Source: Blastococcus haudaquaticus
Lineage (GTDB): Bacteria; Actinomycetota; Actinomycetes; Mycobacteriales; Geodermatophilaceae
Length of the DNA stretch: 64,000 nt
Assembly: GCF_900230285.1 (NCBI RefSeq)
Contig: NZ_OCNK01000005.1
Span: 1 to 64,000 of the forward strand
Reading direction: 5' to 3'
Below, piece after piece: positions 1-64,000 of this stretch. The notes under the pieces were generated by a model. That model had not been told where the DNA came from. It did not search any database and saw nothing but the letters and a program-made list of their open reading frames with translations. The position numbers and the translations under genes were made by a program. Position 1 is the stretch's first letter; each line of letters opens with the position of its first letter.

Positions 1-1512
1 GCACGAACCGCTGCAGGGCCGCACTCGGCTGGTAGCCGGCGGTCGGTGGCGGTGGCCGGAGGCTCTGTCCGGTGGTGGCGGTGCGGCGGATCTCGGTGGG
101 GAAGGTGAGGGCGCGCAGCTGCCCGGACAGTTCGTCGATGACCGCGATCCGGGGCAGTTCGGCCAGCCCGGTTCCGGCGACCGACCGCAGGTTCAGCAGG
201 TCGGCCAACGCCGACCCCTGCCCGCCCGTGCCCGTGCCGGTGCTGCCTTCGGTGCTGGTTTCGGTGCTGGTTTCGGTGTCGGTCTCTGTCGCGTCGCTGT
301 CTGAGTCGGCGGGGTCCGTCCCGGCGGCCGTGTCGGCGTCGGTGTCGGTGTCGGCGGCCGTGTCGGGGTCGGTGTCGGGGTGGGTGGCTGCGTGGTTGTC
401 GGGTGGGGTCGGCGGGAGCAGGCCGAGGGCGGTGGCCAGGGCGCGGACCAGCTCGGCGGGAACCGGCTGGCCGTCGACCTCACCGGGCTCGTCGCCGCCG
501 GTGAGGGTGCCCACGCCGGCGACCACGGTCAGCTGCGCGCGCACCGGTGGCCGCCCGTCGGCGTCGGGGCGCAGCAGCAGATCGACCAGGCAGTCGACCA
601 TCCGCTGATCTTTGGTCCGCCCGTCCCCGGGCGTCGCGCACTCCAGCGCGTAGGCCTCCAGCATCCGGTAGCAGGCCCGGGCGACCGGCACCGGCAGCGT
701 CGCGGTCAGCGACGCCATTCCGTCCTCACCGGGGTGCACCCGCACCGACCGGTCCCGCACCGCGGCGGCCAGCCGCCGGGCGGCCGCCGACGCGTCCGCG
801 CGCAGCACCGCCCGCTTGGCCGCGACCCGCAGCGCGGACACGTTCTTCCCGCCCGCCCGGGCCAGCACCCGGGCCTCCACCTGTCCGCGGACCGTGTCCT
901 CGGCGATCGGGGCGAGCACCTCGCACAGCATCCGGGCGTGCGCCCACGACAGGTCCCCGACCTCGAGTGCGGCCAGCGTGGCCGGCAGCTGCTGCACCAG
1001 GGTGATCGAGTCGGCCAGCAGCGCCGCGGCCGCCGGCGCCGACAGGCTCAACCCGACCATCACCTCATCGACCGCCCACTCACTCACCGCCGTCAGCGCC
1101 GCCGGCCGGGCCGCCCGGGAGGAGGCCGCCGCCGCACCCACCTCGGGGTCGGCGCGGTCCAACACCGACGCCGGGCGGGCCGCGGCGAACCCGGCCAGCG
1201 CGCGGGCCTGCTGCGCGGCCGCCTCCGACTGCACCCGCTGCGCCTCCGCCGCCGCCCGCAGATGACCCGCGCCGCGCTCCAGCAACCGGGCCAGCGGCAG
1301 ACCTTCGGGCTCGACCCCGCCGGTCAGCGCAGCGCCGTCCACCACCGAGCGCAGCGTCCGCCCGTTCCCGTGCGAGGCGGACGCGAGGACGACCGGGCGG
1401 CGCTGCTCGATGAGTTCCACGCGCAGCGGCAACACGGCCACCAGCCCGGCCGCAGCCGCTCCTCCAGCGCCGACCAGCGGCCCTCCGGAACGGCATGCGC
1501 ATCATCGAACAT
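1..1512 (-). pseudogene. DUF222 / 13E12-repeat family protein, 5' part, frameshifted near its start; runs off the left edge
   Basis: This is the N-terminal part of a DUF222 (13E12 repeat) protein, a family that normally ends in an HNH nuclease motif; the window stops at '..ALQRFV', where that motif would begin. The ATG at 1512 opens with MFDDAHAVPEGRWSALEERL, then this frame ends at 1324. The rest of the conserved protein, from GLVAVLPLRVELIEQRR onward, lies in another frame from about 1450 down to 1 with no stop. Adding one base near 1449-1452 joins the two frames (..EERLR-A-GLVAV..). A TAGGAT hexamer 7 nt upstream supports the ATG as the native start. An alternative is a shorter protein from the GTG at 1441. 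The family is common and often multicopy in Geodermatophilaceae; its role is unknown. Family call is firm; the frameshift could be real or an assembly error. Confidence 0.82.
220..415 (-). repeat. Low-complexity Asp/Thr/Ser/Glu tract inside the DUF222 protein
   Basis: On the minus strand this part of the DUF222 frame reads as alternating Asp-Thr, then Glu-Thr-Ser-Thr, then Gly-Thr dipeptides. The DNA is a degenerate run of short units (gtcggtgtcgg-like on the plus strand). It sits between the conserved helical DUF222 part and the expected HNH end, so it looks like an expandable acidic linker. Confidence 0.8.
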
Positions 1513-1519
1513 GCGTTCG

Positions 1520-1525
1520 ATCCTA
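1520..1525 (-). promoter_or_regulatory. -10 element TAGGAT, leaderless-type, DUF222 gene
   Basis: TAGGAT on the minus strand ends 7 nt before the ATG at 1512, the spacing expected if transcription begins at the start codon. Confidence 0.5.
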
Positions 1526-1619
1526 GCGGTCGGCCAGCCGCGCGACCAGCAGAAGGAGCGCCTGTGGACGATCAGCAGAGGGTGTGGACGAGCGCCGGCA
1601 GGACAGGCCCGGAACAGCA

Positions 1620-1654
1620 CAGTGGCCCGGCACCGAGACGGTGCCGGGCCACTG
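1620..1654 (-). terminator. Perfect hairpin downstream of the amino acid binding protein gene
   Basis: Arms at 1620-1634 and 1640-1654 pair perfectly over 15 bp around a 5-nt loop (gagac). It lies 36 nt past the stop of the binding-protein gene. No T-run follows on either strand, so it would act as an actinobacterial U-less terminator or mRNA 3' stabiliser; it may serve both directions. Confidence 0.75.
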
Positions 1655-1690
1655 CGGTGGCGCTACCGGATCAGCATCCGGCGAGGTGCA

Positions 1691-3019
1691 TCAGCGCTGC
1701 GGGCCGACGCCGTTCGAGTTGAGACCCTCGAGGATCCGCGAGGACTCCTCGAACCCGATGACCACGATGGCGTCGGGGTTGAAGTCGACCATCTGCTGGA
1801 CCTCGGAGTCGAAGTTCGCAGCCTGCGGGTCGTAGGTGATGCTCTGGATGTCGTCCTCGGAGAGACCCGCGTCGACCAGGTTCTGCAGGGTGTTCTCCGC
1901 GAGACCGGTGCCGTACGGGTCGTTGAGGGCCAGGATCCCGACGGTGTTGTTGCCGTCCTCGATGATCAGGTCGGCCAGGGCGCGAGCCTGCAGCGTGTCC
2001 GGCGGCGCCGTACGGAAGTACAGGCCGTTGTCGTTGTAGGTCGTGAACTGGTCCGACGTGTTCGCCGGCGAGATCTGCATGACGCCGGCCTGCGTGATGG
2101 CGTCGATGACGGTGAGGCTCACGCCCGAGGACGCAGCGCCGACGATCACGTTGACGCCCGACTGGAGGAGACGGTCGACCGTCTGCGTCGCGGTGTCGGT
2201 GGAGGCGTCGCCGGAGTCACCCTCGACGAGCTGGACCGGCTGACCGAAGACGCCACCGGCCTCGTTGATGTCCTGGATGGCGAGCTTGGCGCCGGCGACC
2301 TCCGGCGGGCCGAGGAACGCGAGGTTCCCGGTCAGCGGGAGCAGGGTCCCGACGACCAGCGGCGCGCCGCCCGTGGCGGTCGGGACGGGGTCGGGGCCCT
2401 CGTCGGTGGCGGCGTTGGCCTCGTCGCCGGCGAGCACGAACTCCGTGGCGTCGTCGTCGAGGGCGTTGTCGTCACCGAACTGCAGGATGCCGAAGCTGGC
2501 CTCGGCCGGCTCACCGGCCTCGGCGAAGCTCAGGGGACCGGAGGCACCGTCGTAGTCGACGTTGCCGCCGCCGGCCAGGATCTCCGCGCAGGCGGCGAAG
2601 TCGGTGCAGGCCTCGCCACCGAAGGTCAGTCCGTTGACGTAGGGCGCGAAGGCCGTGGCCTGGTTGGTGCCGGCAGCCTGGGCCGCCAGCGCCGCCAGGA
2701 CGATCGCGTCGTAGGTCTCACCCGCGTAGTTGAGGTCCTGGAGCTCGGGGTCGACCTCCTTCAGGCGGTCCACGAAGTCCGAGGACAGGTCGGTGAGCGG
2801 CGTGGTCCCGCGCATCCCGGCGAGGGAACCCTCCTCGGAGAAGTCCTCGCCGAGGGCGTTACCCATGTTGCCGTCGGTGCCGTAGATGTTGACCTGCTTC
2901 TCACCGCTGTCAGCGCCGGTGTCGCCGCCCTCGTCCTCGCTACCGCCGCCACAGGCGGAGATGGCGAGGAGGGCGGCACCAGTGACGGCGATGCTGCGGG
3001 CAGTGGTGCCAGTGCGCAT
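1691..3019 (-). CDS. Branched-chain amino acid ABC transporter substrate-binding lipoprotein (LivK/Peripla_BP_6 type)
   Basis: Predicted extracytoplasmic binding protein for leucine/isoleucine/valine or a related ligand, 442 residues. The start ATG at 3019 has GGGAG 8 nt upstream and begins a lipoprotein signal peptide: two early Arg, a hydrophobic stretch at residues 10-20, and lipobox I-S-A-C with Cys23 as the lipidated residue. An acidic Ser/Asp/Glu/Gly linker follows. The mature part has the type I periplasmic fold, with TLLPLTGNLAFLGPPEVAGA at the first strand, then NEAGGVFGQPV and SSGVSLTVID. The ORF is open 34 codons further upstream but that extension would hide the signal. No livH, livM, livG or livF is nearby, which is unusual (see findings). 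Ligand is inferred from family only. Confidence 0.9.
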   Translation of the reverse strand: MRTGTTARSIAVTGAALLAISACGGGSEDEGGDTGADSGEKQVNIYGTDGNMGNALGEDFSEEGSLAGMRGTTPLTDLSSDFVDRLKEVDPELQDLNYAGETYDAIVLAALAAQAAGTNQATAFAPYVNGLTFGGEACTDFAACAEILAGGGNVDYDGASGPLSFAEAGEPAEASFGILQFGDDNALDDDATEFVLAGDEANAATDEGPDPVPTATGGAPLVVGTLLPLTGNLAFLGPPEVAGAKLAIQDINEAGGVFGQPVQLVEGDSGDASTDTATQTVDRLLQSGVNVIVGAASSGVSLTVIDAITQAGVMQISPANTSDQFTTYNDNGLYFRTAPPDTLQARALADLIIEDGNNTVGILALNDPYGTGLAENTLQNLVDAGLSEDDIQSITYDPQAANFDSEVQQMVDFNPDAIVVIGFEESSRILEGLNSNGVGPQR

Positions 3020-3155
3020 CAAGGAACTCCCAGTGTCATCGTTCTCTGCGTCGGTGAGCGGAAATCCGCGCATGGACGCCGATCGGTGCGGAGAACCTAA
3101 CTGCCACGGGGAGCGATGCACCCGGCCTCACACGGACCGTGATGAGGTCGTGATC

Positions 3156-3172
3156 TCGGCGTGTCACGCCGA
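3156..3172. promoter_or_regulatory. 17-bp palindrome between livK-like gene and pdtaR
   Basis: tcggcgtg-t-cacgccga is a perfect inverted repeat with 8-bp arms and a 1-nt centre. It lies about 140 bp upstream of the binding-protein start and 60 bp past the pdtaR stop. The single-base centre suits a protein operator better than an RNA hairpin. No regulator can be named. Confidence 0.35.
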
Positions 3173-3230
3173 CAACACGCCGGAACCTTGCGTCACACGG
3201 GTGACACAGGGGCGCAGACGGCGCCGTCGG

Positions 3231-3854
3231 TCAGGCGGGAGCGTCGCCCGCGGCGGTGCCGGGGGTCGCGTCGGCCACGGCGCCGGCGTCGACGATGGTC
3301 TGCGCCAGAGCCTTCATCGACGTCCGCTGGTTCATGGCCGTCCGCTGGATCCACCGGAAGGCCTCCGCCTCGGTGATCCCCTGCTCGGACATGAGCAGAC
3401 CCTTCGCCTTCTCGACGACCTTGCGCGTCTCCAGCCGCTCCTCGAGGGTGCGGACCTCGCCGTCCAGCGCCGTCATCTCCGAGAACCGTGCGCGCGCCAC
3501 CTCGATGGCGGGGACCAGGTCGTTCTTGGAGAAGGGCTTCACCAGGTAGGCCATCGCACCGGCGTCGCGCGCCCGCTCGACGAGCTCCCGCTGGCTGAAC
3601 GCGGTGAGCACGATGACCGGCGCGACCCGGGCCTGGGCGATCTGCTCGGCCGCCGACAGGCCGTCCAGCACGGGCATCTGGATGTCGAGGATGACCAGGT
3701 CGGGCCGCAGCTCGAGGGCCCGGTCCACGGCCTGCTGCCCGTCCCCGACCTCGGCGACGACGGAGTAGCCCTCTTCCTCCAACATCTCCTTGAGGTCGAG
3801 GCGGATGAGTGCCTCGTCCTCGGCGATGATGACCCGGATCGTCTCGCTGCTCAC
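3231..3854 (-). CDS. pdtaR: ANTAR-domain response regulator PdtaR
   Basis: Cytoplasmic two-component response regulator of 207 residues that binds RNA rather than DNA. Residues 1-120 form a receiver domain with acidic pair Glu12-Asp13, phospho-acceptor Asp57 (VILDIQMP) and the conserved Lys in YLVKPF. Residues about 125-190 form the ANTAR domain (EKAKGLLMSEQGITEAEAFR), which in this family binds paired hexaloop hairpins and prevents transcription termination. In mycobacteria the partner kinase is PdtaS; no kinase gene is present here. The start is GTG at 3854, with TAGGCT 6 nt upstream, suggesting a leaderless mRNA. The last 18 residues are Ala/Thr/Gly-rich and probably disordered. Next to pyk and livK as in other actinobacteria. 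Confidence 0.95.
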   Translation of the reverse strand: MSSETIRVIIAEDEALIRLDLKEMLEEEGYSVVAEVGDGQQAVDRALELRPDLVILDIQMPVLDGLSAAEQIAQARVAPVIVLTAFSQRELVERARDAGAMAYLVKPFSKNDLVPAIEVARARFSEMTALDGEVRTLEERLETRKVVEKAKGLLMSEQGITEAEAFRWIQRTAMNQRTSMKALAQTIVDAGAVADATPGTAAGDAPA

Positions 3855-3860
3855 GGATGG

Positions 3861-3866
3861 AGCCTA
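3861..3866 (-). promoter_or_regulatory. -10 element TAGGCT, leaderless-type, pdtaR
   Basis: TAGGCT on the minus strand ends 6 nt before the GTG start of pdtaR. Confidence 0.55.
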
Positions 3867-3928
3867 GCCACGTCAGGTGTCGACGGCGTCACCGATAGGC
3901 TTCCCTGGCCCGCCGGGCATCCCGGCAC

Positions 3929-4002
3929 GCCCCCGTACCCCAATCGGCAGAGGGAGCGGATTCAAAACCCGCGCAGTGTGCGTTCGAGTCGCACCGGGGG
4001 CA
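3929..4002 (+). tRNA. tRNA with CAA anticodon (Leu by codon), short variable loop
   Basis: Hand-folded cloverleaf of 74 nt. Acceptor stem gcccccg/cgggggc pairs 7 of 7, discriminator A at 4002, no encoded CCA. D stem ccc/ggg (3938-3940 with 3952-3954) with GG in the loop. Anticodon stem 3956-3960 with 3968-3972 (four pairs and one A-C), loop ttcaaaa, anticodon CAA at 3963-3965. T stem gtgcg/cgcac with loop ttcgagt. The variable region is only 5 nt (3973-3977), so this is a class I shape, whereas bacterial tRNA-Leu normally has a long variable arm. The codon read would be UUG (Leu); A73 fits leucine. Charging identity cannot be proved from sequence. Confidence 0.88.
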
Positions 4003-4015
4003 CTCTGTCGAATCG

Positions 4016-4032
4016 CCGATCCTTCGGATCGG
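4016..4032 (+). terminator. Short hairpin after the tRNA
   Basis: ccgatcc-ttc-ggatcgg, 7-bp arms with a 3-nt loop, starts 14 nt after the tRNA 3' end. No T-run follows. Likely 3' end signal for the tRNA transcript. Confidence 0.45.
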
Positions 4033-4205
4033 CACCGCGGCCAGGTGCCGTCCCCTCCCTGCGCTGAGCTCATCTCCGGTGTTCGTCGGGGACCCTTCGG
4101 GCCCCGCTCCTCGCACCGTCTCGCAGAGCGGCTCCTGTCCCAGCGTCCTCGTCCCCTGTCCGACGCTCCTCGCGGACCCCTCCGGGGCCCACTCGTCGTG
4201 CCGAA

Positions 4206-4211
4206 TACCCT
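4206..4211 (+). promoter_or_regulatory. -10 element TACCCT, leaderless-type, PLP decarboxylase
   Basis: TACCCT ends 6 nt before the GTG at 4218 and supports that start over the internal ATG at 4239. Confidence 0.55.
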
Positions 4212-4217
4212 CGGCCC

Positions 4218-5855
4218 GTGACCGAGCCTGCGCCGCACATGACTCCCGAGCAGTTCCGGCAGCACGGCCACGAGGTCGTCGACTGGATCGCCGACTACTG
4301 GTCGCGGATCGGCGAGTTCCCGGTCCGCTCCCAGGTCTCCCCCGGCGACGTGCGCGCCACCCTCCCAACCCAGGCCCCCGAGCAGGGCGAGCCGTTCTCC
4401 GCCGTCCTCGCCGACCTGGAGCGCGTCGTCCTCCCGGGCACGACGCACTGGCAGCACCCAGGCTTCTTCGGCTACTTCCCCGCGAACACCTCGGGTCCGT
4501 CCGTGCTGGGCGACCTGGTGTCCGCCGGCCTCGGCGTCCAGGGCATGTCGTGGGTGACCAGCCCCGCCGCCACCGAGCTCGAGCAGCACGTCATGGACTG
4601 GTTCGCCGACCTCCTGGGACTGCCCGCGTCCTTCCGGTCCACCGGCACCGGTGGCGGCGTGGTCCAGGACTCCAGCTCCGGCGCCAACCTGGTCGCCCTC
4701 CTGGCCGCGCTCCACCGCGCGAGCACCGGCGCCACGGTCCGCCACGGCGTCGACCCCGACCGCGCCACCGTGTACGTCTCCGCCGAGACGCACTCCTCCA
4801 TGGAGAAGGCCGTGCGGATCGCCGGTCTCGGCAGCGACGCCGTCCGCATCGTGGAGGTCGACGGCGACCTGGCCATGCGGCCGGCCGCCCTGGCCGCCCG
4901 GCTCGAGCGGGACGTCGCCCGTGGCTTCACCCCGGTGCTCGTCTGCGCCACGGTCGGGACCACCTCGACGACGGCGATCGACCCGCTCGCCGAGCTCGGT
5001 CCGATCTGCCAGAAGTACGGCGTCTGGCTGCACGTCGACGCCGCGTACGCCGGCGTCAGCGGCATCGTCCCGGAGCTGCGCGAGCTGCAGGCCGGCGTCG
5101 AATGGGCCGACAGCTACACGACCGACGCCCACAAGTGGCTGCTCACCGGCTTCGACGCGACGCTCTTCTGGGTCGCCGACCGCGCGGCTCTCACGGGTGC
5201 GCTCGCGATCCTCCCGGAGTACCTCCGCAACGCCGCCACCGACGCCGGGGCAGTCGTGGACTTCCGCGACTGGCAGGTCCCGCTGGGCCGCCGCTTCCGC
5301 GCCCTCAAGCTGTGGTTCGTGCTCCGCTGGTACGGCGCCGAGGGCCTCCGGGCGCACATCCGCTCGCACGTCGCCATGGCCCAGCAGCTGGCCGCCTGGG
5401 CCGACGCGGACGAGCGCTTCGACGTGGTCGCCCCGCACCCGCTCGCGCTGGTCTGCCTCCGGCCGCGCTGGAGCGACGAGGTCGACGCCGACGTCGCCAC
5501 CATGACCCTGCTGGAACGGCTCAACGACGGCGGCGAGGTGTTCCTGACCCACACCAACGTCGGTGGCCGGGCGGTGCTGCGGGTCGCCATCGGCTCACCG
5601 GCGACCACTCCCGCCCACGTGGAGCGGATGTGGGCCCTCCTGCGCGAGAACCACGAGTTCCTCGCCACCGACTTCGCCGCCGCGGCCGCGGAGCTGGAGG
5701 CCGAGCGGGAAGCCCAGCGCACCGCCGCGCGCGAGGCCGCGGAGCGAACCATCAGCGAGGCGGAGGCCGAGACGGCCGCCGCCGAGCCCGCCGACGTCGA
5801 ACCCGCCGACGTCGAACCCGCCGAGGAGTCGTTCAGTCCTTCAGCGACCGGATGA
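4218..5855 (+). CDS. Pyridoxal-phosphate-dependent aromatic-L-amino-acid decarboxylase family protein
   Basis: Group II PLP decarboxylase of 545 residues, predicted to decarboxylate an aromatic amino acid (tryptophan, tyrosine or DOPA) to its amine in the cytoplasm. The Schiff-base lysine is Lys306 in TTDAHKWLLTGFD. Other family marks are HWQHPGFFGYFPAN near residue 75, SWVTSPAATELE, GGGVVQDSSSGANL at the PLP phosphate site, and HVDAAYAG with the PLP-pyridine Asp. The core ends near residue 490; a tail rich in Ala and Glu follows, ending in a duplicated PADVE unit, and is probably a coiled or disordered extension. Start is GTG 4218 by the -10 spacing. It converges on tesB, whose stop overlaps its 3' end by 23 nt. 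Exact substrate cannot be told. Confidence 0.88.
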   Translation: MTEPAPHMTPEQFRQHGHEVVDWIADYWSRIGEFPVRSQVSPGDVRATLPTQAPEQGEPFSAVLADLERVVLPGTTHWQHPGFFGYFPANTSGPSVLGDLVSAGLGVQGMSWVTSPAATELEQHVMDWFADLLGLPASFRSTGTGGGVVQDSSSGANLVALLAALHRASTGATVRHGVDPDRATVYVSAETHSSMEKAVRIAGLGSDAVRIVEVDGDLAMRPAALAARLERDVARGFTPVLVCATVGTTSTTAIDPLAELGPICQKYGVWLHVDAAYAGVSGIVPELRELQAGVEWADSYTTDAHKWLLTGFDATLFWVADRAALTGALAILPEYLRNAATDAGAVVDFRDWQVPLGRRFRALKLWFVLRWYGAEGLRAHIRSHVAMAQQLAAWADADERFDVVAPHPLALVCLRPRWSDEVDADVATMTLLERLNDGGEVFLTHTNVGGRAVLRVAIGSPATTPAHVERMWALLRENHEFLATDFAAAAAELEAEREAQRTAAREAAERTISEAEAETAAAEPADVEPADVEPAEESFSPSATG

Positions 5856-6720
5856 GGCCCTCCTGGGCGACGGTGGCGACGTGCGTGCCGTCGGCCGCCC
5901 AGATCTGCCCGAAGCACAGCGCCCGCCCGTAGGAGGCCGCAGGACTGTCGGTCTCGTAGAGGAACCAGTCGTCGGCCCGCACCGGCTGGTGGAACCACAC
6001 AGCGTGGTCCAGGCTCGCGCCGATGAAGTCGGGCCACCCTCCCCCGAGGCGGGCGAAGCCCGCCGACAGGAGCGTCAGGTCGCTCACGAACGTCAGTGCG
6101 GCCGCGTGGACGGCGGACTCGTCGGGCAGCTCGCCGGCCACCCGGAGCCAGGTGCGGGTCTTCGTGTCCGGCGGCGACTTGGGCGGAGCCGCGAACGGGT
6201 CCTCGAGGAACCGCTGCTCCACGACCGACCCCATGGCGGCCATCCACGCCGCCTTGTCCCCGTGCCGGGCGACGATCTCGGCCGTCCCCGGCAGGGTCTG
6301 CGGCGCCGGTACGTCGGGCATGGGCAGGCAGTGCTCGGCGACCGCCTGCTCACCGGCGTGGAAGTCGGCGGTCAACGCGAAGATGGCGACGTCCTCGCCC
6401 TTGCGGTGCTGGCGGGCGACGACCCGCCGCGTCGTGAACGACCGGCCGTCACGGATCCGGTCGACCTCGTAGCGGATCTCCTCGAAGGGATCTCCGGGCC
6501 GGAGGAAGTACGAGTGCAGCGAGTGCACGGCGCGGTCGGCAGGCGCCGTGTGCTCCGCGGCCATCAGCGCCTGGCCGGCGACCTGACCGCCGAAGATCCG
6601 CTGCCGCTCCGTGCTCGGGGTCAGGCCGACGAAGACGTCCGTGTCGCGCTCCTCGAGGCCCAGCACGGACATGAGCGCCGCGGCCTGGCTCTCCCCCGCA
6701 CCGCCCCCGCGTGAGCTCAC
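5833..6720 (-). CDS. tesB: Acyl-CoA thioesterase II (TesB family)
   Basis: Cytoplasmic double-hotdog thioesterase that hydrolyses acyl-CoA to free acid and CoA. The first hotdog contains RIFGGQVAGQALMAA and HSLHSYFLRPGD; the second contains GASLDHAVWFHQPVRADDW and a C-terminal GLIRS, all typical of TesB. The GTG at 6720 overlaps the pyk stop by 4 nt (GTGA), suggesting translational coupling, and gives 295 residues; the ATG at 6672 (279 residues) is the alternative but has no well-spaced Shine-Dalgarno. The residues between the two starts align plausibly with the N-terminus of longer homologues. Co-transcribed with pyk. Physiological acyl chain unknown. Confidence 0.88.
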   Translation of the reverse strand: MSSRGGGAGESQAAALMSVLGLEERDTDVFVGLTPSTERQRIFGGQVAGQALMAAEHTAPADRAVHSLHSYFLRPGDPFEEIRYEVDRIRDGRSFTTRRVVARQHRKGEDVAIFALTADFHAGEQAVAEHCLPMPDVPAPQTLPGTAEIVARHGDKAAWMAAMGSVVEQRFLEDPFAAPPKSPPDTKTRTWLRVAGELPDESAVHAAALTFVSDLTLLSAGFARLGGGWPDFIGASLDHAVWFHQPVRADDWFLYETDSPAASYGRALCFGQIWAADGTHVATVAQEGLIRSLKD

Positions 6721-8132
6721 GAGTCGGTGCCCACCTCGTGCACACGGATCAGGTTGGTGGAGCCCACGGTGTTCGGCGGGCTGCCGGCGACGACGACGAC
6801 GCGGTCGCCGACCTTGAGCCGCCCGATCGACAGCAGCGAGAAGTCCACCTGGGCGACCATGTCGTCGGTGTGCTCGACCATCGGCACCAGGAAGGTCTCC
6901 ACGCCCCAGGACAGGGCCAGCTGGCTGCGCACCCGCGCGTCGACGGTGAAGGCGAGCAGCGGCTGCCGCGGGTGCAGCGCCGCCAGACGGCGCGCGGTCT
7001 CCCCGGTCTGCGTGAAGGTGGCGAGGGCCTTCACGTCCAGGCTCTCCGCGATGTCCTTCGCCGCGCGGACGATCGCCCCGGAACGCGACCGGGAGCGGCG
7101 GGCCACGTCGGGCACCCACAGGGTGTCGCTCTCGACGGCGTCGATGATGCGCTCCATCGTGCGCACCGCCCCGATCGGGTGCGCCCCCACGGAGGTCTCC
7201 CCCGACAGCATCACCGCGTCCGCACCGTCGAGGACGGCGTTGGCGACGTCCGAGGCCTCGGCGCGGGTGGGGCGCGAGTTGGTGATCATCGACTCGAGCA
7301 TCTGCGTGGCCACGATGACCGGCTTGTTGCGCTCCCGGGCGGCCTGGACGGCGCGCTTCTGCACGAGCGGTACCTGCTCCAGCGCAAGCTCCACGCCGAG
7401 GTCGCCGCGGGCCACCATGATCCCGTCGAATGCCTCGACGATCGCTTCGAGGTTCTCGACCGCCTCCGGCTTCTCGAGCTTCGCGATGACGGGGACGGTG
7501 ACGTCCTCCTGCCGCATGATGTCGCGCACGAGCTCGAAGTCCGCCGGTGACCGGACGAACGACAGGGCGATGAAGTCGACGCCTAGGTGCAGGGCGAAGC
7601 GGAGATCCTCCTCGTCCTTGTCCGACAGCGCGGGGACGCTCACCGCCACGCCGGGCAGGGACAGGCCCTTGTTGTTGGACACCTCGCCGCCCTCGACGAC
7701 GAGGCAGAAGACGTCCGGCCCCTGGGTCCGCACCACCGTGAGGGCGAGCTTGCCGTCGTCGACGAGGAGCCGGTCGCCCACCCGCACGTCGTCGGAGAGG
7801 TTCTTGTACGTGGTCGAGACCCGCTCGGCGGTGCCCTGGACGTCCTCGGTGGTGATGCAGACCTGCGAGCCGGTGGGCCAGTTCACCGGACCGTCGGCGA
7901 AGGTGCCCAGCCGGATCTTCGGGCCCTGGAGGTCGGCGAGGACGGCGACGGCGTGGCCGGTGGCGTCCGATGCCTCGCGGACCAGCCGATAGGCGGTGGC
8001 GTGGTGCTCGTGCGCCCCGTGGCTGAAGTTGAGCCGGGCGACGTCCATGCCGGCCTCGACGAGGGCGGTGATCTGCTCCAGGGAGCTGGTCGCAGGTCCG
8101 AGGGTGCAGACGATCTTGGCGCGGCGGGACAT
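6717..8132 (-). CDS. pyk: Pyruvate kinase
   Basis: Glycolytic enzyme converting phosphoenolpyruvate and ADP to pyruvate and ATP, 471 residues, usual family length. N-terminal RRAKIVCTLGPA, substrate-site MDVARLNFSHG, B-domain, VPVIAKLEKPEA (catalytic Lys), and the signature MVARGDLGVELALEQVP are all intact, followed by the allosteric C domain. The ATG at 8132 has TAGCGT 7 nt upstream, pointing to a leaderless transcript; the frame is open further upstream but without pyk homology. The stop overlaps the tesB GTG. Adjacent to pdtaR in many actinobacteria, separated here by the tRNA and decarboxylase. Confidence 0.97.
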   Translation of the reverse strand: MSRRAKIVCTLGPATSSLEQITALVEAGMDVARLNFSHGAHEHHATAYRLVREASDATGHAVAVLADLQGPKIRLGTFADGPVNWPTGSQVCITTEDVQGTAERVSTTYKNLSDDVRVGDRLLVDDGKLALTVVRTQGPDVFCLVVEGGEVSNNKGLSLPGVAVSVPALSDKDEEDLRFALHLGVDFIALSFVRSPADFELVRDIMRQEDVTVPVIAKLEKPEAVENLEAIVEAFDGIMVARGDLGVELALEQVPLVQKRAVQAARERNKPVIVATQMLESMITNSRPTRAEASDVANAVLDGADAVMLSGETSVGAHPIGAVRTMERIIDAVESDTLWVPDVARRSRSRSGAIVRAAKDIAESLDVKALATFTQTGETARRLAALHPRQPLLAFTVDARVRSQLALSWGVETFLVPMVEHTDDMVAQVDFSLLSIGRLKVGDRVVVVAGSPPNTVGSTNLIRVHEVGTDS

Positions 8133-8139
8133 GGCGATA

Positions 8140-8145
8140 ACGCTA
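8140..8145 (-). promoter_or_regulatory. -10 element TAGCGT, leaderless-type, pyk
   Basis: TAGCGT on the minus strand ends 7 nt before the pyk ATG. Confidence 0.5.
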
Positions 8146-8242
8146 GTGGCTAGACGAAATGATCTCGCCCGCGGCCCGGCGACCGCGTGTCGGGTGCCCC
8201 GCCGAGTGGGGCCCGGAGGGCTCCGCGCAGGAGGGACTGACA

Positions 8243-8295
8243 CGCTCCTCCGGACCGGGGTACGGCTGCTGACCGCGGTGCGGTCCGGAGGAGCG
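8243..8295 (-). terminator. Strong hairpin at the end of gltBD
   Basis: cgctcctccggacc (8243-8256) pairs perfectly with ggtccggaggagcg (8282-8295), plus one more G-C inside, around a loop of about 23 nt. It begins 6 nt past the gltD stop. No U-tract; a hairpin-only terminator or mRNA 3' stabiliser. Confidence 0.75.
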
Positions 8296-8300
8296 CGATG

Positions 8301-9791
8301 TCACCGGAGCGCGACGGTCGTGGGGGCCACCGGCGCCGGGAGCATGGAGTTCCCGGTGAGCCAGGTGTCCGCGGCCGCGGCGGCGGCCCGCCCCTCGGCG
8401 ATCGCCCACACGATGAGCGACTGGCCACGTCCCATGTCCCCCGCGACGAACACGCCGGGTTCGGTGGACATGAACGCCTCGTCGCGGGCCACGTTGCCGC
8501 GCCCGTCGACCTCGACACCGAGGGCGTCGACGAGCCCCTCGCGCTGGGCACCGGTGAACCCCATGGCCAGGAAGACGAGGTCCGCCGGGAGTTCGCGCTC
8601 GGTGCCCTCGACCTTCTGGAAGCGGCCGTCGACCCGCTCGACCTCGTGCAGCAGCAGCGCCCGCACGTTGCCGTCGCCGTCGTCGACGAAGCGCTCGGTG
8701 TTGACCGAGTAGAGCCGCTCGCCGCCCTCCTCGTGCGCGCTGGAGACGCGCATGACCATCGGGTACGTGGGCCACGGGTTGGCGCCGGTGTCCCGGCGGT
8801 CCGGCGGCGCCGGCATGATCTCGAGCTGGGTCACCGACGCGGCCCCCTGGCGGTGCGCCGTGCCGAGGCAGTCCGCGCCCGTGTCGCCGCCACCGATGAT
8901 CACCACGTGCTTGCCGTGCGCGTCGATCGGCGGGGCCTCGAGCTCGCCCAGCGCCTGCAGGTTGCCGTACGGCAGGTACTCCATGGCCAGGTGGATACCG
9001 GCGAGCTCCCGGCCGGGGGCCGGCAGGTCACGACCGATGGTGGCTCCACCGGCGAGGACGACGGCCTCGAACTCCGCCCGCAGCTGCTCGGTGGACAGGT
9101 CGTCCTCCCCCGAGCCGCCGACCTCGACGCCGGTGACGAAGCGGGTGCCCTCGGCGCGCATCTGGTCCAGCCGCCGGTCGAGCACGGCCTTCTCCATCTT
9201 GAACTCGGGGATGCCGTAGCGGAGCAGGCCCCCGACGCGGTCGGCCCGCTCGAAGACGGTCACGTCGTGGCCGGCGCGGGTGAGCTGCTGGGCGGCGGCG
9301 AGGCCCGCGGGGCCCGAGCCGATGACGGCGACCTTCTTGCCCGTCCGCTCCGCCGGAGCCTGCGGCTGGACCCAGCCCTCCTCGAAGGCCCGGTCGATGA
9401 TCTCCCACTCGATCTGCTTGATCGTGACCGGCGACTCCTGGAGGTTGAGCACGCAGGAGCCCTCGCACGGAGCCGGACAGAGCTTCCCGGTGAACTCCGG
9501 GAAGTTGTTGGTCGCGTGCAGCCGCTCGATCGCGTCGTGCCAGTCGTCCCGGCGGGCGAGGTCGTTCCACTCCGGGATCAGGTTGGCCACCGGACAGGCG
9601 TGGTGGCAGAACGGGATGCCGCAGTCCATGCAGCGCGCCGCCTGCTTGCGGACCTCCGCCGTCGGGAACAGCGGGTCCTCGCCGTTCTGCCGGGCGACGT
9701 AGACGTCCTTCCAGTCCCGGATCCGGACCTCGACCGGACGGCGCGTCGGCAGCGCCCGGTCGTACTTCAGGAAACCCGTCGAGTCAGCCAC
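8301..9791 (-). CDS. gltD: Glutamate synthase (NADPH) small subunit
   Basis: Beta subunit of GOGAT, 496 residues. It takes electrons from NADPH and passes them through FAD and iron-sulfur centres to GltB, which makes glutamate from glutamine and 2-oxoglutarate. The N-terminal iron-sulfur part shows [17 protein letters not shown] and CPAPCEGSC; the FAD-binding Rossmann motif is [13 protein letters not shown] near residue 150, and a second nucleotide motif [14 protein letters not shown] lies near residue 295. The start is GTG at 9791, 8 nt inside the 3' end of gltB, so the two subunits are translationally coupled. A strong hairpin follows the stop. Confidence 0.96.
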
Positions 9792-12700
9792 GAGCCGCCT
9801 CCATCACCGCAAGATCAACATCGGTCCCGTTCGCCTCGGCCATCCGCTGCGCCTCGAGGGCACGGCGGTAGTCCCGCGGCATGATCACGCTGAACTGCTC
9901 CGACCACCGGCCCCAGTCGGCCAGCAGCGCGTGCGCCACGGTCGACTCGGTGTCGGCGGCGTAGCGGATCAGCACGTCGCGCAGCCACTGCGCGGACTCC
10001 CCGTCCAACGGCTCGACGTCGACCATCTCGCTGTTGACGCGGTGCCGGGCGAGGTCGAGCACGTAGCCGATGCCGCCGGACATGCCGGCCGCGATGTTGC
10101 GCCCGGTCGCCCCGAGGATCACCGCACGGCCGCCGGTCATGTACTCCAGCGCGTGGTCGCCGACCCCTTCGACGACGGCCAGCGCGCCGGAGTTGCGCAC
10201 GCAGAACCGCTCGCCCACCCGACCGCGCAGGAAGATCTCCCCACCCGTCGCGCCGTAGCCGATGACGTTGCCGGCGATGACGTTGTCCTCGGCGGCGAAG
10301 GACGCCTCACGGGACGGGCGGACGACGATCCGGCCACCCGACAGGCCCTTGCCGACGTAGTCGTTGGCGTCGCCGAAGAGCCGCATCGTGATCCCGCGCG
10401 GCACGAAGGCCCCGAACGACTGCCCGGCCGAGCCGCCGAAGGTCAGGTCGATCGTCCCGTCGGGCAGCCCCTCGCCCCCGAAGCGGCGGGTGACCATCGA
10501 GCCCAGCATCGTGCCCACGGTCCGGTTGACGTTGCGCACCGGCAGCTCGAGGCTGACCGGCCGCGCGTCGAGCAGCGCGCCCTCGCACAGCTGGATGAGC
10601 GTCTGGTCCAGGGCGACGTCGAGGCCGTGGTCCTGCGACTTCACCCGGCGCAGCGGCGCGCCCTCCGGCAGCTCCGGCACGACCAGCATCGGCGAGAGGT
10701 CGAGCCCCTGCGCCTTCCAGTGGCCGACGGCCTTGCGGGTGTCCAGCAGCTCGGCGTGGCCCACGGCCTCGTCGATCGACCGGAAGCCGAGCTCGGCGAG
10801 GTAGCTGCGCACCTGCTCGGCGAGGAACTCGAAGAAGGTGACGACGAACTCCGGCTGCCCGGTGAACCGCTTGCGCAGCTCCGGGTTCTGCGTGGCCACG
10901 CCCACCGGGCAGGTGTCCAGGTGGCAGACCCGCATCATGATGCAGCCGGACACCACCAGCGGCGCCGTCGCGAAACCGAACTCCTCGGCACCCAGCAGCG
11001 CCGCGATGATGACGTCGCGGCCGGTCTTCATCTGCCCGTCGACCTGCACGGTGATCCGGTCGCGCAGCCCGTTGGCCAGCAACGTCTGCTGCGTCTCGGC
11101 CAGACCCAGCTCCCACGGGGAGCCGGCGTGCTTCAGCGAGGTCAGCGGCGCGGCACCCGTCCCGCCGTCGTGCCCGGAGATCAGGACGACGTCGGCGTGC
11201 GCCTTGCTCACCCCGGCCGCGACCGTGCCGACCCCGACCTCGGCCACCAGCTTGACGTGCACGCGCGCGTCGTTGTTGGCGTTCTTGAGGTCGTGGATGA
11301 GCTGCTTGAGGTCCTCGATCGAGTAGATGTCGTGGTGCGGCGGCGGGCTGATCAGGCCGACACCCGGCGTCGAGTGCCGGGTGCGCGCCACCCACGGGTA
11401 GACCTTGCTGCCCGGTAGCTGGCCGCCCTCGCCGGGCTTGGCGCCCTGCGCCATCTTGATCTGGATGTCGTCGGCGTTGACCAGGTACTCGCTGGTGACG
11501 CCGAACCGGCCGGACGCCACCTGCTTGATCGCCGAGCGGCGCAGGTCGCCGTTCTCGTCGGGGGTGAAGCGGTCGGGGTCCTCGCCGCCCTCCCCGGTGT
11601 TGGAGCGGCCACCCAGCCGGTTCATCGCGATGGCGAGGGTCTGGTGGGCCTCCGCCGAGATGGAGCCGTAGCTCATCGCCCCGGTGTTGAACCGCTTGAC
11701 GATCTCGCTCGCCGGCTCCACCTCGTCGATCGGCACGGGCGGGCGCACGCCGGTCCGCAGCGCGAAGAGCCCGCGCAGGGTGGCGGCCTCCTCCGACAGC
11801 TGGTCGACCGTCCGCGTGTACTTCTCGAAGACGTCGAACTGCCGCGACCGGGTGGCGTGCTGGAGGAGGAACACCGTCTCGGGGTTGAACAGGTGCACCT
11901 CGCCCTCGCGGCGCCACTGGTACTCGCCACCGGTCTCGAGCCGGCGGTGCGCCCGCTCGGTGGGGTTCTCCGGGTAGGCCCGGCGGTGGCGCATGGCCAC
12001 CTCCTCGGCGAGCACGTCGATGCCGACGCCGCCCAGCGGACAGGAGGTGCCGGTGAAGTACTCGTCGACGAGGTCCTGGGAGAGCCCGACGGCCTCGAAG
12101 ATCTGCGCCATCGTGTACGAGCCGACGGTGCTGATCCCCATCTTGCTCATGACCTTGAGGACGCCCTTGCCGAGCGCCTTGACCATGTTGCGGACGGCCT
12201 GCGCCGGCTCCACGCCGGTGAGCGCGCCGTCGCGGATGAGGTCCTCGATCGACTCGAACGCCAGGTAGGGGTTGACCGCGGCCGCGCCGTAGCCCAGCAG
12301 CAGGGCCACGTGGTGGACCTCGCGGCAGTCGCCGGACTCGACGACGAGGCCGACCTCCATGCGCGTCTTCTCGCGCACCAGGTGGTGGTGCACCGCGGCG
12401 GTCATCAGCAGCGACGGGATGGGAGCGCGCTTCTCGTCGCAGTCGCGGTCGGACAGCACGATGATGCGCGCGCCGGCCGAGATCGCCTTGGACACCTTGG
12501 TCCGCAGCTGCTCGATCGCCTCGGCGAGCGCCGCTCCCCCGCCGGTGACGTCGAAGTGGCCGGTGATCCGGACGGCCGCGAAGCCGGGCAGGTCGCCGTC
12601 GTCGTCGATGTGCAGGATCTTGGCCAGCTCGTCGTTGTCGATGACGGGGAACGGCAGGTGCACCTGGCGACAGGACGCGGGCGACGCCGCGAGCAGGTTC

Positions 12701-14439
12701 TGCTCCGGGCCGAAGGTGCGCCCGAGGCTGGTCACCAGCTCCTCGCGGATGGCGTCCAGCGGCGGGTTCGTGACCTGCGCGAACAGCTGGCCGAAGTAGT
12801 CGTAGAGCAGTCGCGAGCGGTCCGACAGCGCCGCGACGGGGGTGTCGGTGCCCATGGAGCCGATGGGCTCGGCGCCGGAGGACGCCATCGGCGTCACCAG
12901 GACGCGCAGCTCCTCCTCCGTGTAGCCGAACAGCATCTGCCGGCGGACGACGGACTCGTGGCTGGGCCGCGAGCGGCGGCGCTCGGGCAGCGAGGGCAGG
13001 TGCACCAGGCCGGCGTGCAGCCAGTCCTCGTAGGGGTGCTCGGCGGCCAGCGCCCCCTTGACGTCCTCGTCGGAGACGATCTTCCCCGACGAGGTGTCGA
13101 CCAGGAACATCCGGCCCGGCTGCAGCCGGCCCTTCGCGACGACGTCGGCGGCCGGGATGTCCAGGACGCCGACCTCGCTGGCGAGCACGACGACGTCGTC
13201 CTTCGTGCGCCACCAGCGGCCGGGGCGCAGCCCGTTCCGGTCGAGCACGGCGCCGATCAGGGTGCCGTCGGTGAAGCAGACCGCGGCGGGCCCGTCCCAC
13301 GGCTCCATGATCGAGGAGTGGAACCGGTAGAAGGCCCGGCGGGCCGGGTCCATCTCGTCGTGGTTCTCCCACGCCTCCGGGATCATCATCAGCACGGCGT
13401 GCGGGAGCGAGCGGCCGGACAGGTGCAGCAGCTCGAGCACCTCGTCGAAGGTGGCCGAGTCGCTGAAGTCGCTGGCGGTGACCGGGAAGATGCGCTCCAG
13501 TCCCAGCTCCGACGCGGGGCCGGCCGGGCCGTCGAAGAGCTGGGTGTCCAGCTTCGCCTCGCGGGCCCGCATGCGGTTGCGGTTGCCCTTGATGGTGTTG
13601 ATCTCGCCGTTGTGCGCGATGAACCGGAACGGGTGCGCCAGCGGCCAGCTGGGGAAGGTGTTGGTCGAGAACCGGCTGTGCACCAGTGCGATCGCCGACT
13701 CGTAGCGCTCGTCGCGGAGGTCGGGGAAGAACAGCGGCAGCTGGTCGGTGGTGAGCATGCCCTTGTACGTGATGGTCCGCGACGACAGCGAGGCGATGTA
13801 CAGCGAGCTGCCGGCCTCGACCGCGGCCCGCTCGGCCCGCTTGCGCAGCACGAACGAGCGCCGCTCGAGCCGGGTGACGCCGTTGGGGGCGACGTTCCCG
13901 CCGAAGGCCTTCGCGTCGGCCCGGCCGCCCATGGTCTCGGCCACGAACAGCTGGGCGAAGTGCGGCATGACCGCGCGGGCCGTCGGCCCCAGGTCCGCGC
14001 CGTCCGGGTCGACCGGGACGTCGCGCCAGCCGAGGACGGTGAGCCCCTCCTCCTCCGCGAGCCCGGCGACCTGCTCGTAGCGGGCGGCCCGCTCGGCGTC
14101 GTCGGTGGGGAGGAAGGCGATGCCGACCGAGTACTCGCCCATCGGCGGCAGGTCGAAGTCGACGCTGGCGCGCAGCAGCGCGTCGGGCAGCTGGGTCAGG
14201 ATGCCCGCACCGTCGCCGGAGTTCGGCTCGGAGCCGGCTGCGCCCCGGTGATCGAGGTTGTGCAGGGCCGTCAGTCCCTGGGCGACGATGGCGCGCGAGC
14301 GCCGACCGCGGGCGTCGGCCACGAAGGCGACACCGCAGGCGTCCTTGTCGTTCGCCGGGTCGTAGAGGCCGGAGGCAGCGGGGACCGCGGAGAACGGAAC
14401 GGCTGACTTCGGAGCGGCGGGGGCGGTGAGGTCGGGCAT
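9784..14439 (-). CDS. gltB: Glutamate synthase (NADPH) large subunit
   Basis: Alpha subunit of GOGAT, 1551 residues. Cys35 in [11 protein letters not shown] is the expected N-terminal nucleophile after removal of a 34-residue propeptide. Domains in order: class II glutamine amidotransferase (35 to about 440), central domain (about 480-770), FMN-binding synthase domain (about 830-1200) with its 3Fe-4S cysteines in [15 protein letters not shown], and the GXGXG beta-helix (about 1290-1480). ATG 14439 has GGGAG 5 nt upstream, so this mRNA has a leader, unlike many neighbours. Operon with gltD. A GlnR-like half-site pair lies about 250 bp upstream. Confidence 0.97.
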
Positions 14440-14926
14440 GTCACTCCCGTCGTCGGCGACGCCCGCGTCCTCGGAGGGAGGAGCGGACGGGGCTGGAGCC
14501 CGGGCCGGGGGTCAAGGGTTGGCGGACGGCACTGCGGAGGGCCGGCTGCCCGGGAGGGACGTCGGCCCCGGGTGCGGCAGGCTGGAGCCCCTCGGGTGGT
14601 CTCCGACGGGCTGTCGTCCGCGGGGCGACGCTGGCCCGGTCCGACGGTAGGGCCCGGCCGGGATCGCCGGCGGGTCCGCTGCGAAGGGTACACAGCCGTA
14701 ACACGGGGCTCAGCGGCGAAAATCACGCTGCACGGCGTGGCGGCAGGAACACGGCGGAAGTTGTCCGTGTCCGGCCCGCCCGGAGGTCGACAGCCCGTGA
14801 CCATCCTCACCGATCGGCCGGCGTCCGGCATCCCGGTGGCGCACCTCGATCAGGAATCGAGAAGCACCACGGTCCCGGGCGTCGTTAGCGTCCGACTCCC
14901 ACCACGCGACGGGCGAGAGGACAGCC
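14440..14926. other. 487-bp intergenic region between divergent gltB and a DUF1801 gene
   Basis: No convincing gene. It must hold the gltB promoter and that of the divergent DUF1801 gene. The only motif seen is a GTTAC-n6-GTACC pair near 14690. A Shine-Dalgarno-like agagga precedes the GTG at 14927. Short open frames here lack any recognisable family. Confidence 0.7.
14688..14703 (-). promoter_or_regulatory. GlnR-like half-site pair upstream of gltB
   Basis: Reads GTTAC-ggctgt-GTACC on the minus strand. The 6-nt spacing and first half-site fit the actinobacterial GlnR box (GTnAC-n6-GAAAC), but the second half departs from consensus. Location upstream of a nitrogen-assimilation operon is the main support. 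Confidence 0.3.
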
Positions 14927-15397
14927 GTGAGCACAGCGAAGACCGAGAAGAGCAGGCCCACGCCGGCGGAGGGTTTCTCCGCGGAGGAACGGGCCGCGAT
15001 GAAGGAGCGCGCGGCCGAGCTGAAGGCAGCGGGTCGCCGGGACGGTGGGTCGAAGAAGGCGGCGGCCGAGGAGGCGGACCTGCTGGCGAAGATCGCCGCG
15101 ATGCCCGAGCCGGACCGGGCACTCGCGGAGCGCGTGCACGCCGTCGTGACCGCCGCAGCTCCCGAGCTGGCGCCGAAGCTCTGGTACGGGCAGCCGGCCT
15201 GGGCCAAGGACGGCAAGGTCGTCTGCTTCTTCCGCAGCGGGCAGGCCGACAGGACGCGCTACTCGGTCTTCGGGTTCAACGAGGAGGCGAACCTCGACGA
15301 GGACGGCGGCATGTGACCGACGTCCTGGGCGCTGGCCGGGCTGGACGCCGCCGGGGAGAAGGCGATCGCCGAGCTGGTCAGGAAGGCCGTCCGCTGA
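14927..15397 (+). pseudogene. DUF1801 (YdhG-type) protein interrupted by an in-frame TGA
   Basis: Small cytoplasmic protein of unknown function. Residues 1-50 are Lys/Glu/Ala-rich; then comes the DUF1801 core with APELAPKLWYGQPAWAKDGK and RYSVFGFNEEANLD. Reading stops at a TGA at 15314-15316 right after GGM (129 residues). The same frame continues without a break as PTSWALAGLDAAGEKAIAEL and ends naturally at 15397. Family members end in ..MWPTSWAL.., so the TGA sits exactly where Trp (TGG) belongs: a one-base nonsense change. Recoding is unlikely, as no SECIS-like context was seen. Start GTG 14927 with agagga upstream. Confidence 0.8.
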
Positions 15398-15409
15398 GGT
15401 CCGCCGCCG

Positions 15410-16357
15410 TCAGCCGGGTTCGGCGGGGCGGTGCTCCTCCTGGCGGACGAGACCCGGGTCGGTCGCCGGCTCCTCGACCGGCGCGGCCGTCCCGGGCGCA
15501 CCCGCCTGTCCGCCCCGGGTGATCACCTCGCGCGGGCGCCCGCGCTGCCAGACGAAGTAGGCCAGCGCCAGCAGCCCGACGATGATCGCGGTGAAGACGT
15601 TGATCCGGACCCCGAACAGGGTCTCCGCCGGATCGGTGCGCATCAGCTCGATCCACAACCGGCCCACGCAGTAGGAGACGACGTACACCGCGAACGCCCG
15701 GCCGTGCCCCAGCCGGAAGCGCCGGTCGGCCCAGATGACGAAGGCCGCCGCCGCGAGGTTCCACAGCAGCTCGTAGAGGAAGGTGGGGTGGAACGTGCCC
15801 AGGACCACCGGGGCGCCGTCGGGGTCGACGACGGCCCGGCCGCCACTCCACTCGTGGATGGTGAGCGCCCAGGGCAGGTCCGTCGGGCCGCCGTAGAGTT
15901 CGTTGTTGAACCAGTTGCCCAGCCGACCGATCGCCTGCGCGACCAGGAGCCCCGGTGCCAGCGCGTCGGCGAACGCCGGCAGCGGGATCCCCCGCCGGCG
16001 GCAGGCGATCCAGGCGCCCACGCCGCCCAGGGCGATGGCCCCCCAGATGCCGAGGCCCCCCTCCCAGATGGCGAACGCCCGCATGGGGTCGCCGCCCTCG
16101 CCGAAGTAGGCGCGGGGGCTGGAGATCACGTGGTAGATGCGGCCACCGATGATCCCGAACGGCACCGCCCAGACGGCGATGTCCAGCACGTCGCCGGGCG
16201 CGCCACCACGAGCGACCCAGCGGCGCTCGGTGAGCAGGACGGCCGCGACGATGCCCGCCACGATGCACAGGGCGTACGCGCGGATCGGCAGCGGACCCAG
16301 CTCCCAGACGCCCTGGGTGGGGCTGGGGATGGCAGCCAGGTGGTCGACGACGGTCAC
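15410..16357 (-). CDS. lgt: Prolipoprotein diacylglyceryl transferase
   Basis: Membrane enzyme that moves diacylglycerol from phosphatidylglycerol to the lipobox cysteine of prolipoproteins, the first step of lipoprotein maturation. 315 residues with about seven membrane segments. Family marks are GGRIYHV, the long signature around GRLGNWFNNELYGGPT, and HPTFLYELLWNL. The C-terminal 35 residues are a Pro/Glu-rich cytoplasmic tail, longer than in E. coli but common in actinobacteria. The GTG at 16357 overlaps the trpA stop by 4 nt. The second enzyme of the pathway, lspA, lies 35 kb away, and both binding proteins in this window are lipoprotein clients. Confidence 0.96.
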   Translation of the reverse strand: MTVVDHLAAIPSPTQGVWELGPLPIRAYALCIVAGIVAAVLLTERRWVARGGAPGDVLDIAVWAVPFGIIGGRIYHVISSPRAYFGEGGDPMRAFAIWEGGLGIWGAIALGGVGAWIACRRRGIPLPAFADALAPGLLVAQAIGRLGNWFNNELYGGPTDLPWALTIHEWSGGRAVVDPDGAPVVLGTFHPTFLYELLWNLAAAAFVIWADRRFRLGHGRAFAVYVVSYCVGRLWIELMRTDPAETLFGVRINVFTAIIVGLLALAYFVWQRGRPREVITRGGQAGAPGTAAPVEEPATDPGLVRQEEHRPAEPG

Positions 16358-17235
16358 GACCGCACTCCCTTCGCGAGCTCCTTCGACAGCGCGCGGACGC
16401 CGTCGGCGCCGCGCCCCTCCAGCATCTCGCGGACGTAGGCGGAGCCGACGATGACACCGTCGGCGAAGGCGGCGACCTCGGCGGCCTGGCTGCCGTTGGA
16501 CACGCCGAGCCCGACGCAGACCGGAAGGCCGTCCGCGACCTCGCGGGTCCGGGCCACCAGGCGCTCGGCGGCGTCCCCGACCGTCGCCCGGGTGCCGGTG
16601 ACGCCCATGGTGGAGGCCGCGTAGACGAAGCCCCGGCAGGCGGCCGTGGTGGAGCGCAGCCGGGCGTCGGTGGACGACGGCGCCACGAGGAAGACCCGGT
16701 CGAGGCCGTGCTCCTCCGACGCGGTCAGCCACTCGGCCGCCTCGTCGGGGATCAGGTCAGGGGTGATCGCGCCGGCTCCCCCGGCCGCGGCCAGGTCGGC
16801 GGCGAACCGCGCGACGCCGTAGCGCTCGATCGGGTTCCAGTAGCTCATCACCACCGGCACGGCGCCGGCCTCGGCGACCGCGGTCACCGCCCGCAGCACG
16901 TCGGCCATGCCGACGCCCGCCCGGACCGCGACGTCCACCGCCTCCTGGATGACCGGCCCGTCGATGCCCGGGTCGCTGTACGGGACGCCGATCTCGATCG
17001 CGTCGGCGCCGCCCTCGACGGCGGCGACCATCGCGGCGATCGACGTGTCCACGTCGGGATAGCCCACCGGGAGGTAGGCGATCAGCGCAGCACGGTCCTC
17101 GGCCTTCGCCGCGGCGATCCGGTCGGCCAGTTGACTGCCTCGACTCCGGACTCGCTCCGCTCCTCGCTCCGCAACATCGGTCGCCTCCGCGGTCGCTGCG
17201 ATGCTCACTCCCGCGTCGTTCTCGGAAGGGCTCAC
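16354..17235 (-). CDS. trpA: Tryptophan synthase alpha subunit
   Basis: Cleaves indole-3-glycerol phosphate to indole and glyceraldehyde 3-phosphate, passing indole to TrpB. 293 residues, about 25 more than usual. The catalytic Glu is in [12 protein letters not shown] and the catalytic Asp in [10 protein letters not shown]; the phosphate site GVTGTR and the terminal GSAYV are intact. Homology starts near residue 34 ([15 protein letters not shown]); residues 1-33 are an extension encoded partly by a GC-rich repeat-like stretch (17136-17175). GTG 17235 overlaps the trpB stop by 4 nt, so it is supported as the start, though an internal start is possible. Confidence 0.95.
17136..17175. repeat. 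Repeat-like GC-rich element inside the 5' end of trpA
   Basis: On the minus strand it is built of iterated ggagcga/gcggagcgag units and encodes the Arg/Glu-rich part of the TrpA extension ([15 protein letters not shown]). It lies outside the conserved domain and reads open in more than one frame, as small dispersed repeats often do. Dispersal in the genome cannot be tested here. Confidence 0.4.
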
Positions 17236-18584
17236 AGCTCCTCTCCCGCGTCCGGGCCGGCGACGGCCTCGTCGTTGCTGACCGCACCCTCGGTCGGCTG
17301 CTGGTCGGTGTCCAGACCGGGGCCGGGGTCGACCTCCTCGCGGTCACCGAGGCCGAACCACTGCGACGCGGTCTCCACGTCCTTGTCCCCCCGCCCGGAG
17401 AGGTTCACCAGGAGGAGAGCGTCCGGCCCGAGTTCCCGGCCGAGCGTCATCGCGCCCGCCAGGGCGTGCGCCGACTCGATCGCCGGGATGATGCCCTCGG
17501 TCCGGCAGAGCAGCGCGAACGCCTCCATCGCCTCGGCGTCGGTGACGGCCCGGTACTCCGCCCGGCCGATGTCGTGCAGGTACGAATGCTCGGGACCGAC
17601 GCCCGGGTAGTCCAGGCCGGCACTGATCGAGTGCGACTCGATCGTCTGCCCGTTGTCGTCCTGGAGCAGGTAGGACCGCGCGCCGTGCAGCACGCCCGGC
17701 GTCCCTCCGGTGATCGTGGCCGCGTGCCGGCCGCTGTCCACGCCGTCACCCCCGGCCTCGAGCCCGACCAGGCGGACGCCGTCGTCGGGCACGAAGGCGG
17801 TGAAGATGCCGATCGCGTTGGACCCGCCGCCGACGCAGGCCAGCACCGCGTCGGGGCGGCGCCCCTCCCGCTCGAGCACCTGCTCGCGCGCCTCGTCGCC
17901 GATCACCCGCTGGAAGTCGCGGACCATGGCCGGGAAGGGGTGCGGGCCGGCGACGGTGCCGAAGACGTAGTTCGTCGTCTCCACGTTGGTCACCCAGTCG
18001 CGGAACGCCTCGTTGATGGCGTCCTTGAGCGTGCGGGAACCGGTGGTCACCGGGATGACCTCGGCGCCGAGCAGCCGCATGCGGGCGACGTTGAGCGCCT
18101 GCCGGCGGGTGTCCTCCTCGCCCATGTAGACCGTGCAGGACAGCCCCATGAGGGCGGCGGCCGTGGCCGTCGCGACCCCGTGCTGTCCGGCGCCGGTCTC
18201 GGCGATGACCCGGGACTTGCCGATGCGCTTGGTCAGCAGCGCCTGGCCGAGCACGTTGTTGATCTTGTGCGACCCGGTGTGGTTGAGGTCCTCGCGCTTG
18301 AGCAGGACGCGGGCGCCGCCGCAGTGCTCGGCGAACTTCGGCACCTCGGTGACCGGGCTCGGCCGCCCGGTGTAGTCGCGCTGCAGCCGGTGGAACTCGG
18401 CGAGGAAGGCTGGGTCGACCCGCATGGCCTCGTAGGCGTCGGTCAGCTCGTCGAGCGCGGCGATGAGGGCCTCGGGCACGAACCGCCCGCCGAAGACGCC
18501 GAAGTGGCCGGTCTCGTCGGGCCAGCCCGGGCGCGCCGGCAGGAGACGTTCCCCGGGCTGCGTCGGTGGGCTGGTCGTCGTCAT
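17232..18584 (-). CDS. trpB: Tryptophan synthase beta subunit
   Basis: PLP enzyme condensing indole and serine to tryptophan. 450 residues. The Schiff-base lysine is Lys107 in [23 protein letters not shown], the phosphate loop [10 protein letters not shown], and [12 protein letters not shown] are all intact. The catalytic core ends about residue 410; an acidic tail of some 40 residues follows and is specific to this lineage. Start is ATG 18584, with the weaker hexamer GACACT 6 nt upstream. Overlaps trpA by 4 nt; 44 nt separate it from trpC. Confidence 0.97.
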
Positions 18585-18590
18585 GCGCCC

Positions 18591-18596
18591 AGTGTC
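18591..18596 (-). promoter_or_regulatory. Possible weak -10 element GACACT, trpB
   Basis: GACACT ends 6 nt before the trpB ATG and fits the leaderless spacing but not the first T of TANNNT. It could give an internal trpBA-lgt promoter. Confidence 0.25.
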
Positions 18597-18628
18597 CCGC
18601 GCCGGGGCCCGGCCGCGGCGCAGGGGGT

Positions 18629-19438
18629 CTAGCGGGTGGTTCGAGGCGTGGCGGGATGGGCCCCGGCCGTGACCAGGTCGGCGACCGCCTGGCGGGCATC
18701 GCCGGCGGTGACCAGGCCCTCGCCGACCAGCACCGCGTCGGCCCCGGCGGCGGCGTAGCCGATCAGGTCGTGCGGCCCCCGGACCCCGGACTCGGCCACC
18801 TTGACCACCCCGGACGGCAGGCCGGGGGCGATCTTCTCGAAGGTCGAGCGGTCCACCTCGAGCGTGGTGAGGTCACGGGCGTTGACGCCGATCACGGAGG
18901 CGCCGGCGTCCATGGCGCGGTCGGCCTCGGCCTCGGTGTGCACCTCGACCAGCGCCGTCATGCCCAGCGACTCGACCCGCTCCAGCAGCCCCACCAGCGC
19001 GTTCTGCTCGAGCGCGGCGACGATCAGCAGGACCACGTCGGCGCCGTGGGCCCGGGCCTCGTGCACCTGGTAGCTGCTGACGACGAAGTCCTTGCACAGC
19101 ACCGGCACGTCGACGACGGCGCGGACGGCGTCCAGGTCGGCCTGCGAGCCGCCGAAGCGCCGCCGCTCGGTCAGGACGCTGATCACGCGCGCGCCACCGG
19201 CGGCGTACTGGACGGCGAGCTGCGCGGGGTCGGGGATGTCGGCCAGGTCGCCCTTGGAGGGGCTGCGGCGCTTCACCTCCGCGATCACGCCCACACCGGG
19301 GGCGCGGAGCGCAGCCAGCGCGTCCAGCGCCGGGCGGGCGTCGAGGGCGGCCGCCTTGACCTCGGCCAGCGGGGTCAGCGCCTCACGGGCGGCCAGGTCC
19401 TCGCGGACGCCGGCCACGATCTCGTCGAGGACGTTCAC
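18629..19438 (-). CDS. trpC: Indole-3-glycerol phosphate synthase
   Basis: TIM-barrel enzyme forming indole-3-glycerol phosphate from CdRP in tryptophan synthesis. 269 residues, normal length. Family motifs: [13 protein letters not shown] with the catalytic Lys, [13 protein letters not shown] with the second Lys, [14 protein letters not shown], and VAESGV. Monofunctional: no TrpF domain is fused. Start is GTG 19438. It lies 155 bp downstream of the trp-associated membrane protein gene and 44 nt upstream of trpB. Confidence 0.97.
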
Positions 19439-19564
19439 GGCTGCGCACCTGTCGACACCGCTGCGCGGCTGCTCACGCGGTCCTCCAGAACTCGCACGGA
19501 CGTCCCCTCACCAGTCGGATCGGCACAGCCACTCTAGAGGCGGCCCGTGCCACCCCGGCCGGGG

Positions 19565-19580
19565 GGCCGGTCCACCGGCC
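19565..19580 (-). terminator. Small GC-rich hairpin between trpE-side genes and trpC
   Basis: ggccggt-cc-accggcc is a perfect 7-bp inverted repeat with a 2-nt centre, 14 nt past the stop of the trp membrane protein gene. It is the only candidate for partial termination or processing inside the trp cluster. Confidence 0.3.
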
Positions 19581-19593
19581 TCCGCCAGTTCCG

Positions 19594-20193
19594 CTACGCG
19601 GTGGGGTCCTCGCCGCGGTCCAGCGCCTTCCACGCGGCCTGGGCACGGTCCTCGTCGGTCTGGGGCCGGGCGGGAACCGGCGTCGCGTCCGTCCGCGGGT
19701 CCGTCCCCTCGGCGGTCCGCTCGTAGCGCCGCCCCATGCCGGGCCAGCTCCGGCCCCGCAGCACGACGAGGAGCCCGGCGGCCGCTCCGAGCAGGCCGGC
19801 CACCGCCGCGAGCACCGGCCACGCGGGGCTGAGGTCGACGGTCCGGACGGCGTCCTCCAGGCCCCCGGTCAGCACCCGGACCCCCGACCACGCCAGCACC
19901 CCGCCCGCCACCGCCATCAGCAGACCGACCGCCACCCGGCCCGCGGAGCGGACGGCCAGCAGCGCCACGGCCGCGGCCAGCAGCACCAGACCGGTGGCCG
20001 GCACCAGCGGGGCGGTGTCCGCGCCGGACAGCACCTCCACGACGGGCGGCAGCGGCGGCTGCCGTTCCGTCGTCGCCTCCGCCCATCTCTGCCCGCCGGA
20101 GACGAGCGCCAGCGCACCGGCGACGGCGGCACCGAGCACGGCGGCCGCCAGCTCGCGGCGCGCGTCCACAGTCCGCTCCCCCGCGGCGCTCAC
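19594..20193 (-). CDS. Trp biosynthesis-associated membrane protein (TIGR02234 type)
   Basis: Integral membrane protein of 199 residues with about four hydrophobic segments (roughly residues 14-32, 62-80, 85-108, 124-145) and a hydrophilic C-terminal tail rich in Arg, Asp and Pro. It matches the actinobacterial family found only between trpE and trpC. Function is unknown; placement suggests a role linked to tryptophan or its precursors, but nothing in the sequence shows transport or catalysis. GTG 20193 overlaps the trpE stop by 4 nt. Confidence 0.85.
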   Translation of the reverse strand: MSAAGERTVDARRELAAAVLGAAVAGALALVSGGQRWAEATTERQPPLPPVVEVLSGADTAPLVPATGLVLLAAAVALLAVRSAGRVAVGLLMAVAGGVLAWSGVRVLTGGLEDAVRTVDLSPAWPVLAAVAGLLGAAAGLLVVLRGRSWPGMGRRYERTAEGTDPRTDATPVPARPQTDEDRAQAAWKALDRGEDPTA

Positions 20194-21698
20194 CGCAGCT
20201 CCCGCAGCCCCTCCGCCGCGGCGATCGCCGAGAGCACGGCCCGCGCCTTGTGCCGGGTCTCCGCCTCCTCGGTGGCGGGATCGCTGTCGGCCACGATGCC
20301 TGCGCCGGCCTGGACGTAGGCACGTCCCCGGTGCAGGACGGCGGTGCGGATCGCGATCGCCATGTCCATGTCCCCGCCCGCGTCGAGGTAGCCGACGGTG
20401 CCCGCGTACAGGGCCCGGCGGGTCGGTTCGATCGACTCGATGATCTCCATGGCCCGCGGCTTGGGCGCTCCCGAGACGGTGCCCGCCGGGAAGGTGGCGT
20501 CGAACACGTCGAGCGCGTCGAACTCCGGCGCGACGACCCCGGCCACCGTGGAGACCATGTGCATGACGTGGCTGTAGAGCTCGACGCGCATGAAGTCGGG
20601 GACCTCGACGCTGCCCGGCACGCTGACCCGGCCCAGGTCGTTGCGCGCCAGGTCGACGAGCATCACGTGCTCGGCGCGCTCCTTGGGATCGGCCAGCAGC
20701 CCCTCGGCCAGCCGGACGTCCTCCTCCTCGGTGGCGCCCCGTGGCCGGGTGCCCGCCGGCGGGTGCACGACGGCGGTGTTCCCGGACCCGTCACCGGTGA
20801 CCGTGACCAGCGCCTCCGGCGAGGAACCGACGACGTCGAACGGGCTCTCCCGACCGGCGAAGCGCAGCAGGTACATGTACGGCGAGGGGTTGGTGGCCCG
20901 CAGCACCCGGTAGAGGTCCAGCGCGTCGACGTCGGTGGCCAGCTCGAAGCGCTGGGCCAGCACCACCTGGAAGGCGTCCCCGGCCCGGACGTGTTCGCGG
21001 ATCCGCTCGACGCCCTCCTCGAAGGCCCCGGGGCGCAGGTTGCTCCGCACCGGAGGGGCGTCAGCCCGCTCGAGCACCGACAGCGCGGGCGGGACCGCCT
21101 TCGCCAGGTCGGCAGCCATGGCGTCCAGCCGGGCGACCGCGTCCTCGTAGCCTCCGCCGGCCCGCAGTGCGTTGGCGATCAGCAGCACCGAGCCGTCGGT
21201 GTGGTCGAGGACCGCGAGGTCGGTCACCAGCATCATGGCCAGCTCGGGCATGCCGAGGTCGTCGGCGCTGGTCGACGGCAGGCGCTCGAGCCGGCGGACC
21301 ACGTCGTAGCCGAGGTAGCCCACCAGCCCGCCGGTCAGCGGCGGCAGGCCCTCGCCCCGCGGGGACCGGAGCCGGCGCGCCAGCGTGCGGACCGCGGCCA
21401 GCGGGTCGGTCGGCAGGTCGTCGGTCAGCCCCGGGACGTCGTCGCCCAGCCACTCGGTGACGCCGTCGCGCTCGGTGAGGACACCTGCGCTGCGGACCCC
21501 GACGAAGCTGTACCTGGCCCAACGCTTGCCCTGCTCGGCCGACTCGAGCAGCACGGTGCCCGGACGGTTGCCGGCGAGCTTCCGGTAGACGCCGACAGCG
21601 GTCTCGCTGTCGGCCAGCAACTTGCGGGTGACCGGGACGACCGCCTGGTCCAGTGCCGCGAACTCCTCGGCCGAGGGGCTGGTGACGCCGAACCTCAT
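20190..21698 (-). CDS. trpE: Anthranilate synthase component I
   Basis: Converts chorismate with ammonia or glutamine-derived nitrogen to anthranilate. 502 residues. N-terminal LLES (near residue 50, [20 protein letters not shown]) is the tryptophan feedback-binding motif. The chorismate-binding domain shows [48 protein letters not shown] and [11 protein letters not shown]. Start is ATG 21698, overlapping the hisI stop (ATGA). The glutaminase subunit (TrpG) and TrpD are not in the window. Feedback control by tryptophan is expected from the LLES motif. Confidence 0.96.
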
Positions 21699-22075
21699 GC
21701 CGTACCGCCCACGACGGCCGGGAGGGGCCGGAAGAAGCAGCTGCGCTCGCCGGTGTGGCAGGCGGCGCCCTCCTGGTCGACGAGGAGCAGCAGGGCGTCG
21801 CCGTCGCAGTCGAGCCGCACCTCGCGCACCCACTGCCGGTTGCCCGAGGTCTCGCCCTTGACCCAGTACTCCCCCCGGCTGCGGGACCAGTAGGTGGCCC
21901 GGCCGGTGGTGAGGGTGCGGCGCAGCGCCTCGTCGTCCATCCAGGCGACCATCAGCACCTCGCCGGTGTCGTGCTGCTGCACGACGGCGGCCACGAGGCC
22001 GGCCGGGTCGCGGCGCAGCAGCGCGGCGACCTCCGGGTCGAGCACGGTTCCGGGAGCGGGCGGGACGGCGGACAT
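21695..22075 (-). CDS. hisI: Phosphoribosyl-AMP cyclohydrolase
   Basis: Third step of histidine synthesis, opening the adenine ring of PR-AMP. 126 residues, so it is the cyclohydrolase alone, with no HisE domain. Metal-binding signature: [20 protein letters not shown] followed by RSCFF, and the conserved [20 protein letters not shown]. Start ATG 22075 follows the previous stop by 26 nt. It is fused by a 4-nt overlap to trpE, so histidine and tryptophan synthesis share a transcript here. Confidence 0.96.
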
Positions 22076-22101
22076 GCCGTCCAGTCTGCCGTGCCGGGCG
22101 G

Positions 22102-22827
22102 TCAGACCTGCCCGGAGGGCGGGACGACGCCGTCGAACCAGCGGCGGCCCGGGCCGAACAGCAGCATGCCGAGGCCCACCAGCGGGCCGGCGGCGAAGAA
22201 CAGCGCGAGCGCCGTGATCGTCCCCTCCGTGTCGTAGCCCCCGATCTCGGAGTTCAGCCGCACGGCCCAGTAGACGGCCAGCACCACCTGGACGGCCAGC
22301 GCGGCCAGGAGCAGCAGCCCGGCCGCGCGGCGCCGGCTGTTGAGCGCCCACACGCCGGCGCCGATCAGCAGCACCGCCGAGATCAGCTGGACGATCGCGA
22401 GCGCCGTGCCCTCCGTGGCGAGGGAGTCCAGCGTCGACGAGGGGAGCTCGTCGGTCGCCGCGACGGCGACGTCGGCGATGGAGGCGAAGAACCACAGGTA
22501 CACCGAGGCGATGATCACCACCAGGGACTGCGCGAAGGCCAGCACCGCCGCGGTGATCAGCTGTCCCGGGCGCTGCGGTGGGCGCGGCGGGAGCGGGTAG
22601 CCGTAGGCCGCCGGCCCCCACGCGGGGGCGCCCCACGGCTGGGCCGGGTAGCCGTATGCCGGCGGCTGACCGTAGGGCTGGCCGGCGTAGGGCTGGGCGG
22701 GGTACTGCTGGGTGGCGTACTGCTGGGGTGCGGTCTGCGGCGGCCCGGCGTACGGGAGGCCCGGCTCGGTCGGGGTGGCCGGATCGGCCCACGGGCTCGA
22801 TCCCGGACCCCCGTATCCCGACGTCAC
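22102..22827 (-). CDS. Membrane protein with Pro/Tyr/Gln-rich cytoplasmic head, function unknown
   Basis: 241 residues. The first 85 are low complexity, made of PYAGQPYGQ-, QQYATQQY- and PAWGPAAYG-type units rich in Pro, Tyr, Gln and Gly, probably disordered. Four hydrophobic segments follow (about 88-112, 135-155, 168-187, 207-226). Such heads occur on many actinobacterial membrane proteins near division or secretion machinery, but no family with known function is recognised. GTG 22827 overlaps the stop of the FAD dehydrogenase by 4 nt, and hisI starts 26 nt after its stop, so it is co-transcribed with trp/his genes. Confidence 0.8.
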
Positions 22828-24482
22828 AGCGCTGCCGCCGCGGCCCGGCCGGCTACCCGGCCCGAGAAGATGCAGCCGCCGAGGAACGTGCCCTCCAGCG
22901 ACCGGTAGCCGTGCATGCCGCCTCCGCCGAACCCGGCGACCTCCCCCGCCGCGTACAGGCCGGGGAAGACGTCGCCACCGGGGCGCAGGACCCGGGCCGA
23001 CAGGTCGGTCTCGAGCCCGCCCAGCGTCTTGCGGGTGATGATGTTGAGCCGGACCGCGATGAGCGGACCCGCCTCGGGGTCGAGGATCCGGTGCGGCTGC
23101 GCCACCCGGATGAGTTTGTCCCCCAGGTAGTTGCGTGCCGCCCGCATCGCGTTGATCTGCATGTCCTTGCCGAACTCGTGGGCGATCTCCCGGTCACGGC
23201 TGACGATCTCCCGCTCGATCGTGCCGAGGTCCAGTTCCGGCGTCCCCCCGGTGATGCGGTTCATCCCGGCCACGAGCTCGGGCAGGGTGTCGGCGACGAC
23301 GAAGTCCTCCCCCTTGTCGAGGAAGGCCTGCACCGGCGGGGCCATGCCGGCCTTCACCCGGGTGGCCAGCAGGCGGACGTCCTTGCCGGTGAGGTCGGGG
23401 TTCTGCTCGGAGCCCGACAGCCCGAACTCCTTCTCGACGATCTTGGAGGTGGCGATGAACCAGGTGTGCTCGTATCCGGTGGTCCCGATGTGGGCGAGGG
23501 TGCCCAGCGTGTCGAAACCGGGGAACAGCGGCACGGGCAGCCGCTTGCCCGTCGCGTCGAACCACAGCGACGACGGCCCGGGCAGGATCCGGATCCCGTG
23601 GTCCGCCCAGATCGGTGAGTGGTTGGCGATCCCCTCGGTGTAGTGCCACATGCGGTCGCCGTTGACGACGCTGGCGCCGGCGTCCTGGGTGGCCTGCAGC
23701 ATGCGGCCGTCGACGTGGGCCGGGACGCCGGACAGCATCCGCCGCGGGGCGGGGCCCAGTCGGGCCGGCCAGTTCTTGCGGACCAGCTCGTGGTTCCCCC
23801 CGATGCCGCCGGCGGTGACGAGCACGGCCTGTGCGGTGATCTCGAAGTCGCCGGTCTCGGTGCGCGAGCTCGCCTCGCCGCGGGCGATGGAGCTCGGCTC
23901 CAGGACCGCACCCCGGACGCCGGTGACGGCGCCCCCGGTGACGACCAGCCCGGACACCCGGTGCCGGAAACGCAACTCGACCCGGCCGGCCGCGACGGCC
24001 GCCCGCACGCGCTTGGCGAACGCCTCGACGATGGCCGGACCGGTGCCCCAGACGATGTGGAAGCGCGGCACCGAGTTGCCGTGCCCGGTGGCCGTGTATC
24101 CCCCGCGCTCGGCCCAGCCGACCACCGGGAAGAACCCGATGCCCTGCTCCTTGAGCCAGGACCGCTTCTCCCCCGCGGCGAACTGCAGGTACGCCTCGGC
24201 CCACTGGCGTGGCCAGTGGTCGGAGTCGCGGTCGAACCCGGCGGTGCCGAACCAGTCCTGGCGGGCCAGCTCCAGGGAGTCGTGCACCCGCAGCCGGCGC
24301 TGCTCCGGGGAGTCGACGAGGAAGAGGCCACCGAAGCTCCAGAAGGCCTGCCCACCCAGGGATCCCTCCGGCTCCTGGTCCACGAGGATCACCCGCTTGC
24401 CGGCGTCGGCCAGCTCCGCGGTGGCGACCAGGCCGGCCAGGCCGGCGCCCACGACGACTGCATCTGCCTCGACTGTGCTCAC
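22824..24482 (-). CDS. FAD-binding dehydrogenase (3-ketosteroid dehydrogenase / fumarate reductase flavoprotein-like)
   Basis: Cytoplasmic flavoprotein of 552 residues. The N-terminal dinucleotide-binding motif is [17 protein letters not shown] followed by an acidic strand end (VILVDQE); [10 protein letters not shown] and the C-terminal ..[18 protein letters not shown].. complete the FAD site. The overall plan fits the KstD/FrdA superfamily and the conserved group annotated as putative FAD-binding dehydrogenase, not a proven steroid enzyme. Two GTG codons are close together; the one at 24482 has TAGCGT 7 nt upstream, while the one at 24488 would lie 1 nt after that hexamer, so 24482 is preferred. 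It probably heads the hisI-trp transcript. Substrate unknown. Confidence 0.85.
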
Positions 24483-24489
24483 GGTCACG

Positions 24490-24495
24490 ACGCTA
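24490..24495 (-). promoter_or_regulatory. -10 element TAGCGT, leaderless-type, FAD dehydrogenase and hisI-trp cluster
   Basis: TAGCGT ends 7 nt before the GTG at 24482. Genes from here to lgt are closely spaced, so this may be the main promoter of the trp cluster. Confidence 0.5.
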
Positions 24496-24996
24496 GCGGG
24501 CCGCCGTGGCCGTGCGCCGTCCCCCCGGCGGGCGACGCCCCCGTGTCCACTCCCGGACGGGCCGCTGCAGCGCGAGGACCAGGCAGGTCACCGGACCCAC
24601 GAGCAGCAGCACGGTGGACAGGACCGCCTGCTCGCCGCCCAGCACCGCGAAGAACGCCGCGAGGACCAGCAGCCCAACCAGCGTCAGCACCGCCGTCCCG
24701 GCGAGGACGGCCCAGCCCCGCGCCCGGCCGGACCAGACCAGCGCCGCGCCCGCGAGCGCGAGGGCGGCAAGCACGAGCGGACCGACCATGAACCAGTCCC
24801 AGCCGACTTCCGGCGTGTACAGCAGCCAGGCGAGGTAGCCGTCCTCGGCGGCCACCAGCAGACCGAAGAAGGCGGCGAACGGGACGACGAGCGGGCGCTC
24901 CGGATCCGGCTCGGCCGCGGGGCGCGCACCCGGCCGTGGCGCGGACCTCGGGGACCGCCGCGCGGGCGCGCGGCTGCGCGAGGAGGACGACGGCAT
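24493..24996 (-). CDS. Small membrane protein, function unknown
   Basis: 167 residues. About 35 basic, Ser/Arg/Pro-rich residues are followed by four hydrophobic segments (about 38-58, 68-87, 93-115, 122-142) and a short Arg-rich tail. No catalytic motif and no named family recognised. ATG 24996 has TACCCT 7 nt upstream, a good leaderless fit. The stop lies 10 nt from the FAD dehydrogenase start, and its end overlaps that gene's -10 element. Confidence 0.75.
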   Translation of the reverse strand: MPSSSSRSRAPARRSPRSAPRPGARPAAEPDPERPLVVPFAAFFGLLVAAEDGYLAWLLYTPEVGWDWFMVGPLVLAALALAGAALVWSGRARGWAVLAGTAVLTLVGLLVLAAFFAVLGGEQAVLSTVLLLVGPVTCLVLALQRPVREWTRGRRPPGGRRTATAAR

Positions 24997-25003
24997 GGCT
25001 CGG

Positions 25004-25009
25004 AGGGTA
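25004..25009 (-). promoter_or_regulatory. -10 element TACCCT, leaderless-type, small membrane protein
   Basis: TACCCT on the minus strand ends 7 nt before the ATG at 24996. Confidence 0.5.
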
Positions 25010-25087
25010 GGAGGCCGACCTCGCCCTGTGCCCGCCGTCCTCGCGGTGCAGGGCGAGGACGGCGACCCGTCGGTGAGGTCGGCGGGC

Positions 25088-26085
25088 TCAGGAGACCCGG
25101 CGCACGCCCTTGACCCGCGCTGTGGCGGTGAACTGCCGCACCGCAGGACCGGGCACGGCCAGCAGTCCGCGCAGACGCCGCTCCGCGCGCGACCAACCCG
25201 GCCCGACGTCCGTGTCGGCCAGCCGGACGACGCGGATGTCCAGTGCTCGAAGCTCGTCCTCGCGCCGCTTCTCCTCCCACAACACCCGTTCCGGGCTGCG
25301 CCCGCGCCACGGGTCGGTGTACTTGACCCGGCCGTCGAACTCGATCGCGACGGCGGCCTCGTCGAACCAGGCATCGACCACGCCCACGAGCCGCCCACCG
25401 GCGCGGATCTCGACCTGCAGGTCGGGGAGAACGAGGCCGGCCCCCACGATGCGCAGCCTGCCTCGGGTCTCCAGTGGCGATTCGGCGCGCCCGTCAGCGT
25501 GAGCGGTGGCCCGTGCCGCCCGGCCTGCCCCGGGCCAGTGACGGACGGCGACGGTGGCGCGGCGGAGGTCGTCCGGCGTCGTGTGATCGGCCAGCAGGGC
25601 GGCGTCCATCGCGACGACGGCGTCCTCCAGCGCCCACTCCCGCGCGCAGTCGACGAGGGTCCGCGCCGCCGAGGTGAGCGGCACGGGCCCGTCCGCCAGC
25701 GCTCCTGTGCCGTCACCGGTGCGCAGGTCATGAGGTAGTCGCTGCCGCGCCGCCACTGCAACGGGTCGGTGAGCCTGATGACCGGCGAGACCGTCCGCGG
25801 CGTGGGGAACTGCCACAGTCGGGCGGCCGAGACGTGGCTCACCAGCGCGGACGGACGGTCCAGGCCCAGCAGGACGGCCAGGCAGTCGACGTCGTGGCGG
25901 CGTCCCGTCGTCTCCGCTTCGGCGATGGACGCTGCGCCGGCGAGGACGCCGCGTCGGAGCCGGACCCAGGTGCCGGAGCGGCACAGGGCGCGGATCTCGG
26001 ACGGCGCGTAGCCGGCGCGGAGGGCTTCTGCCGTGGTGAAGAGCCCGAGTCGGCGCTCGGCAGCGGCGCGGAGTGCGGGATGCAT
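25088..26085 (-). pseudogene. AbiEi-type winged-helix / DUF559 endonuclease-like protein, one-base frameshift
   Basis: Two frames together make one family protein. The first, from ATG 26085, encodes an AbiEi-like winged helix (RRLGLFTTAEALRAGYAPSE, then VRLRRGVLAGAASIAEAE) and runs to about 25700. The second continues as LADGPVPLTSAARTLVDCAR and ends in a DUF559/Vsr-like fold with AWFDEAAVAIEFDGRVKY, VLWEEKRREDELRALDIRVV. One base added near 25699-25702 (gagcg-c-ctggcg) joins them, and 998 nt plus 1 is then exactly 333 codons. Family members are lone proteins of unknown role, named for likeness to type IV antitoxins; no toxin partner lies next to it. Real decay or sequence error cannot be told apart here. 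Confidence 0.82.
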
Positions 26086-26236
26086 GCGCCGATGCTGCGG
26101 TGCAGGTCGCTCGGCGCGGGATGCGCCTCAGGTTCTGTGGACGGTGCGGCCTCCTGTGCATCGCGGTCCTCACCGGGGCGCCTCCACCCTCGTGCTCCAG
26201 CACGAGGTCGGCGGCCGGACAGTGAGGACCGCGGGT

Positions 26237-26665
26237 TCAGCCGGGAGGCCGGAGGCTGCTCGTGGGCCGCCGCCGGGCGGCCACCCACGAGCGCACGGGG
26301 GGCAGCACCGCCAGGACGGCGGTGAGCAGCGGCACCAGCACGGTGAAGACGCCGAAGAAGCCGGCCCCCCAGCCCCCGGTGACGTACCCGTAGACCAGGA
26401 GCAGGGTGAGCAGGGCGGCAGGCAGCGCCAGCACGAGCCAGGACCGTCCGGCCAGGAGCATCGCGGCGCCGACCAGGAGCCCGAGGGCGAGGATCACCGG
26501 CACCGCGAGCAGCAGCCAGGCGCTGCCCTCCAGCTGACCCCCCGAGAACGCGAAGGCCGCCATGGCGAAGATCGCCGGGACGAACGCGGCGATCAGCCCC
26601 AGCACGGCGGCCGCGATCGCCGGGACGGGCGGCATGCGGTCGACCGGACCGGCAGGAGGGTGCAC
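26237..26665 (-). CDS. Small four-helix membrane protein, function unknown
   Basis: 142 residues with hydrophobic segments at about 14-40, 48-68, 70-92 and 98-120, and a basic tail (SWVAARRRPTSS). It resembles the neighbouring 167-residue protein in size and layout but not clearly in sequence. GTG 26665 has TACGCT 6 nt upstream and is preferred over the internal ATG at 26635. It stands alone between the AbiEi-like pseudogene and the ABC exporter pair, 16 nt after the exporter stop. Confidence 0.7.
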   Translation of the reverse strand: MHPPAGPVDRMPPVPAIAAAVLGLIAAFVPAIFAMAAFAFSGGQLEGSAWLLLAVPVILALGLLVGAAMLLAGRSWLVLALPAALLTLLLVYGYVTGGWGAGFFGVFTVLVPLLTAVLAVLPPVRSWVAARRRPTSSLRPPG

Positions 26666-26671
26666 GCGCGG

Positions 26672-26677
26672 AGCGTA
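26672..26677 (-). promoter_or_regulatory. -10 element TACGCT, leaderless-type, small membrane protein
   Basis: TACGCT on the minus strand ends 6 nt before the GTG at 26665. Confidence 0.5.
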
Positions 26678-26681
26678 AGGG

Positions 26682-28526
26682 TCAGCCGGTGGCCGCGGGA
26701 GCGCCGGTGGAGGACCGCCGCCACGACGAGTGCAGTCGCGCGTACGGGCCGTCGGCGTCGACCAGCTCCGCGTGCGTGCCGCGCTGCACGACGTGGCCGG
26801 CGTCGACCACGAGCACCTCGTCGGCCCGCTCGGCGGTGGAGAGCCGGTGGGCGATGGTGAGCGTGGTCCGCCCGTCGGTCAGCCGGTCCAGTGCCCGGGT
26901 CAGGCGCTGCTCGGTGGCGGGGTCGACGGCGCTGGTCGCCTCGTCGAGCACCAGGAGGTCGGGGTCGGCGACGTAGGCACGCGCGACCGCGACCAGCTGC
27001 CGCTCCCCCGAGGACAGCGACTCACCGCGCTGGCCGACCGGCGTCCGGACGCCGTCCTCGAGCCCGGCCACCCAGGCACCGAGCTCCAGCTCCTCGAAGG
27101 CGGTGGCCACGTCGTCGTCGGTCATGCCGGGCCGCCCGTACCGGACGTTGTCGGCCACCGTCGCGTCGAAGAGGAACCCGTCCTGCGGCACCATCACCAC
27201 CCGCGCGCGCAGCGAGGAGAACGCCACCTCGTCCAGCGGCACCCAGCCCTCGGCGTCCGAGCCGAGCAGCACCCGCCCGTCGACCGGGTCCATGAGCCGG
27301 GTGACCAGTTTGGCGAAGGTCGTCTTCCCCGAGCCGGTCTCCCCGACGATCGCGACCCGCTGCCGCGGCTCGATCGTGAGCTCGACGCCGTCGAGGGCCA
27401 GCGGCGCACCGGGCGCGTAGCGGAAGGCGACCCGGTCGAAGCGGACGCCCAGCGGGCCCGGCGGCAGCTCGCGCACCGTGGCGGGGGCGGCGATGGCCGG
27501 GTCGCGGACGTCGGGAGCGGTGTCGATGACGTCGAGCACCCGCCGGAAGCCGGCCACGGCGTTCTGCGCCTCGTTGAGGACCTCGCTGGCGGTCTGCACC
27601 GGGGCCACGAAGAGGGTGACCAGGAAGAGGAAGGCCACCAGCGTGCCGGCGGTGATGTCGCCGGCGAGGCCGAGGAGCACGCCGACGACGACGACGGCCG
27701 CATTGGCCAGCGCCGCCACGAACTCGCCGCTGACGAACACCGCGGCGGTCACCTTCTGCGCGTCGACCTGGGCGCGGTACTGCCGGTCGATGGCGGCGTC
27801 GATCCGGGCCGCCGTCCGGCCGCCCACGCCGTAGGCGCGCACGGTCGGGGCGCCGACGACGGACTCGGCCACGGCGCCGAGCACGTCGCCCACCCGCTCG
27901 CGGACGACGCCGTACGCGGTCGCCAGGCGCTGGGCGAACCAGCGGACCGCGATCGCCAGCGGGATGAAGCAGACCAGGACCAGCAGGGTGAGCTGCCAGG
28001 AGTAGACGAACATGACCACCGTGGCCACCACCAGCTGGCCGACGCTGATCAGCCCCAGCACCCCGCCCCACTGCATGAACGTGGAAAGCTGGTCGACGTC
28101 GCTGGTGACGCGGGAGACCAGGGAGCCGCGGCGCTCGCCCTGCTGGTGCAGCACCGACAGGTCGTGCACGTGGCGGAAGGCGCGCACCCGCAGGCCGGCC
28201 AGCGCCGTCTCCGTGGTCCGGAAGAGGCGGACGTTCATCCGGTAGACGGCGACGGCGGTGATGAGCACGACGACCGCGCACAGCAGCACCAGCCGGGTGA
28301 CGACGTCGAGGTCGGGGTCGCCGCCGGCCAGCCCGCGGTCGATGACCTGCTGGACGGCGATCGGGACGACCACCCGGCCGGCGGTGGCGAGCAGGGCCAG
28401 CGCGAACGTCACGGGGAGCCCGCGACGGAACTCCGGCATCATCCTCAGGCCGCGGCGCAGGGTGGCCAACGCGCCCTCGCGGCGCTGGTCGGCCGGCAGC
28501 AGGGGCGCGTCGGCGGGCGCGGTCAT
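26682..28526 (-). CDS. ABC exporter half-transporter, subunit with complete ATP-hydrolysis residues
   Basis: 614 residues: a six-helix type IV exporter membrane domain (about 40-330) and an ATPase domain (about 365-600). Walker A is GETGSGKTT near residue 395, Walker B LLVLDEATSAVD has the catalytic Glu, and the switch is IAHRLST with His. Its signature motif is off consensus, LSSGERQ instead of LSGGQ. Together with the partner upstream, which shows the opposite pattern, it should form a heterodimer with one active and one degenerate site. ATG 28526 overlaps the partner's stop by 4 nt. Multidrug or lipid export is the usual role; no substrate can be named. Confidence 0.93.
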   Translation of the reverse strand: MTAPADAPLLPADQRREGALATLRRGLRMMPEFRRGLPVTFALALLATAGRVVVPIAVQQVIDRGLAGGDPDLDVVTRLVLLCAVVVLITAVAVYRMNVRLFRTTETALAGLRVRAFRHVHDLSVLHQQGERRGSLVSRVTSDVDQLSTFMQWGGVLGLISVGQLVVATVVMFVYSWQLTLLVLVCFIPLAIAVRWFAQRLATAYGVVRERVGDVLGAVAESVVGAPTVRAYGVGGRTAARIDAAIDRQYRAQVDAQKVTAAVFVSGEFVAALANAAVVVVGVLLGLAGDITAGTLVAFLFLVTLFVAPVQTASEVLNEAQNAVAGFRRVLDVIDTAPDVRDPAIAAPATVRELPPGPLGVRFDRVAFRYAPGAPLALDGVELTIEPRQRVAIVGETGSGKTTFAKLVTRLMDPVDGRVLLGSDAEGWVPLDEVAFSSLRARVVMVPQDGFLFDATVADNVRYGRPGMTDDDVATAFEELELGAWVAGLEDGVRTPVGQRGESLSSGERQLVAVARAYVADPDLLVLDEATSAVDPATEQRLTRALDRLTDGRTTLTIAHRLSTAERADEVLVVDAGHVVQRGTHAELVDADGPYARLHSSWRRSSTGAPAATG

Positions 28527-30298
28527 ACCGGCACCTCCGTCTGCGAGTAGGCGCGGACCAGCGCGGCGTAGCCGGGGACCTCGTCGAGCAGCTGCTCGTG
28601 CGTGCCGCGTGCCAGCACCTGGCCGTCCTCCAGCCAGACGACCTCGTCGGCGAGGGCGATGGTCGCCTGCCGGTAGGCGATCACGACGACGGTGGAGGGC
28701 TCGTCGCTGTCCCGCAGCGCGTCGAGGATGCGCGCCTCGACCGACGGGTCGACGGCGCTCGTGGCGTCGTCGAGGACGAGCAGCCGAGGGCGGCGGACGA
28801 CGGCACGCGCCAGGGCGAGGCGCTGGCGCTGGCCGCCGGACAGGGTCGCGCCGCGCTCGCCGACCCGGGTGTCGAGCCCCTCGGGCAGCGCCGCGACGAA
28901 CTCGTCGGCCGCGGCGATCCGCAGGGCGGCCCGCACGTCGTCGTCGGAGAACGGCTCGTCGAGGGTGATGTTGCCCCGCACCGTGTCGTCGAAGAGGAAC
29001 GTGCCTTGGGCGACGAAGGCCGCCTGCGCGCTCACCTGGCCCTCCCTGAGCCGGCGGACGTCCACCCCGTCGAGGAGCACCGTGCCGTCGGCCGGGTCGA
29101 CCAGCCGCACCAGCAGCCCGGCGAGGGTGGACTTGCCCGAGCCGGTGGGCCCGACCACGGCCACCGTCGTCCCGGCGCGGACGTCGAAGGTGACGTCGCG
29201 CAACGTGGGGGTAGCGGCGTCGCCGAAGGTGAAGTCCACGCCGGCCACAGCGACAGCGGCGCCGCCGGTGGTCGTCGCGGCCGACTCGGGCCCGTACGGG
29301 GTCTCCCCCGTCGCCTCGAGGACCGGCGTGACGCGGTCGAAGCCGGCCAGGGCGCGGGGCAGGTCGGCGAGCACCCAGCCGATGGCGCGGATGGGCAGCG
29401 CCAGCAGGGTGAACAGGTAGGCGATGGACACCAGGCTGCCGGCGTCGGTGCTGCCGTCGGCCACCCGTCCGGCGCCGATCAGCAGGACGGCGAGCGTGCC
29501 CAGGTTGGGCAGCGCCTCCATCATCGGGTCGAACAGGCCGCGCACGCGGCCGACCGCGACCAGGCCGTCGCGCAGCTCCGCCGCGCGGGCGCCGAAGCGC
29601 TCGGTCTCCGCCGCCTCGCGGCCGAGGGTCTTCACCACGAGCGCGGCGTCGAAGCTCTCGTGCGCGATCTCGCTGACCTCGGCGCGCAGCTGCTGCGCCC
29701 GCTGCATGCGCGGGCTCATCATCTGCGAGTAGACGACGTTGACCAGGAAGACCAGCGGGAAGACGACCAGGCCGACCAGCGCGATCAGCGGATCGGTGAG
29801 GAACAGGGCCACGACGGTGATCGCGATCATCACCAGCGCGCCGACGGCAAAGGGCAGCGGCGCGACGAAGAACCAGGACGCCTCGACGTCGGAGTTGGCG
29901 TTGGACAGCAGCTGCCCCGTGGGATGGCGCTGGTGCCAGGAGAGCGGGAGCCGCAGGTACTGGCGGGTGACCCGGCGCCGGTAGTCGGCCTGCAGCCGGT
30001 AGCTCATTATACCGGCGAACAGCCGGCGCCCCAGGATGCCGACGATCTTGAGCAGGGCCACGCCGATGATGGCGGCCGCGGCCAGCGACAGCGCGGCCGC
30101 GGTCGTCACGCCGTCGGCGAACGACGGGAGCAGGACCCGGTCGGTGACCTCACCGATGACGTAGGCGCTGGCGACGGTCATCGCGCCGTAGATGCTGCTG
30201 GCGACGACGGCGAGGGTGAACATGCCGGGCTGCTCGACGATGCCGCGCAGCACGTGTCGGAGCCCGCGCCGCACGACGGCGTCTCGGCGGCGGGCCAC
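28523..30298 (-). CDS. ABC exporter half-transporter, subunit with degenerate nucleotide site
   Basis: 591 residues: membrane domain (about 25-310) then ATPase domain (about 345-580). Walker A GPTGSGKST (near 382-390) and signature LSGGQRQ are canonical, but Walker B ends LLVLDDATSAVD, with Asp (about residue 509) for the catalytic Glu, and the switch His is Tyr542 (IAYRQAT). That is the classic degenerate half of a heterodimeric exporter. The GTG at 30298 has GAGGAG 4 nt upstream; a TTG 7 codons earlier is possible but lacks a site. Paired with the downstream gene by an ATGA overlap. Confidence 0.93.
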   Translation of the reverse strand: MARRRDAVVRRGLRHVLRGIVEQPGMFTLAVVASSIYGAMTVASAYVIGEVTDRVLLPSFADGVTTAAALSLAAAAIIGVALLKIVGILGRRLFAGIMSYRLQADYRRRVTRQYLRLPLSWHQRHPTGQLLSNANSDVEASWFFVAPLPFAVGALVMIAITVVALFLTDPLIALVGLVVFPLVFLVNVVYSQMMSPRMQRAQQLRAEVSEIAHESFDAALVVKTLGREAAETERFGARAAELRDGLVAVGRVRGLFDPMMEALPNLGTLAVLLIGAGRVADGSTDAGSLVSIAYLFTLLALPIRAIGWVLADLPRALAGFDRVTPVLEATGETPYGPESAATTTGGAAVAVAGVDFTFGDAATPTLRDVTFDVRAGTTVAVVGPTGSGKSTLAGLLVRLVDPADGTVLLDGVDVRRLREGQVSAQAAFVAQGTFLFDDTVRGNITLDEPFSDDDVRAALRIAAADEFVAALPEGLDTRVGERGATLSGGQRQRLALARAVVRRPRLLVLDDATSAVDPSVEARILDALRDSDEPSTVVVIAYRQATIALADEVVWLEDGQVLARGTHEQLLDEVPGYAALVRAYSQTEVPV

Positions 30299-30388
30299 TG
30301 TTCTCCTCGGGGTGGGCAAGCTTCGGATGGTACGTGGCTGCTGAGGACGGCTAACCGATGTCGGGAAGCCCTCCGGCGATCATCTCGG

Positions 30389-30394
30389 TAACCT
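30389..30394 (+). promoter_or_regulatory. -10 element TAACCT, leaderless-type, TIGR03085 gene
   Basis: TAACCT ends 6 nt before the GTG at 30401. Confidence 0.5.
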
Positions 30395-30400
30395 CCGCCG

Positions 30401-31012
30401 GTGGCTGCCTCTTCCCGCTCCTTCGTCGAGAACGAGCGCGCCGACCTCGCCGACCTGTTCCTGGAGGTGGGCCCGGACGCTCCGACGTGCTGCGCGGGGT
30501 GGACCACCGCCCACCTGGCCGCACATCTCGTCGTCCGGGACAGCCGACCCGACGCGATGCCGGGCTACGGCGTCGAGCAACTCGGCGTGGCCAAGCCCCT
30601 CACGGCCTGGTCCCACCGGCTGGAGGACCGGCTGCGGGAGTCGACCCCCTACGCACAGGTCGTCGACCGGGTGCGGTCGGGACCCGCGCCCTGGTCGCCC
30701 CTCGCGTGGCCGCCGGTCTCCCGGATCCTCAACACGACCGAGTACGCGATCCACCACGAGGACGTGCGCCGCGCCCGGTCCGGATGGGAGCCCCGCGCCC
30801 TGCCGTCAGCGGCCCAGGACCAGCTGTGGACGGCCGCCGGGCTGTTCGCGCGCAAGGCCGCCGGCCGCCGCGGGCTGGTCCTCCGCCGCAGCGACGTGCC
30901 GGGCGAGGAGAAGCGGTACGGCGCCGGCGGGCGCACGGTCACCGGGGAGCCGCTGGAGCTGGTCCTCTGGGCGTCGGGTCGCCGCGACCTCGCCCGGGTG
31001 ACGGTCGACTGA
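30401..31012 (+). CDS. TIGR03085-family (DinB-like) metal-binding protein
   Basis: 203 residues, cytoplasmic. The N-terminal four-helix DinB/maleylpyruvate-isomerase-like domain shows ENERADLADL, GWTTAHLAAHLVVRD and NTTEYAIHHEDVRRA, with spaced His residues likely to bind a metal. The C-terminal part (GRTVTGEPLELVLWASGR) matches the small domain often attached in actinobacteria. Reaction unknown; relatives act in mycothiol-dependent chemistry, but that is only family knowledge. GTG 30401 is supported by TAACCT 6 nt upstream. Divergent from the ABC exporter, 102 bp away. Confidence 0.85.
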   Translation: MAASSRSFVENERADLADLFLEVGPDAPTCCAGWTTAHLAAHLVVRDSRPDAMPGYGVEQLGVAKPLTAWSHRLEDRLRESTPYAQVVDRVRSGPAPWSPLAWPPVSRILNTTEYAIHHEDVRRARSGWEPRALPSAAQDQLWTAAGLFARKAAGRRGLVLRRSDVPGEEKRYGAGGRTVTGEPLELVLWASGRRDLARVTVD

Positions 31013-31080
31013 CGACTCCGCGGCTTCCTTCTCGCGGGTGGGACCCGTCCGATGTGCGTGCCTCGCGGGCCGCGCACCCC

Positions 31081-31086
31081 TACCGT
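31081..31086 (+). promoter_or_regulatory. -10 element TACCGT, leaderless-type, 170-aa membrane protein
   Basis: TACCGT ends 6 nt before the ATG at 31093. Confidence 0.5.
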
Positions 31087-31092
31087 GCCCCC

Positions 31093-31605
31093 ATGTCCGT
31101 CGCCGACGCCCCGCAGCCGCCGACCGTTGAACGAGCGGCGCCGCAACCCGCCCCGGAAGCTCCGCCGGCCCGCCCGGCGCACGCGGCGCAGCCCCCGGAA
31201 CCCGCGGCGCCCTGGAACCTGCCGGCGCAGCGCCGCCCCGCCCTCCGCGCGGACGGCCTCGGACGGGACTCCGGGAGGCTGCTCGCGATCGGCTTCGCCC
31301 TGGCATGGATCCTGTGCCCGGCGATCGAGCCCATGCCGACCCACCACGTGGACTACCCGCTGTGGCAGCTGCCGATCGAACTCGCGGCGCTGGGCACGAT
31401 CGTCGCCGCGGTGGTCGCGCTGTGGCGGGGCAACCGGAACTCGGCGCGCTACGGCCTCGCCGCCGGGGCCCTGATGGCTGTCATGACCATGGTGTGCCCC
31501 CTCGCGGGCCACACCCCCGTGGGCTGGTGGACCTGGGTGCAGACCGGGCTCTCGCTGGCCGTGATGGCCACGAGCGCCGTGCTGCACCGGTACCGGCCCG
31601 CCTGA
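31093..31605 (+). CDS. Membrane protein with Pro/Ala-rich N-terminus, function unknown
   Basis: 170 residues. The first 45 are Pro/Ala/Gln-rich and probably disordered; four hydrophobic segments follow (about 58-78, 90-109, 117-136, 143-163), with a short basic end (HRYRPA). No known family function is recognised. ATG 31093 is fixed by TACCGT 6 nt upstream; the frame is open further upstream through the TIGR03085 gene but that part is antisense noise. The gene stands alone, 80 bp after the TIGR03085 stop. Confidence 0.75.
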   Translation: MSVADAPQPPTVERAAPQPAPEAPPARPAHAAQPPEPAAPWNLPAQRRPALRADGLGRDSGRLLAIGFALAWILCPAIEPMPTHHVDYPLWQLPIELAALGTIVAAVVALWRGNRNSARYGLAAGALMAVMTMVCPLAGHTPVGWWTWVQTGLSLAVMATSAVLHRYRPA

Positions 31606-31698
31606 CCGTCCACCGGCGTCGCGGCGGCTCTTGCCGGGCGACCCGAGCGGGCGCTTCACTCGTCCACGACGGACCCGCGACGTGGGAGCGGAGACCTC

Positions 31699-32115
31699 AT
31701 GGCCGACCGGGCGATGCTCGCCGCGGGATCCTTCTTCGCGGCCGCGACGACGTTCACCACGGCCGTGGCGCTGCGCCAACCGCTGCTGCCGGACGAGCCG
31801 TTCGGCATCCGGTTCCCCGGACGCGTCCCGGTCCACCTGGCGCTCGGGCTCGGTTCCGGCGTCGCGGCCCCCTGGCCCATGCCGGTCATCGCGTTGATCG
31901 CCGCCGCGCGTTCCGGGACCGGCGACCGGTGGCCCGCGCGGACGTGTGCGGTCCTCGGCGCCGTGGTGCTCGTGGGGACCATCGCCGAGCCCGCGTCGTG
32001 GGGGCTCCGGCCGCGGTCGCCGGCGGCTCGGGCAACCGTCGCCCTCAACCTGCTCTCGGGCGCAGCCCTCTTCCTCGCAGGCACGCGGGGAGACGCCGGC
32101 GCGGCCGTCAGGTGA
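31699..32115 (+). CDS. Small membrane protein, function unknown
   Basis: 138 residues with hydrophobic segments at about 5-25, 45-70, 83-100 and 110-128, mostly Ala/Leu/Gly. ATG 31699 has GGAG about 8 nt upstream. The last 8 nt overlap the 3' end of hisF, which comes from the opposite strand. No family is recognised; resemblance to DUF-type four-helix proteins is too weak to name. Confidence 0.7.
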
Positions 32116-32932
32116 GCGGCGTGTCCGCCTCGTGTCGGACCGGGACTCCCGCGGCGGCGAGGGCGTCCTTGACGTCGCCGACCCGCAGCACGCCGAAGTG
32201 GAAGACGCTGGCGGCCAGGACGGCGTCGGCGCCGGCCTCGACGGCGGGCGGGAAGTGCTCGGGAGCGCCCGCCCCCCCGCTGGCGATCAGCGGCACCGTC
32301 ACTTCCCGGCGCACCTGCCGGATCAGGTCGGTGTCGAAGCCCGCGCGGGTGCCGTCGGCATCCATCGAGTTCAGCAGGATCTCCCCGGCACCCAGCTCCG
32401 CGGCCCGGATGCACCACTCGACGGCGTCCTGACCGGTCCCCCGCCGTCCGCCGTGCGTGGTGATCTCGAAGCCCGACTGCGTCTGCGCTCCGTCCTGGCA
32501 CCGTCGGGCGTCCAGCGACAGCACCAGCACCTGGTTGCCGAACCGGTCGGCGATCTCGGCGATCAGCTCCGGCCGGGCGACCGCCGCCGTGTTCACCGCG
32601 ACCTTGTCGGCGCCCGCGCGCAGGAGCCGGTTCACGTCCTCCGGGCTGCGCACGCCGCCACCGACGGTCAGCGGGATGAAGACGCTCTCCGCCGTCCGGC
32701 TCACCACGTCGTAGGTCGTGGCGCGGTCGCCCGAGCTGGCGGTGATGTCCAGGAACGTGAGCTCGTCGGCGCCCTCGGCGTCGTAGACCCGCGCCATCTC
32801 CACCGGGTCACCGGCGTCGCGCAGGTCGACGAAGTTGACGCCCTTCACCACCCGCCCCGCGTCGACGTCCAGGCACGGGATCACGCGGACGGCCAAGCCC
32901 TTCTTCCCGGCTCCGCCGCCCCCGGCACTCAC
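32108..32932 (-). CDS. hisF: Imidazole glycerol phosphate synthase, cyclase subunit HisF
   Basis: TIM-barrel subunit that uses ammonia from HisH to make IGP and AICAR from PRFAR. 274 residues. Catalytic Asp residues lie in [15 protein letters not shown] and VLSLDARRC; the two half-barrel phosphate sites are TVGGGVRS and [12 protein letters not shown]. The first 13 residues (Gly/Ala-rich) are an extension. GTG 32932 overlaps the RidA-like gene stop by 4 nt. It is the last gene of the hisA-ridA-hisF unit; its partner HisH is encoded 6.6 kb away. Confidence 0.97.
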
Positions 32933-33321
32933 GCCGGCACCCCGCGGACGGCATCCGCCTCGATCTCCACCAGCATCGCCGGGTCGATGAGGGCGGCGAC
33001 CTGCACCATCGTCGTCGCCGGGCGGACGTCGCCGAAGAACTCGCCGTGCGCGCGGCCGACCTCCTCCCAGCGGGAGATGTCGGTGACGAACATCCGGGTC
33101 CGGACGACGTCGTTGATCGTGAACCCGGCCCGCTCCAGGGACTGCTCGATCGTCGCCAGGCAATGCCGGGCCTGCGCGCCCGCGTCCCCGGGGTGCACGA
33201 CCGTCCCGTCGACGACCGCCGTCGTCCCGCTCACCCAGGCCGCCTCTCCGCGGACGACGACGCGGCTGTAGCCGACGACCCCCTCCCACGGCGCACCCGA
33301 GCCCAGCCGGATGACGCTCAC
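32929..33321 (-). CDS. RidA/YjgF-family protein
   Basis: 130 residues, cytoplasmic trimer by family. RidA proteins hydrolyse reactive enamine or imine intermediates released by PLP enzymes. Family features are [19 protein letters not shown] and the C-terminal [19 protein letters not shown]; the Arg that binds the substrate carboxylate is likely in [11 protein letters not shown]. It sits between hisA and hisF with 4-nt overlaps on both sides, a placement seen in other actinobacteria, so a link to histidine-pathway or PLP-derived intermediates is likely. GTG 33321 is the start. Confidence 0.9.
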
Positions 33322-34049
33322 GCCAGGTCCTCCGTCACCCGCAGCGCCTCGGGCAGCGTGAACTGCCCGGCGTACAGCGCCTTGCCGACGATCGCGCCTT
33401 CCACGCCGACGGCGGTCAGCCCGGCCAGCGCGCGGATGTCCTCGAGCGAGCTCACGCCGCCGGAGGCGACCACCGGCCGCGGGGTCGCGGCGCAGACCTC
33501 GCGGAGCAGCTCGAGGTTCGGGCCGCGGAGCGTGCCGTCCTTGGTGATGTCGGTGACCACGTAGCGGGCGCAGCCCTCGGCGTCCAGGCGGGCGAGGGTC
33601 TCGTACAGCTCCCCGCCCTCCTTGGTCCAGCCGCGGGCGGCCAGGCGGGTGCCACGCACGTCGAGGCCGACGGCGATCCGGTCGCCGTGCTCGGCGATGG
33701 CGCGGGCGCACCACTCCGGCGACTCCAGCGCAGCCGTTCCGAGGTTGACCCGGCGGCAGCCCGTGGCCAGGGCCGCGGCCAGCGACTCGTCGTCGCGGAT
33801 GCCGCCCGAGAGCTCCACGTCGACGTCGAGCTCGCCCACCACGCGCGCCAGCAGCTCGCGGTTGCTGCCCCGGCCGAAGGCGGCGTCGAGGTCGACCAGG
33901 TGCACCCATTCGGCGCCGTCGCGCTGCCACTGCATCGCCGCGTCGAGCGGGTCGCCGTAGGAGGTCTCGCTCCCGGCCTCCCCCTGGACCAGGCGGACGG
34001 CCTGGCCGTCGGCGACGTCGACGGCGGGGAGCAGCTGCAGCTTCGGCAC
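33318..34049 (-). CDS. hisA: Phosphoribosyl isomerase A (HisA, probably bifunctional HisA/TrpF)
   Basis: Isomerises ProFAR in histidine synthesis and, in actinobacterial PriA, also PRA in tryptophan synthesis. 243 residues. Asp11 ([10 protein letters not shown]) and the Asp in [15 protein letters not shown] are the general acid-base pair; phosphate sites are ELSGGIRDD and ASGGVSS. The trp cluster here has no trpF, and none is fused to trpC, which fits a dual role; this is inference from family and context. GTG 34049 has TAGGCT 6 nt upstream, so hisA-ridA-hisF has its own leaderless promoter, separate from hisD-H. Confidence 0.95.
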
Positions 34050-34055
34050 CCCGAC

Positions 34056-34061
34056 AGCCTA
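34056..34061 (-). promoter_or_regulatory. -10 element TAGGCT, leaderless-type, hisA-ridA-hisF
   Basis: TAGGCT on the minus strand ends 6 nt before the hisA GTG. Confidence 0.55.
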
Positions 34062-34086
34062 GGGACGCCCCCGCGGGCGGCCGTCG

Positions 34087-34926
34087 TCAGCTCCCGGCGG
34101 CGTGCCGGGCGGCGAACTGCCCCGGCGTCATCGCGGTCACCGCGGCGAAGTCGCGGGTGAAGTGGGCCTGGTCCGCGTAGCCCAGCAGAGCTGCCACGTC
34201 GCCCAGCCGCTGTGGATCGCCGCGGAGCCGTTCGGCCGCCTCCTGCAGCCGCCGGCGCTGGATGAGCCACTTCGGCGTCAGCCCCAGCCGGCGGCCGACC
34301 AGGCGCTGCAGCGCCCGCTCGGACAGCCCGAACTGCTGGCACACCTGCGCCACGCGGGTCACCTCGCGGTCGCTCTCGACGAAGTCGACCACCCGGTTGA
34401 CCAGCAGGCCGTCGTCGTCGACCGGCAGGAACGGGCGCAGCACCGCCCCGAACGAGGCCATGGCGAGGGCATGGGCGTCGGCGGAGTGCGGGTCCGTGGC
34501 CATGGCACCGCGCACCTCCGCCGTCAGCCGCTCCCCCGCTGCCCCGAGGACCTCGGCGACGTCCACGAACCGGTCGGTGAGGTCGGTCATCGGCCCGCCG
34601 GCGATCAGGGCCCCCGCGGCCGGCGCGCACATGACCCCCACCGCCCAGCCCTCGCCGGACAGCGTCGTGGTCGACAGCCCGGACACGACGCCGTAGAAGC
34701 GCGCGTAGTCCGCTGCCACGACCACCAGCGAGACGGGGTACTGCAGGACCCGCTGCGGCGCCTCCATCCCGGGAGGCACCGACCAGACCGGGATCCAGAA
34801 CCGCTGCAGGAAGCCGTCGAACTCCGGGTCGGCCGGATACCGGTACATGACGTGCGAGGCGTCGTCCGGGTCCTTGAGGTGGGCCCGCTCGATGGAGTCC
34901 ATCGGCCGGCTGCTGTCGGGTTTCAT
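34087..34926 (-). CDS. AraC-family transcriptional regulator
   Basis: 279 residues. The C-terminal third is an AraC double helix-turn-helix: VAQVCQQFGLSERALQRLVGRR for the first unit and DVAALLGYADQAHFTRDFAAVTAMTPGQF for the second. The N-terminal part (MYRYPADPEFDGFLQRFWIP) resembles the ligand-binding domain of regulators that sit beside small enzymes. It is divergent from the TIGR03086 gene, with 37 bp between starts, and may control it and the nitroreductase-SDR pair. ATG 34926 is taken; a TTG one codon earlier is possible. Inducer unknown. Confidence 0.88.
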   Translation of the reverse strand: MKPDSSRPMDSIERAHLKDPDDASHVMYRYPADPEFDGFLQRFWIPVWSVPPGMEAPQRVLQYPVSLVVVAADYARFYGVVSGLSTTTLSGEGWAVGVMCAPAAGALIAGGPMTDLTDRFVDVAEVLGAAGERLTAEVRGAMATDPHSADAHALAMASFGAVLRPFLPVDDDGLLVNRVVDFVESDREVTRVAQVCQQFGLSERALQRLVGRRLGLTPKWLIQRRRLQEAAERLRGDPQRLGDVAALLGYADQAHFTRDFAAVTAMTPGQFAARHAAGS

Positions 34927-34951
34927 CAAGACCGAGCCTGCCGCACGTCCC

Positions 34952-34957
34952 TACGGT
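34952..34957 (+). promoter_or_regulatory. -10 element TACGGT, leaderless-type, TIGR03086 gene
   Basis: TACGGT ends 6 nt before the ATG at 34964. It lies in the short gap shared with the divergent AraC gene. Confidence 0.5.
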
Positions 34958-34963
34958 CGGCCC

Positions 34964-35512
34964 ATGAACCGGACAGCGACGCAGTACGCAGCGGCCGACC
35001 ACGCCCTCACCGTCCTCCTCGCCGGCGTGCCGGCGGCCGCCTGGAGCGCCCCCTCGCCGTGCGAGGGGTGGTCGGCCGCGGACGTGGTCGGCCACCTCAT
35101 CACGACCCAGCGCGAGTTCCTGGGCACCCACGGCGTGGATCTGGGCGCGGCGCCCGACCTCGCCCCCGATCCGGCCGCGGCCTGGCGCGCGCACGCCGCG
35201 GCGGTCGCGGCGGCCCTGACCGACGACGCCGTCCCCGACCGGGAGTTCGAGGGCTTCTTCGGGCCGACGACGGTGGGCGCGACGTTCCTGCAGTTCTACG
35301 TGTGGGACATGCTCGTGCACCGCTGGGACATCGCCCGCGCCGCCGGGGTGGACGCCGGGCTGACCGCCGACGAGCTGGACCGCATCGAGGAGGGCGCCGA
35401 GAGCTTCGGCCCGGCGCTGTACACGGACGGCGTCTGCGGCGCCGCCGTCGACGCCCCCGAGACCGCTCCCCGCGAGACCCGGGTGCTGGCCCGGCTGGGC
35501 CGCGTCGCCTGA
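34964..35512 (+). CDS. TIGR03086-family (DinB-like) metal-binding protein
   Basis: 182 residues. Single DinB/MDMPI-type helical domain: AADHALTVLLAGVPAAAW, SPCEGWSAADVVGHLITTQREF and DMLVHRWDIARA, giving the His pattern expected for a metal site (His in VGHL and in MLVHRWD). Related to the TIGR03085 protein at 30.4 kb but without its C-terminal extension. Possible thiol-dependent transferase or isomerase by family; reaction unknown. ATG 34964 fits the leaderless rule. Divergent from the AraC regulator. Confidence 0.85.
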   Translation: MNRTATQYAAADHALTVLLAGVPAAAWSAPSPCEGWSAADVVGHLITTQREFLGTHGVDLGAAPDLAPDPAAAWRAHAAAVAAALTDDAVPDREFEGFFGPTTVGATFLQFYVWDMLVHRWDIARAAGVDAGLTADELDRIEEGAESFGPALYTDGVCGAAVDAPETAPRETRVLARLGRVA

Positions 35513-35555
35513 CCGCGGTCCGCCGGCCCAGGTAGGCGGATGACAGGGTGAGGGC

Positions 35556-36155
35556 GTGGAGTTCGCCGACGTCGTGCGCCGCCGTCGCATGGTCCGCGAC
35601 TACGACCCCGACCGGCCGGTGCCGGCCGAGGTCCGGGAGCGGCTGCTCGAGCACGCGATCCGGGCGCCGTCGGCGGGATTCAGCCAGGGCTGGGCGTTCC
35701 TCGTCCTGGAGACGCCCGAGGAGCGGGACCGGTTCTGGACGGCGACCACCGGAGAGGGCACGCCCGACGGCTGGCTCACCCGGATGCGGCGGGCGCCGCT
35801 GCTGATCGTCCCGCTGGCCAACAAGAGCGCCTACCTCGAGCGCTACGCCGAGCCCGACAAGGGCTGGACCGACCGGGACGAGGCGCGCTGGCCGGTCCCC
35901 TACTGGGACGTCGACGCCGGCATGGCCTCGCTGCTGATGCTGCTGACGGCCGTCGACGAGGGCCTGGGCGCCTGCTTCTTCGGCGTCCCGCCCGACCGCG
36001 TGGCAGCCGTCCGGGCGGCCTTCGGTGTGCCGGCCGAGTACCGGCCGGTCGGCTGCGTGTCGGTCGGCTACCCGGGGGACGACGACCGTCGCTCCCCCTC
36101 GCTGCGGCGGGGCCGTCGCCCCGTGGAGGAGGTGGTGCACCGTGGCAGCTGGTGA
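35556..36155 (+). CDS. Nitroreductase-family FMN oxidoreductase
   Basis: 199 residues, one nitroreductase domain. FMN-phosphate residues are in the N-terminal RRRRMVRDYDPDRPV and the middle PSAGFSQGWAFLVLE; the C-terminal GLGACFFGVPPDRVA and RPVGCVSVGYP complete the fold. Relatives reduce nitro groups, enones or act on F420-like substrates; substrate unknown. GTG 35556 has a weak hexamer CAGGGT 6 nt upstream. The 3' end overlaps the SDR gene by 14 nt, so the two form an operon. Confidence 0.88.
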   Translation: MEFADVVRRRRMVRDYDPDRPVPAEVRERLLEHAIRAPSAGFSQGWAFLVLETPEERDRFWTATTGEGTPDGWLTRMRRAPLLIVPLANKSAYLERYAEPDKGWTDRDEARWPVPYWDVDAGMASLLMLLTAVDEGLGACFFGVPPDRVAAVRAAFGVPAEYRPVGCVSVGYPGDDDRRSPSLRRGRRPVEEVVHRGSW

Positions 36156-36903
36156 GGGTCGGCGGGTTCTGGTGACCGGCGGGTCGCGCGGCATCGGCCG
36201 CGCGATCGCCCGTTCCTTCGCCGAGCAGGGCGACCGCGTCGCGGTGCACTGGGGCAGCTCGCGCGATCGGGCCCAGCAGGTGCTGGCCGAGCTGCCCGGC
36301 GAGGGGCACCTGCTCGTGCAGGCGGACATGACCGACGCCGAGGCGGTCGGCGCGATGGTCGACCGGGCGGCAGAGGACCTCGGCGGCCTGGACGTGCTGG
36401 TCAACAACGCCGGCGTGTTCACCGCGCACCCGCCGCTGGAGACGTCCTACGCCGACTGGCAGGCAGCGTGGGCGCAGACGCTGGCGACCAATCTCGTCGG
36501 TGCCGCGAACGCCACGTTCCGAGCCGTACCGCACCTGATCGCCGCCGGTGGCGGTGCGGTGGTCAACGTGTCCAGCCGCGGCGCCTTCCGGGGCGAGCCG
36601 AACAATCCCGCGTACGGCGCCTCCAAGGCGGGGCTCAACGCCTTCGCCCAGTCGATGGCGCTGGCCCTGGCGCCGCACGGCATCTCGGTCACCTGCGTGG
36701 CGCCGGGCTTCGTGCAGACGGAGATGGCCCGCGAGGTGCTGGACGGGCCCGGCGGCGATGCCGTGCGGGCGCAGTCGCCGTTCGGCCGGGTCGCCCGGGC
36801 CGACGAGGTCGCGGCTGCGGTGCTCTGGCTCGCCTCGCCGGCAGCCAGGTTTTCCAGCGGCACCATCGTCGACGTCAACGGCGCCTCCTACCTCCGCAGC
36901 TGA
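36142..36903 (+). CDS. Short-chain dehydrogenase/reductase
   Basis: 253 residues, classical SDR. NAD(P) motif VTGGSRGIGRA near residue 11, VLVNNAGVF, catalytic Ser in VVNVSSRGAF, and YxxxK in PAYGASKAGLNAF. Arg-rich early part of the second strand (HWGSSRDRAQQ) hints at NADPH. C-terminal SGTIVDVNGASYL is typical of FabG-like 3-oxoacyl reductases. GTG 36142 lies 14 nt inside the nitroreductase gene. Substrate unknown; with the nitroreductase it may reduce a xenobiotic or a secondary metabolite. Confidence 0.9.
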   Translation: MAAGEGRRVLVTGGSRGIGRAIARSFAEQGDRVAVHWGSSRDRAQQVLAELPGEGHLLVQADMTDAEAVGAMVDRAAEDLGGLDVLVNNAGVFTAHPPLETSYADWQAAWAQTLATNLVGAANATFRAVPHLIAAGGGAVVNVSSRGAFRGEPNNPAYGASKAGLNAFAQSMALALAPHGISVTCVAPGFVQTEMAREVLDGPGGDAVRAQSPFGRVARADEVAAAVLWLASPAARFSSGTIVDVNGASYLRS

Positions 36904-36938
36904 ACCCCGGCCCGGGACGTCCGACGCGGCGACGGCGG

Positions 36939-37181
36939 TCAGTCGCCTCCGCCACCACCGCCGCCGTCGCCCCCGCCGCCGTCGCCGCCACCATCGCTGC
37001 CACCGCCGTCGCTGTCATTCCGGCCGCCGTCGCCGCCGTGATGGCTGCCGTAGGCACCGGCGCTGCCGTCGCCGCCTCCCTGGTCGCGGTCCGGCCTCCG
37101 GTTCCCGCGCGCCCCGGAGACGGCGAGCGCGGTCAGCGTGACCGCGACCGCGGCCACGACGAGCAATACCTCTTCGTCCAT
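36939..37181 (-). CDS. Small membrane-anchored Gly/Asp-rich protein
   Basis: 80 residues. One hydrophobic helix (about 4-22) directly after MDEE, a basic Arg-rich patch, then a tail of Gly, Asp and Ser that ends in near-pure GGGD repeats. ATG 37181 has AAGGGAG about 8 nt upstream. The tail is encoded by a run of GGC/GAC triplets, so a repeat-driven origin is possible. No family recognised. It follows the M28 peptidase gene by 13 nt on the same strand and is likely co-transcribed with it. Confidence 0.6.
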   Translation of the reverse strand: MDEEVLLVVAAVAVTLTALAVSGARGNRRPDRDQGGGDGSAGAYGSHHGGDGGRNDSDGGGSDGGGDGGGGDGGGGGGGD

Positions 37182-37194
37182 CTCCTGGCTCCCT

Positions 37195-39525
37195 TCAGCC
37201 GAGCGGTGTGGTTCCGGCGACGAGGACGACGTCCGTGCTGTGGGCACCGGCTGCGTCGACGCCGTCCGGCCGGGGCTCGAAGCCTGGCAGGCCTGCCAGA
37301 CCGTCGCTCACGTCGATCACCCGGAGCTCCGCGGCGCCCCCGCCCTCGAGGCTGACGGACGCCTGCAGCCCGTCCTCGGGCGGTGCGTGGAACACGATCC
37401 AGACCCGGTCGCCGCCCAGTTCCTCCTCCGGCACGGCCCGCCCGCCGATCCGCGCACCCACCACGGTCCCGCCGTCGACCCGCAGGTCCAGCACCACGAC
37501 TCGGACGCCGCTGCGCTGGGGGGTCACCCGGACGGTGAGCTCGCGCCGGCCCCCGACCAGGGTGTCCGACACCGTCTCGACGTCGGCTGGGGCGAGGTCG
37601 GCCGCCTCGGCGCGACCCGACCACACGTCGCCGCCGAGGTAGGGGTAGTCGACCGGCAGCTCGAACCGGGACCCGACGTAGCCCGCGGTCCAGTCCCCGG
37701 GCGAGCCCTCGGTGCTCACCCACGAGGCCTGGCCGGTCCCGGCGTCGAGGACGTAGGCCAGCCGGCTGGGCACCGGATGCGTCGCGTCGAAGCGGTCGAC
37801 GGCCAGCCCGGCACCGGTGCAGGCGACCGCGAGACCCAGCACCGCCGCGGGCACCGCCGCCACCGCCCGGGGCCGGTGCTCCGTCTCGTCCGGGAAGAGC
37901 AGGTCGAGGGCCGGCAGCAGTGCGACCAGCAGCAGCGCCGCGACCGCCGCCGGGGCGGCCGCCGAGCTGAGTCCGAGCGCCGGGAGGAAGAGGACGACGG
38001 TCGGGGCGAGGACCGCGACGGCCACCGCGCCCCCGACCAGCGCCGCGAGGAGCCGCACGACCCGCGACGGGGTGGCGGCGGCGAGCAGTCCGGTCAGCGC
38101 CCCGGCCAGCGCCGGCCAGGCCGCGAGGTAGGACCCACCGGGCGCGACGGCGGCCAGCACACCCGCGAGGGCCGCCAGCCAGACCAGCCCACCGACGACG
38201 AGCGGCACGGCACCCACCCGGCGGCGCAGCAGCGCGAACCAGGTCAGCACCACGGTGGCCACCACCGCGACGCAGGCGAGCCGGAACCAGCCGGGACGCC
38301 ACGGGTCGAGCAGTTGCCCGTAGCCGGGGCGGATCGCGACCAGCAGCAGCCAGGTGCCCTGCGCCGCCAGTGGGGCGAGCACGAGCGGGACAGCGGCGAG
38401 CAGGGTGCCCACGATCGTCCGCCGGAGGGAGCTGATGCCCCGGCGGGCGACCACGAGCACCAGGAGTGCGACGGCGGCCAGGGCCCCGCCGGCCACCGGC
38501 CACACCAGCCGGCCCGGGTAGCGCACCAGCTCGCCGAGGACCGGGAAGTAGGTGGCGTCGTCGGCCTCCGGCCGGGCGAGCGCCGTCAGGTCGGCGTTCC
38601 CAAGGGCCCGCGCCGTCGCGAGCGCGTTGTCGCCCATGGCCTGCAGCGACCCGCGGTCCAGGCGCTCCGGCACGTCCTGCGGCGTGTGGTACCCGGCCGC
38701 GCCGTCGATGAAGGCGGTGTTCAGGCCGGTGAAGCCGCCGTCGGCGAGGAAGACGCTGAAGTCGGTGAAGTTGGGCATCGCGCGGTAGACCTCGACGGCG
38801 AAGCTGGTCGCCACCGGGTGCGGGGCTGCCGCGGCGTAGGCCTCGGCCAGTCCGGCGTTCCCGCTGGAGGTCTCGAACATGATCGGCGGTCCTCTGGTGC
38901 CGCGGGCCTCGAGGTTGAGGACGACGCCTCCGGCCGCGGCGAGGGGGTGGGAGTCGACGAACGCCTCGGCCCCGCAGGAGCACGCCTCCTCGGCGTCGGT
39001 CAGCACCACCACGACGTCGTTGCGCAGCAGCGGGCCCGCGGTCAGCGCCCGCACCGACTCCAGGACGGCGGCCACCCCGGCCGCGTCGTCGGCAGCGCCG
39101 GGCCCGGTCTCCACGGAGTCGTGGTGGGCGGTGAGGAAGATCCGGCCTGTGCTGTCCGCGCCGGGCAGCACCCCCACGACGTTCTGGACGCGCGCCATCC
39201 GCGTCTCGCCGGACGCCGTGCGGACGGCGCCGACGGCGTTCTGGACCCGGGTGTCCAGCCCCAGCGCGCTGAGGGTGTCGACCAGATCGTCGACGACGCG
39301 GTCGGTGGCGGCGCTGCCCGGTACGCGCACCCCCGTGGCGATCTCCTCCACGTGGGCGAACGCCCGGCCGGCGCTAAACTGCTCCGCGGGCGCGTCCACC
39401 GCGAGCGGCTCCGGAGGCCTCAGGTCGGCGGCGATCCAGCCGGCGAGACCGAGCAGCACCGCGACCACGACGAATCCGGCGACCCGGCTCGGGCGCCGTG
39501 GCGGGCGCGACCGGTCGGCAGGCAC
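37195..39525 (-). CDS. Polytopic M28-family zinc aminopeptidase
   Basis: 776 residues. One N-terminal membrane helix (about 15-33), then an extracytoplasmic M28 domain (about 50-320) with all zinc/catalytic residues: AHHDSVETGPGAADDAAG (His and Asp), DAEEACSCGAEAF (Glu pair), LNLEARG and AGYHTPQDVPERLD (last His). About eight further membrane helices (about 345-590) and a C-terminal domain of about 170 residues follow. The plan resembles eukaryotic ERMP1/Pff1 proteases more than secreted bacterial aminopeptidases. GTG 39525 has TAGGGT 6 nt upstream. Substrates unknown. Confidence 0.9.
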   Translation of the reverse strand: MPADRSRPPRRPSRVAGFVVVAVLLGLAGWIAADLRPPEPLAVDAPAEQFSAGRAFAHVEEIATGVRVPGSAATDRVVDDLVDTLSALGLDTRVQNAVGAVRTASGETRMARVQNVVGVLPGADSTGRIFLTAHHDSVETGPGAADDAAGVAAVLESVRALTAGPLLRNDVVVVLTDAEEACSCGAEAFVDSHPLAAAGGVVLNLEARGTRGPPIMFETSSGNAGLAEAYAAAAPHPVATSFAVEVYRAMPNFTDFSVFLADGGFTGLNTAFIDGAAGYHTPQDVPERLDRGSLQAMGDNALATARALGNADLTALARPEADDATYFPVLGELVRYPGRLVWPVAGGALAAVALLVLVVARRGISSLRRTIVGTLLAAVPLVLAPLAAQGTWLLLVAIRPGYGQLLDPWRPGWFRLACVAVVATVVLTWFALLRRRVGAVPLVVGGLVWLAALAGVLAAVAPGGSYLAAWPALAGALTGLLAAATPSRVVRLLAALVGGAVAVAVLAPTVVLFLPALGLSSAAAPAAVAALLLVALLPALDLLFPDETEHRPRAVAAVPAAVLGLAVACTGAGLAVDRFDATHPVPSRLAYVLDAGTGQASWVSTEGSPGDWTAGYVGSRFELPVDYPYLGGDVWSGRAEAADLAPADVETVSDTLVGGRRELTVRVTPQRSGVRVVVLDLRVDGGTVVGARIGGRAVPEEELGGDRVWIVFHAPPEDGLQASVSLEGGGAAELRVIDVSDGLAGLPGFEPRPDGVDAAGAHSTDVVLVAGTTPLG

Positions 39526-39531
39526 CGCGTC

Positions 39532-39537
39532 ACCCTA
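39532..39537 (-). promoter_or_regulatory. -10 element TAGGGT, leaderless-type, M28 peptidase
   Basis: TAGGGT on the minus strand ends 6 nt before the GTG at 39525. Confidence 0.5.
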
Positions 39538-39565
39538 GGTGCGCGGCAGGTCACCGCCCCGCAGG

Positions 39566-40213
39566 TCAGTCGAGTGTCTGCAGCCAGTTGGTGAGGAGCT
39601 GCGCCCCGGCGTCCCCGCTCTTCTCCGGGTGGAACTGCGTCGCGGAGAGGGCGCCGTTCTCGACGCCGGCGACGAAGCGGTCACCGTGCTCGGCCCAGGT
39701 GACCTTCGGCTTGGCCAGCGGCGAGGGCGGGCCGTCGGCCGCCAGCGGGAAGTCGCGCACGCCGTAGGAGTGCACGAAGTAGAAGCGCTCGTCGGCCAGG
39801 CCGTCGAACAGCACGGTGCCCTCGGGAGCCTCGACGGTGTTCCAGCCCATGTGCGGGAGGACCGGCGCCTCGAGCTGCTCCACCACACCCGGCCACTCCC
39901 CGCAGCCCTCGGCGTCGTGCCCGTGCTCGACGCCGCGGTCGAAGAGGACCTGCATGCCGACGCAGATGCCCAGCACCGGCCGGCCGCCGGCGAGACGGCG
40001 GCCGATCATCCGAGGGCCGTCGACGGCGCGCAGTCCGTCCATGCAGGCCGCGAACGCCCCGACACCGGGGACGACGAGTCCGTCGGCGTCCAGCACCGTC
40101 TGCGGATCGGCGGTCACCGTCACGTCCGCGCCTACCCGGGCGAGCGCCCGCTCGGCCGACCGGAGGTTCCCCGACCCGTAGTCGAGGATCGCCACCTTCT
40201 TCACGTCTCCCAC
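39566..40213 (-). CDS. hisH: Imidazole glycerol phosphate synthase, glutamine amidotransferase subunit HisH
   Basis: Supplies ammonia from glutamine to HisF. 215 residues, class I amidotransferase. Nucleophile Cys in [13 protein letters not shown], His-Glu pair in [12 protein letters not shown], and the oxyanion strand VVPGVGAF are intact. GTG 40213 lies 1 nt after the stop of the nucleotidyltransferase gene; a second GTG three codons on is the alternative. It is the last gene of the hisD-C-B-..-H run; hisA and hisF follow only after 5.5 kb of other genes. Confidence 0.96.
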
Positions 40214-40214
40214 G

Positions 40215-40823
40215 CTACCCAGCAGCGAGATCGGGCCCCGGTCTGTTCCCGTCCCAGGGCAGCACCGTGAGCTCGGGCCACTCCCCCAGCCAGCGCGCCG
40301 CCTTGCTCTCGTAGACGTGCCGTGGGGCCAGCCGCCCGTTCGGACGCACGGTCATCGAGAACAGGTCGTCGTAGCCGTGCGGTGCGTAGACGTGCGGCAC
40401 CCCCTCGGCGTCCACGGTCAGGCCGTAGCAGCAGCACACCGCCGCGAAGGAGTCGATCGCGTCCGCGCAGTCCCGGAAGGGCGGCGCCGGCGTCCCGAAC
40501 CGGTCGGCGTACCAGAGGTGCACCCGGGCCTCGTTGCGGATCTCCACCGGCACGGGGAGGTCGGCGAACAGCTCCGCACCGGCCCGGATGACGGCGTCCT
40601 CGGCGTCCCAGGAGGTGTCCGGGTCGAAGTAGAAGAGGTCCGCGTCGCGGATGCCGGTGCCCGCTGGGCGGCCGGTGAGGTCGTTCCACACCGTCTGGAA
40701 CAGCACCCCGGCGGTGAGCCACCAGTCTCCGACGCCGAGCGCGGGCGCGCGCTCCAGCACCGCCCGCACCGTCGAGTCGGCCAGCACGATGCCGAGGAAC
40801 CGCTCCTCTGCCCGGTCCCGCAC
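40215..40823 (-). CDS. Nucleotidyltransferase-family protein (PF06042/COG3575 type)
   Basis: 202 residues. Contains the family's core [20 protein letters not shown], with Asp residues in the usual nucleotidyltransferase position, and the ending [24 protein letters not shown]. It belongs to a bacterial group predicted to transfer nucleotidyl groups; substrate unknown. GTG 40823 lies 4 nt after the 58-residue ORF stop. The His-operon position suggests co-transcription, not necessarily a role in histidine synthesis. Confidence 0.82.
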
Positions 40824-40827
40824 CGGG

Positions 40828-41004
40828 TCAGACGAGCCGGAGCAGGCCCGAGGCGCTGGCGAGCAGGGCCGCGACCAGCAGGATGACGGCGAAGACCACC
40901 TGCGGACCCGTGCGACCCTTCTCGTCGTCGTCCGACCGCCAGATGCTCCAGGCGCCGCCGAGCAGGAAGCCGCCCAGGAGCAGCAGGACCAGGCCGAAGT
41001 CCAC
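40828..41004 (-). CDS. 58-residue membrane protein between hisB and the nucleotidyltransferase gene
   Basis: Starts GTG 41004, 3 nt after the hisB stop, and ends TGA 40828, 4 nt before the next gene. It encodes two hydrophobic helices (about 4-20 and 36-55) joined by a charged loop (RSDDDEKGRTG). Tight spacing on both sides and the clear helix-loop-helix pattern argue that it is real despite its size. Function unknown. Confidence 0.75.
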   Translation of the reverse strand: MDFGLVLLLLGGFLLGGAWSIWRSDDDEKGRTGPQVVFAVILLVAALLASASGLLRLV

Positions 41005-41007
41005 CGG

Positions 41008-41616
41008 TTACAGGGCGCCCTTGGTGGAGGGCACGTCGGTAACCCGCGGGTCGAGGGCCACCGCCTGACGCAGCGCCCGGGCCAGCGCCTTGAACTGCCC
41101 CTCGACGATGTGGTGGGCGTCCCGGCCGGCGTACAGCACCCGCACGTGCAGGCTGATCTTCGCGTTGAAGGCGAAGGTCTCCAGCACGTGCTTGGTCAGG
41201 CTGGTCGGGTAGTCGGGCCCGATCATCGGCGTCATGTTCTCGGGCTCGGCGTGCACGAAGTACGGCCGGCCGGACAGGTCGACGGCCGCCTGGGCGAGCA
41301 CCTCGTCCATGGGGATGGTCGCGTCGCCGTAACGGGTGATGCCGCGCTTGTCGCCCAGCGCCTGCGCGAACGCCTGGCCCAGCGCGATCGCGACGTCCTC
41401 GACCGTGTGGTGGGCGTCGATGTGCAGGTCGCCGTCGGCCCGGACGGTGAGGTCGATGCCGCTGTGCTTGGACAGCGCGGTGAGCATGTGGTCGTAGAAC
41501 CCCACGCCCGTGCTGATCGAGCTGGTGCCGGTGCCGTCGAGGTCGAGCTCGACGACCAGCTTCGTCTCGCTGGTCTCGCGCTCCACCCGGGCGGTACGGC
41601 GTGCGGTCAGGCTCAT
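41008..41616 (-). CDS. hisB: Imidazoleglycerol-phosphate dehydratase
   Basis: Dehydrates IGP to imidazole-acetol phosphate; manganese enzyme. 202 residues, dehydratase only (no HisN phosphatase domain as in E. coli). Metal ligands in [32 protein letters not shown] and [13 protein letters not shown] are present, with the mid SGRPYFV. ATG 41616 follows the hisC stop by 4 nt; the frame is open upstream but runs into hisC. Confidence 0.97.
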
Positions 41617-41620
41617 GCGG

Positions 41621-42733
41621 TCAGTCTCCCAGAGTGGTGCGGTGATCCGGCGCGATCTCACCCAGCGCGGTGAGGAAGGCGTCGGTCTCCGCGGTCGTCC
41701 CCGCCGTCACCCGCAGCCAGCCGGGCAGCCCGACGTCGCGCACGAGGACACCGCGGTCGAGCAGCGCCTGCCAGGCGGCGGGTGCGTCGGCGAAGTGGCC
41801 GAACAGGACGAAGTTGGCGTCGCTCGGCACGCTGGTCAGCCCGAGGGCGGGCAGCGCATCGACGATGCGGTCGCGCTGCGCCTTCACCGCGTCGACGGTG
41901 GCCAGCAGCGCGTCGGTGTGCGCCAGGGCGGTGCGGGCGGCGGCCTGGGTCAGCGAGCTCAGGTGGTAGGGCAGCCGGACGAGTTGCAGTGCGTCGACGA
42001 CCGCGGGATCGGCGGCCAGGTAGCCCAGCCGCAGCCCGGCCATGCCGAAGGCCTTGCTCATCGTGCGGCTGACGATCAGCCGGGGACGGCCGGGCAGCAG
42101 GGTGAGCGCCGACGCCGTCCCGGTGCGCGCGAACTCGGTGTAGGCCTCGTCGACGACGAGCACGCCGGTGGTGGCCGCGTAGAGCGCCTCGATGGTCTCC
42201 AGCGCGACGGCGGTGCCGGTCGGGTTGTTGGGGCTGGTCACGAAGACGACAGCCGGATCGACCTCGCGGATCTGCTCCGCGGCCGCGGCGGCATCGATGG
42301 TGAAGTCGGCCCGCCGGTGGCCGTCGACCCAGGCCGTGCCGGTGCCCGCGGAGATGATCGGGTGCATCGAGTAGGACGGCGTGAAGCCCAGCGCCGTCCG
42401 GCCGGCCCCGCCGAAGGCCTGCAGGATCTGCTGGAGGACCTCGTTGGACCCGTTGGCCGCCCAGACCTGCTCCGGCACGACCTGCGTCCCGCTGGTGCGG
42501 GACAGGTAGACCGCCAGGTCGGTGCGCAGCGCGACCGCGTCCCGGTCGGGGTAGCGGTTGAGTTCCAGGGCCGCGGAGCCCAGCGCCGCGCCGAGGTCGG
42601 CCAGCAGCTCCGCCGGCAGCGGGTGGGGGTTCTCGTTGGTGTTGAGCCGGTGGGTGGCAGGCACCTGCGGGGCGCCGTAGGGCGTGCGGCCCCGCAGCTC
42701 CGGCCGCAGCGGGAGCTCCTCGATACCGGACAT
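41621..42733 (-). CDS. hisC: Histidinol-phosphate aminotransferase
   Basis: PLP enzyme moving the amino group from glutamate to imidazole-acetol phosphate. 370 residues, fold type I. Motifs: [12 protein letters not shown] near the N-terminus, [35 protein letters not shown], and the Schiff-base Lys in [20 protein letters not shown] 42733 shares one base with the hisD stop (TGATG). It may also serve as an aromatic aminotransferase in this lineage, which sequence cannot settle. Confidence 0.97.
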
Positions 42734-44037
42734 CAGCGGGTCTGCCGGATCCTGACCGCGGCTGCGTGGGCCGGCAGGTCCTCGGCGCCGGCGAGTGCGT
42801 CGATGTGCCCGGCGACCCCGGCCAGGGCCTGCTCGTCGTACTCGACGACGTGGATCCCGCGCAGGAACGACTGCACCGACAGCCCGCTGGAGAAGCGAGC
42901 ACAGCCACCGGTGGGCAGCACGTGGTTGGAGCCGGCGGCGTAGTCGCCGAGGGAGACCGGCGACCACGCGCCGACGAAGATCGCGCCGGCGTTCCGCACC
43001 CGTGCGGCCACCTCGCGCGGTCGCCGAGTCTGGATCTCCAGGTGCTCGGCGGCGTAGGCGTCGACCACGCGGAGGCCCGCGTCGATGTCGTCGACCAGCA
43101 CGATGCCCGACTGGGTGCCGTTCAGCGCGGTGGTGATGCGGTCGGAGTGCTTGGTGGCCGAGACCTGCCCCGGGACGAGCGCGAGGACGGCGTCGGCGAG
43201 CGCCTCGCTGGTGGTCACGAGGACCGCTCCGGCGAGCGGGTCGTGCTCGGCCTGGCTGATCAGGTCGGCCGCGACGTGGGCGGGGTCGGCCGTGTCGTCG
43301 GCCAGGATCGCGACCTCGGTCGGGCCCGCCTCCGAGTCGATGCCGATGATGCCGCGCAGCAGGCGCTTGGCCGCCGTGACGTAGACGTTCCCTGGGCCGG
43401 TGACCATGTCGACCGGCTCGCAGGAACCGGCGCCGTAGCCGAACACCGCGACCGCCTGGGCGCCGCCGACGGCGTACACCTCGGTGATGCCGAGCAGGGC
43501 GCAGGCGGCCAGGACGCCGGGGTCGGGCAGCCCGCCGTGGTCGCGCTGCGGCGGGGAGGCGACGGCGATCGACTCCACGCCGGCGATCTGCGCGGGGACG
43601 ACGTTCATGACCACGCTCGACAGCAGCGGGGCCAGACCGCCGGGCACATAGAGGCCGACGCGGCGCACCGGCACCCAGCGCTCGGTCACCGTCCCGCCGG
43701 GGACGACCTCGGTCGTGACGTCGGTGCGACGCTGGTCTGCGTGCACCTTGCGCACCCGGGCGATCGCGTCCTCGAGGGCGGCGCGCAGCGTCGGATCGCA
43801 CTGGGCCAGCGCGCGGTCGAGGGCGTCCTGCGGAACGGCGAAGTCCTCGTTGTCCACGCCGTCGAGGCGGGCGGTGATCTCGCGGACGGCCTGGGCCCCC
43901 CGGATGCGGACGTCCTCGCACAGCGGGCGGACGGTGGCCATGACCGAGTCGATGTCCGTGCCGGCACGCGGCAGCAGGCCGACCAGGTCACGGAAGCCCG
44001 GCAGCGCGGATCCGCGCAGGTCGATGCGGGCGAGCAC
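42733..44037 (-). CDS. hisD: Histidinol dehydrogenase
   Basis: Last two steps of histidine synthesis: histidinol to histidine with two NAD. 434 residues. [63 protein letters not shown], and the catalytic region [15 protein letters not shown] are present; the C-terminal [19 protein letters not shown] closes the zinc site. GTG 44037 has GGAGG 6 nt upstream, so the his mRNA carries a leader. First gene of hisD-C-B-(58 aa)-NT-H; hisG, hisE and hisN are not in the window. Confidence 0.97.
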
Positions 44038-44154
44038 GGGTTGCCTCCGGGATGGTGGGTGGGTGGCAGGCAGAGCACGGTGGGCGGAGCCGGGCGCGGG
44101 GCCCGACTGAGGTTCCAGGGTAGCCAGCGCCGGTCCACCGCTCCGCTTCGCCCG

Positions 44155-44160
44155 TACGGT
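44155..44160 (+). promoter_or_regulatory. -10 element TACGGT, leaderless-type, Lon-domain gene
   Basis: TACGGT ends 7 nt before the ATG at 44168, in the 130-bp gap divergent from hisD. Confidence 0.5.
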
Positions 44161-44167
44161 GGGGCCC

Positions 44168-45025
44168 ATGGGTGACCTCATCCCGCTGTTCCCGCTCGGG
44201 ACACCCCTGTTCCCCGGCATCGTCCTGCCGTTGCAGATCTTCGAGCCGCGCTACCGCCGACTCATGCGCGACCTGCTCGCCCATCCGGAGGCCGGCGACC
44301 GGCGGTTCTTCGGCGTCGTGGCCATCCGGCAGGGGTGGGAGGTGGAGCGGGTGGCGCCGGCGGAGGCGTTGTACGACATCGGCTGCACGGCGCGCGTCCA
44401 GGCGGTGCGGCCGCAGTCCGACGGGGGCTTCCGCATCGTCACGGTGGGCGGCGAGAGGTTCCGGGTGCTGGACGTGGTCGTCGGGGACGACCCGCCGTAC
44501 CTGCAGGCCGAGGTCGAGTGGCTGGCCGACGAGGAGGCCGCCGAGGAGGCGGCCGGGGACACCGACGGCCTCGCCGTCCCCGGCACCGCCGAAACGGCCC
44601 CCCCGTGCGACGACGGCCTCGACGACGTCGTCGCCTCCGTGGCCCGCGGGTCGCTGGAGCTGCTCACCCGCGGAGTCCGCGACCTGTTCACCCGCTACGT
44701 GGCCGAGGTGTCCGACTTGGGCAGCGGCGGGGACGGTGACCGGGGAGGCGGTGACCGCGGAGGTGCGGGAGAGCCGACCGTCGACGCGGAGACGACCGTC
44801 CTGCTCGACGCGGTCAGCGACGACCCCGCGGCGCTGTCCTACCTCGTCGCGTCGGCCGCGCTGCTGACGACGGAGGACCGGCAGGCGCTGCTGGCCGAGT
44901 CGGCGACCCGACGCCGGCTGGCGCTGGAGGCGCGCCTGCTCCGCCGGGAGCTGACCCTGCTGCAGACGCTGGGCGCCGTTCCCGTGCCGTTGCAGCAGTT
45001 CGCCACCCCGATGACGGTCAACTGA
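44168..45025 (+). CDS. Lon N-terminal (LON_substr_bdg) domain protein
   Basis: 285 residues. It has only the substrate-recognition domain of Lon: [31 protein letters not shown] at the start and [16 protein letters not shown], then a helical part ending near [20 protein letters not shown]. No ATPase or protease domain. A Gly/Asp-rich insert ([15 protein letters not shown]) lies near residue 190. Such stand-alone proteins are common; role unknown, perhaps an adaptor. ATG 44168 is supported by TACGGT 7 nt upstream; an ATG three codons earlier falls within that spacing. Converges on the next gene with an 8-nt overlap. Confidence 0.88.
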
Positions 45026-45701
45026 GCGGCGGCTCGTCCGTTCCGGCGAGGACCGCCGCCGGCGGGGCCGGCGGCGGGATGCGCCCCAGGTCGTCGTGCG
45101 GTGCGTACAGCACGGCCGCGACGTAGGAGAGCAGGGCGCCGAACGGGGCCAGCGCCATGGCCGCCCAGGAGCCCAGGGTGAGCGACGTGGTCACCCGGCT
45201 GCCGACGTCGGCGAGCTCCTGCTCCGTCGGCCCGGGGCCGAGGAGCTCACCGAGCTGCCACGCGACGACGGCGGTGAGACACGCCCCGACCGCGAGGGCG
45301 AGCACGGTGGCGACGCCACGGCGGCGGCGCAGGAACCAGGCGGCGGCACCGGCCAGCAGGCCGACGCCGAGCACCACGAAGGCGAAGACGGCGTCGTCGG
45401 CGACCAGCAGCTCCTCCGACGGTCTGCCGACCGGTACGGGGCCGGCCTCGGTCACCTCGAAGTCCGCGCGCGGCGCGAGCCAGAACCACAGCAGCCCGGC
45501 GGGGATCCCGGCGAGCGCCAGGCCGAGCACGATGCCGGCCGAGCTGCGCAGGTCCGCCCGGACCTCCGGCCAGCCCCGCCAGTAGGCCGATGCCGTCGGG
45601 ACCGTCCGGCGACCACGCCCGGAGGACGCGGGGAGCGCGTCCGGTGCCGCCACGGGCGGATGCGGAGCCGGTGGATCGACGGACGGTGCGGGGTGGCTCA
45701 C
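45018..45701 (-). CDS. Membrane protein (DUF2567-like), function unknown
   Basis: 227 residues if the GTG at 45701 is used; the frame is open up to 45881, inside the dnaE end, but with Pro/Ala-rich low-complexity sequence only. A Pro-rich head is followed by hydrophobic segments at about 65-85, 112-130, 138-158 and 183-205. Segment GIPAGLLWFWLAPRADFEVTE resembles the DUF2567 membrane family. Role unknown. Start is uncertain as no good Shine-Dalgarno or -10 is seen. Confidence 0.65.
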   Translation of the reverse strand: MSHPAPSVDPPAPHPPVAAPDALPASSGRGRRTVPTASAYWRGWPEVRADLRSSAGIVLGLALAGIPAGLLWFWLAPRADFEVTEAGPVPVGRPSEELLVADDAVFAFVVLGVGLLAGAAAWFLRRRRGVATVLALAVGACLTAVVAWQLGELLGPGPTEQELADVGSRVTTSLTLGSWAAMALAPFGALLSYVAAVLYAPHDDLGRIPPPAPPAAVLAGTDEPPLS

Positions 45702-45834
45702 CGCTTCAGTGAACAACGGCTTCCTGGCAGGCGCCGGACCCGGGGCCGCGTCTCCCGCGGCGCCGGTCGTCAGCGCGGCCTCGTCCCGCGGCCCGCCCCG
45801 ACGGTGCGAGGGGTGCGGGGGTCGAGGTCCGTGC

Positions 45835-48800
45835 TCACAGGAGGGCGACGCTGGTGGGCCCCAGCAGCGCCTTGATGTCACCCATGAGCGCGGTGCTCGG
45901 CCGCACCCGGAGGCCCTGGTCGAGCCGTAGCACCGTCTCGCGGCTGCCGTTGATCAGCTTCAACTGCACCTCGGTCGTCCCGGGGTGGCTGCCCAGCACC
46001 TCGCGCAGCCGCTCCACCACCGGGGGCGTGCAGCGCGCCGCGGGCATGGACACGAGAACGGGTCCGCGCGGCCCCTCGGAGATCTCGGGGACGGTCACCT
46101 CGGAGGCGAACAGCGACGGCTGGTCGTCCCGGCGGCTGATCCGCCCCTTGATCACGACGATCTGGTCGCGGACCACCTTGTCGGAGTACTCGGCCCAGGT
46201 CTTCGGGAAGAGCAGCACCTCGATGCCCGACTCGAGGTCCTCCAGCGTGGCGATCGCCCAGGGCGCGCCCTGCTTGTTGGTGCGCGGGCCGACGGCGGTG
46301 AGGATGCCCGCGATGGTGACGTTCGCGCCGTCCTCCACCCCGCCGGCGTTGATCTCCGCGATCGGGGTGTCGGCGTGCGAGGTGAGCACGTGCTCGACGC
46401 CGTGCAACGGGTGGTCGGACACGTAGAGGCCGAGCATGTCCCGCTCGAACACCAGCCGCTCGCTCTTCGACCAGTCCGCCGTGGGGATGGTGATGTCGAG
46501 GGCGTTCCCGAAGGGGTCGTCCTCGGCCGGCCCGTCACCGAAGCTGCCGAACAGGTCGAACTGACCCTCGGCCTCCTTGCGCTTGAGCCCCATCGCGGAG
46601 TCGACGGCCTGGGCGTGGATGGCGACGATGCCCTGGCGGGAGTGGCCGAGCGAGTCGAAGGCACCGGCCTTGGCCAGGGACTCGATGACCTTCTTGTTGC
46701 AGGCCACGGTGTCGATCTTGCGCATGAAGTCCGCGAAGTCCTTGAACGCGCCCTTCTCCTCCCGCGCCCGCACGATCGAGTCGACGACGTTGTGCCCGAC
46801 GTTGCGCACCGAGGCCATGCCGAAACGGATGTCGGTGCCGACGGCGGTGAAGTCCCAGGAGGACTCGTTGACGTCCGGCGGCAGCACCTTGATGCCCATC
46901 CGGCGGCATTCGGCCAGGTAGATCGGCCGCCGGTCCTTGTCGTCGCCGACGCTGGTGAGCAGCCCGGCCATGTACTCGGCCGGGTAGTTGGCCTTGAGGT
47001 AGGCCGTCCAGTAGGAGATCAGCCCGTAGGCCGCCGAGTGCGCCTTGTTGAACGCGTAGTCGGCGAACGGGACGAGGATGTCCCAGAGCGTCTTGATCGC
47101 GGCGGCGGAGAAGCCGTTGGCCTGCATGCCGGCCTCGAAGCCCACGAACTCCGCGTCCAGGACCGACTTCTTCTTCTTGCCCATCGCGCGGCGCAGCAGG
47201 TCGGCCTTGCCGAGGGAGTACCCGGCGACCTTCTGCGCGATCGCCATGACCTGCTCCTGGTAGACGATCAGTCCGTAGGTCTGGCCGAGGATCTCCTCCA
47301 GCGGCTCGGCGAGCTCCGGGTGGATCGGGGTGATCTCCTGCTGGCCGTTCTTGCGCAGCGCGTAGTTGGTGTGCGAGTTCGCGCCCATCGGACCGGGCCG
47401 GTACAGGGCGCCGACGGCGGAGATGTCCTCGAAGTTGTCCGGCCGCATCAGCCGCAGCAGCGACCGCATCGGGCCGCCGTCGAACTGGAAGACGCCCAGG
47501 GTGTCCCCGCGGCCCAGCAGCTCGTAGGTGGCCTTGTCGGTGAGGTCCTTGCTGAGCTCGTCGAGGTCGATCGGCTCCTTGCCGTTCAGCACGATGTTGC
47601 GCAGCGCGTCGTCGAGGACGGTCAGGTTGCGCAGGCCCAGGAAGTCCATCTTGAGCAGACCGAGCGTCTCGCAGGTCGGGTAGTCGAACTGCGTGATGAC
47701 GGCGCCGTCGGCCTCGCGGCGCATGATCGGGATGCTGTCGATGAGCGGGTGCCGGCCGATGATCACGCCGGCGGCGTGCACGCCCCACTGCCGCTTCAGC
47801 CCCTCGAGCTTGCGGGCCTGGTCGACGACCTCTGCCGCGCCGGGGTCGGACTCGTAGCGGGCCCGGAACTCGGTGGCCTCCTTGTACCGCGGGTGGGCCG
47901 GGTCGAAGATCCCCGACAGCGGGATGTCCTTGCCCATCACGCCCGGCGGCATGAGCTTGGTCAGCTCGTCGCCGACGGAGTACGGGCGGTCGAGCACCCG
48001 GGCGGCGTCCTTGATCGCGGCCTTGGCCTTGATCGTCCCGTAGGTGACGATCTGGCTGACCCGCTCCTCGCCGTACTTCTCCGACACGTACCGGATGACC
48101 TCGCCGCGGCGGCGGTCGTCGAAGTCGATGTCGACGTCGGGCATGGAGACGCGCTCGGGGTTGAGGAAGCGCTCGAAGATCAGGCCGTGGGCCAGCGGGT
48201 CGAGGTCGGTGATGCCCATCGCGTAGGCGGCGAGCGAACCGGCGGCCGAGCCACGGCCCGGCCCGACCCGGATGCCCTGGTCCTTGGCCCAGTTGATGAA
48301 GTCGGCGACCACGAGGAAGTACCCCGGGAAGCCCATCTGGCAGATGATCCCGGTCTCGTAGTCGGCCTGCTTGCGCACGTGGTCGGGGATGCCGCCGGGC
48401 CAGCGCTTGTGCAGCCCGCGCTCGACCTCCTTGACGAACCAGGAGGTCTCGTCCTCCCCCGGGGGCAGGGGGAACCGCGGCATGAGGTCCGCCCCCTCGG
48501 TGAAGGTGGTCTCGCACTGCTCGGCCACCAGCAGTGTGTTGTCGCAGGCCTCGGGCAGGTCGGCGAACAGCGCGCGCATCTCGGCCGCGCTCTTGAGGTA
48601 GTAGCCGTCGCCGTTGAAGCGGAAGCGGTTGGTCTCGTTGAGCCGCGACCCGGTCTGGATGCACAGCAGCGCGTCGTGCGCCTGCGCGTCCTCCTTGTGC
48701 GTGTAGTGCAGGTCGTTGGTGGCCAGCAGCGGGATGCCGAGGTCCTTGGCGATGGCCAGCAGTGCCGGCTTGGTCTTCTTCTCGATCGACAGGCCGTGAT

Positions 48801-49392
48801 CCATGATCTCGGCGTAGAAGTTCTCCCGCCCGAAGATGTCCTGGAAGTCGGCGGCCGCCTGCCGGGCGCGGTCCTCCTTGCCGGCCCGCAGCCACATGTT
48901 GACCTCGCCCGACGGGCACCCGGTCGTCGCGATGAGGCCCTTCCCGTAGCGCTCCAGCAGGTCGCGGTCGAACCGGGGCTTGCGGTACTGGCCCTCGAGG
49001 CTGGCCAGCGAGGAGATGCGGAAGAGGTTGTGCATCCCCTCCGTCGTCCGGGCCAGCAGCGTCATGTGCGTGTAGGCGGCCTTGCCGCGGTTGTTCCCGC
49101 CGTCGCCCTCCTCGTCGAGGAGCTTGTCGCCGAAGTCGAACGGGGCGCGGTCGAAGCGTGAGCCGGGCGTGTAGTAGCCCTCCATGCCGATGATCGGCTT
49201 CACGCCCGCGTTCGTCGCCTGCTTGTAGAAGTCGTAGGCACCGAAGACGTTGCCGTGGTCGGTCATCGCCAGGGCCGGCATGCCCTGAGCGGCCGCGGCC
49301 GCGGTGACCTCGGGGAGCTTGGCCGCACCGTCCAGCATCGAGTACTCGGTGTGGACGTGCAGGTGCGCGAACGAATCGGACGAGCTGCTCAC
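45835..49392 (-). CDS. dnaE: DNA polymerase III alpha subunit
   Basis: Replicative polymerase catalytic subunit (DnaE1 type), 1185 residues. Starts with the PHP domain (LHVHTEYSMLDG, MTDHGNVFGAYDF), which has the metal-binding residues seen in actinobacterial DnaE1 with proofreading ability. Palm motifs RVGPGRGSAAGSL and PDVDIDFDDRRR (catalytic Asp pair), YGLIVYQEQVMAIAQ and FNKAHSAAYGLISY are intact. The tail holds an OB fold (VTIAGILTAVGPRTNKQGAP) and the tau/beta-binding end. GTG 49392 begins right before the PHP domain; a GAGGAG lies 12 nt upstream. A longer start at 49467 adds a basic stretch with no homology. Confidence 0.97.
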   Translation of the reverse strand: MSSSSDSFAHLHVHTEYSMLDGAAKLPEVTAAAAAQGMPALAMTDHGNVFGAYDFYKQATNAGVKPIIGMEGYYTPGSRFDRAPFDFGDKLLDEEGDGGNNRGKAAYTHMTLLARTTEGMHNLFRISSLASLEGQYRKPRFDRDLLERYGKGLIATTGCPSGEVNMWLRAGKEDRARQAAADFQDIFGRENFYAEIMDHGLSIEKKTKPALLAIAKDLGIPLLATNDLHYTHKEDAQAHDALLCIQTGSRLNETNRFRFNGDGYYLKSAAEMRALFADLPEACDNTLLVAEQCETTFTEGADLMPRFPLPPGEDETSWFVKEVERGLHKRWPGGIPDHVRKQADYETGIICQMGFPGYFLVVADFINWAKDQGIRVGPGRGSAAGSLAAYAMGITDLDPLAHGLIFERFLNPERVSMPDVDIDFDDRRRGEVIRYVSEKYGEERVSQIVTYGTIKAKAAIKDAARVLDRPYSVGDELTKLMPPGVMGKDIPLSGIFDPAHPRYKEATEFRARYESDPGAAEVVDQARKLEGLKRQWGVHAAGVIIGRHPLIDSIPIMRREADGAVITQFDYPTCETLGLLKMDFLGLRNLTVLDDALRNIVLNGKEPIDLDELSKDLTDKATYELLGRGDTLGVFQFDGGPMRSLLRLMRPDNFEDISAVGALYRPGPMGANSHTNYALRKNGQQEITPIHPELAEPLEEILGQTYGLIVYQEQVMAIAQKVAGYSLGKADLLRRAMGKKKKSVLDAEFVGFEAGMQANGFSAAAIKTLWDILVPFADYAFNKAHSAAYGLISYWTAYLKANYPAEYMAGLLTSVGDDKDRRPIYLAECRRMGIKVLPPDVNESSWDFTAVGTDIRFGMASVRNVGHNVVDSIVRAREEKGAFKDFADFMRKIDTVACNKKVIESLAKAGAFDSLGHSRQGIVAIHAQAVDSAMGLKRKEAEGQFDLFGSFGDGPAEDDPFGNALDITIPTADWSKSERLVFERDMLGLYVSDHPLHGVEHVLTSHADTPIAEINAGGVEDGANVTIAGILTAVGPRTNKQGAPWAIATLEDLESGIEVLLFPKTWAEYSDKVVRDQIVVIKGRISRRDDQPSLFASEVTVPEISEGPRGPVLVSMPAARCTPPVVERLREVLGSHPGTTEVQLKLINGSRETVLRLDQGLRVRPSTALMGDIKALLGPTSVALL

Positions 49393-49598
49393 GGGTGGTC
49401 GGTGCTCCTCAGTGGTCGTGCGTGCCCGGCCGGCAGTTCTCCGGCAGGCGACCGGCGGGGAAGACACGGTCCGGCGGGTTCGATCCTCGCACTCCCGGAG
49501 GTCTACTCCGAGGGTCTGACAGGACGTGTCTCCTCACAGTAGGGACCCCCTGCCCCCCACGACTCGCACGCTCGCCGCGGGGCCCTGCAGGGGGCCAC

Positions 49599-50033
49599 TC
49601 ACAGCCGGCGGCGCATCGTCACGTGCCGGATGCCGGCCTCCACGTACTCGTCCCCGACCGCCGCGTAGCCGGCTCGCTCGTAGAACCTGCGCGCTGTCAC
49701 CTGGGCGTGCAGCTCGACGGCGACCACCCCGCGCGCCGCTGCCTGGCGCTCGAGTTCCGCGAGCACGGCCGCGCCGTGCCCCCGCCCGCGGGCGGCAGCG
49801 TCGGTGGCCATGCGACCGATGGTGGCGGTGCCGTCGCCGCGCAGCAGCAGCCGGCCGGTGGCGACGACCGCCCCCGCCGCGTCCCGGGCGATCCCGTGCA
49901 CCGCCGTCGCGTCGGCGTCGTCCTGCTCGATCTCCGGTGGGACGCCCTGCTCGTCGACGAACACCCGGGTGCGCAGGGCGACCACCTCGGGCCAGTCGGC
50001 CGGCCCCGCCACGGAGGCCCGCACGTCGCTCAC
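49599..50033 (-). CDS. GNAT-family N-acetyltransferase
   Basis: 144 residues, one GNAT fold. Acetyl-CoA pyrophosphate loop is in MATDAAARGRGHGAAVL (RGRGHG as Q/RxxGxG/A), preceded by TGRLLLRGDGTATIGR, with VELHAQVTARRFYERAGYAA at the end. The front VALRTRVFVDEQGVPPEIE matches the ElaA-like branch. Substrate unknown. GTG 50033 overlaps the CPBP gene stop by 4 nt, so the two are co-translated. Confidence 0.9.
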   Translation of the reverse strand: MSDVRASVAGPADWPEVVALRTRVFVDEQGVPPEIEQDDADATAVHGIARDAAGAVVATGRLLLRGDGTATIGRMATDAAARGRGHGAAVLAELERQAAARGVVAVELHAQVTARRFYERAGYAAVGDEYVEAGIRHVTMRRRL

Positions 50034-50827
50034 GCCGGGTGCCCGGCGGGCAGCGCACGCGCAGGGACGAGCAGGAACCGGAGGTCGATGACCGCGTGCA
50101 GCAGGACGGGAAGCAGGAGCGAGCCGGTCTGCAGGTAGACGGCGGCCATGATCCCGCCCAGCAGCCCGGTGGTGACGACGCCGACCAGCCCCTGGTAGGC
50201 GTGCGCCAGCCCGAAGGCCAGCGCCGCCACGACGACGAGCACCCCCGTGGGCGGACCCCCGGCCAGCGCGGCGACCACCGCGAGGAAGAAGCCCCGGTAG
50301 AGCCATTCCTCGCAGACGCCGGCGGTCACACCCACCACCGTGAAGAGCCGCCGTTCCGTGGTCGTGCGCGGCAGGAGCGCGAGGGTGGCGTGGCCGGGGG
50401 GCTCGGCATGGCGCCCGTGGGCAGGCGGGGAGGAACCCGGCCGGCGCACCGGGGCGGCGGCCTCGAGCAGGGCTCCCGAGCGCAGCGCGCGGGTGGAGGC
50501 CACCACGAAGACCAGCACGAGCACGACGATCACCGCGGTCACCGGGCCCGGCCACTGCTGCGGCCAGCGGAGCCCCACCTGCCCGGCCTCCACCCCCGGA
50601 GCCGACAGCCAGACCACGAGGGCGAGCACCGCCAGCCCCCATTCCAGGACGAGCAGCCGGCGGTAGAACGACCGCCGGGCGCCGGGGTCGGTGCGCAGCC
50701 GGCCCTCGAACCGCCGGTGCAGGACGTGCCCGACCAGCGGCTCACCGACGACCAGGTAGCCCGCGACCACCACCGCGGCCAGGGCCGCGGGACCGAAGTC
50801 GTCCAGGGATCCCGGCAGCCCCGTCAT
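50030..50827 (-). CDS. CPBP-family intramembrane metalloprotease
   Basis: 265 residues with about eight membrane segments. The CPBP/Abi motif set is complete: EEWLYRG near residue 171 (motif 1, EExxxR), FGLAHAYQGL (motif 2) and LLPVLLHAVIDLRF (motif 3, HxxxD/N). Relatives range from Rce1-like CaaX proteases to bacteriocin-immunity proteins; no substrate is evident. ATG 50827 follows the RluA-type gene's stop by 10 nt. Coupled to the GNAT gene. Confidence 0.9.
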   Translation of the reverse strand: MTGLPGSLDDFGPAALAAVVVAGYLVVGEPLVGHVLHRRFEGRLRTDPGARRSFYRRLLVLEWGLAVLALVVWLSAPGVEAGQVGLRWPQQWPGPVTAVIVVLVLVFVVASTRALRSGALLEAAAPVRRPGSSPPAHGRHAEPPGHATLALLPRTTTERRLFTVVGVTAGVCEEWLYRGFFLAVVAALAGGPPTGVLVVVAALAFGLAHAYQGLVGVVTTGLLGGIMAAVYLQTGSLLLPVLLHAVIDLRFLLVPARALPAGHPA

Positions 50828-50837
50828 CGACGGCCGT

Positions 50838-51776
50838 TCAGGCCTCGGCGCGCAGGATCGCCAGAGCGCCGGCGAGGTCGGCCGGGTACTCGCTCGTGTA
50901 CTCGACCCAGCGCCCGTCGGCGGGGTGCGGGAAGCCGAGCCGGACGGCGTGCAGCCACTGCCGTTGCACGCCCAGCCGCGCCGCCAGCGTCGGATCGGCG
51001 CCGTAGGTCGTGTCGCCGACGCACGGGTGCCGCAGCGCGGAGAAGTGAACCCGGATCTGGTGCGTGCGGCCGGTCTCCAGCCGGATGTCGACGAGGCTGG
51101 CCGCCGGGAACGCCTCCGTCACCTCGTAGTGGGTCACCGACGGCCGGCCGCCCTGGACCACGGCGAAGCGCCAGTCGTGCTTCGGGTGCCGGTCGATGGG
51201 CGCGTCGATGGTGCCGCGCGAGGGATCCGGGTGCCCCTGGACCAGCGCGTGGTAGCCCTTCTCGACGGTGCGTTCCTTGAAGGCGGCCTTGAGCGCGGTG
51301 TAGGCGCGTTCGCTCTTCGCCACGACCATCACGCCGGTGGTCGCTGCGTCCAGCCGGTGCACCACGCCCTGGCGCTCGGCAGCACCGGACGTGGAGATGC
51401 GGTACCCGGCAGCGGCGAGCCCACCGATGACCGTGGGACCGTCCCAGCCAGGGCTCGGATGGGCGGCGACGCCGACGGGCTTGTCCACCACCACCAGGTC
51501 GTCGTCGTCGTGCAGGATCGTCATGCCCACGACCGGTCGGGGCGCGACGGGTTCGCCCGGCGGGGGCGGGAGCTCGACCTCCAGCCAGCTGCCGCCGGAG
51601 AGCCGGTCGCCCTTGCCGCGCACGCGACCGTCGACCAGCACGTTGCCGGCGTCGGCGACGTCGGCCGCGGCCGTCCGGGACAACCCGAAGAGCCGGGAGA
51701 GAGCCTGGTCGACCCGTTGCCCCTCGAGTCCGTCGGGCACCGGCAGGGCACGGTGCATGCCGGGAGGAGGGGTCAC
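50838..51776 (-). CDS. RluA-family 23S rRNA pseudouridine synthase (RluD-like)
   Basis: Isomerises uridines in large-subunit rRNA. 312 residues. An S4 RNA-binding domain at about 15-75 ([20 protein letters not shown]) is followed by the synthase core with catalytic Asp in [17 protein letters not shown] and the [19 protein letters not shown] motif. The start is placed at GTG 51776 because CACAAT lies 7 nt upstream; the ATG at 51785 would begin within that hexamer. ATG 51758 is another option. Located between lspA and CPBP genes, as rluD is in many bacteria. Confidence 0.92.
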
Positions 51777-51783
51777 GGCACCC

Positions 51784-51789
51784 ATTGTG
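51784..51789 (-). promoter_or_regulatory. Probable -10 element CACAAT, leaderless-type, RluA-type gene
   Basis: CACAAT on the minus strand ends 7 nt before GTG 51776; five of six bases match the extended consensus TATAAT apart from the first and third. Confidence 0.35.
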
Positions 51790-51852
51790 CAGAAGGACCC
51801 CGTCCTCCTCACCGCTCGCCCGCTCGCGGCGAGCCTCTGGACGGGGCCGGCG

Positions 51853-52449
51853 TCAGGCGACGTCGCGGGCCGACGACTCCTTCGTCGGCCGCGAGCCGTC
51901 GAACTCGATGCCGCGCAGGGCCAGCAGTGCGCCGAGGATGCCGCCGCAGACGATCGCGGAGTCCGCCACGTTGAAGACCGGGAAGACGCTGCCGTCGGGG
52001 CCGAACACGGACAGGAAGTCGACGACTCCTCCGCGCAGGAAACCGGGATCCCGGAAGACCCGGTCGATCAGGTTGCCGACCGCGCCGCCCAGGACGAGGC
52101 CGAGCGTCACCGCCCAGCCGGTGGAGAACAGCCGCCGGGCGGTCCGCACGATGACGACGGCGACGACCGCAGCGACCAGGGTGAACAGCACGGTGAAGCC
52201 CTCCGCGAAGGAGAAGGCGGCACCGGTGTTGCGCAGGTTCGTCAGGTACAGCGCCCCACCGAGGACGCGGATGTCCTCGCCCGGCTCGATGGTGGCGACC
52301 ACCAGCAGCTTCGTCGCCAGGTCGGCGGCGAGCACGGCCGCCGCCAGGGTGAGCAGCAGGCGGGTCCGGGGCCGGCGCCCGGGGACGGCGGCCGGGCCGT
52401 CGCCCGGGTGCTCCGCCGGGGTGTCGGCCGGATGCGACTGCTCGGACAG
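51853..52449 (-). CDS. lspA: Lipoprotein signal peptidase, apparent CTG start
   Basis: Type II signal peptidase, cleaves lipobox signals after Lgt acts. 198 residues if started at CTG 52449. Catalytic Asp pair: [20 protein letters not shown] and [18 protein letters not shown] is also typical. The only ATG/GTG/TTG in frame is GTG 52335, which would cut into the first membrane helix ([20 protein letters not shown]). The frame is open from a TAG near 52525, and a perfect GAGGAG lies 6 nt before a CTG that gives [11 protein letters not shown]... as a normal cytoplasmic head. No closer start was found, so CTG is the best reading; an assembly error is the alternative. Confidence 0.85.
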
Positions 52450-52521
52450 GACGTTCTCCTCGGCTGGACGGCGGGTGACCGCGCGGCCACCGTCGTCGAC
52501 GATAGCCGCGCGCCCCCGTCG

Positions 52522-53823
52522 CTAGGCCGAGCCGACCGCGGTCGCGCCGCCTCGCCGGCCGCCGTCCCGCTGCCCGCCGTCGGCGGACGCCCGCTGCTGG
52601 GACTCCTCGACCTGCTCCACCCGGTCCTGGGTGGCCAGCCGGGTGAGCTCGGCGCCGGCTTCGGCATCCCGGGTCAGGTTCTCCCCCGTCTCCGGGTCGA
52701 AGACGTGCACCTTGCGGCTGTCGAGCCAGAACTCCGCCTCGCGCCCCTCCCGCATCCGGCTCGTGGAGTCGATCGACACGATCGCCTGGGTCCGCAGATC
52801 CTCCGCGTCGAGCTCGCGGGAGAGGTCGCGCAGCTGGGTCGTGATCGCCTCGGGCGCCTCGTAGGGGATGTAGGCGAACTGCGAGTCGCCCAGCCACTCC
52901 GTCACGTCCACGCGCGCCCGGAAGGTGGAGCCCAGGTGGCGCTTGCTCTCCTCGACCAGTGTCGCGTCCTCGAAGGACTCCGGCCGGATGCCGACCATCA
53001 GCAGGTCGTGGCCGGCCAGCTTGCCGGCCCGCGCGGGGTCGATCTCGATGTCGCCGAACGGCGTCTCGAGCCGGTTCCCCTTGGGGACGGCGGGCAGGAA
53101 GTTCATCGGCGGCGACCCGATGAAGCCGGCCACGAAGAGGTTGACCGGCTGCTCGTACAGCTCCCGGGGCGAGGCGACCTGCTGGATCTTGCCCTTGCGG
53201 AGCACGCAGACCCGGTCGCCCAGGGTCATGGCCTCGGTCTGGTCGTGGGTCACGTAGACCGTGGTGATGCCCAGGCGCCGCTGCAGGCGGGAGATCTCGG
53301 TGCGCATCTGCCCGCGCAGCTTGGCGTCCAGGTTCGACAGGGGCTCGTCGAAGAGGAACGCCTCCGCCTGGCGGACGATCGCGCGGCCCATCGCGACGCG
53401 CTGGCGCTGGCCACCGGAGAGGTTGGCGGGCTTGCGCTCGAGGTGGTCCTTGAGCTCCAGGACGTCGGAGGCCTCGGTCACGCGACGGCGCACCTCGTCG
53501 TCCGGGGTCTTCGACAGCCGCAGCGGGAAGGCGATGTTCTCGTACACCGTCATGTGCGGGTACAGGGCGTAGTTCTGGAACACCATCGACAGGTTGCGGT
53601 CGCGCGGGGCCAGGTCGTTGACCCGCTTGCCACCGATCAGCATGTCGCCGCTGGTGATGTCCTCGAGCCCGACGATCATCCGGAGCAGCGTCGACTTCCC
53701 GCAGCCGGACGGGCCGACGAGGATCATGAACTCGCCGTCGGCGATGTCCAGGCTGACGTCGTTCACTGCCGGGAACCCGTCGCCGTACTGCTTGACGATG
53801 TTCTTCATCTCGATGGCGGCCAT
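52522..53823 (-). CDS. ugpC: Sugar ABC transporter ATP-binding protein (UgpC/MsmK/MalK type)
   Basis: ATPase of the carbohydrate importer encoded just upstream. 433 residues. Walker A GPSGCGKST near residue 38, signature LSGGQRQRVAMGRA, Walker B FLFDEPLSNLDA, and switch VTHDQTEAMTL. The C-terminal regulatory OB-type domains (ending near residue 400) are those of the MalK/UgpC branch, which can serve several importers. A 40-residue Gln/Gly/Arg-rich tail is extra. ATG 53823 lies 67 nt after the MalG-like gene. In many actinobacteria a single such ATPase powers several sugar systems. Confidence 0.94.
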   Translation of the reverse strand: MAAIEMKNIVKQYGDGFPAVNDVSLDIADGEFMILVGPSGCGKSTLLRMIVGLEDITSGDMLIGGKRVNDLAPRDRNLSMVFQNYALYPHMTVYENIAFPLRLSKTPDDEVRRRVTEASDVLELKDHLERKPANLSGGQRQRVAMGRAIVRQAEAFLFDEPLSNLDAKLRGQMRTEISRLQRRLGITTVYVTHDQTEAMTLGDRVCVLRKGKIQQVASPRELYEQPVNLFVAGFIGSPPMNFLPAVPKGNRLETPFGDIEIDPARAGKLAGHDLLMVGIRPESFEDATLVEESKRHLGSTFRARVDVTEWLGDSQFAYIPYEAPEAITTQLRDLSRELDAEDLRTQAIVSIDSTSRMREGREAEFWLDSRKVHVFDPETGENLTRDAEAGAELTRLATQDRVEQVEESQQRASADGGQRDGGRRGGATAVGSA

Positions 53824-53890
53824 CAGATCTCGTCCCCTCGGTGGGTGGGTGCCAGGCGGTTCGTGTGGAGGGCGGTGCCGGGGGCGCGGG

Positions 53891-54724
53891 TCATCCCTTC
53901 ACCGCACCGTTGGTGAGGCCGGCGACGATCCGGCGCTGGAACAGCAGCACCAGGACGACGACGGGGATCGTGACGATGACCGCCGCCGCGGAGATGGCGC
54001 CGGTCGGTTCCTCGAACTGCGAGGCCCCGGTGAACAGACCGAGGGCCGCGGGGACCGGTCGGGCCGCCTCCGTGGAGGTCAGCGAGATGCCGTAGATGAA
54101 GTCGTTCCAGGCGATGAAGAAGGCGATGATCGCCGTGGTGAACACGCCCGGCGCCGCCAGCGGGACGATCACCTTGCGGAACGCCTGCCACGTCGTGGCG
54201 CCGTCCACCTGTGCGGCCTGCTCCATCTCCCACGGGATCTCCCGGAAGAACGCCGACATCGTCCAGATCGAGATGGGCAGGGTCAGCGACAGGTACGGGA
54301 TGATCAGCCCGGGCCAGGTGTCGTACAGGCCGATCTGCCGCCACAGGTTGAACAGCGGCGTGACGATCGAGATGACCGGGAAGATCGCGACCACCAGGGC
54401 GGTGGAGAGGATCAGCTTCTTGCCGGGGAAGTCCAGCCGCGCGATGGCGTAGGCGGCGAACATCGCCAGCAGGCACGAGATCGCCGTGGCGATCAGGCAG
54501 ATGGCGAACGAGTTGCGCAGCGCGGGGAGGAACAGCTCGCTAGCGCCGCCGGTGAGGATCAGCTCGTAGTTCTGCCAGGTCAGCTCGCTCGGCAGGAAGC
54601 TCTTGTTGGCCAGGTCGCTCGGGGCCTTGAACGAGACGGAGACGATCCAGGCGATCGGGAACAGGCAGTAGACGATGATGACCGCCCCTGCGACGCCCCA
54701 GAGAACCTTCTTGCGTGTGGACAT
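53891..54724 (-). CDS. Carbohydrate ABC transporter permease (MalG type)
   Basis: 277 residues, six membrane helices. The cytoplasmic EAA loop that docks on the ATPase reads EQAAQVDGATTWQAFRKVIVPLAAPG near residues 188-213. N-terminal KKVLWGVAGAVIIVYCLFPIAWIV is the first helix. Works with the MalF-like protein, from which it is separated by 3 nt. ATG 54724 follows a short Shine-Dalgarno-like GGGGGAG. Sugar unknown; sequence points to the alpha-glucoside/trehalose-type branch only by general likeness. Confidence 0.94.
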   Translation of the reverse strand: MSTRKKVLWGVAGAVIIVYCLFPIAWIVSVSFKAPSDLANKSFLPSELTWQNYELILTGGASELFLPALRNSFAICLIATAISCLLAMFAAYAIARLDFPGKKLILSTALVVAIFPVISIVTPLFNLWRQIGLYDTWPGLIIPYLSLTLPISIWTMSAFFREIPWEMEQAAQVDGATTWQAFRKVIVPLAAPGVFTTAIIAFFIAWNDFIYGISLTSTEAARPVPAALGLFTGASQFEEPTGAISAAAVIVTIPVVVLVLLFQRRIVAGLTNGAVKG

Positions 54725-54727
54725 GGA

Positions 54728-55687
54728 CTACTCCCCCCGCGCCTGGGCCAGGTCGACCTTGAACAACTTGATGAAGGTGAAGGCGATCAGCACGACGGCG
54801 AGGAACAGCAGCACCGACACCGCCGACCCGAGGCCGATCTCCAGCCGCGCGATGGTCTGGCGGTAGGCCAGGAACGAGACCGACTCGGTGCCGTTGGCGC
54901 CGTTGGTCATGATGAAGATGGTGTCGAAGACGCGGAACGCGTCCAGGGTGCGGAACAGCAGGGCGACCATGATCGCCGCCTTCATGTTCGGGATCGTCAC
55001 CTTCCACATGCGCTGCCACCGGGTCGCCCCGTCGACCTTGGCCGCTTCCTGGAGCACCTCGGGCACCTGGGCCAGACCCGCCAGCAGCAGCAGCGAGATG
55101 AACGGCGTGGTCTTCCAGATCTCGGCGAGGCAGATGACCAGCAGCGACGTCCACTTGTCGCCGAACCAGTCGGTGTCGGCGGCCACCCCGGGCAGCCAGG
55201 TGAACCAGGAGTTCACGAAGCCGGAGTTGATGTCGAAGGCGAACTGCCAGGCGAACGCCGACACCACGGTGATGACCGCGTACGGGATGAGGATGGCCGC
55301 GCGCAGGACCGGCCGCAGTGCCCGGAGTGCCTTGACCATCACGAGCGCGAGGCCGAAGCCCAGCACCAGCTCGACGGCGACGGTGACCACCGTGATGAAG
55401 GCCGTGACGCCGATCGACTGCCACCACAGCGGGTCGCTGAGGATCACGCCGTAGTTGCCGAGCCCGACGAACGCGCGGTTGTCGGGGTCGGTGAGCCGGA
55501 AGTCGAACAGCGACTCGTAGGTGGCCTGCAGGATCGGGTAGGCGGTCACCAGCAGCATGACCAGGAACGCCGGGCCGGCCAGCAGCCAGCCGAGCTTGCG
55601 CTCGCTGCGGGCGCGGTCGCTGATGCCGCCCTTCGGTGCCGAGACCGGTTCGGTCTTCTTGCCCGGAGGCAGCGTCGTCGTCGTCAC
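54728..55687 (-). CDS. Carbohydrate ABC transporter permease (MalF type)
   Basis: 319 residues. A 30-residue cytoplasmic head, then six membrane helices, with the EAA loop LQEAAKVDGATRWQRMWKVTIPNMK near residue 225. Periplasmic part between helices 1 and 2 is short, unlike enteric MalF. GTG 55687 overlaps the binding-protein stop by 4 nt, and MalG starts 3 nt after its stop, so the three membrane-complex genes are one translation unit. Confidence 0.94.
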   Translation of the reverse strand: MTTTTLPPGKKTEPVSAPKGGISDRARSERKLGWLLAGPAFLVMLLVTAYPILQATYESLFDFRLTDPDNRAFVGLGNYGVILSDPLWWQSIGVTAFITVVTVAVELVLGFGLALVMVKALRALRPVLRAAILIPYAVITVVSAFAWQFAFDINSGFVNSWFTWLPGVAADTDWFGDKWTSLLVICLAEIWKTTPFISLLLLAGLAQVPEVLQEAAKVDGATRWQRMWKVTIPNMKAAIMVALLFRTLDAFRVFDTIFIMTNGANGTESVSFLAYRQTIARLEIGLGSAVSVLLFLAVVLIAFTFIKLFKVDLAQARGE

Positions 55688-57042
55688 AGCAGGTCCTCCT
55701 TCGCCAGAACCGCGGTGATCAGCTCGTTGGCCTGCTCCCCCGTGCTCCCCGGGTCCACGGTGGACGGCGGGTGGTAGGAGCGCTGGATGCCGACGGAGAT
55801 CTCGTTGTAGTAGGGCGACTGCGGCCGGGGGGCGGCCAGCTCGAGGGACTCCCGGATCACCGGTGCCATCGGGAAGGCCTCCAGGACCTCCTCGTCGTCG
55901 TAGACCGACGTGGCCGAGGCAGGGTTGCCGTTGGTCACGAAGTAGTACGCCTGGTTCTCGTCCTCGACGATGCACTCGGCGGCCTCGTAGGCGAGCTCCG
56001 GGCTCTCGCTGAAGGCGCCGACACCGAGGTTGATGCCGCCGTAGGGCGGCGCGGCCTCGGTGTCCTCGTCGACCCGGGGGTAGACCGCCGCGGCGTAGTC
56101 CTCCGGGACCGAGGCGTCCATCGTCCCGGCCTCCACCGCTCCGAGGGCGCGGGGGTAGACGAACGGGTAGTTGACGTTGAAGCCGCCGTTCTCGCTCTCG
56201 AAGCCGGTGGCGGAGGAGTCCTCGTTCGAGGTGGAGAAGGCCGCGCCGGCCGCCTCCGACTCGGCCACGAGCTGCATGATCTCGGTGGCCCGCTGGCCCT
56301 CCGGGGTGTCCAGCCCGAGCTGGATGTCCTCCGGGTCCTCGGCGTTCTCCGCGATGATCGAGCCCCCGGCGGACTCGATGAGCGCGTTGAACCACACGGT
56401 CAGCGACTCCGCGCGTGCGCCCTGCGCCCCGACGAGCTTGCCCTGGGACTCCGCCGCCTCGACGATCTGCTCCCAGGTCACCGGCTGCGACATGTCCAGC
56501 CCCGCGGCCTCGGCGACCGACGTCCGGTACCAGAGCACCTGCGTGTTGGCCCAGAACGGGACGGCGACCAGCTCGTCCCGCCACGTCGAGCCCTCGATCG
56601 CGCTCTCGACGACGTCCTCGGTCACCCGCTCGGCGACGTCCTCGGGCACGGGGGCGAGGAAGCCCGCCTCCGCGAACTCGGGGATGAACGGCGGGTCGAG
56701 GCTCATCAGGTCGATCGAGGCGTCGTTCGCGGCCAGGCGCCGGATCAGCTGCTCCCGCTGCGACGCCGCGTCGCGGGGCAGGACCGCCGTCTCGATCGTG
56801 TACCGGCCGCCGGAGGCCTCCGTGCAGCGGGAGGCGATCTCCGCCTGGCCGCCGGCGTCCGGATTGATGTACCAGGTGAGGGAGGACGCGCCCCCGCCGT
56901 CGGAGCCGCACGCGGCCAGCGTCCCCGCGGTCACGAGCAGGGCGGCGGCCCCGGCGAGACTTCTCCTGGACCTCCCCCACGCGGCCGGCCGGACCGTGGT
57001 CGCCCGGGTCTGGGGCTCTTCCATGTCAGCCGCGTAGGGCAC
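55684..57042 (-). CDS. Sugar ABC transporter substrate-binding lipoprotein
   Basis: 452 residues, SBP_bac_1/COG1653 type, extracytoplasmic. Signal peptide with Arg-rich head, hydrophobic run LAGAAALLVTAGT and lipobox TLAAC, then a Gly/Ser linker. The mature part shows the usual N-lobe LTWYINPDAGGQAEIA and the mid-protein VPFWANTQVLWYRTSV. GTG 57042 is chosen because GGAGG lies about 9 nt upstream; ATG 57024 is in frame but lacks a site. First gene of the importer operon. Ligand not told by sequence. Confidence 0.93.
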   Translation of the reverse strand: MPYAADMEEPQTRATTVRPAAWGRSRRSLAGAAALLVTAGTLAACGSDGGGASSLTWYINPDAGGQAEIASRCTEASGGRYTIETAVLPRDAASQREQLIRRLAANDASIDLMSLDPPFIPEFAEAGFLAPVPEDVAERVTEDVVESAIEGSTWRDELVAVPFWANTQVLWYRTSVAEAAGLDMSQPVTWEQIVEAAESQGKLVGAQGARAESLTVWFNALIESAGGSIIAENAEDPEDIQLGLDTPEGQRATEIMQLVAESEAAGAAFSTSNEDSSATGFESENGGFNVNYPFVYPRALGAVEAGTMDASVPEDYAAAVYPRVDEDTEAAPPYGGINLGVGAFSESPELAYEAAECIVEDENQAYYFVTNGNPASATSVYDDEEVLEAFPMAPVIRESLELAAPRPQSPYYNEISVGIQRSYHPPSTVDPGSTGEQANELITAVLAKEDLL

Positions 57043-57074
57043 TGCGCATCGCCTCCGTTGGCGCGACGGTGATG

Positions 57075-57084
57075 GGTGATCACC
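57075..57084. promoter_or_regulatory. Perfect palindrome GGTGATCACC ahead of the sugar importer operon
   Basis: A 10-bp perfect palindrome 33 bp upstream of the binding-protein start and about 35 bp past a TTGACA. Position downstream of a putative promoter suits a repressor operator. No regulator gene is adjacent. Confidence 0.35.
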
Positions 57085-57118
57085 GCGGTCATCGGAGCGT
57101 GGTGCAGCTCACCAGGGG

Positions 57119-57124
57119 TGTCAA
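57119..57124 (-). promoter_or_regulatory. -35-like TTGACA for the sugar importer operon
   Basis: Exact TTGACA on the minus strand, 77 nt before the GTG start. No good TANNNT lies 16-19 nt further on (best is cacgct), so the promoter is only tentative. Confidence 0.3.
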
Positions 57125-57188
57125 TTCGAACCGGTACGGATCCGCTGCCCCGCGACCGGACCGTGACATCGGCGCTCCGGACGGCCGC

Positions 57189-58427
57189 TCAGGCGTCCGG
57201 CGAGAGGCCCGCCCGCACCGACGGAGTGGTGACCTCCGCGGGTGTCTGCGGCAGGACGGTGGCGAAGTAGGAGCGGGCGGCCTCCGCCGTCCCGACGTCG
57301 CGCCGGGCCTTCTCCGACAGGAACCAGCGGTGCTCCAGGACCTCGTGGAACACCTCGGCCGGGGCCAGCCGACCGGCGAGCTCGCGCGGGATGGCCTCCA
57401 CGACCGGCTGGTACACCTCCGCCAGCCAGCGCTGTGCGGCCAGCGACTCGGCCACCGGCCGCCCCGTCTTCTGCTCCAGATGCGCCCGGAACGCCACGAT
57501 GTCGTTGAGCAGGCGCCGTGCCTGGCGCTCCTGCACCTCGAGCCCCGTGAGCCGCAGCAGCTCCCGCCGGTGCTGCCCCGGCTCGGCCACCCGCGTCTCC
57601 ACCCGCAGCCGGGCGCCCTCCGCCGAGGTGATCAGCTCGACCTCGCCGACGTCGAACCCGAGGTCGTTGAGCCGGCGCAGCCGTTCGGTGAGCCGCCACT
57701 GCTGCTCCTCGACCCCGAAGACCTGTTCGTGGGTCACCTCGTCCCACAGCGCCGCGTAGCGCGGCGGCAGCCCCTCGGCCACCTCGATGGGGTCGATGCC
57801 CTCGGGCAGCAGGCCGCCGAACCGCAGATCGAGCAGCTCGGCGCCGACGCGCTCGCGGGCGAGGTCGACGTCGTAGGCCCGCTGGCCCGGCGAGAGGGAG
57901 CGGTGGCGTTCGACCGTCTCGGCGTCGACGAGGTAGGCCGCGAGCGCGCCGGCATCGGGCCGGAAGAGCGTGTTCGACAGCGAGCAGTCGCCCCAGAAGA
58001 CGCCGGCCAGATGCAGCCGGACGAGGAGCTCGACCATCGTGTCGAGCAGCTGCTCGGCGGAGTGCCCGGCCCGGGGGCTGGAGAACAGCCAGCGGTAGGA
58101 CATCGAGTACTCGAGGTAGCGGGTGACCAGGATGGCCTCCTGCGCCGCGGGGCGGTCGACGCAGATGCCGAGCACGGAGACCGTCGGGAGCCCCTCCTCC
58201 TCGAACTGGCTGAGCAGGGCGTACTCGTGGCGGGCGAGGCGCTCGTTGATCTCCTTGAGCGCGAAGACGTGCGAGCCGCTGGCCACGAACCGGACGACGT
58301 GTCGCGAGATGCCCCGCTGCGGGACCTCGAGCAGCAGGTCCGGATCCCACTGCTCCAGCGGCTCGTTCCAAGGCAGGGCGAGCAACCCCGTCGCCTCGGC
58401 GGCCGGGGGCCGGAAGAGGAACCGCAT
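57189..58427 (-). CDS. DUF4032 protein, kinase-like fold
   Basis: 412 residues. Residues about 30-200 resemble a lipopolysaccharide-kinase/RIO-type protein kinase: FVASGSHVFALKEINERLA (Lys of the ATP site), then HLAGVFWGDCSLSNTLFRPD as a catalytic loop with Asp and Asn, and AYLVDAETVERH as the DFG-like metal site. The C-terminal half is the DUF4032-specific part (EQQWRLTERLRRLNDLGFDV onward). Function unknown; the family is widespread in actinobacteria. ATG 58427 has GGAG 7 nt upstream; the frame is open upstream but basic and low complexity. It precedes the sugar importer operon on the same strand. Confidence 0.85.
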   Translation of the reverse strand: MRFLFRPPAAEATGLLALPWNEPLEQWDPDLLLEVPQRGISRHVVRFVASGSHVFALKEINERLARHEYALLSQFEEEGLPTVSVLGICVDRPAAQEAILVTRYLEYSMSYRWLFSSPRAGHSAEQLLDTMVELLVRLHLAGVFWGDCSLSNTLFRPDAGALAAYLVDAETVERHRSLSPGQRAYDVDLARERVGAELLDLRFGGLLPEGIDPIEVAEGLPPRYAALWDEVTHEQVFGVEEQQWRLTERLRRLNDLGFDVGEVELITSAEGARLRVETRVAEPGQHRRELLRLTGLEVQERQARRLLNDIVAFRAHLEQKTGRPVAESLAAQRWLAEVYQPVVEAIPRELAGRLAPAEVFHEVLEHRWFLSEKARRDVGTAEAARSYFATVLPQTPAEVTTPSVRAGLSPDA

Positions 58428-58535
58428 GGCGCGCTCCGGTGGTAGGCGGACGGGTCGCCGCCGTTCGTCGAGGACGACGCCGGCCCGCGGACACGATCCC
58501 ACGGGACCCGGCTGCCGGCGCCCGGGACGCCGGCG

Positions 58536-59234
58536 TCAGCCCGTCGGTTCCGCCTGGACGAGGACCGATCCCCGACTCCCGCGCAGCGCCCGGGCCCGGA
58601 GTGCGGCGGTCGCCGCCCCGAGCAGGACAACCGTGAGCGCACCGTGCACGAGCCCTCGCTGCAGGTAGCCGAGGTCGGTGCCGTCGACCGTCCAGGTGAG
58701 GATCTCGCGTACCGACCAGAACGGGAGGACACGGCTCGCGGATCCGGCCGGGTCCATCATCATCTGCAGGCCGGACACGACCAGCAGCAGCATCGCGGCC
58801 TCCAGCGGCCGCCGCAGCAGGGCGGCGACGAGAAGGCCGAACGGCAGCGCGACAGCCACCGTCAGCCCCAGGGCCAGGAGCAGTCCCGGCCATCGCTCCG
58901 GCCGGCGGTCGACCATGATCACCGCGGCGTAGAACCCGGTGAGGGCCACGGCCAGGCCCAGGAGTCCGAGCAGCCGGCCCGCCAGCAACTCGCCCGCCCG
59001 GTACCCCGACAGCCGCAGGCGCGGATCGATCGCCTGCCCCGCGATGCCGGCGAAGGCGCTCAGGGTGCTCAGCGCCCAGGCCAGGCCGATCGCCAGGAAA
59101 CGGATCGACTGACCGGTCAGGTCGTGGCGGGCCGCGTAGAAGGCCAGTGGCACGAGGACCATGAGCGCGACCACGGTGCGCCGCCTGAGCAGTTCCACAG
59201 CCGTCGAGCGCGCCATCACCGTGATCCGGTTCAT
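58536..59234 (-). CDS. ABC transporter permease, partner of the PadR-linked ATPase
   Basis: 232 residues, six hydrophobic segments (about 20-36, 44-66, 88-108, 120-142, 148-165, 195-215). N-terminal NRITVMARSTAVELLRRRTV is typical of ABC-2 type permeases that end up in small export systems. No substrate loop or binding protein is present. ATG 59234 overlaps the ATPase stop by 4 nt. Third gene of padR-ATPase-permease. Confidence 0.85.
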   Translation of the reverse strand: MNRITVMARSTAVELLRRRTVVALMVLVPLAFYAARHDLTGQSIRFLAIGLAWALSTLSAFAGIAGQAIDPRLRLSGYRAGELLAGRLLGLLGLAVALTGFYAAVIMVDRRPERWPGLLLALGLTVAVALPFGLLVAALLRRPLEAAMLLLVVSGLQMMMDPAGSASRVLPFWSVREILTWTVDGTDLGYLQRGLVHGALTVVLLGAATAALRARALRGSRGSVLVQAEPTG

Positions 59235-60064
59235 CGGGGACCGCCCAGGTCGAGGACGATGTCCACCCGCTTGAGCTGCTCCGGGCGGTGGGTGACGACG
59301 ACGACGGCCGCGCCGGCGTCGCGCCAGTGCCACACCCGCTCCCAGAAGTCCAGGAAGGCCTCGCCGTCGAAGCCCTGGTACGGCTCGTCCAGCAGCAGCA
59401 GGCCGGGATCCCCGAGTGCGGCGAGGACGACGTTCAGCTTCTGGCGGGTGCCCCCGGACAACTCCCCCACCGGCTGCCGATCGGGGATCCACGCGAGCTG
59501 AGCCGCGAGGTCGCCACCCGCGCGACGCGCCTGGGCGGTGTCCATGCCGCGGCCTGCGCCCACGAGGTCGAAGTGCTCCTCCGCCCGGAGCAGGTCGACC
59601 AGCGCAGGCTGCTGCGGGCAGTACCCGAGCGCTCCCGTCACCACGACGCTGCCGGCGTCCGGGCTCTCCAGCCCCGCGCAGATCCGCAACAGCGTCGACT
59701 TCCCCGCACCGTTCGGTCCGACGACGGCCGCCACCTCGCCCGCGGCCACGACGAGGTCCACCCCGTCGAGCACCGGCCGACGACGCGCCCCGCGGCCATA
59801 GCTCTTGCGCACCCCGGTGACCACGAGCCGGGGGGCGGCCGGCGACGGCGGCTCTCCGTCGTCGACGGCCAGATCCGCCGCGACGATCCGGGCGTACTCC
59901 TGCGGCGTGCCGAAGGCCGCGACCGGATCCTCCCCGCCGTCCGACAGGTGGCGGCCGGCCTCGGCGACGACCTGCTCGCAGTGCCACCCGTCCACGTTCT
60001 CCCGGCGCAACGCCCTGGTCAGGTCTGCGAGCCAGGCCTCGACCGCCTGGGGCGCGGCGCTCAC
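59231..60064 (-). CDS. ABC transporter ATPase with N-terminal HAAS-like domain
   Basis: 277 residues. Residues 1-62 (VEAWLADLTRALRRENVDGW.. to ..AAFGTPQEYARIVAADL) look like the HAAS/DUF1700 helical signalling domain that usually accompanies PadR as part of a separate membrane protein. An ABC ATPase follows: Walker A GPNGAGKST near 115, signature LSGGTRQKLN near 200, Walker B LLLLDEPYQGFD, and switch VTHRPEQ. GTG 60064 overlaps the padR stop by 4 nt and also the start of the permease is coupled. The fusion of HAAS to the ATPase itself is unusual. Export substrate unknown. Confidence 0.88.
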   Translation of the reverse strand: MSAAPQAVEAWLADLTRALRRENVDGWHCEQVVAEAGRHLSDGGEDPVAAFGTPQEYARIVAADLAVDDGEPPSPAAPRLVVTGVRKSYGRGARRRPVLDGVDLVVAAGEVAAVVGPNGAGKSTLLRICAGLESPDAGSVVVTGALGYCPQQPALVDLLRAEEHFDLVGAGRGMDTAQARRAGGDLAAQLAWIPDRQPVGELSGGTRQKLNVVLAALGDPGLLLLDEPYQGFDGEAFLDFWERVWHWRDAGAAVVVVTHRPEQLKRVDIVLDLGGPR

Positions 60065-60414
60065 CGCGTCTCCCGGACCGGCGTGACGCCCGCGCCGAGC
60101 GCCGTGCCGACGCGGGCGGCGAACAGCGCCCACTCACCCGCCTCCCGCCGGAGGAGGTCCGTCCCGGCCGCGGTCACCCCGTAGTACTTGCGCGGCGGAC
60201 CACTGGCCGAGTCCACCCAGCGGGAGCGGATCAGCTCGGCTCGCTCCAGGCGACCGAGCACCGGGTACAACGTCCCTCCGGGGACGGGCCCGAGCCCCAG
60301 GTCCTCGAGCGCACGTGCCACGCCGTAGCCGTAGGACTCCCCCCGCTGGAGTTCGGCGAGGACGCACAGATCGAGCACTCCGCGCAGCCACTGCGCGCGC
60401 CGGTCGTCAGCCAT
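60061..60414 (-). CDS. PadR-family transcriptional regulator
   Basis: 117 residues. Winged helix of the PadR type: LDLCVLAELQRGESYGYGVARAL, then GPVPGGTLYPVLGRLERAELI and PPRKYYGVTAAGTDLL as wing and dimer helix. Probably represses its own operon with the ATPase and permease. ATG 60414 has TACTAT 6 nt upstream, and an inverted repeat (60437-60451) lies just further upstream as its likely operator. Ligand unknown; PadR-2 branch members often sense toxic compounds and control exporters. Confidence 0.93.
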   Translation of the reverse strand: MADDRRAQWLRGVLDLCVLAELQRGESYGYGVARALEDLGLGPVPGGTLYPVLGRLERAELIRSRWVDSASGPPRKYYGVTAAGTDLLRREAGEWALFAARVGTALGAGVTPVRETR

Positions 60415-60420
60415 GGCCGG

Positions 60421-60426
60421 ATAGTA
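60421..60426 (-). promoter_or_regulatory. -10 element TACTAT, leaderless-type, padR operon
   Basis: TACTAT on the minus strand ends 6 nt before the padR ATG; the best match to the consensus in the window. Confidence 0.6.
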
Positions 60427-60436
60427 GCGCCGCTGT

Positions 60437-60451
60437 ATAGCTCGGAGCTAT
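60437..60451. promoter_or_regulatory. Inverted repeat, likely PadR operator
   Basis: atagctc-g-gagctat, perfect 7-bp arms with a 1-nt centre, 10 bp upstream of the padR -10 element. Position in the -35 region suits autorepression; PadR proteins bind such symmetric sites. Confidence 0.5.
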
Positions 60452-60530
60452 CAAGCAGCCGATCGCGTGTCGGGGCATCGCCGGCCCTCCCGCAGGGGCC
60501 CGCCGCGAGCCTCGTGACGTGCTGGAGCGG

Positions 60531-60581
60531 CCACCCTTCAGGGACCCGCGCCGAGCCCGCGAGGTGTGGGGGGAAGGGTGG
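60531..60581 (-). terminator. Inverted repeat downstream of the antiporter gene
   Basis: ccacccttc (60531-60539) pairs with gaagggtgg (60573-60581) over 9 bp with a 33-nt loop, beginning 8 nt past the antiporter stop. No T-run. Moderate support as a terminator. Confidence 0.4.
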
Positions 60582-60588
60582 TCCTTCC

Positions 60589-62100
60589 TCAGTCGAGCTC
60601 GGTCACCCGGCCCTGCTCGCCGCGCCAGCTGGCCAGCCGGCCCGCGCGGCTGACCGCCCGCAGCCGTCGCTCGGCCTCGGGCCGGGACCGGCGCGCCGAC
60701 ACCAGCAGCGCCTGGTCCCCGCGCATGAGCCGGGTCGTCTCGTCCGGCACGAACGACCGCCCGTCGCGGACGATCAGCACGACGGCGGCGTCCTCGGGCA
60801 GCCGCAGCTCGGGCAGGTACACCCCGTGCAGCCGCGACCCCGGGGAGACGGTCAGCTGCATCAGGTCCGCGTCGAGCTCGCCCAGGGGCGCCGCTTCCAC
60901 CTGCACGTCGCGGGGCGTGATCGGCGTGGCGATCCGCAGTCGTCGCGCCACCAGGGGCAGCGACCAGCCCTGGACCACGGTGAAGACGACCACCAGCACG
61001 AACACGGTGTCGAAGACGGTCGTCGCCCCGGGGACCTGGGCGGTGAGCGGGATGATCGCCGCGACGATCGGCACCGCCCCGCGCAGGCCGGCCCACGAGA
61101 TGAACGCCTGCTGGGCCCACGGGAAGCGGAACCACACCAGGCTCGCCACCACCGACAGCGGACGGGCGAGCAGCAGCAGCGCGCCGCCCACGACGAGCGC
61201 CGGTCCCACCACCTCCGGCAGCCGGTCGGGCGACACCAGGAGGCCGAGCAGGACGAACAGGCCGATCTGCGCGAGCGAGGCCATGCCCTCGGCGAAGCCG
61301 ATGCTGGCGGTGCGGTGCGGCACGGCCACGTTGCCGAGCACCACACCGCAGAGGTAGACCGCGACGAAGCCCGACGTGTGGGCCAGCGTGGCCGACGAGT
61401 ACGCGAGGACGCAGAGCGCCAGCGTGGCCAGCGGGTAGAAGCCGGCCACGGGAAGTGCCACGCGGCGGAGCAGCGCGGCGCCGGCGAACCCGATCCCGAT
61501 GCCGACGACCGCGCCTCCGGCGAGCTCCGCGACCACCACCACGCCGACGAGCCACCAGGGCCCGGTCGCCTCCCCCGTCAGTGACTCGGCGAGCACCGTC
61601 ACGAGCAGGATGACCGGAGCGTCGTTGAGGCCGCTCTCGGCCTCGAGGGACGCCGCCACCCGGCGCGGCAGGGGCAGTCGCCGCAGCGTGGCGAAGACGG
61701 CGGCAGCGTCCGTGGAACTGATGACCGCCGCCAGCAGCAGGGCGAAGCCCCAGCCGAAACCGAGGAGGAGCACGCCGACGGCGGCCGTCACGCCGACGCT
61801 CACGGCGACGCCGACGGTGGACAGCGCGATGCCCGGGCCGATCGCCCTGCGGACGTCCGCCCATCGGGTGGTCAGCCCGCCCTCGGCGAGGATGACGACG
61901 AGTGCGGCGTACCCCAGTGTCTGCGTGAGCTCGTAGTTCTCGAACTGGACGCCGAGGCCGCTCTCGCCCATGGCGATCCCGAAGGCCAGGTAGAGGAGCA
62001 GGCTCGGGAGGCCGAGCCGGTCGGCCAGCCGGAGGGCGACCGCGGCCACCAGGACGACCAGCGCGCCGACGGCCAGCGCGACGGTGACCGTGTCGTTCAC
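60589..62100 (-). CDS. Cation/proton antiporter, CPA1 type with TrkA-C domain (NhaP2/CvrA-like)
   Basis: 503 residues. About 12 membrane helices (5-385) of the sodium/proton exchanger fold, with ISSTDAAAVFATLRRLP and AESGLNDAPVIL carrying the Asp residues of the ion site, then a TrkA-C-like cytoplasmic domain (about 400-475) that usually binds a nucleotide or K+. E. coli CvrA has this plan and exports K+ for H+. GTG 62100 is taken as start; a GGGG run lies 5 nt upstream but no clear -10. The frame open further upstream overlaps the ileS 5' end and is not coding. Confidence 0.9.
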   Translation of the reverse strand: MNDTVTVALAVGALVVLVAAVALRLADRLGLPSLLLYLAFGIAMGESGLGVQFENYELTQTLGYAALVVILAEGGLTTRWADVRRAIGPGIALSTVGVAVSVGVTAAVGVLLLGFGWGFALLLAAVISSTDAAAVFATLRRLPLPRRVAASLEAESGLNDAPVILLVTVLAESLTGEATGPWWLVGVVVVAELAGGAVVGIGIGFAGAALLRRVALPVAGFYPLATLALCVLAYSSATLAHTSGFVAVYLCGVVLGNVAVPHRTASIGFAEGMASLAQIGLFVLLGLLVSPDRLPEVVGPALVVGGALLLLARPLSVVASLVWFRFPWAQQAFISWAGLRGAVPIVAAIIPLTAQVPGATTVFDTVFVLVVVFTVVQGWSLPLVARRLRIATPITPRDVQVEAAPLGELDADLMQLTVSPGSRLHGVYLPELRLPEDAAVVLIVRDGRSFVPDETTRLMRGDQALLVSARRSRPEAERRLRAVSRAGRLASWRGEQGRVTELD

Positions 62101-62200
62101 CGGGCCCCGTCCATGGGGGCAGTCTCCCGTACGCGGCTGAGGGCCTCCTTCCGACGGCGCGCGGATCCGGACGCGCGCGCAACCCGTTTGGCGGGTCGGG

Positions 62201-62206
62201 GAGAAT
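62201..62206 (+). promoter_or_regulatory. Possible -10 element GAGAAT, ileS
   Basis: GAGAAT ends 6 nt before the ileS GTG, the same spacing as the leaderless set but lacking the first T. No T-box leader is present. Confidence 0.35.
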
Positions 62207-62212
62207 GAGCAC

Positions 62213-64000
<1,788 letters not shown>

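Follow-up and report, generated by a model that had tools for sequence, protein, structure and literature searches.

A class I tRNA-Leu(CAA) gene beside pdtaR in Blastococcus haudaquaticus and its counterparts across Actinomycetes

Described leucine tRNAs and the Blastococcus gene

Leucine identity has been described for the class II tRNA-Leu of bacteria. In E. coli its determinants are A73, the A15-U48 Levitt pair, G18G19 and A20a, and U8-A14 is named as an Aquifex determinant, according to the accessible text of PMC9976931. The review also states that leucylation by E. coli LeuRS shows no correlation with either the variable arm's sequence or its folding, and that forms lacking both this arm and the anticodon arm are still active. 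Animal mitochondrial tRNA-Leu(UUR) has no long variable arm, and A73 and A14 are its main identity elements (PMC9976931, accessible text); however, it is organellar, has a floppy transcript and is served by its own LeuRS. For actinomycetes, one sentence in the accessible part of PMC6582537 mentions a short variable loop in a tRNA-Leu(UAG) from a tRNA cluster of M. mucogenicum, a cluster copy that was probably acquired by transfer and that lies next to a normal class II isoacceptor. Nematode nev-tRNAs also depart from the variable-arm class expected for their anticodon, but in the opposite direction, carrying a class II arm with class I anticodons while being charged with leucine (PMC4033280, in excerpt). 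Allo-tRNAs, with acceptor and T stems of 8/4 or 9/3 pairs, are another unusual kind of tRNA found by genome search (PMC7609411, in excerpt). In a search of open-licence literature we recognised no paper that treats a class I tRNA-Leu as part of the normal gene set of bacteria.

Here we describe such a gene in a stretch of 64,000 nucleotides from Blastococcus haudaquaticus (contig NZ_OCNK01000005.1, positions 1 to 64,000; hereafter the window). Its parts, and the gene next to it, are as follows.

3231-3854, minus strand: PdtaR-like response regulator, receiver plus ANTAR (PF00072 and PF03861), a recurrent neighbour of the tRNA-Leu(CAA) slot
3929-4002, plus strand: class I tRNA-Leu(CAA) gene, G1 to A73 (ARAGORN; RF00005, 46.6 bits; our family model R1, 97.8 bits, with the window copy in its training alignment)
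3938-3954, plus strand: D arm with C10-G25, C11-G24, C12-G23 and C13 x A22, loop A14 A15 U C G18 G19 C20 A20a G21 (alignments)
3955-3972, plus strand: A26 region and anticodon arm with an A31 x C39 mismatch (sequence, alignment counts)
3963-3965, plus strand: anticodon CAA, reading UUG (ARAGORN, anticodon at position 35)
3973-3977, plus strand: variable loop GCAGU, 5 nt (sequence, alignments)
4002, plus strand: discriminator A73 (sequence; invariant in 21/21 alignment rows)

ARAGORN called a tRNA-Leu(CAA) at 3929-4003, and Rfam RF00005 covers 3929-4002 over the whole model at 46.6 bits (gathering score 29); CCA is not encoded at the 3' end. The acceptor stem has 7 pairs and the T stem 5, unlike the 8/4 or 9/3 arrangement of allo-tRNAs, and the variable loop of 5 nt is of class I length (4-5 nt), below the roughly 10 nt or more of class II. 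The first-pass annotation had read a class I shape with a CAA anticodon and had named a long variable arm in a covariance model as the result that would overturn it; ARAGORN and RF00005 both uphold the shape, the latter matching its whole model with the 5-nt loop. A match to RsmV on the minus strand was set aside as chance (16.4 bits against a gathering score of 100).

Two features had been listed as oddities, the A31-C39 mismatch and the short D stem. Both are real. The anticodon stem has 4 pairs plus the A31 x C39 mismatch, and the D stem has 3 bp (10-25, 11-24 and 12-23) with a non-standard 13 x 22. However, the three class II leucine tRNAs of the same genome also lack a standard 13-22 pair, so the short D stem is a leucine-like trait rather than an oddity; the Cys, Ser and Tyr tRNAs of this genome lack the pair as well. 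U48 of the variable loop is the partner of A15, and G47-U48 is the same as the base of the genome's own class II leucine arms; G49 is likewise common to this tRNA and the three own class II leucine tRNAs.

We consider it very probable that the gene encodes a LeuRS-charged elongator tRNA used at UUG and that, with the identity core kept, either its variable arm was lost or a class I form took the place of the gene. We infer charging, expression and ribosomal use from the lines of evidence set out below.

The pdtaR slot, the leucine tRNA set and phage copies

RF00005 finds 47 tRNA places in the 4.51-Mb, 11-contig assembly of B. haudaquaticus. Five are leucine tRNAs by ARAGORN typing: the class II genes CAG, GAG and UAG, whose variable regions measure 15, 17 and 13 nt, and the class I genes UAA (C6:622640-622713) and CAA, at 5 nt each. 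A pattern search for class II tRNA-Leu(CAA/UAA) returned 0 matches in this genome, where a gene in a gap of the 11-contig assembly is possible. Unless one lies there, UUG and UUA both appear to be read by class I tRNAs. The proposal that the short gene is an extra, little-studied isoacceptor thus does not hold: no other tRNA-Leu(CAA) was found in the genome, its tRNA-Leu(UAA) likewise has the class I form, and other actinomycetes carry a class II CAA gene in the same slot (see below). Nor did the pattern search turn up the second, class II tRNA-Leu(CAA) for which the annotation had suggested looking. In contrast to the M. mucogenicum cluster copy, the class I genes here are the only isoacceptors found for UUA and UUG.

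Compared with bacterial class II tRNA-Leu, the window tRNA has the same A73, A14, A15-U48, G18G19 and A20a, the same lack of a standard 13-22 pair, the same single G47 before the Levitt U48 and the same codon box, but it has no variable stem-loop. The cores differ as well: the two own class I genes have A9, C12-G23 and A26 where the three own class II leucine genes have G9, G12-C23 and G26, and position 13 is C as opposed to G or U. Because the core differs at 9, 12-23, 13 and 26, the switch of class is, as judged from these genes, more than the cutting off of an arm. Unlike the organellar mitochondrial form, tRNAs of the window type are GC-rich cloverleaves found in bacteria and phages beside class II leucine tRNAs.

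PdtaR is a protein with a receiver and an ANTAR domain. The first-pass annotation placed short CAA tRNAs near pdtaR in other actinobacteria, and we found this adjacency at class I CAA loci: a pdtaR homologue lies on the fetched stretch with the class I tRNA-Leu(CAA) in 20/20 loci L001-L020 (own genome included), 7/8 of L071-L081 and 16/17 of L089-L105, and in 20/37 loci of the genome scan, many of which are cut near the gene; the own genome and G025 each figure in two of these groups. The same neighbour accompanies class II genes. A pdtaR-like gene stands beside the tRNA in 12/16 fetched class II CAA loci, in Nocardia, Arthrobacter, Microbacterium, Brachybacterium, Aeromicrobium, Nocardioides, Mobilicoccus, Herbiconiux, Gordonia and others; the class II CAA loci lacking one are two array copies, a Myxococcota locus and one from another bacterium. 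Two class I loci were fetched alongside, Kibdelosporangium with a pdtaR-like gene and Saccharothrix without. Because class I and class II CAA loci share this neighbour, the two kinds of gene occupy one slot.

Class I leucine genes reach beyond this slot. A species-collection scan gave at least 119 class I loci; among the matches listed, 112 are from Actinomycetota, 2 from Acidobacteriota, 1 each from Rokuibacteriota, Myxococcota and Chloroflexota, and 2 are unplaced, several of the loci outside Actinomycetota being metagenome assemblies or tRNA arrays. Chloroflexi bacterium AL-N1 has class I tRNA-Leu genes for CAG, GAG, UAA and CAA, all four within about 700 bases and probably forming a tRNA array. 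Viral contigs gave at least 120 matches to the same pattern; among the matches listed, the stretches of 80 have a GC content of 28 to 67%. Examples from phages are a UAA gene in cyanophage P-RSM6, a CAA gene in Streptomyces phage Francob and a UAG gene in Mycobacterium phage Finemlucis. The viral stretches also carry class I leucine tRNAs that read CUN codons, a group outside the pattern's selection; among their scored unique sequences the leucine identity set is present in 20/21 UAG, 4/4 GAG (2 unscored) and 2/2 CAG.

Could the window copy be a recent import from a phage or plasmid, an origin compatible with leucine function? Class I leucine genes are present in many phage contigs, and an integrase adjoins a Tsukamurella copy. 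In that record (T. tyrosinosolvens, NZ_LR134447.1, L071:3001-4280) a site-specific integrase gene lies directly past the tRNA-Leu(CAA), which may serve as an attachment site. However, the window copy sits in the pdtaR slot common to all of L001-L020, the own locus among them, and was therefore in all likelihood kept vertically here. We regard recent import as improbable.

Two irregular copies were observed. That of Mycobacterium riyadhense (NZ_OY970457.1, L072:3001-3078) is a class I Leu(CAA) with one extra A in the anticodon loop; ARAGORN types it as ambiguous Leu/Phe, and the pdtaR-like match beside it spans only 112 residues. At G014:C435:2785-2929 (L088), the 3' 43 bases of the tRNA are repeated, 98% identical, 28 bases past the intact gene, a partial repeat that looks as after an integration event.

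Leucine identity and the probable charging and use at UUG

What charges a leucine tRNA that has no long arm? G18 and G19 in the D loop are common to all five leucine tRNAs of this genome, and are widespread among tRNAs generally. The combination of A14, A15, U48, A20a and A73 occurs in 5/47 own tRNAs, and these are the five leucine tRNAs, both class I members included. The window tRNA has the leucine discriminator A73 at 4002 and an anticodon, CAA, within the leucine codon box. In the pattern-scan loci the full identity set is found in 30/31 scored unique CAA and 77/79 UAA sequences (one of each unscored), where the pattern itself fixes A20a and G47-U48 and the real test is of A14, A15 and A73 only.

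A single LeuRS passes the TIGR00396 cut-off, with two matches in one 994-residue frame. Seven weaker matches fall in three other frames, which we take to be putative sister synthetases; a second charging enzyme was accordingly rejected as a candidate. Because one LeuRS passes the cut-off and the identity set is kept, the charging enzyme is most likely this single LeuRS. The annotation had supposed that LeuRS depends on the long arm, which is at odds with the identity work reviewed in the accessible text of PMC9976931. Bacterial LeuRS would read the core and not the tip of the arm, and the arm would therefore be dispensable for charging.

The codon itself aligns with leucine. We compared 36 frames of the window, picked by homology, each with homologues from two to five relatives; at least one of the frames (6023-6472, plus strand) is probably a shadow frame. 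TTG makes up 28 of their 14,976 codons. Its aligned partners are leucine codons in 78/99 pairs (43 CTG, 22 CTC, 12 TTG and 1 CTT), the other 21/99 being G (7), F (6), R (3), I (2) and T, A and D (1 each). For comparison, the partner is leucine in 2903/3313 pairs for CTG and 38/64 for CTT; TTA occurs once in the 36 frames and in no aligned pair. Reassignment of UUG was rejected on the 78/99 leucine pairs. Given the rarity of UUG, the tRNA gene may see little use; through wobble, tRNA-Leu(UAA) may read this codon as well.

These data bear on the alternative that the gene is a tRNA for another or a non-canonical amino acid, with UUG reassigned or another synthetase at work. Most other amino acids normally have tRNAs of class I shape, and the nearest non-leucine tRNA of the genome by model R1, Lys(UUU), reaches 64.6 bits; against this stand the leucine pairs at UUG, the restriction of the leucine identity set to five leucine tRNAs of 47, and a slot that holds a class II tRNA-Leu(CAA) in other genera, and we give this alternative very little weight.

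The gene is also well preserved. Matches at E<=0.001 occur in 28 of the 31 genomes searched (own plus 30 relatives), and in 18, own included, the copy is identical over 74/74 bases, which agrees with the earlier expectation of a short CAA tRNA conserved in relatives. A family alignment was built from 21 class I leucine sequences found by DNA similarity (16 from genomes, 2 of them own, 4 from phage records and 1 from a Tsukamurella plasmid record). In it 98.1% of cells are paired, 17/20 pairs show two-sided change and the covariation score is 0.537, against a shuffled mean of 0.137 with 0/500 shuffles as high; the fold is no product of chance. The 10-25 pair of the D arm covaries as GC/CG/UA, and G47, U48, G49, A14, A15 and A73 are invariant in 21/21 rows. 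Positions 31-39 are unpaired in 8/21 rows. The A31 x C39 mismatch recurs among class I CAA genes and is rare among UAA genes: of the unique sequences scored from the genome scan, 12/31 CAA and 1/79 UAA have it, and of the viral ones 13/42 and 5/75.

The fold is thus retained in relatives, where its loss had been named as a sign of decay, and on the 74/74 identity in 18 genomes together with the covarying stems we rejected a decayed gene. A copy now decaying, or a tRNA mainly used outside translation, would fit the rarity of UUG and the finding of no sigma-70-like promoter or terminator in 3800-4220, itself weak evidence in a GC-rich actinomycete; yet the same identity and covariation, and the failure of ARAGORN typing and the class II pattern to find another Leu(CAA) in the genome, make it highly unlikely.

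Class I and class II across Actinomycetota

Two patterns, one for each class, were used to look for CAA and UAA genes; anticodons in the class and phylum samples were read by eye, and the sums match the tallies. Many genomes show neither class, from which it follows that the patterns miss genes, and chance-looking matches were excluded by eye (the only match of G298, the second of G391, the second of G439, G478 on C61, G123 on C30, G077 on C7 and C11, and G130 on C51).

Among 150 genomes sampled from the order, class I matches occur in 126, including 23/23 of the own family (21 of them twice), and class II matches in 33, including 0/23 of the family. The comparison of classes here is restricted to the class II holders, all of whose rows are among the matches listed. 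The 28 genomes with class II UAA include none with class I UAA; 15 have class I CAA and 13 no class I match. None of the 4 genomes with class II CAA has class I CAA, and 4/4 have class I UAA. In a class sample of 108 genomes, class I was found in 75 and class II in 39; in a phylum sample of 119, class I was found in 32 and class II in 86. A further set of 50 genomes was chosen for a class I match, from the at least 119 scan loci. By anticodon, the counts are:

Class sample, CAA: class I only 54, class II only 22, both 1, neither 31
Class sample, UAA: class I only 36, class II only 17, both 0, neither 55
Phylum sample, CAA: class I only 12, class II only 71, both 0, neither 36
Phylum sample, UAA: class I only 23, class II only 48, both 0, neither 48
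109 phylum-sample genomes outside the class: CAA, class I 6 and class II 68; UAA, class I 18 and class II 46
Chosen set, CAA: class I only 30, class II only 15, both 2, neither 3
Chosen set, UAA: class I only 43, class II only 3, both 1, neither 3

Class I predominates in the class sample and class II outside the class; a stricter CAA pattern matched in 17/246 genomes of the phylum. Class I tRNA-Leu thus characterises Actinomycetes rather than the phylum as a whole, and the cases elsewhere are scattered. The idea that class I is the older state was dropped, since class II prevails outside the class in the evenly drawn samples. Both classes for one anticodon in one genome are rare: 1/108 in the class sample (G537, for CAA), 0/119 in the phylum sample and 3/50 in the chosen set. 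The last are Saccharothrix luteola and Kibdelosporangium aridum for CAA, in which the class II copy lies among other tRNA genes (13 and 4 tRNAs, respectively, on the stretch), and a Rokubacteria assembly for UAA.

On a tree of PdtaR the class label needs at least 5 changes, 3 of them forced by the starred branches, against a shuffled mean of about 11. The tree has 59 rows (57 different; 47 class I and 12 class II, with the own genome and G025 in twice) and is an unrooted, quick-method tree of one short protein with long branches, whose rows are a chosen set rather than a fair sample, the deep ones coming from the class I pattern search. Read in this way, the class would have changed several times at the CAA slot. 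One row, from a 4.4-Mb record titled Sphaerisporangium cinnabarinum ATCC 31213 (L125), carries a PdtaR that is almost the same as the Cellulosimicrobium protein, and this genome may be mislabelled.

How might such a switch work? The variable arm would be lost, or the gene replaced by a class I form, with the leucine core of A73, A14, the trans-Levitt pair A15-U48, G18G19 and A20a retained and still no standard 13-22 pair. The cell's one LeuRS would charge the resulting class I tRNA, which would then serve UUG codons, and older switches of class may have come about through phage exchange. Beyond the window gene, we lean towards a broader reading, held with far less assurance: the variable-arm class of tRNA-Leu is switchable, and a re-tuned class I family (A9, C12-G23, C13 x A22 and a 5-nt loop ending in G47-U48), present across Actinomycetes, in phages and in a scattering of other bacteria, took the place of class II for the UUR codons several times and one anticodon at a time, in the case of CAA at the same pdtaR slot, leaving one LeuRS with two tRNA shapes.

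The components themselves are ordinary, a tRNA that LeuRS most likely charges. In the open-licence literature searched we saw no statement that the UUR leucine codons are commonly read by class I tRNA-Leu in Actinomycetes, and general statements in PMC9976931 and PMC4033280 run contrary to it. Many Actinomycetes break the long-arm rule for bacterial leucine tRNAs at two of the six leucine codons. They offer a natural experiment on what a bacterial LeuRS needs, in which the same enzyme has matched substrates of class I and class II, and a caution for annotation tools that assign tRNA identity by arm length. The class of a tRNA is not fixed per amino acid.
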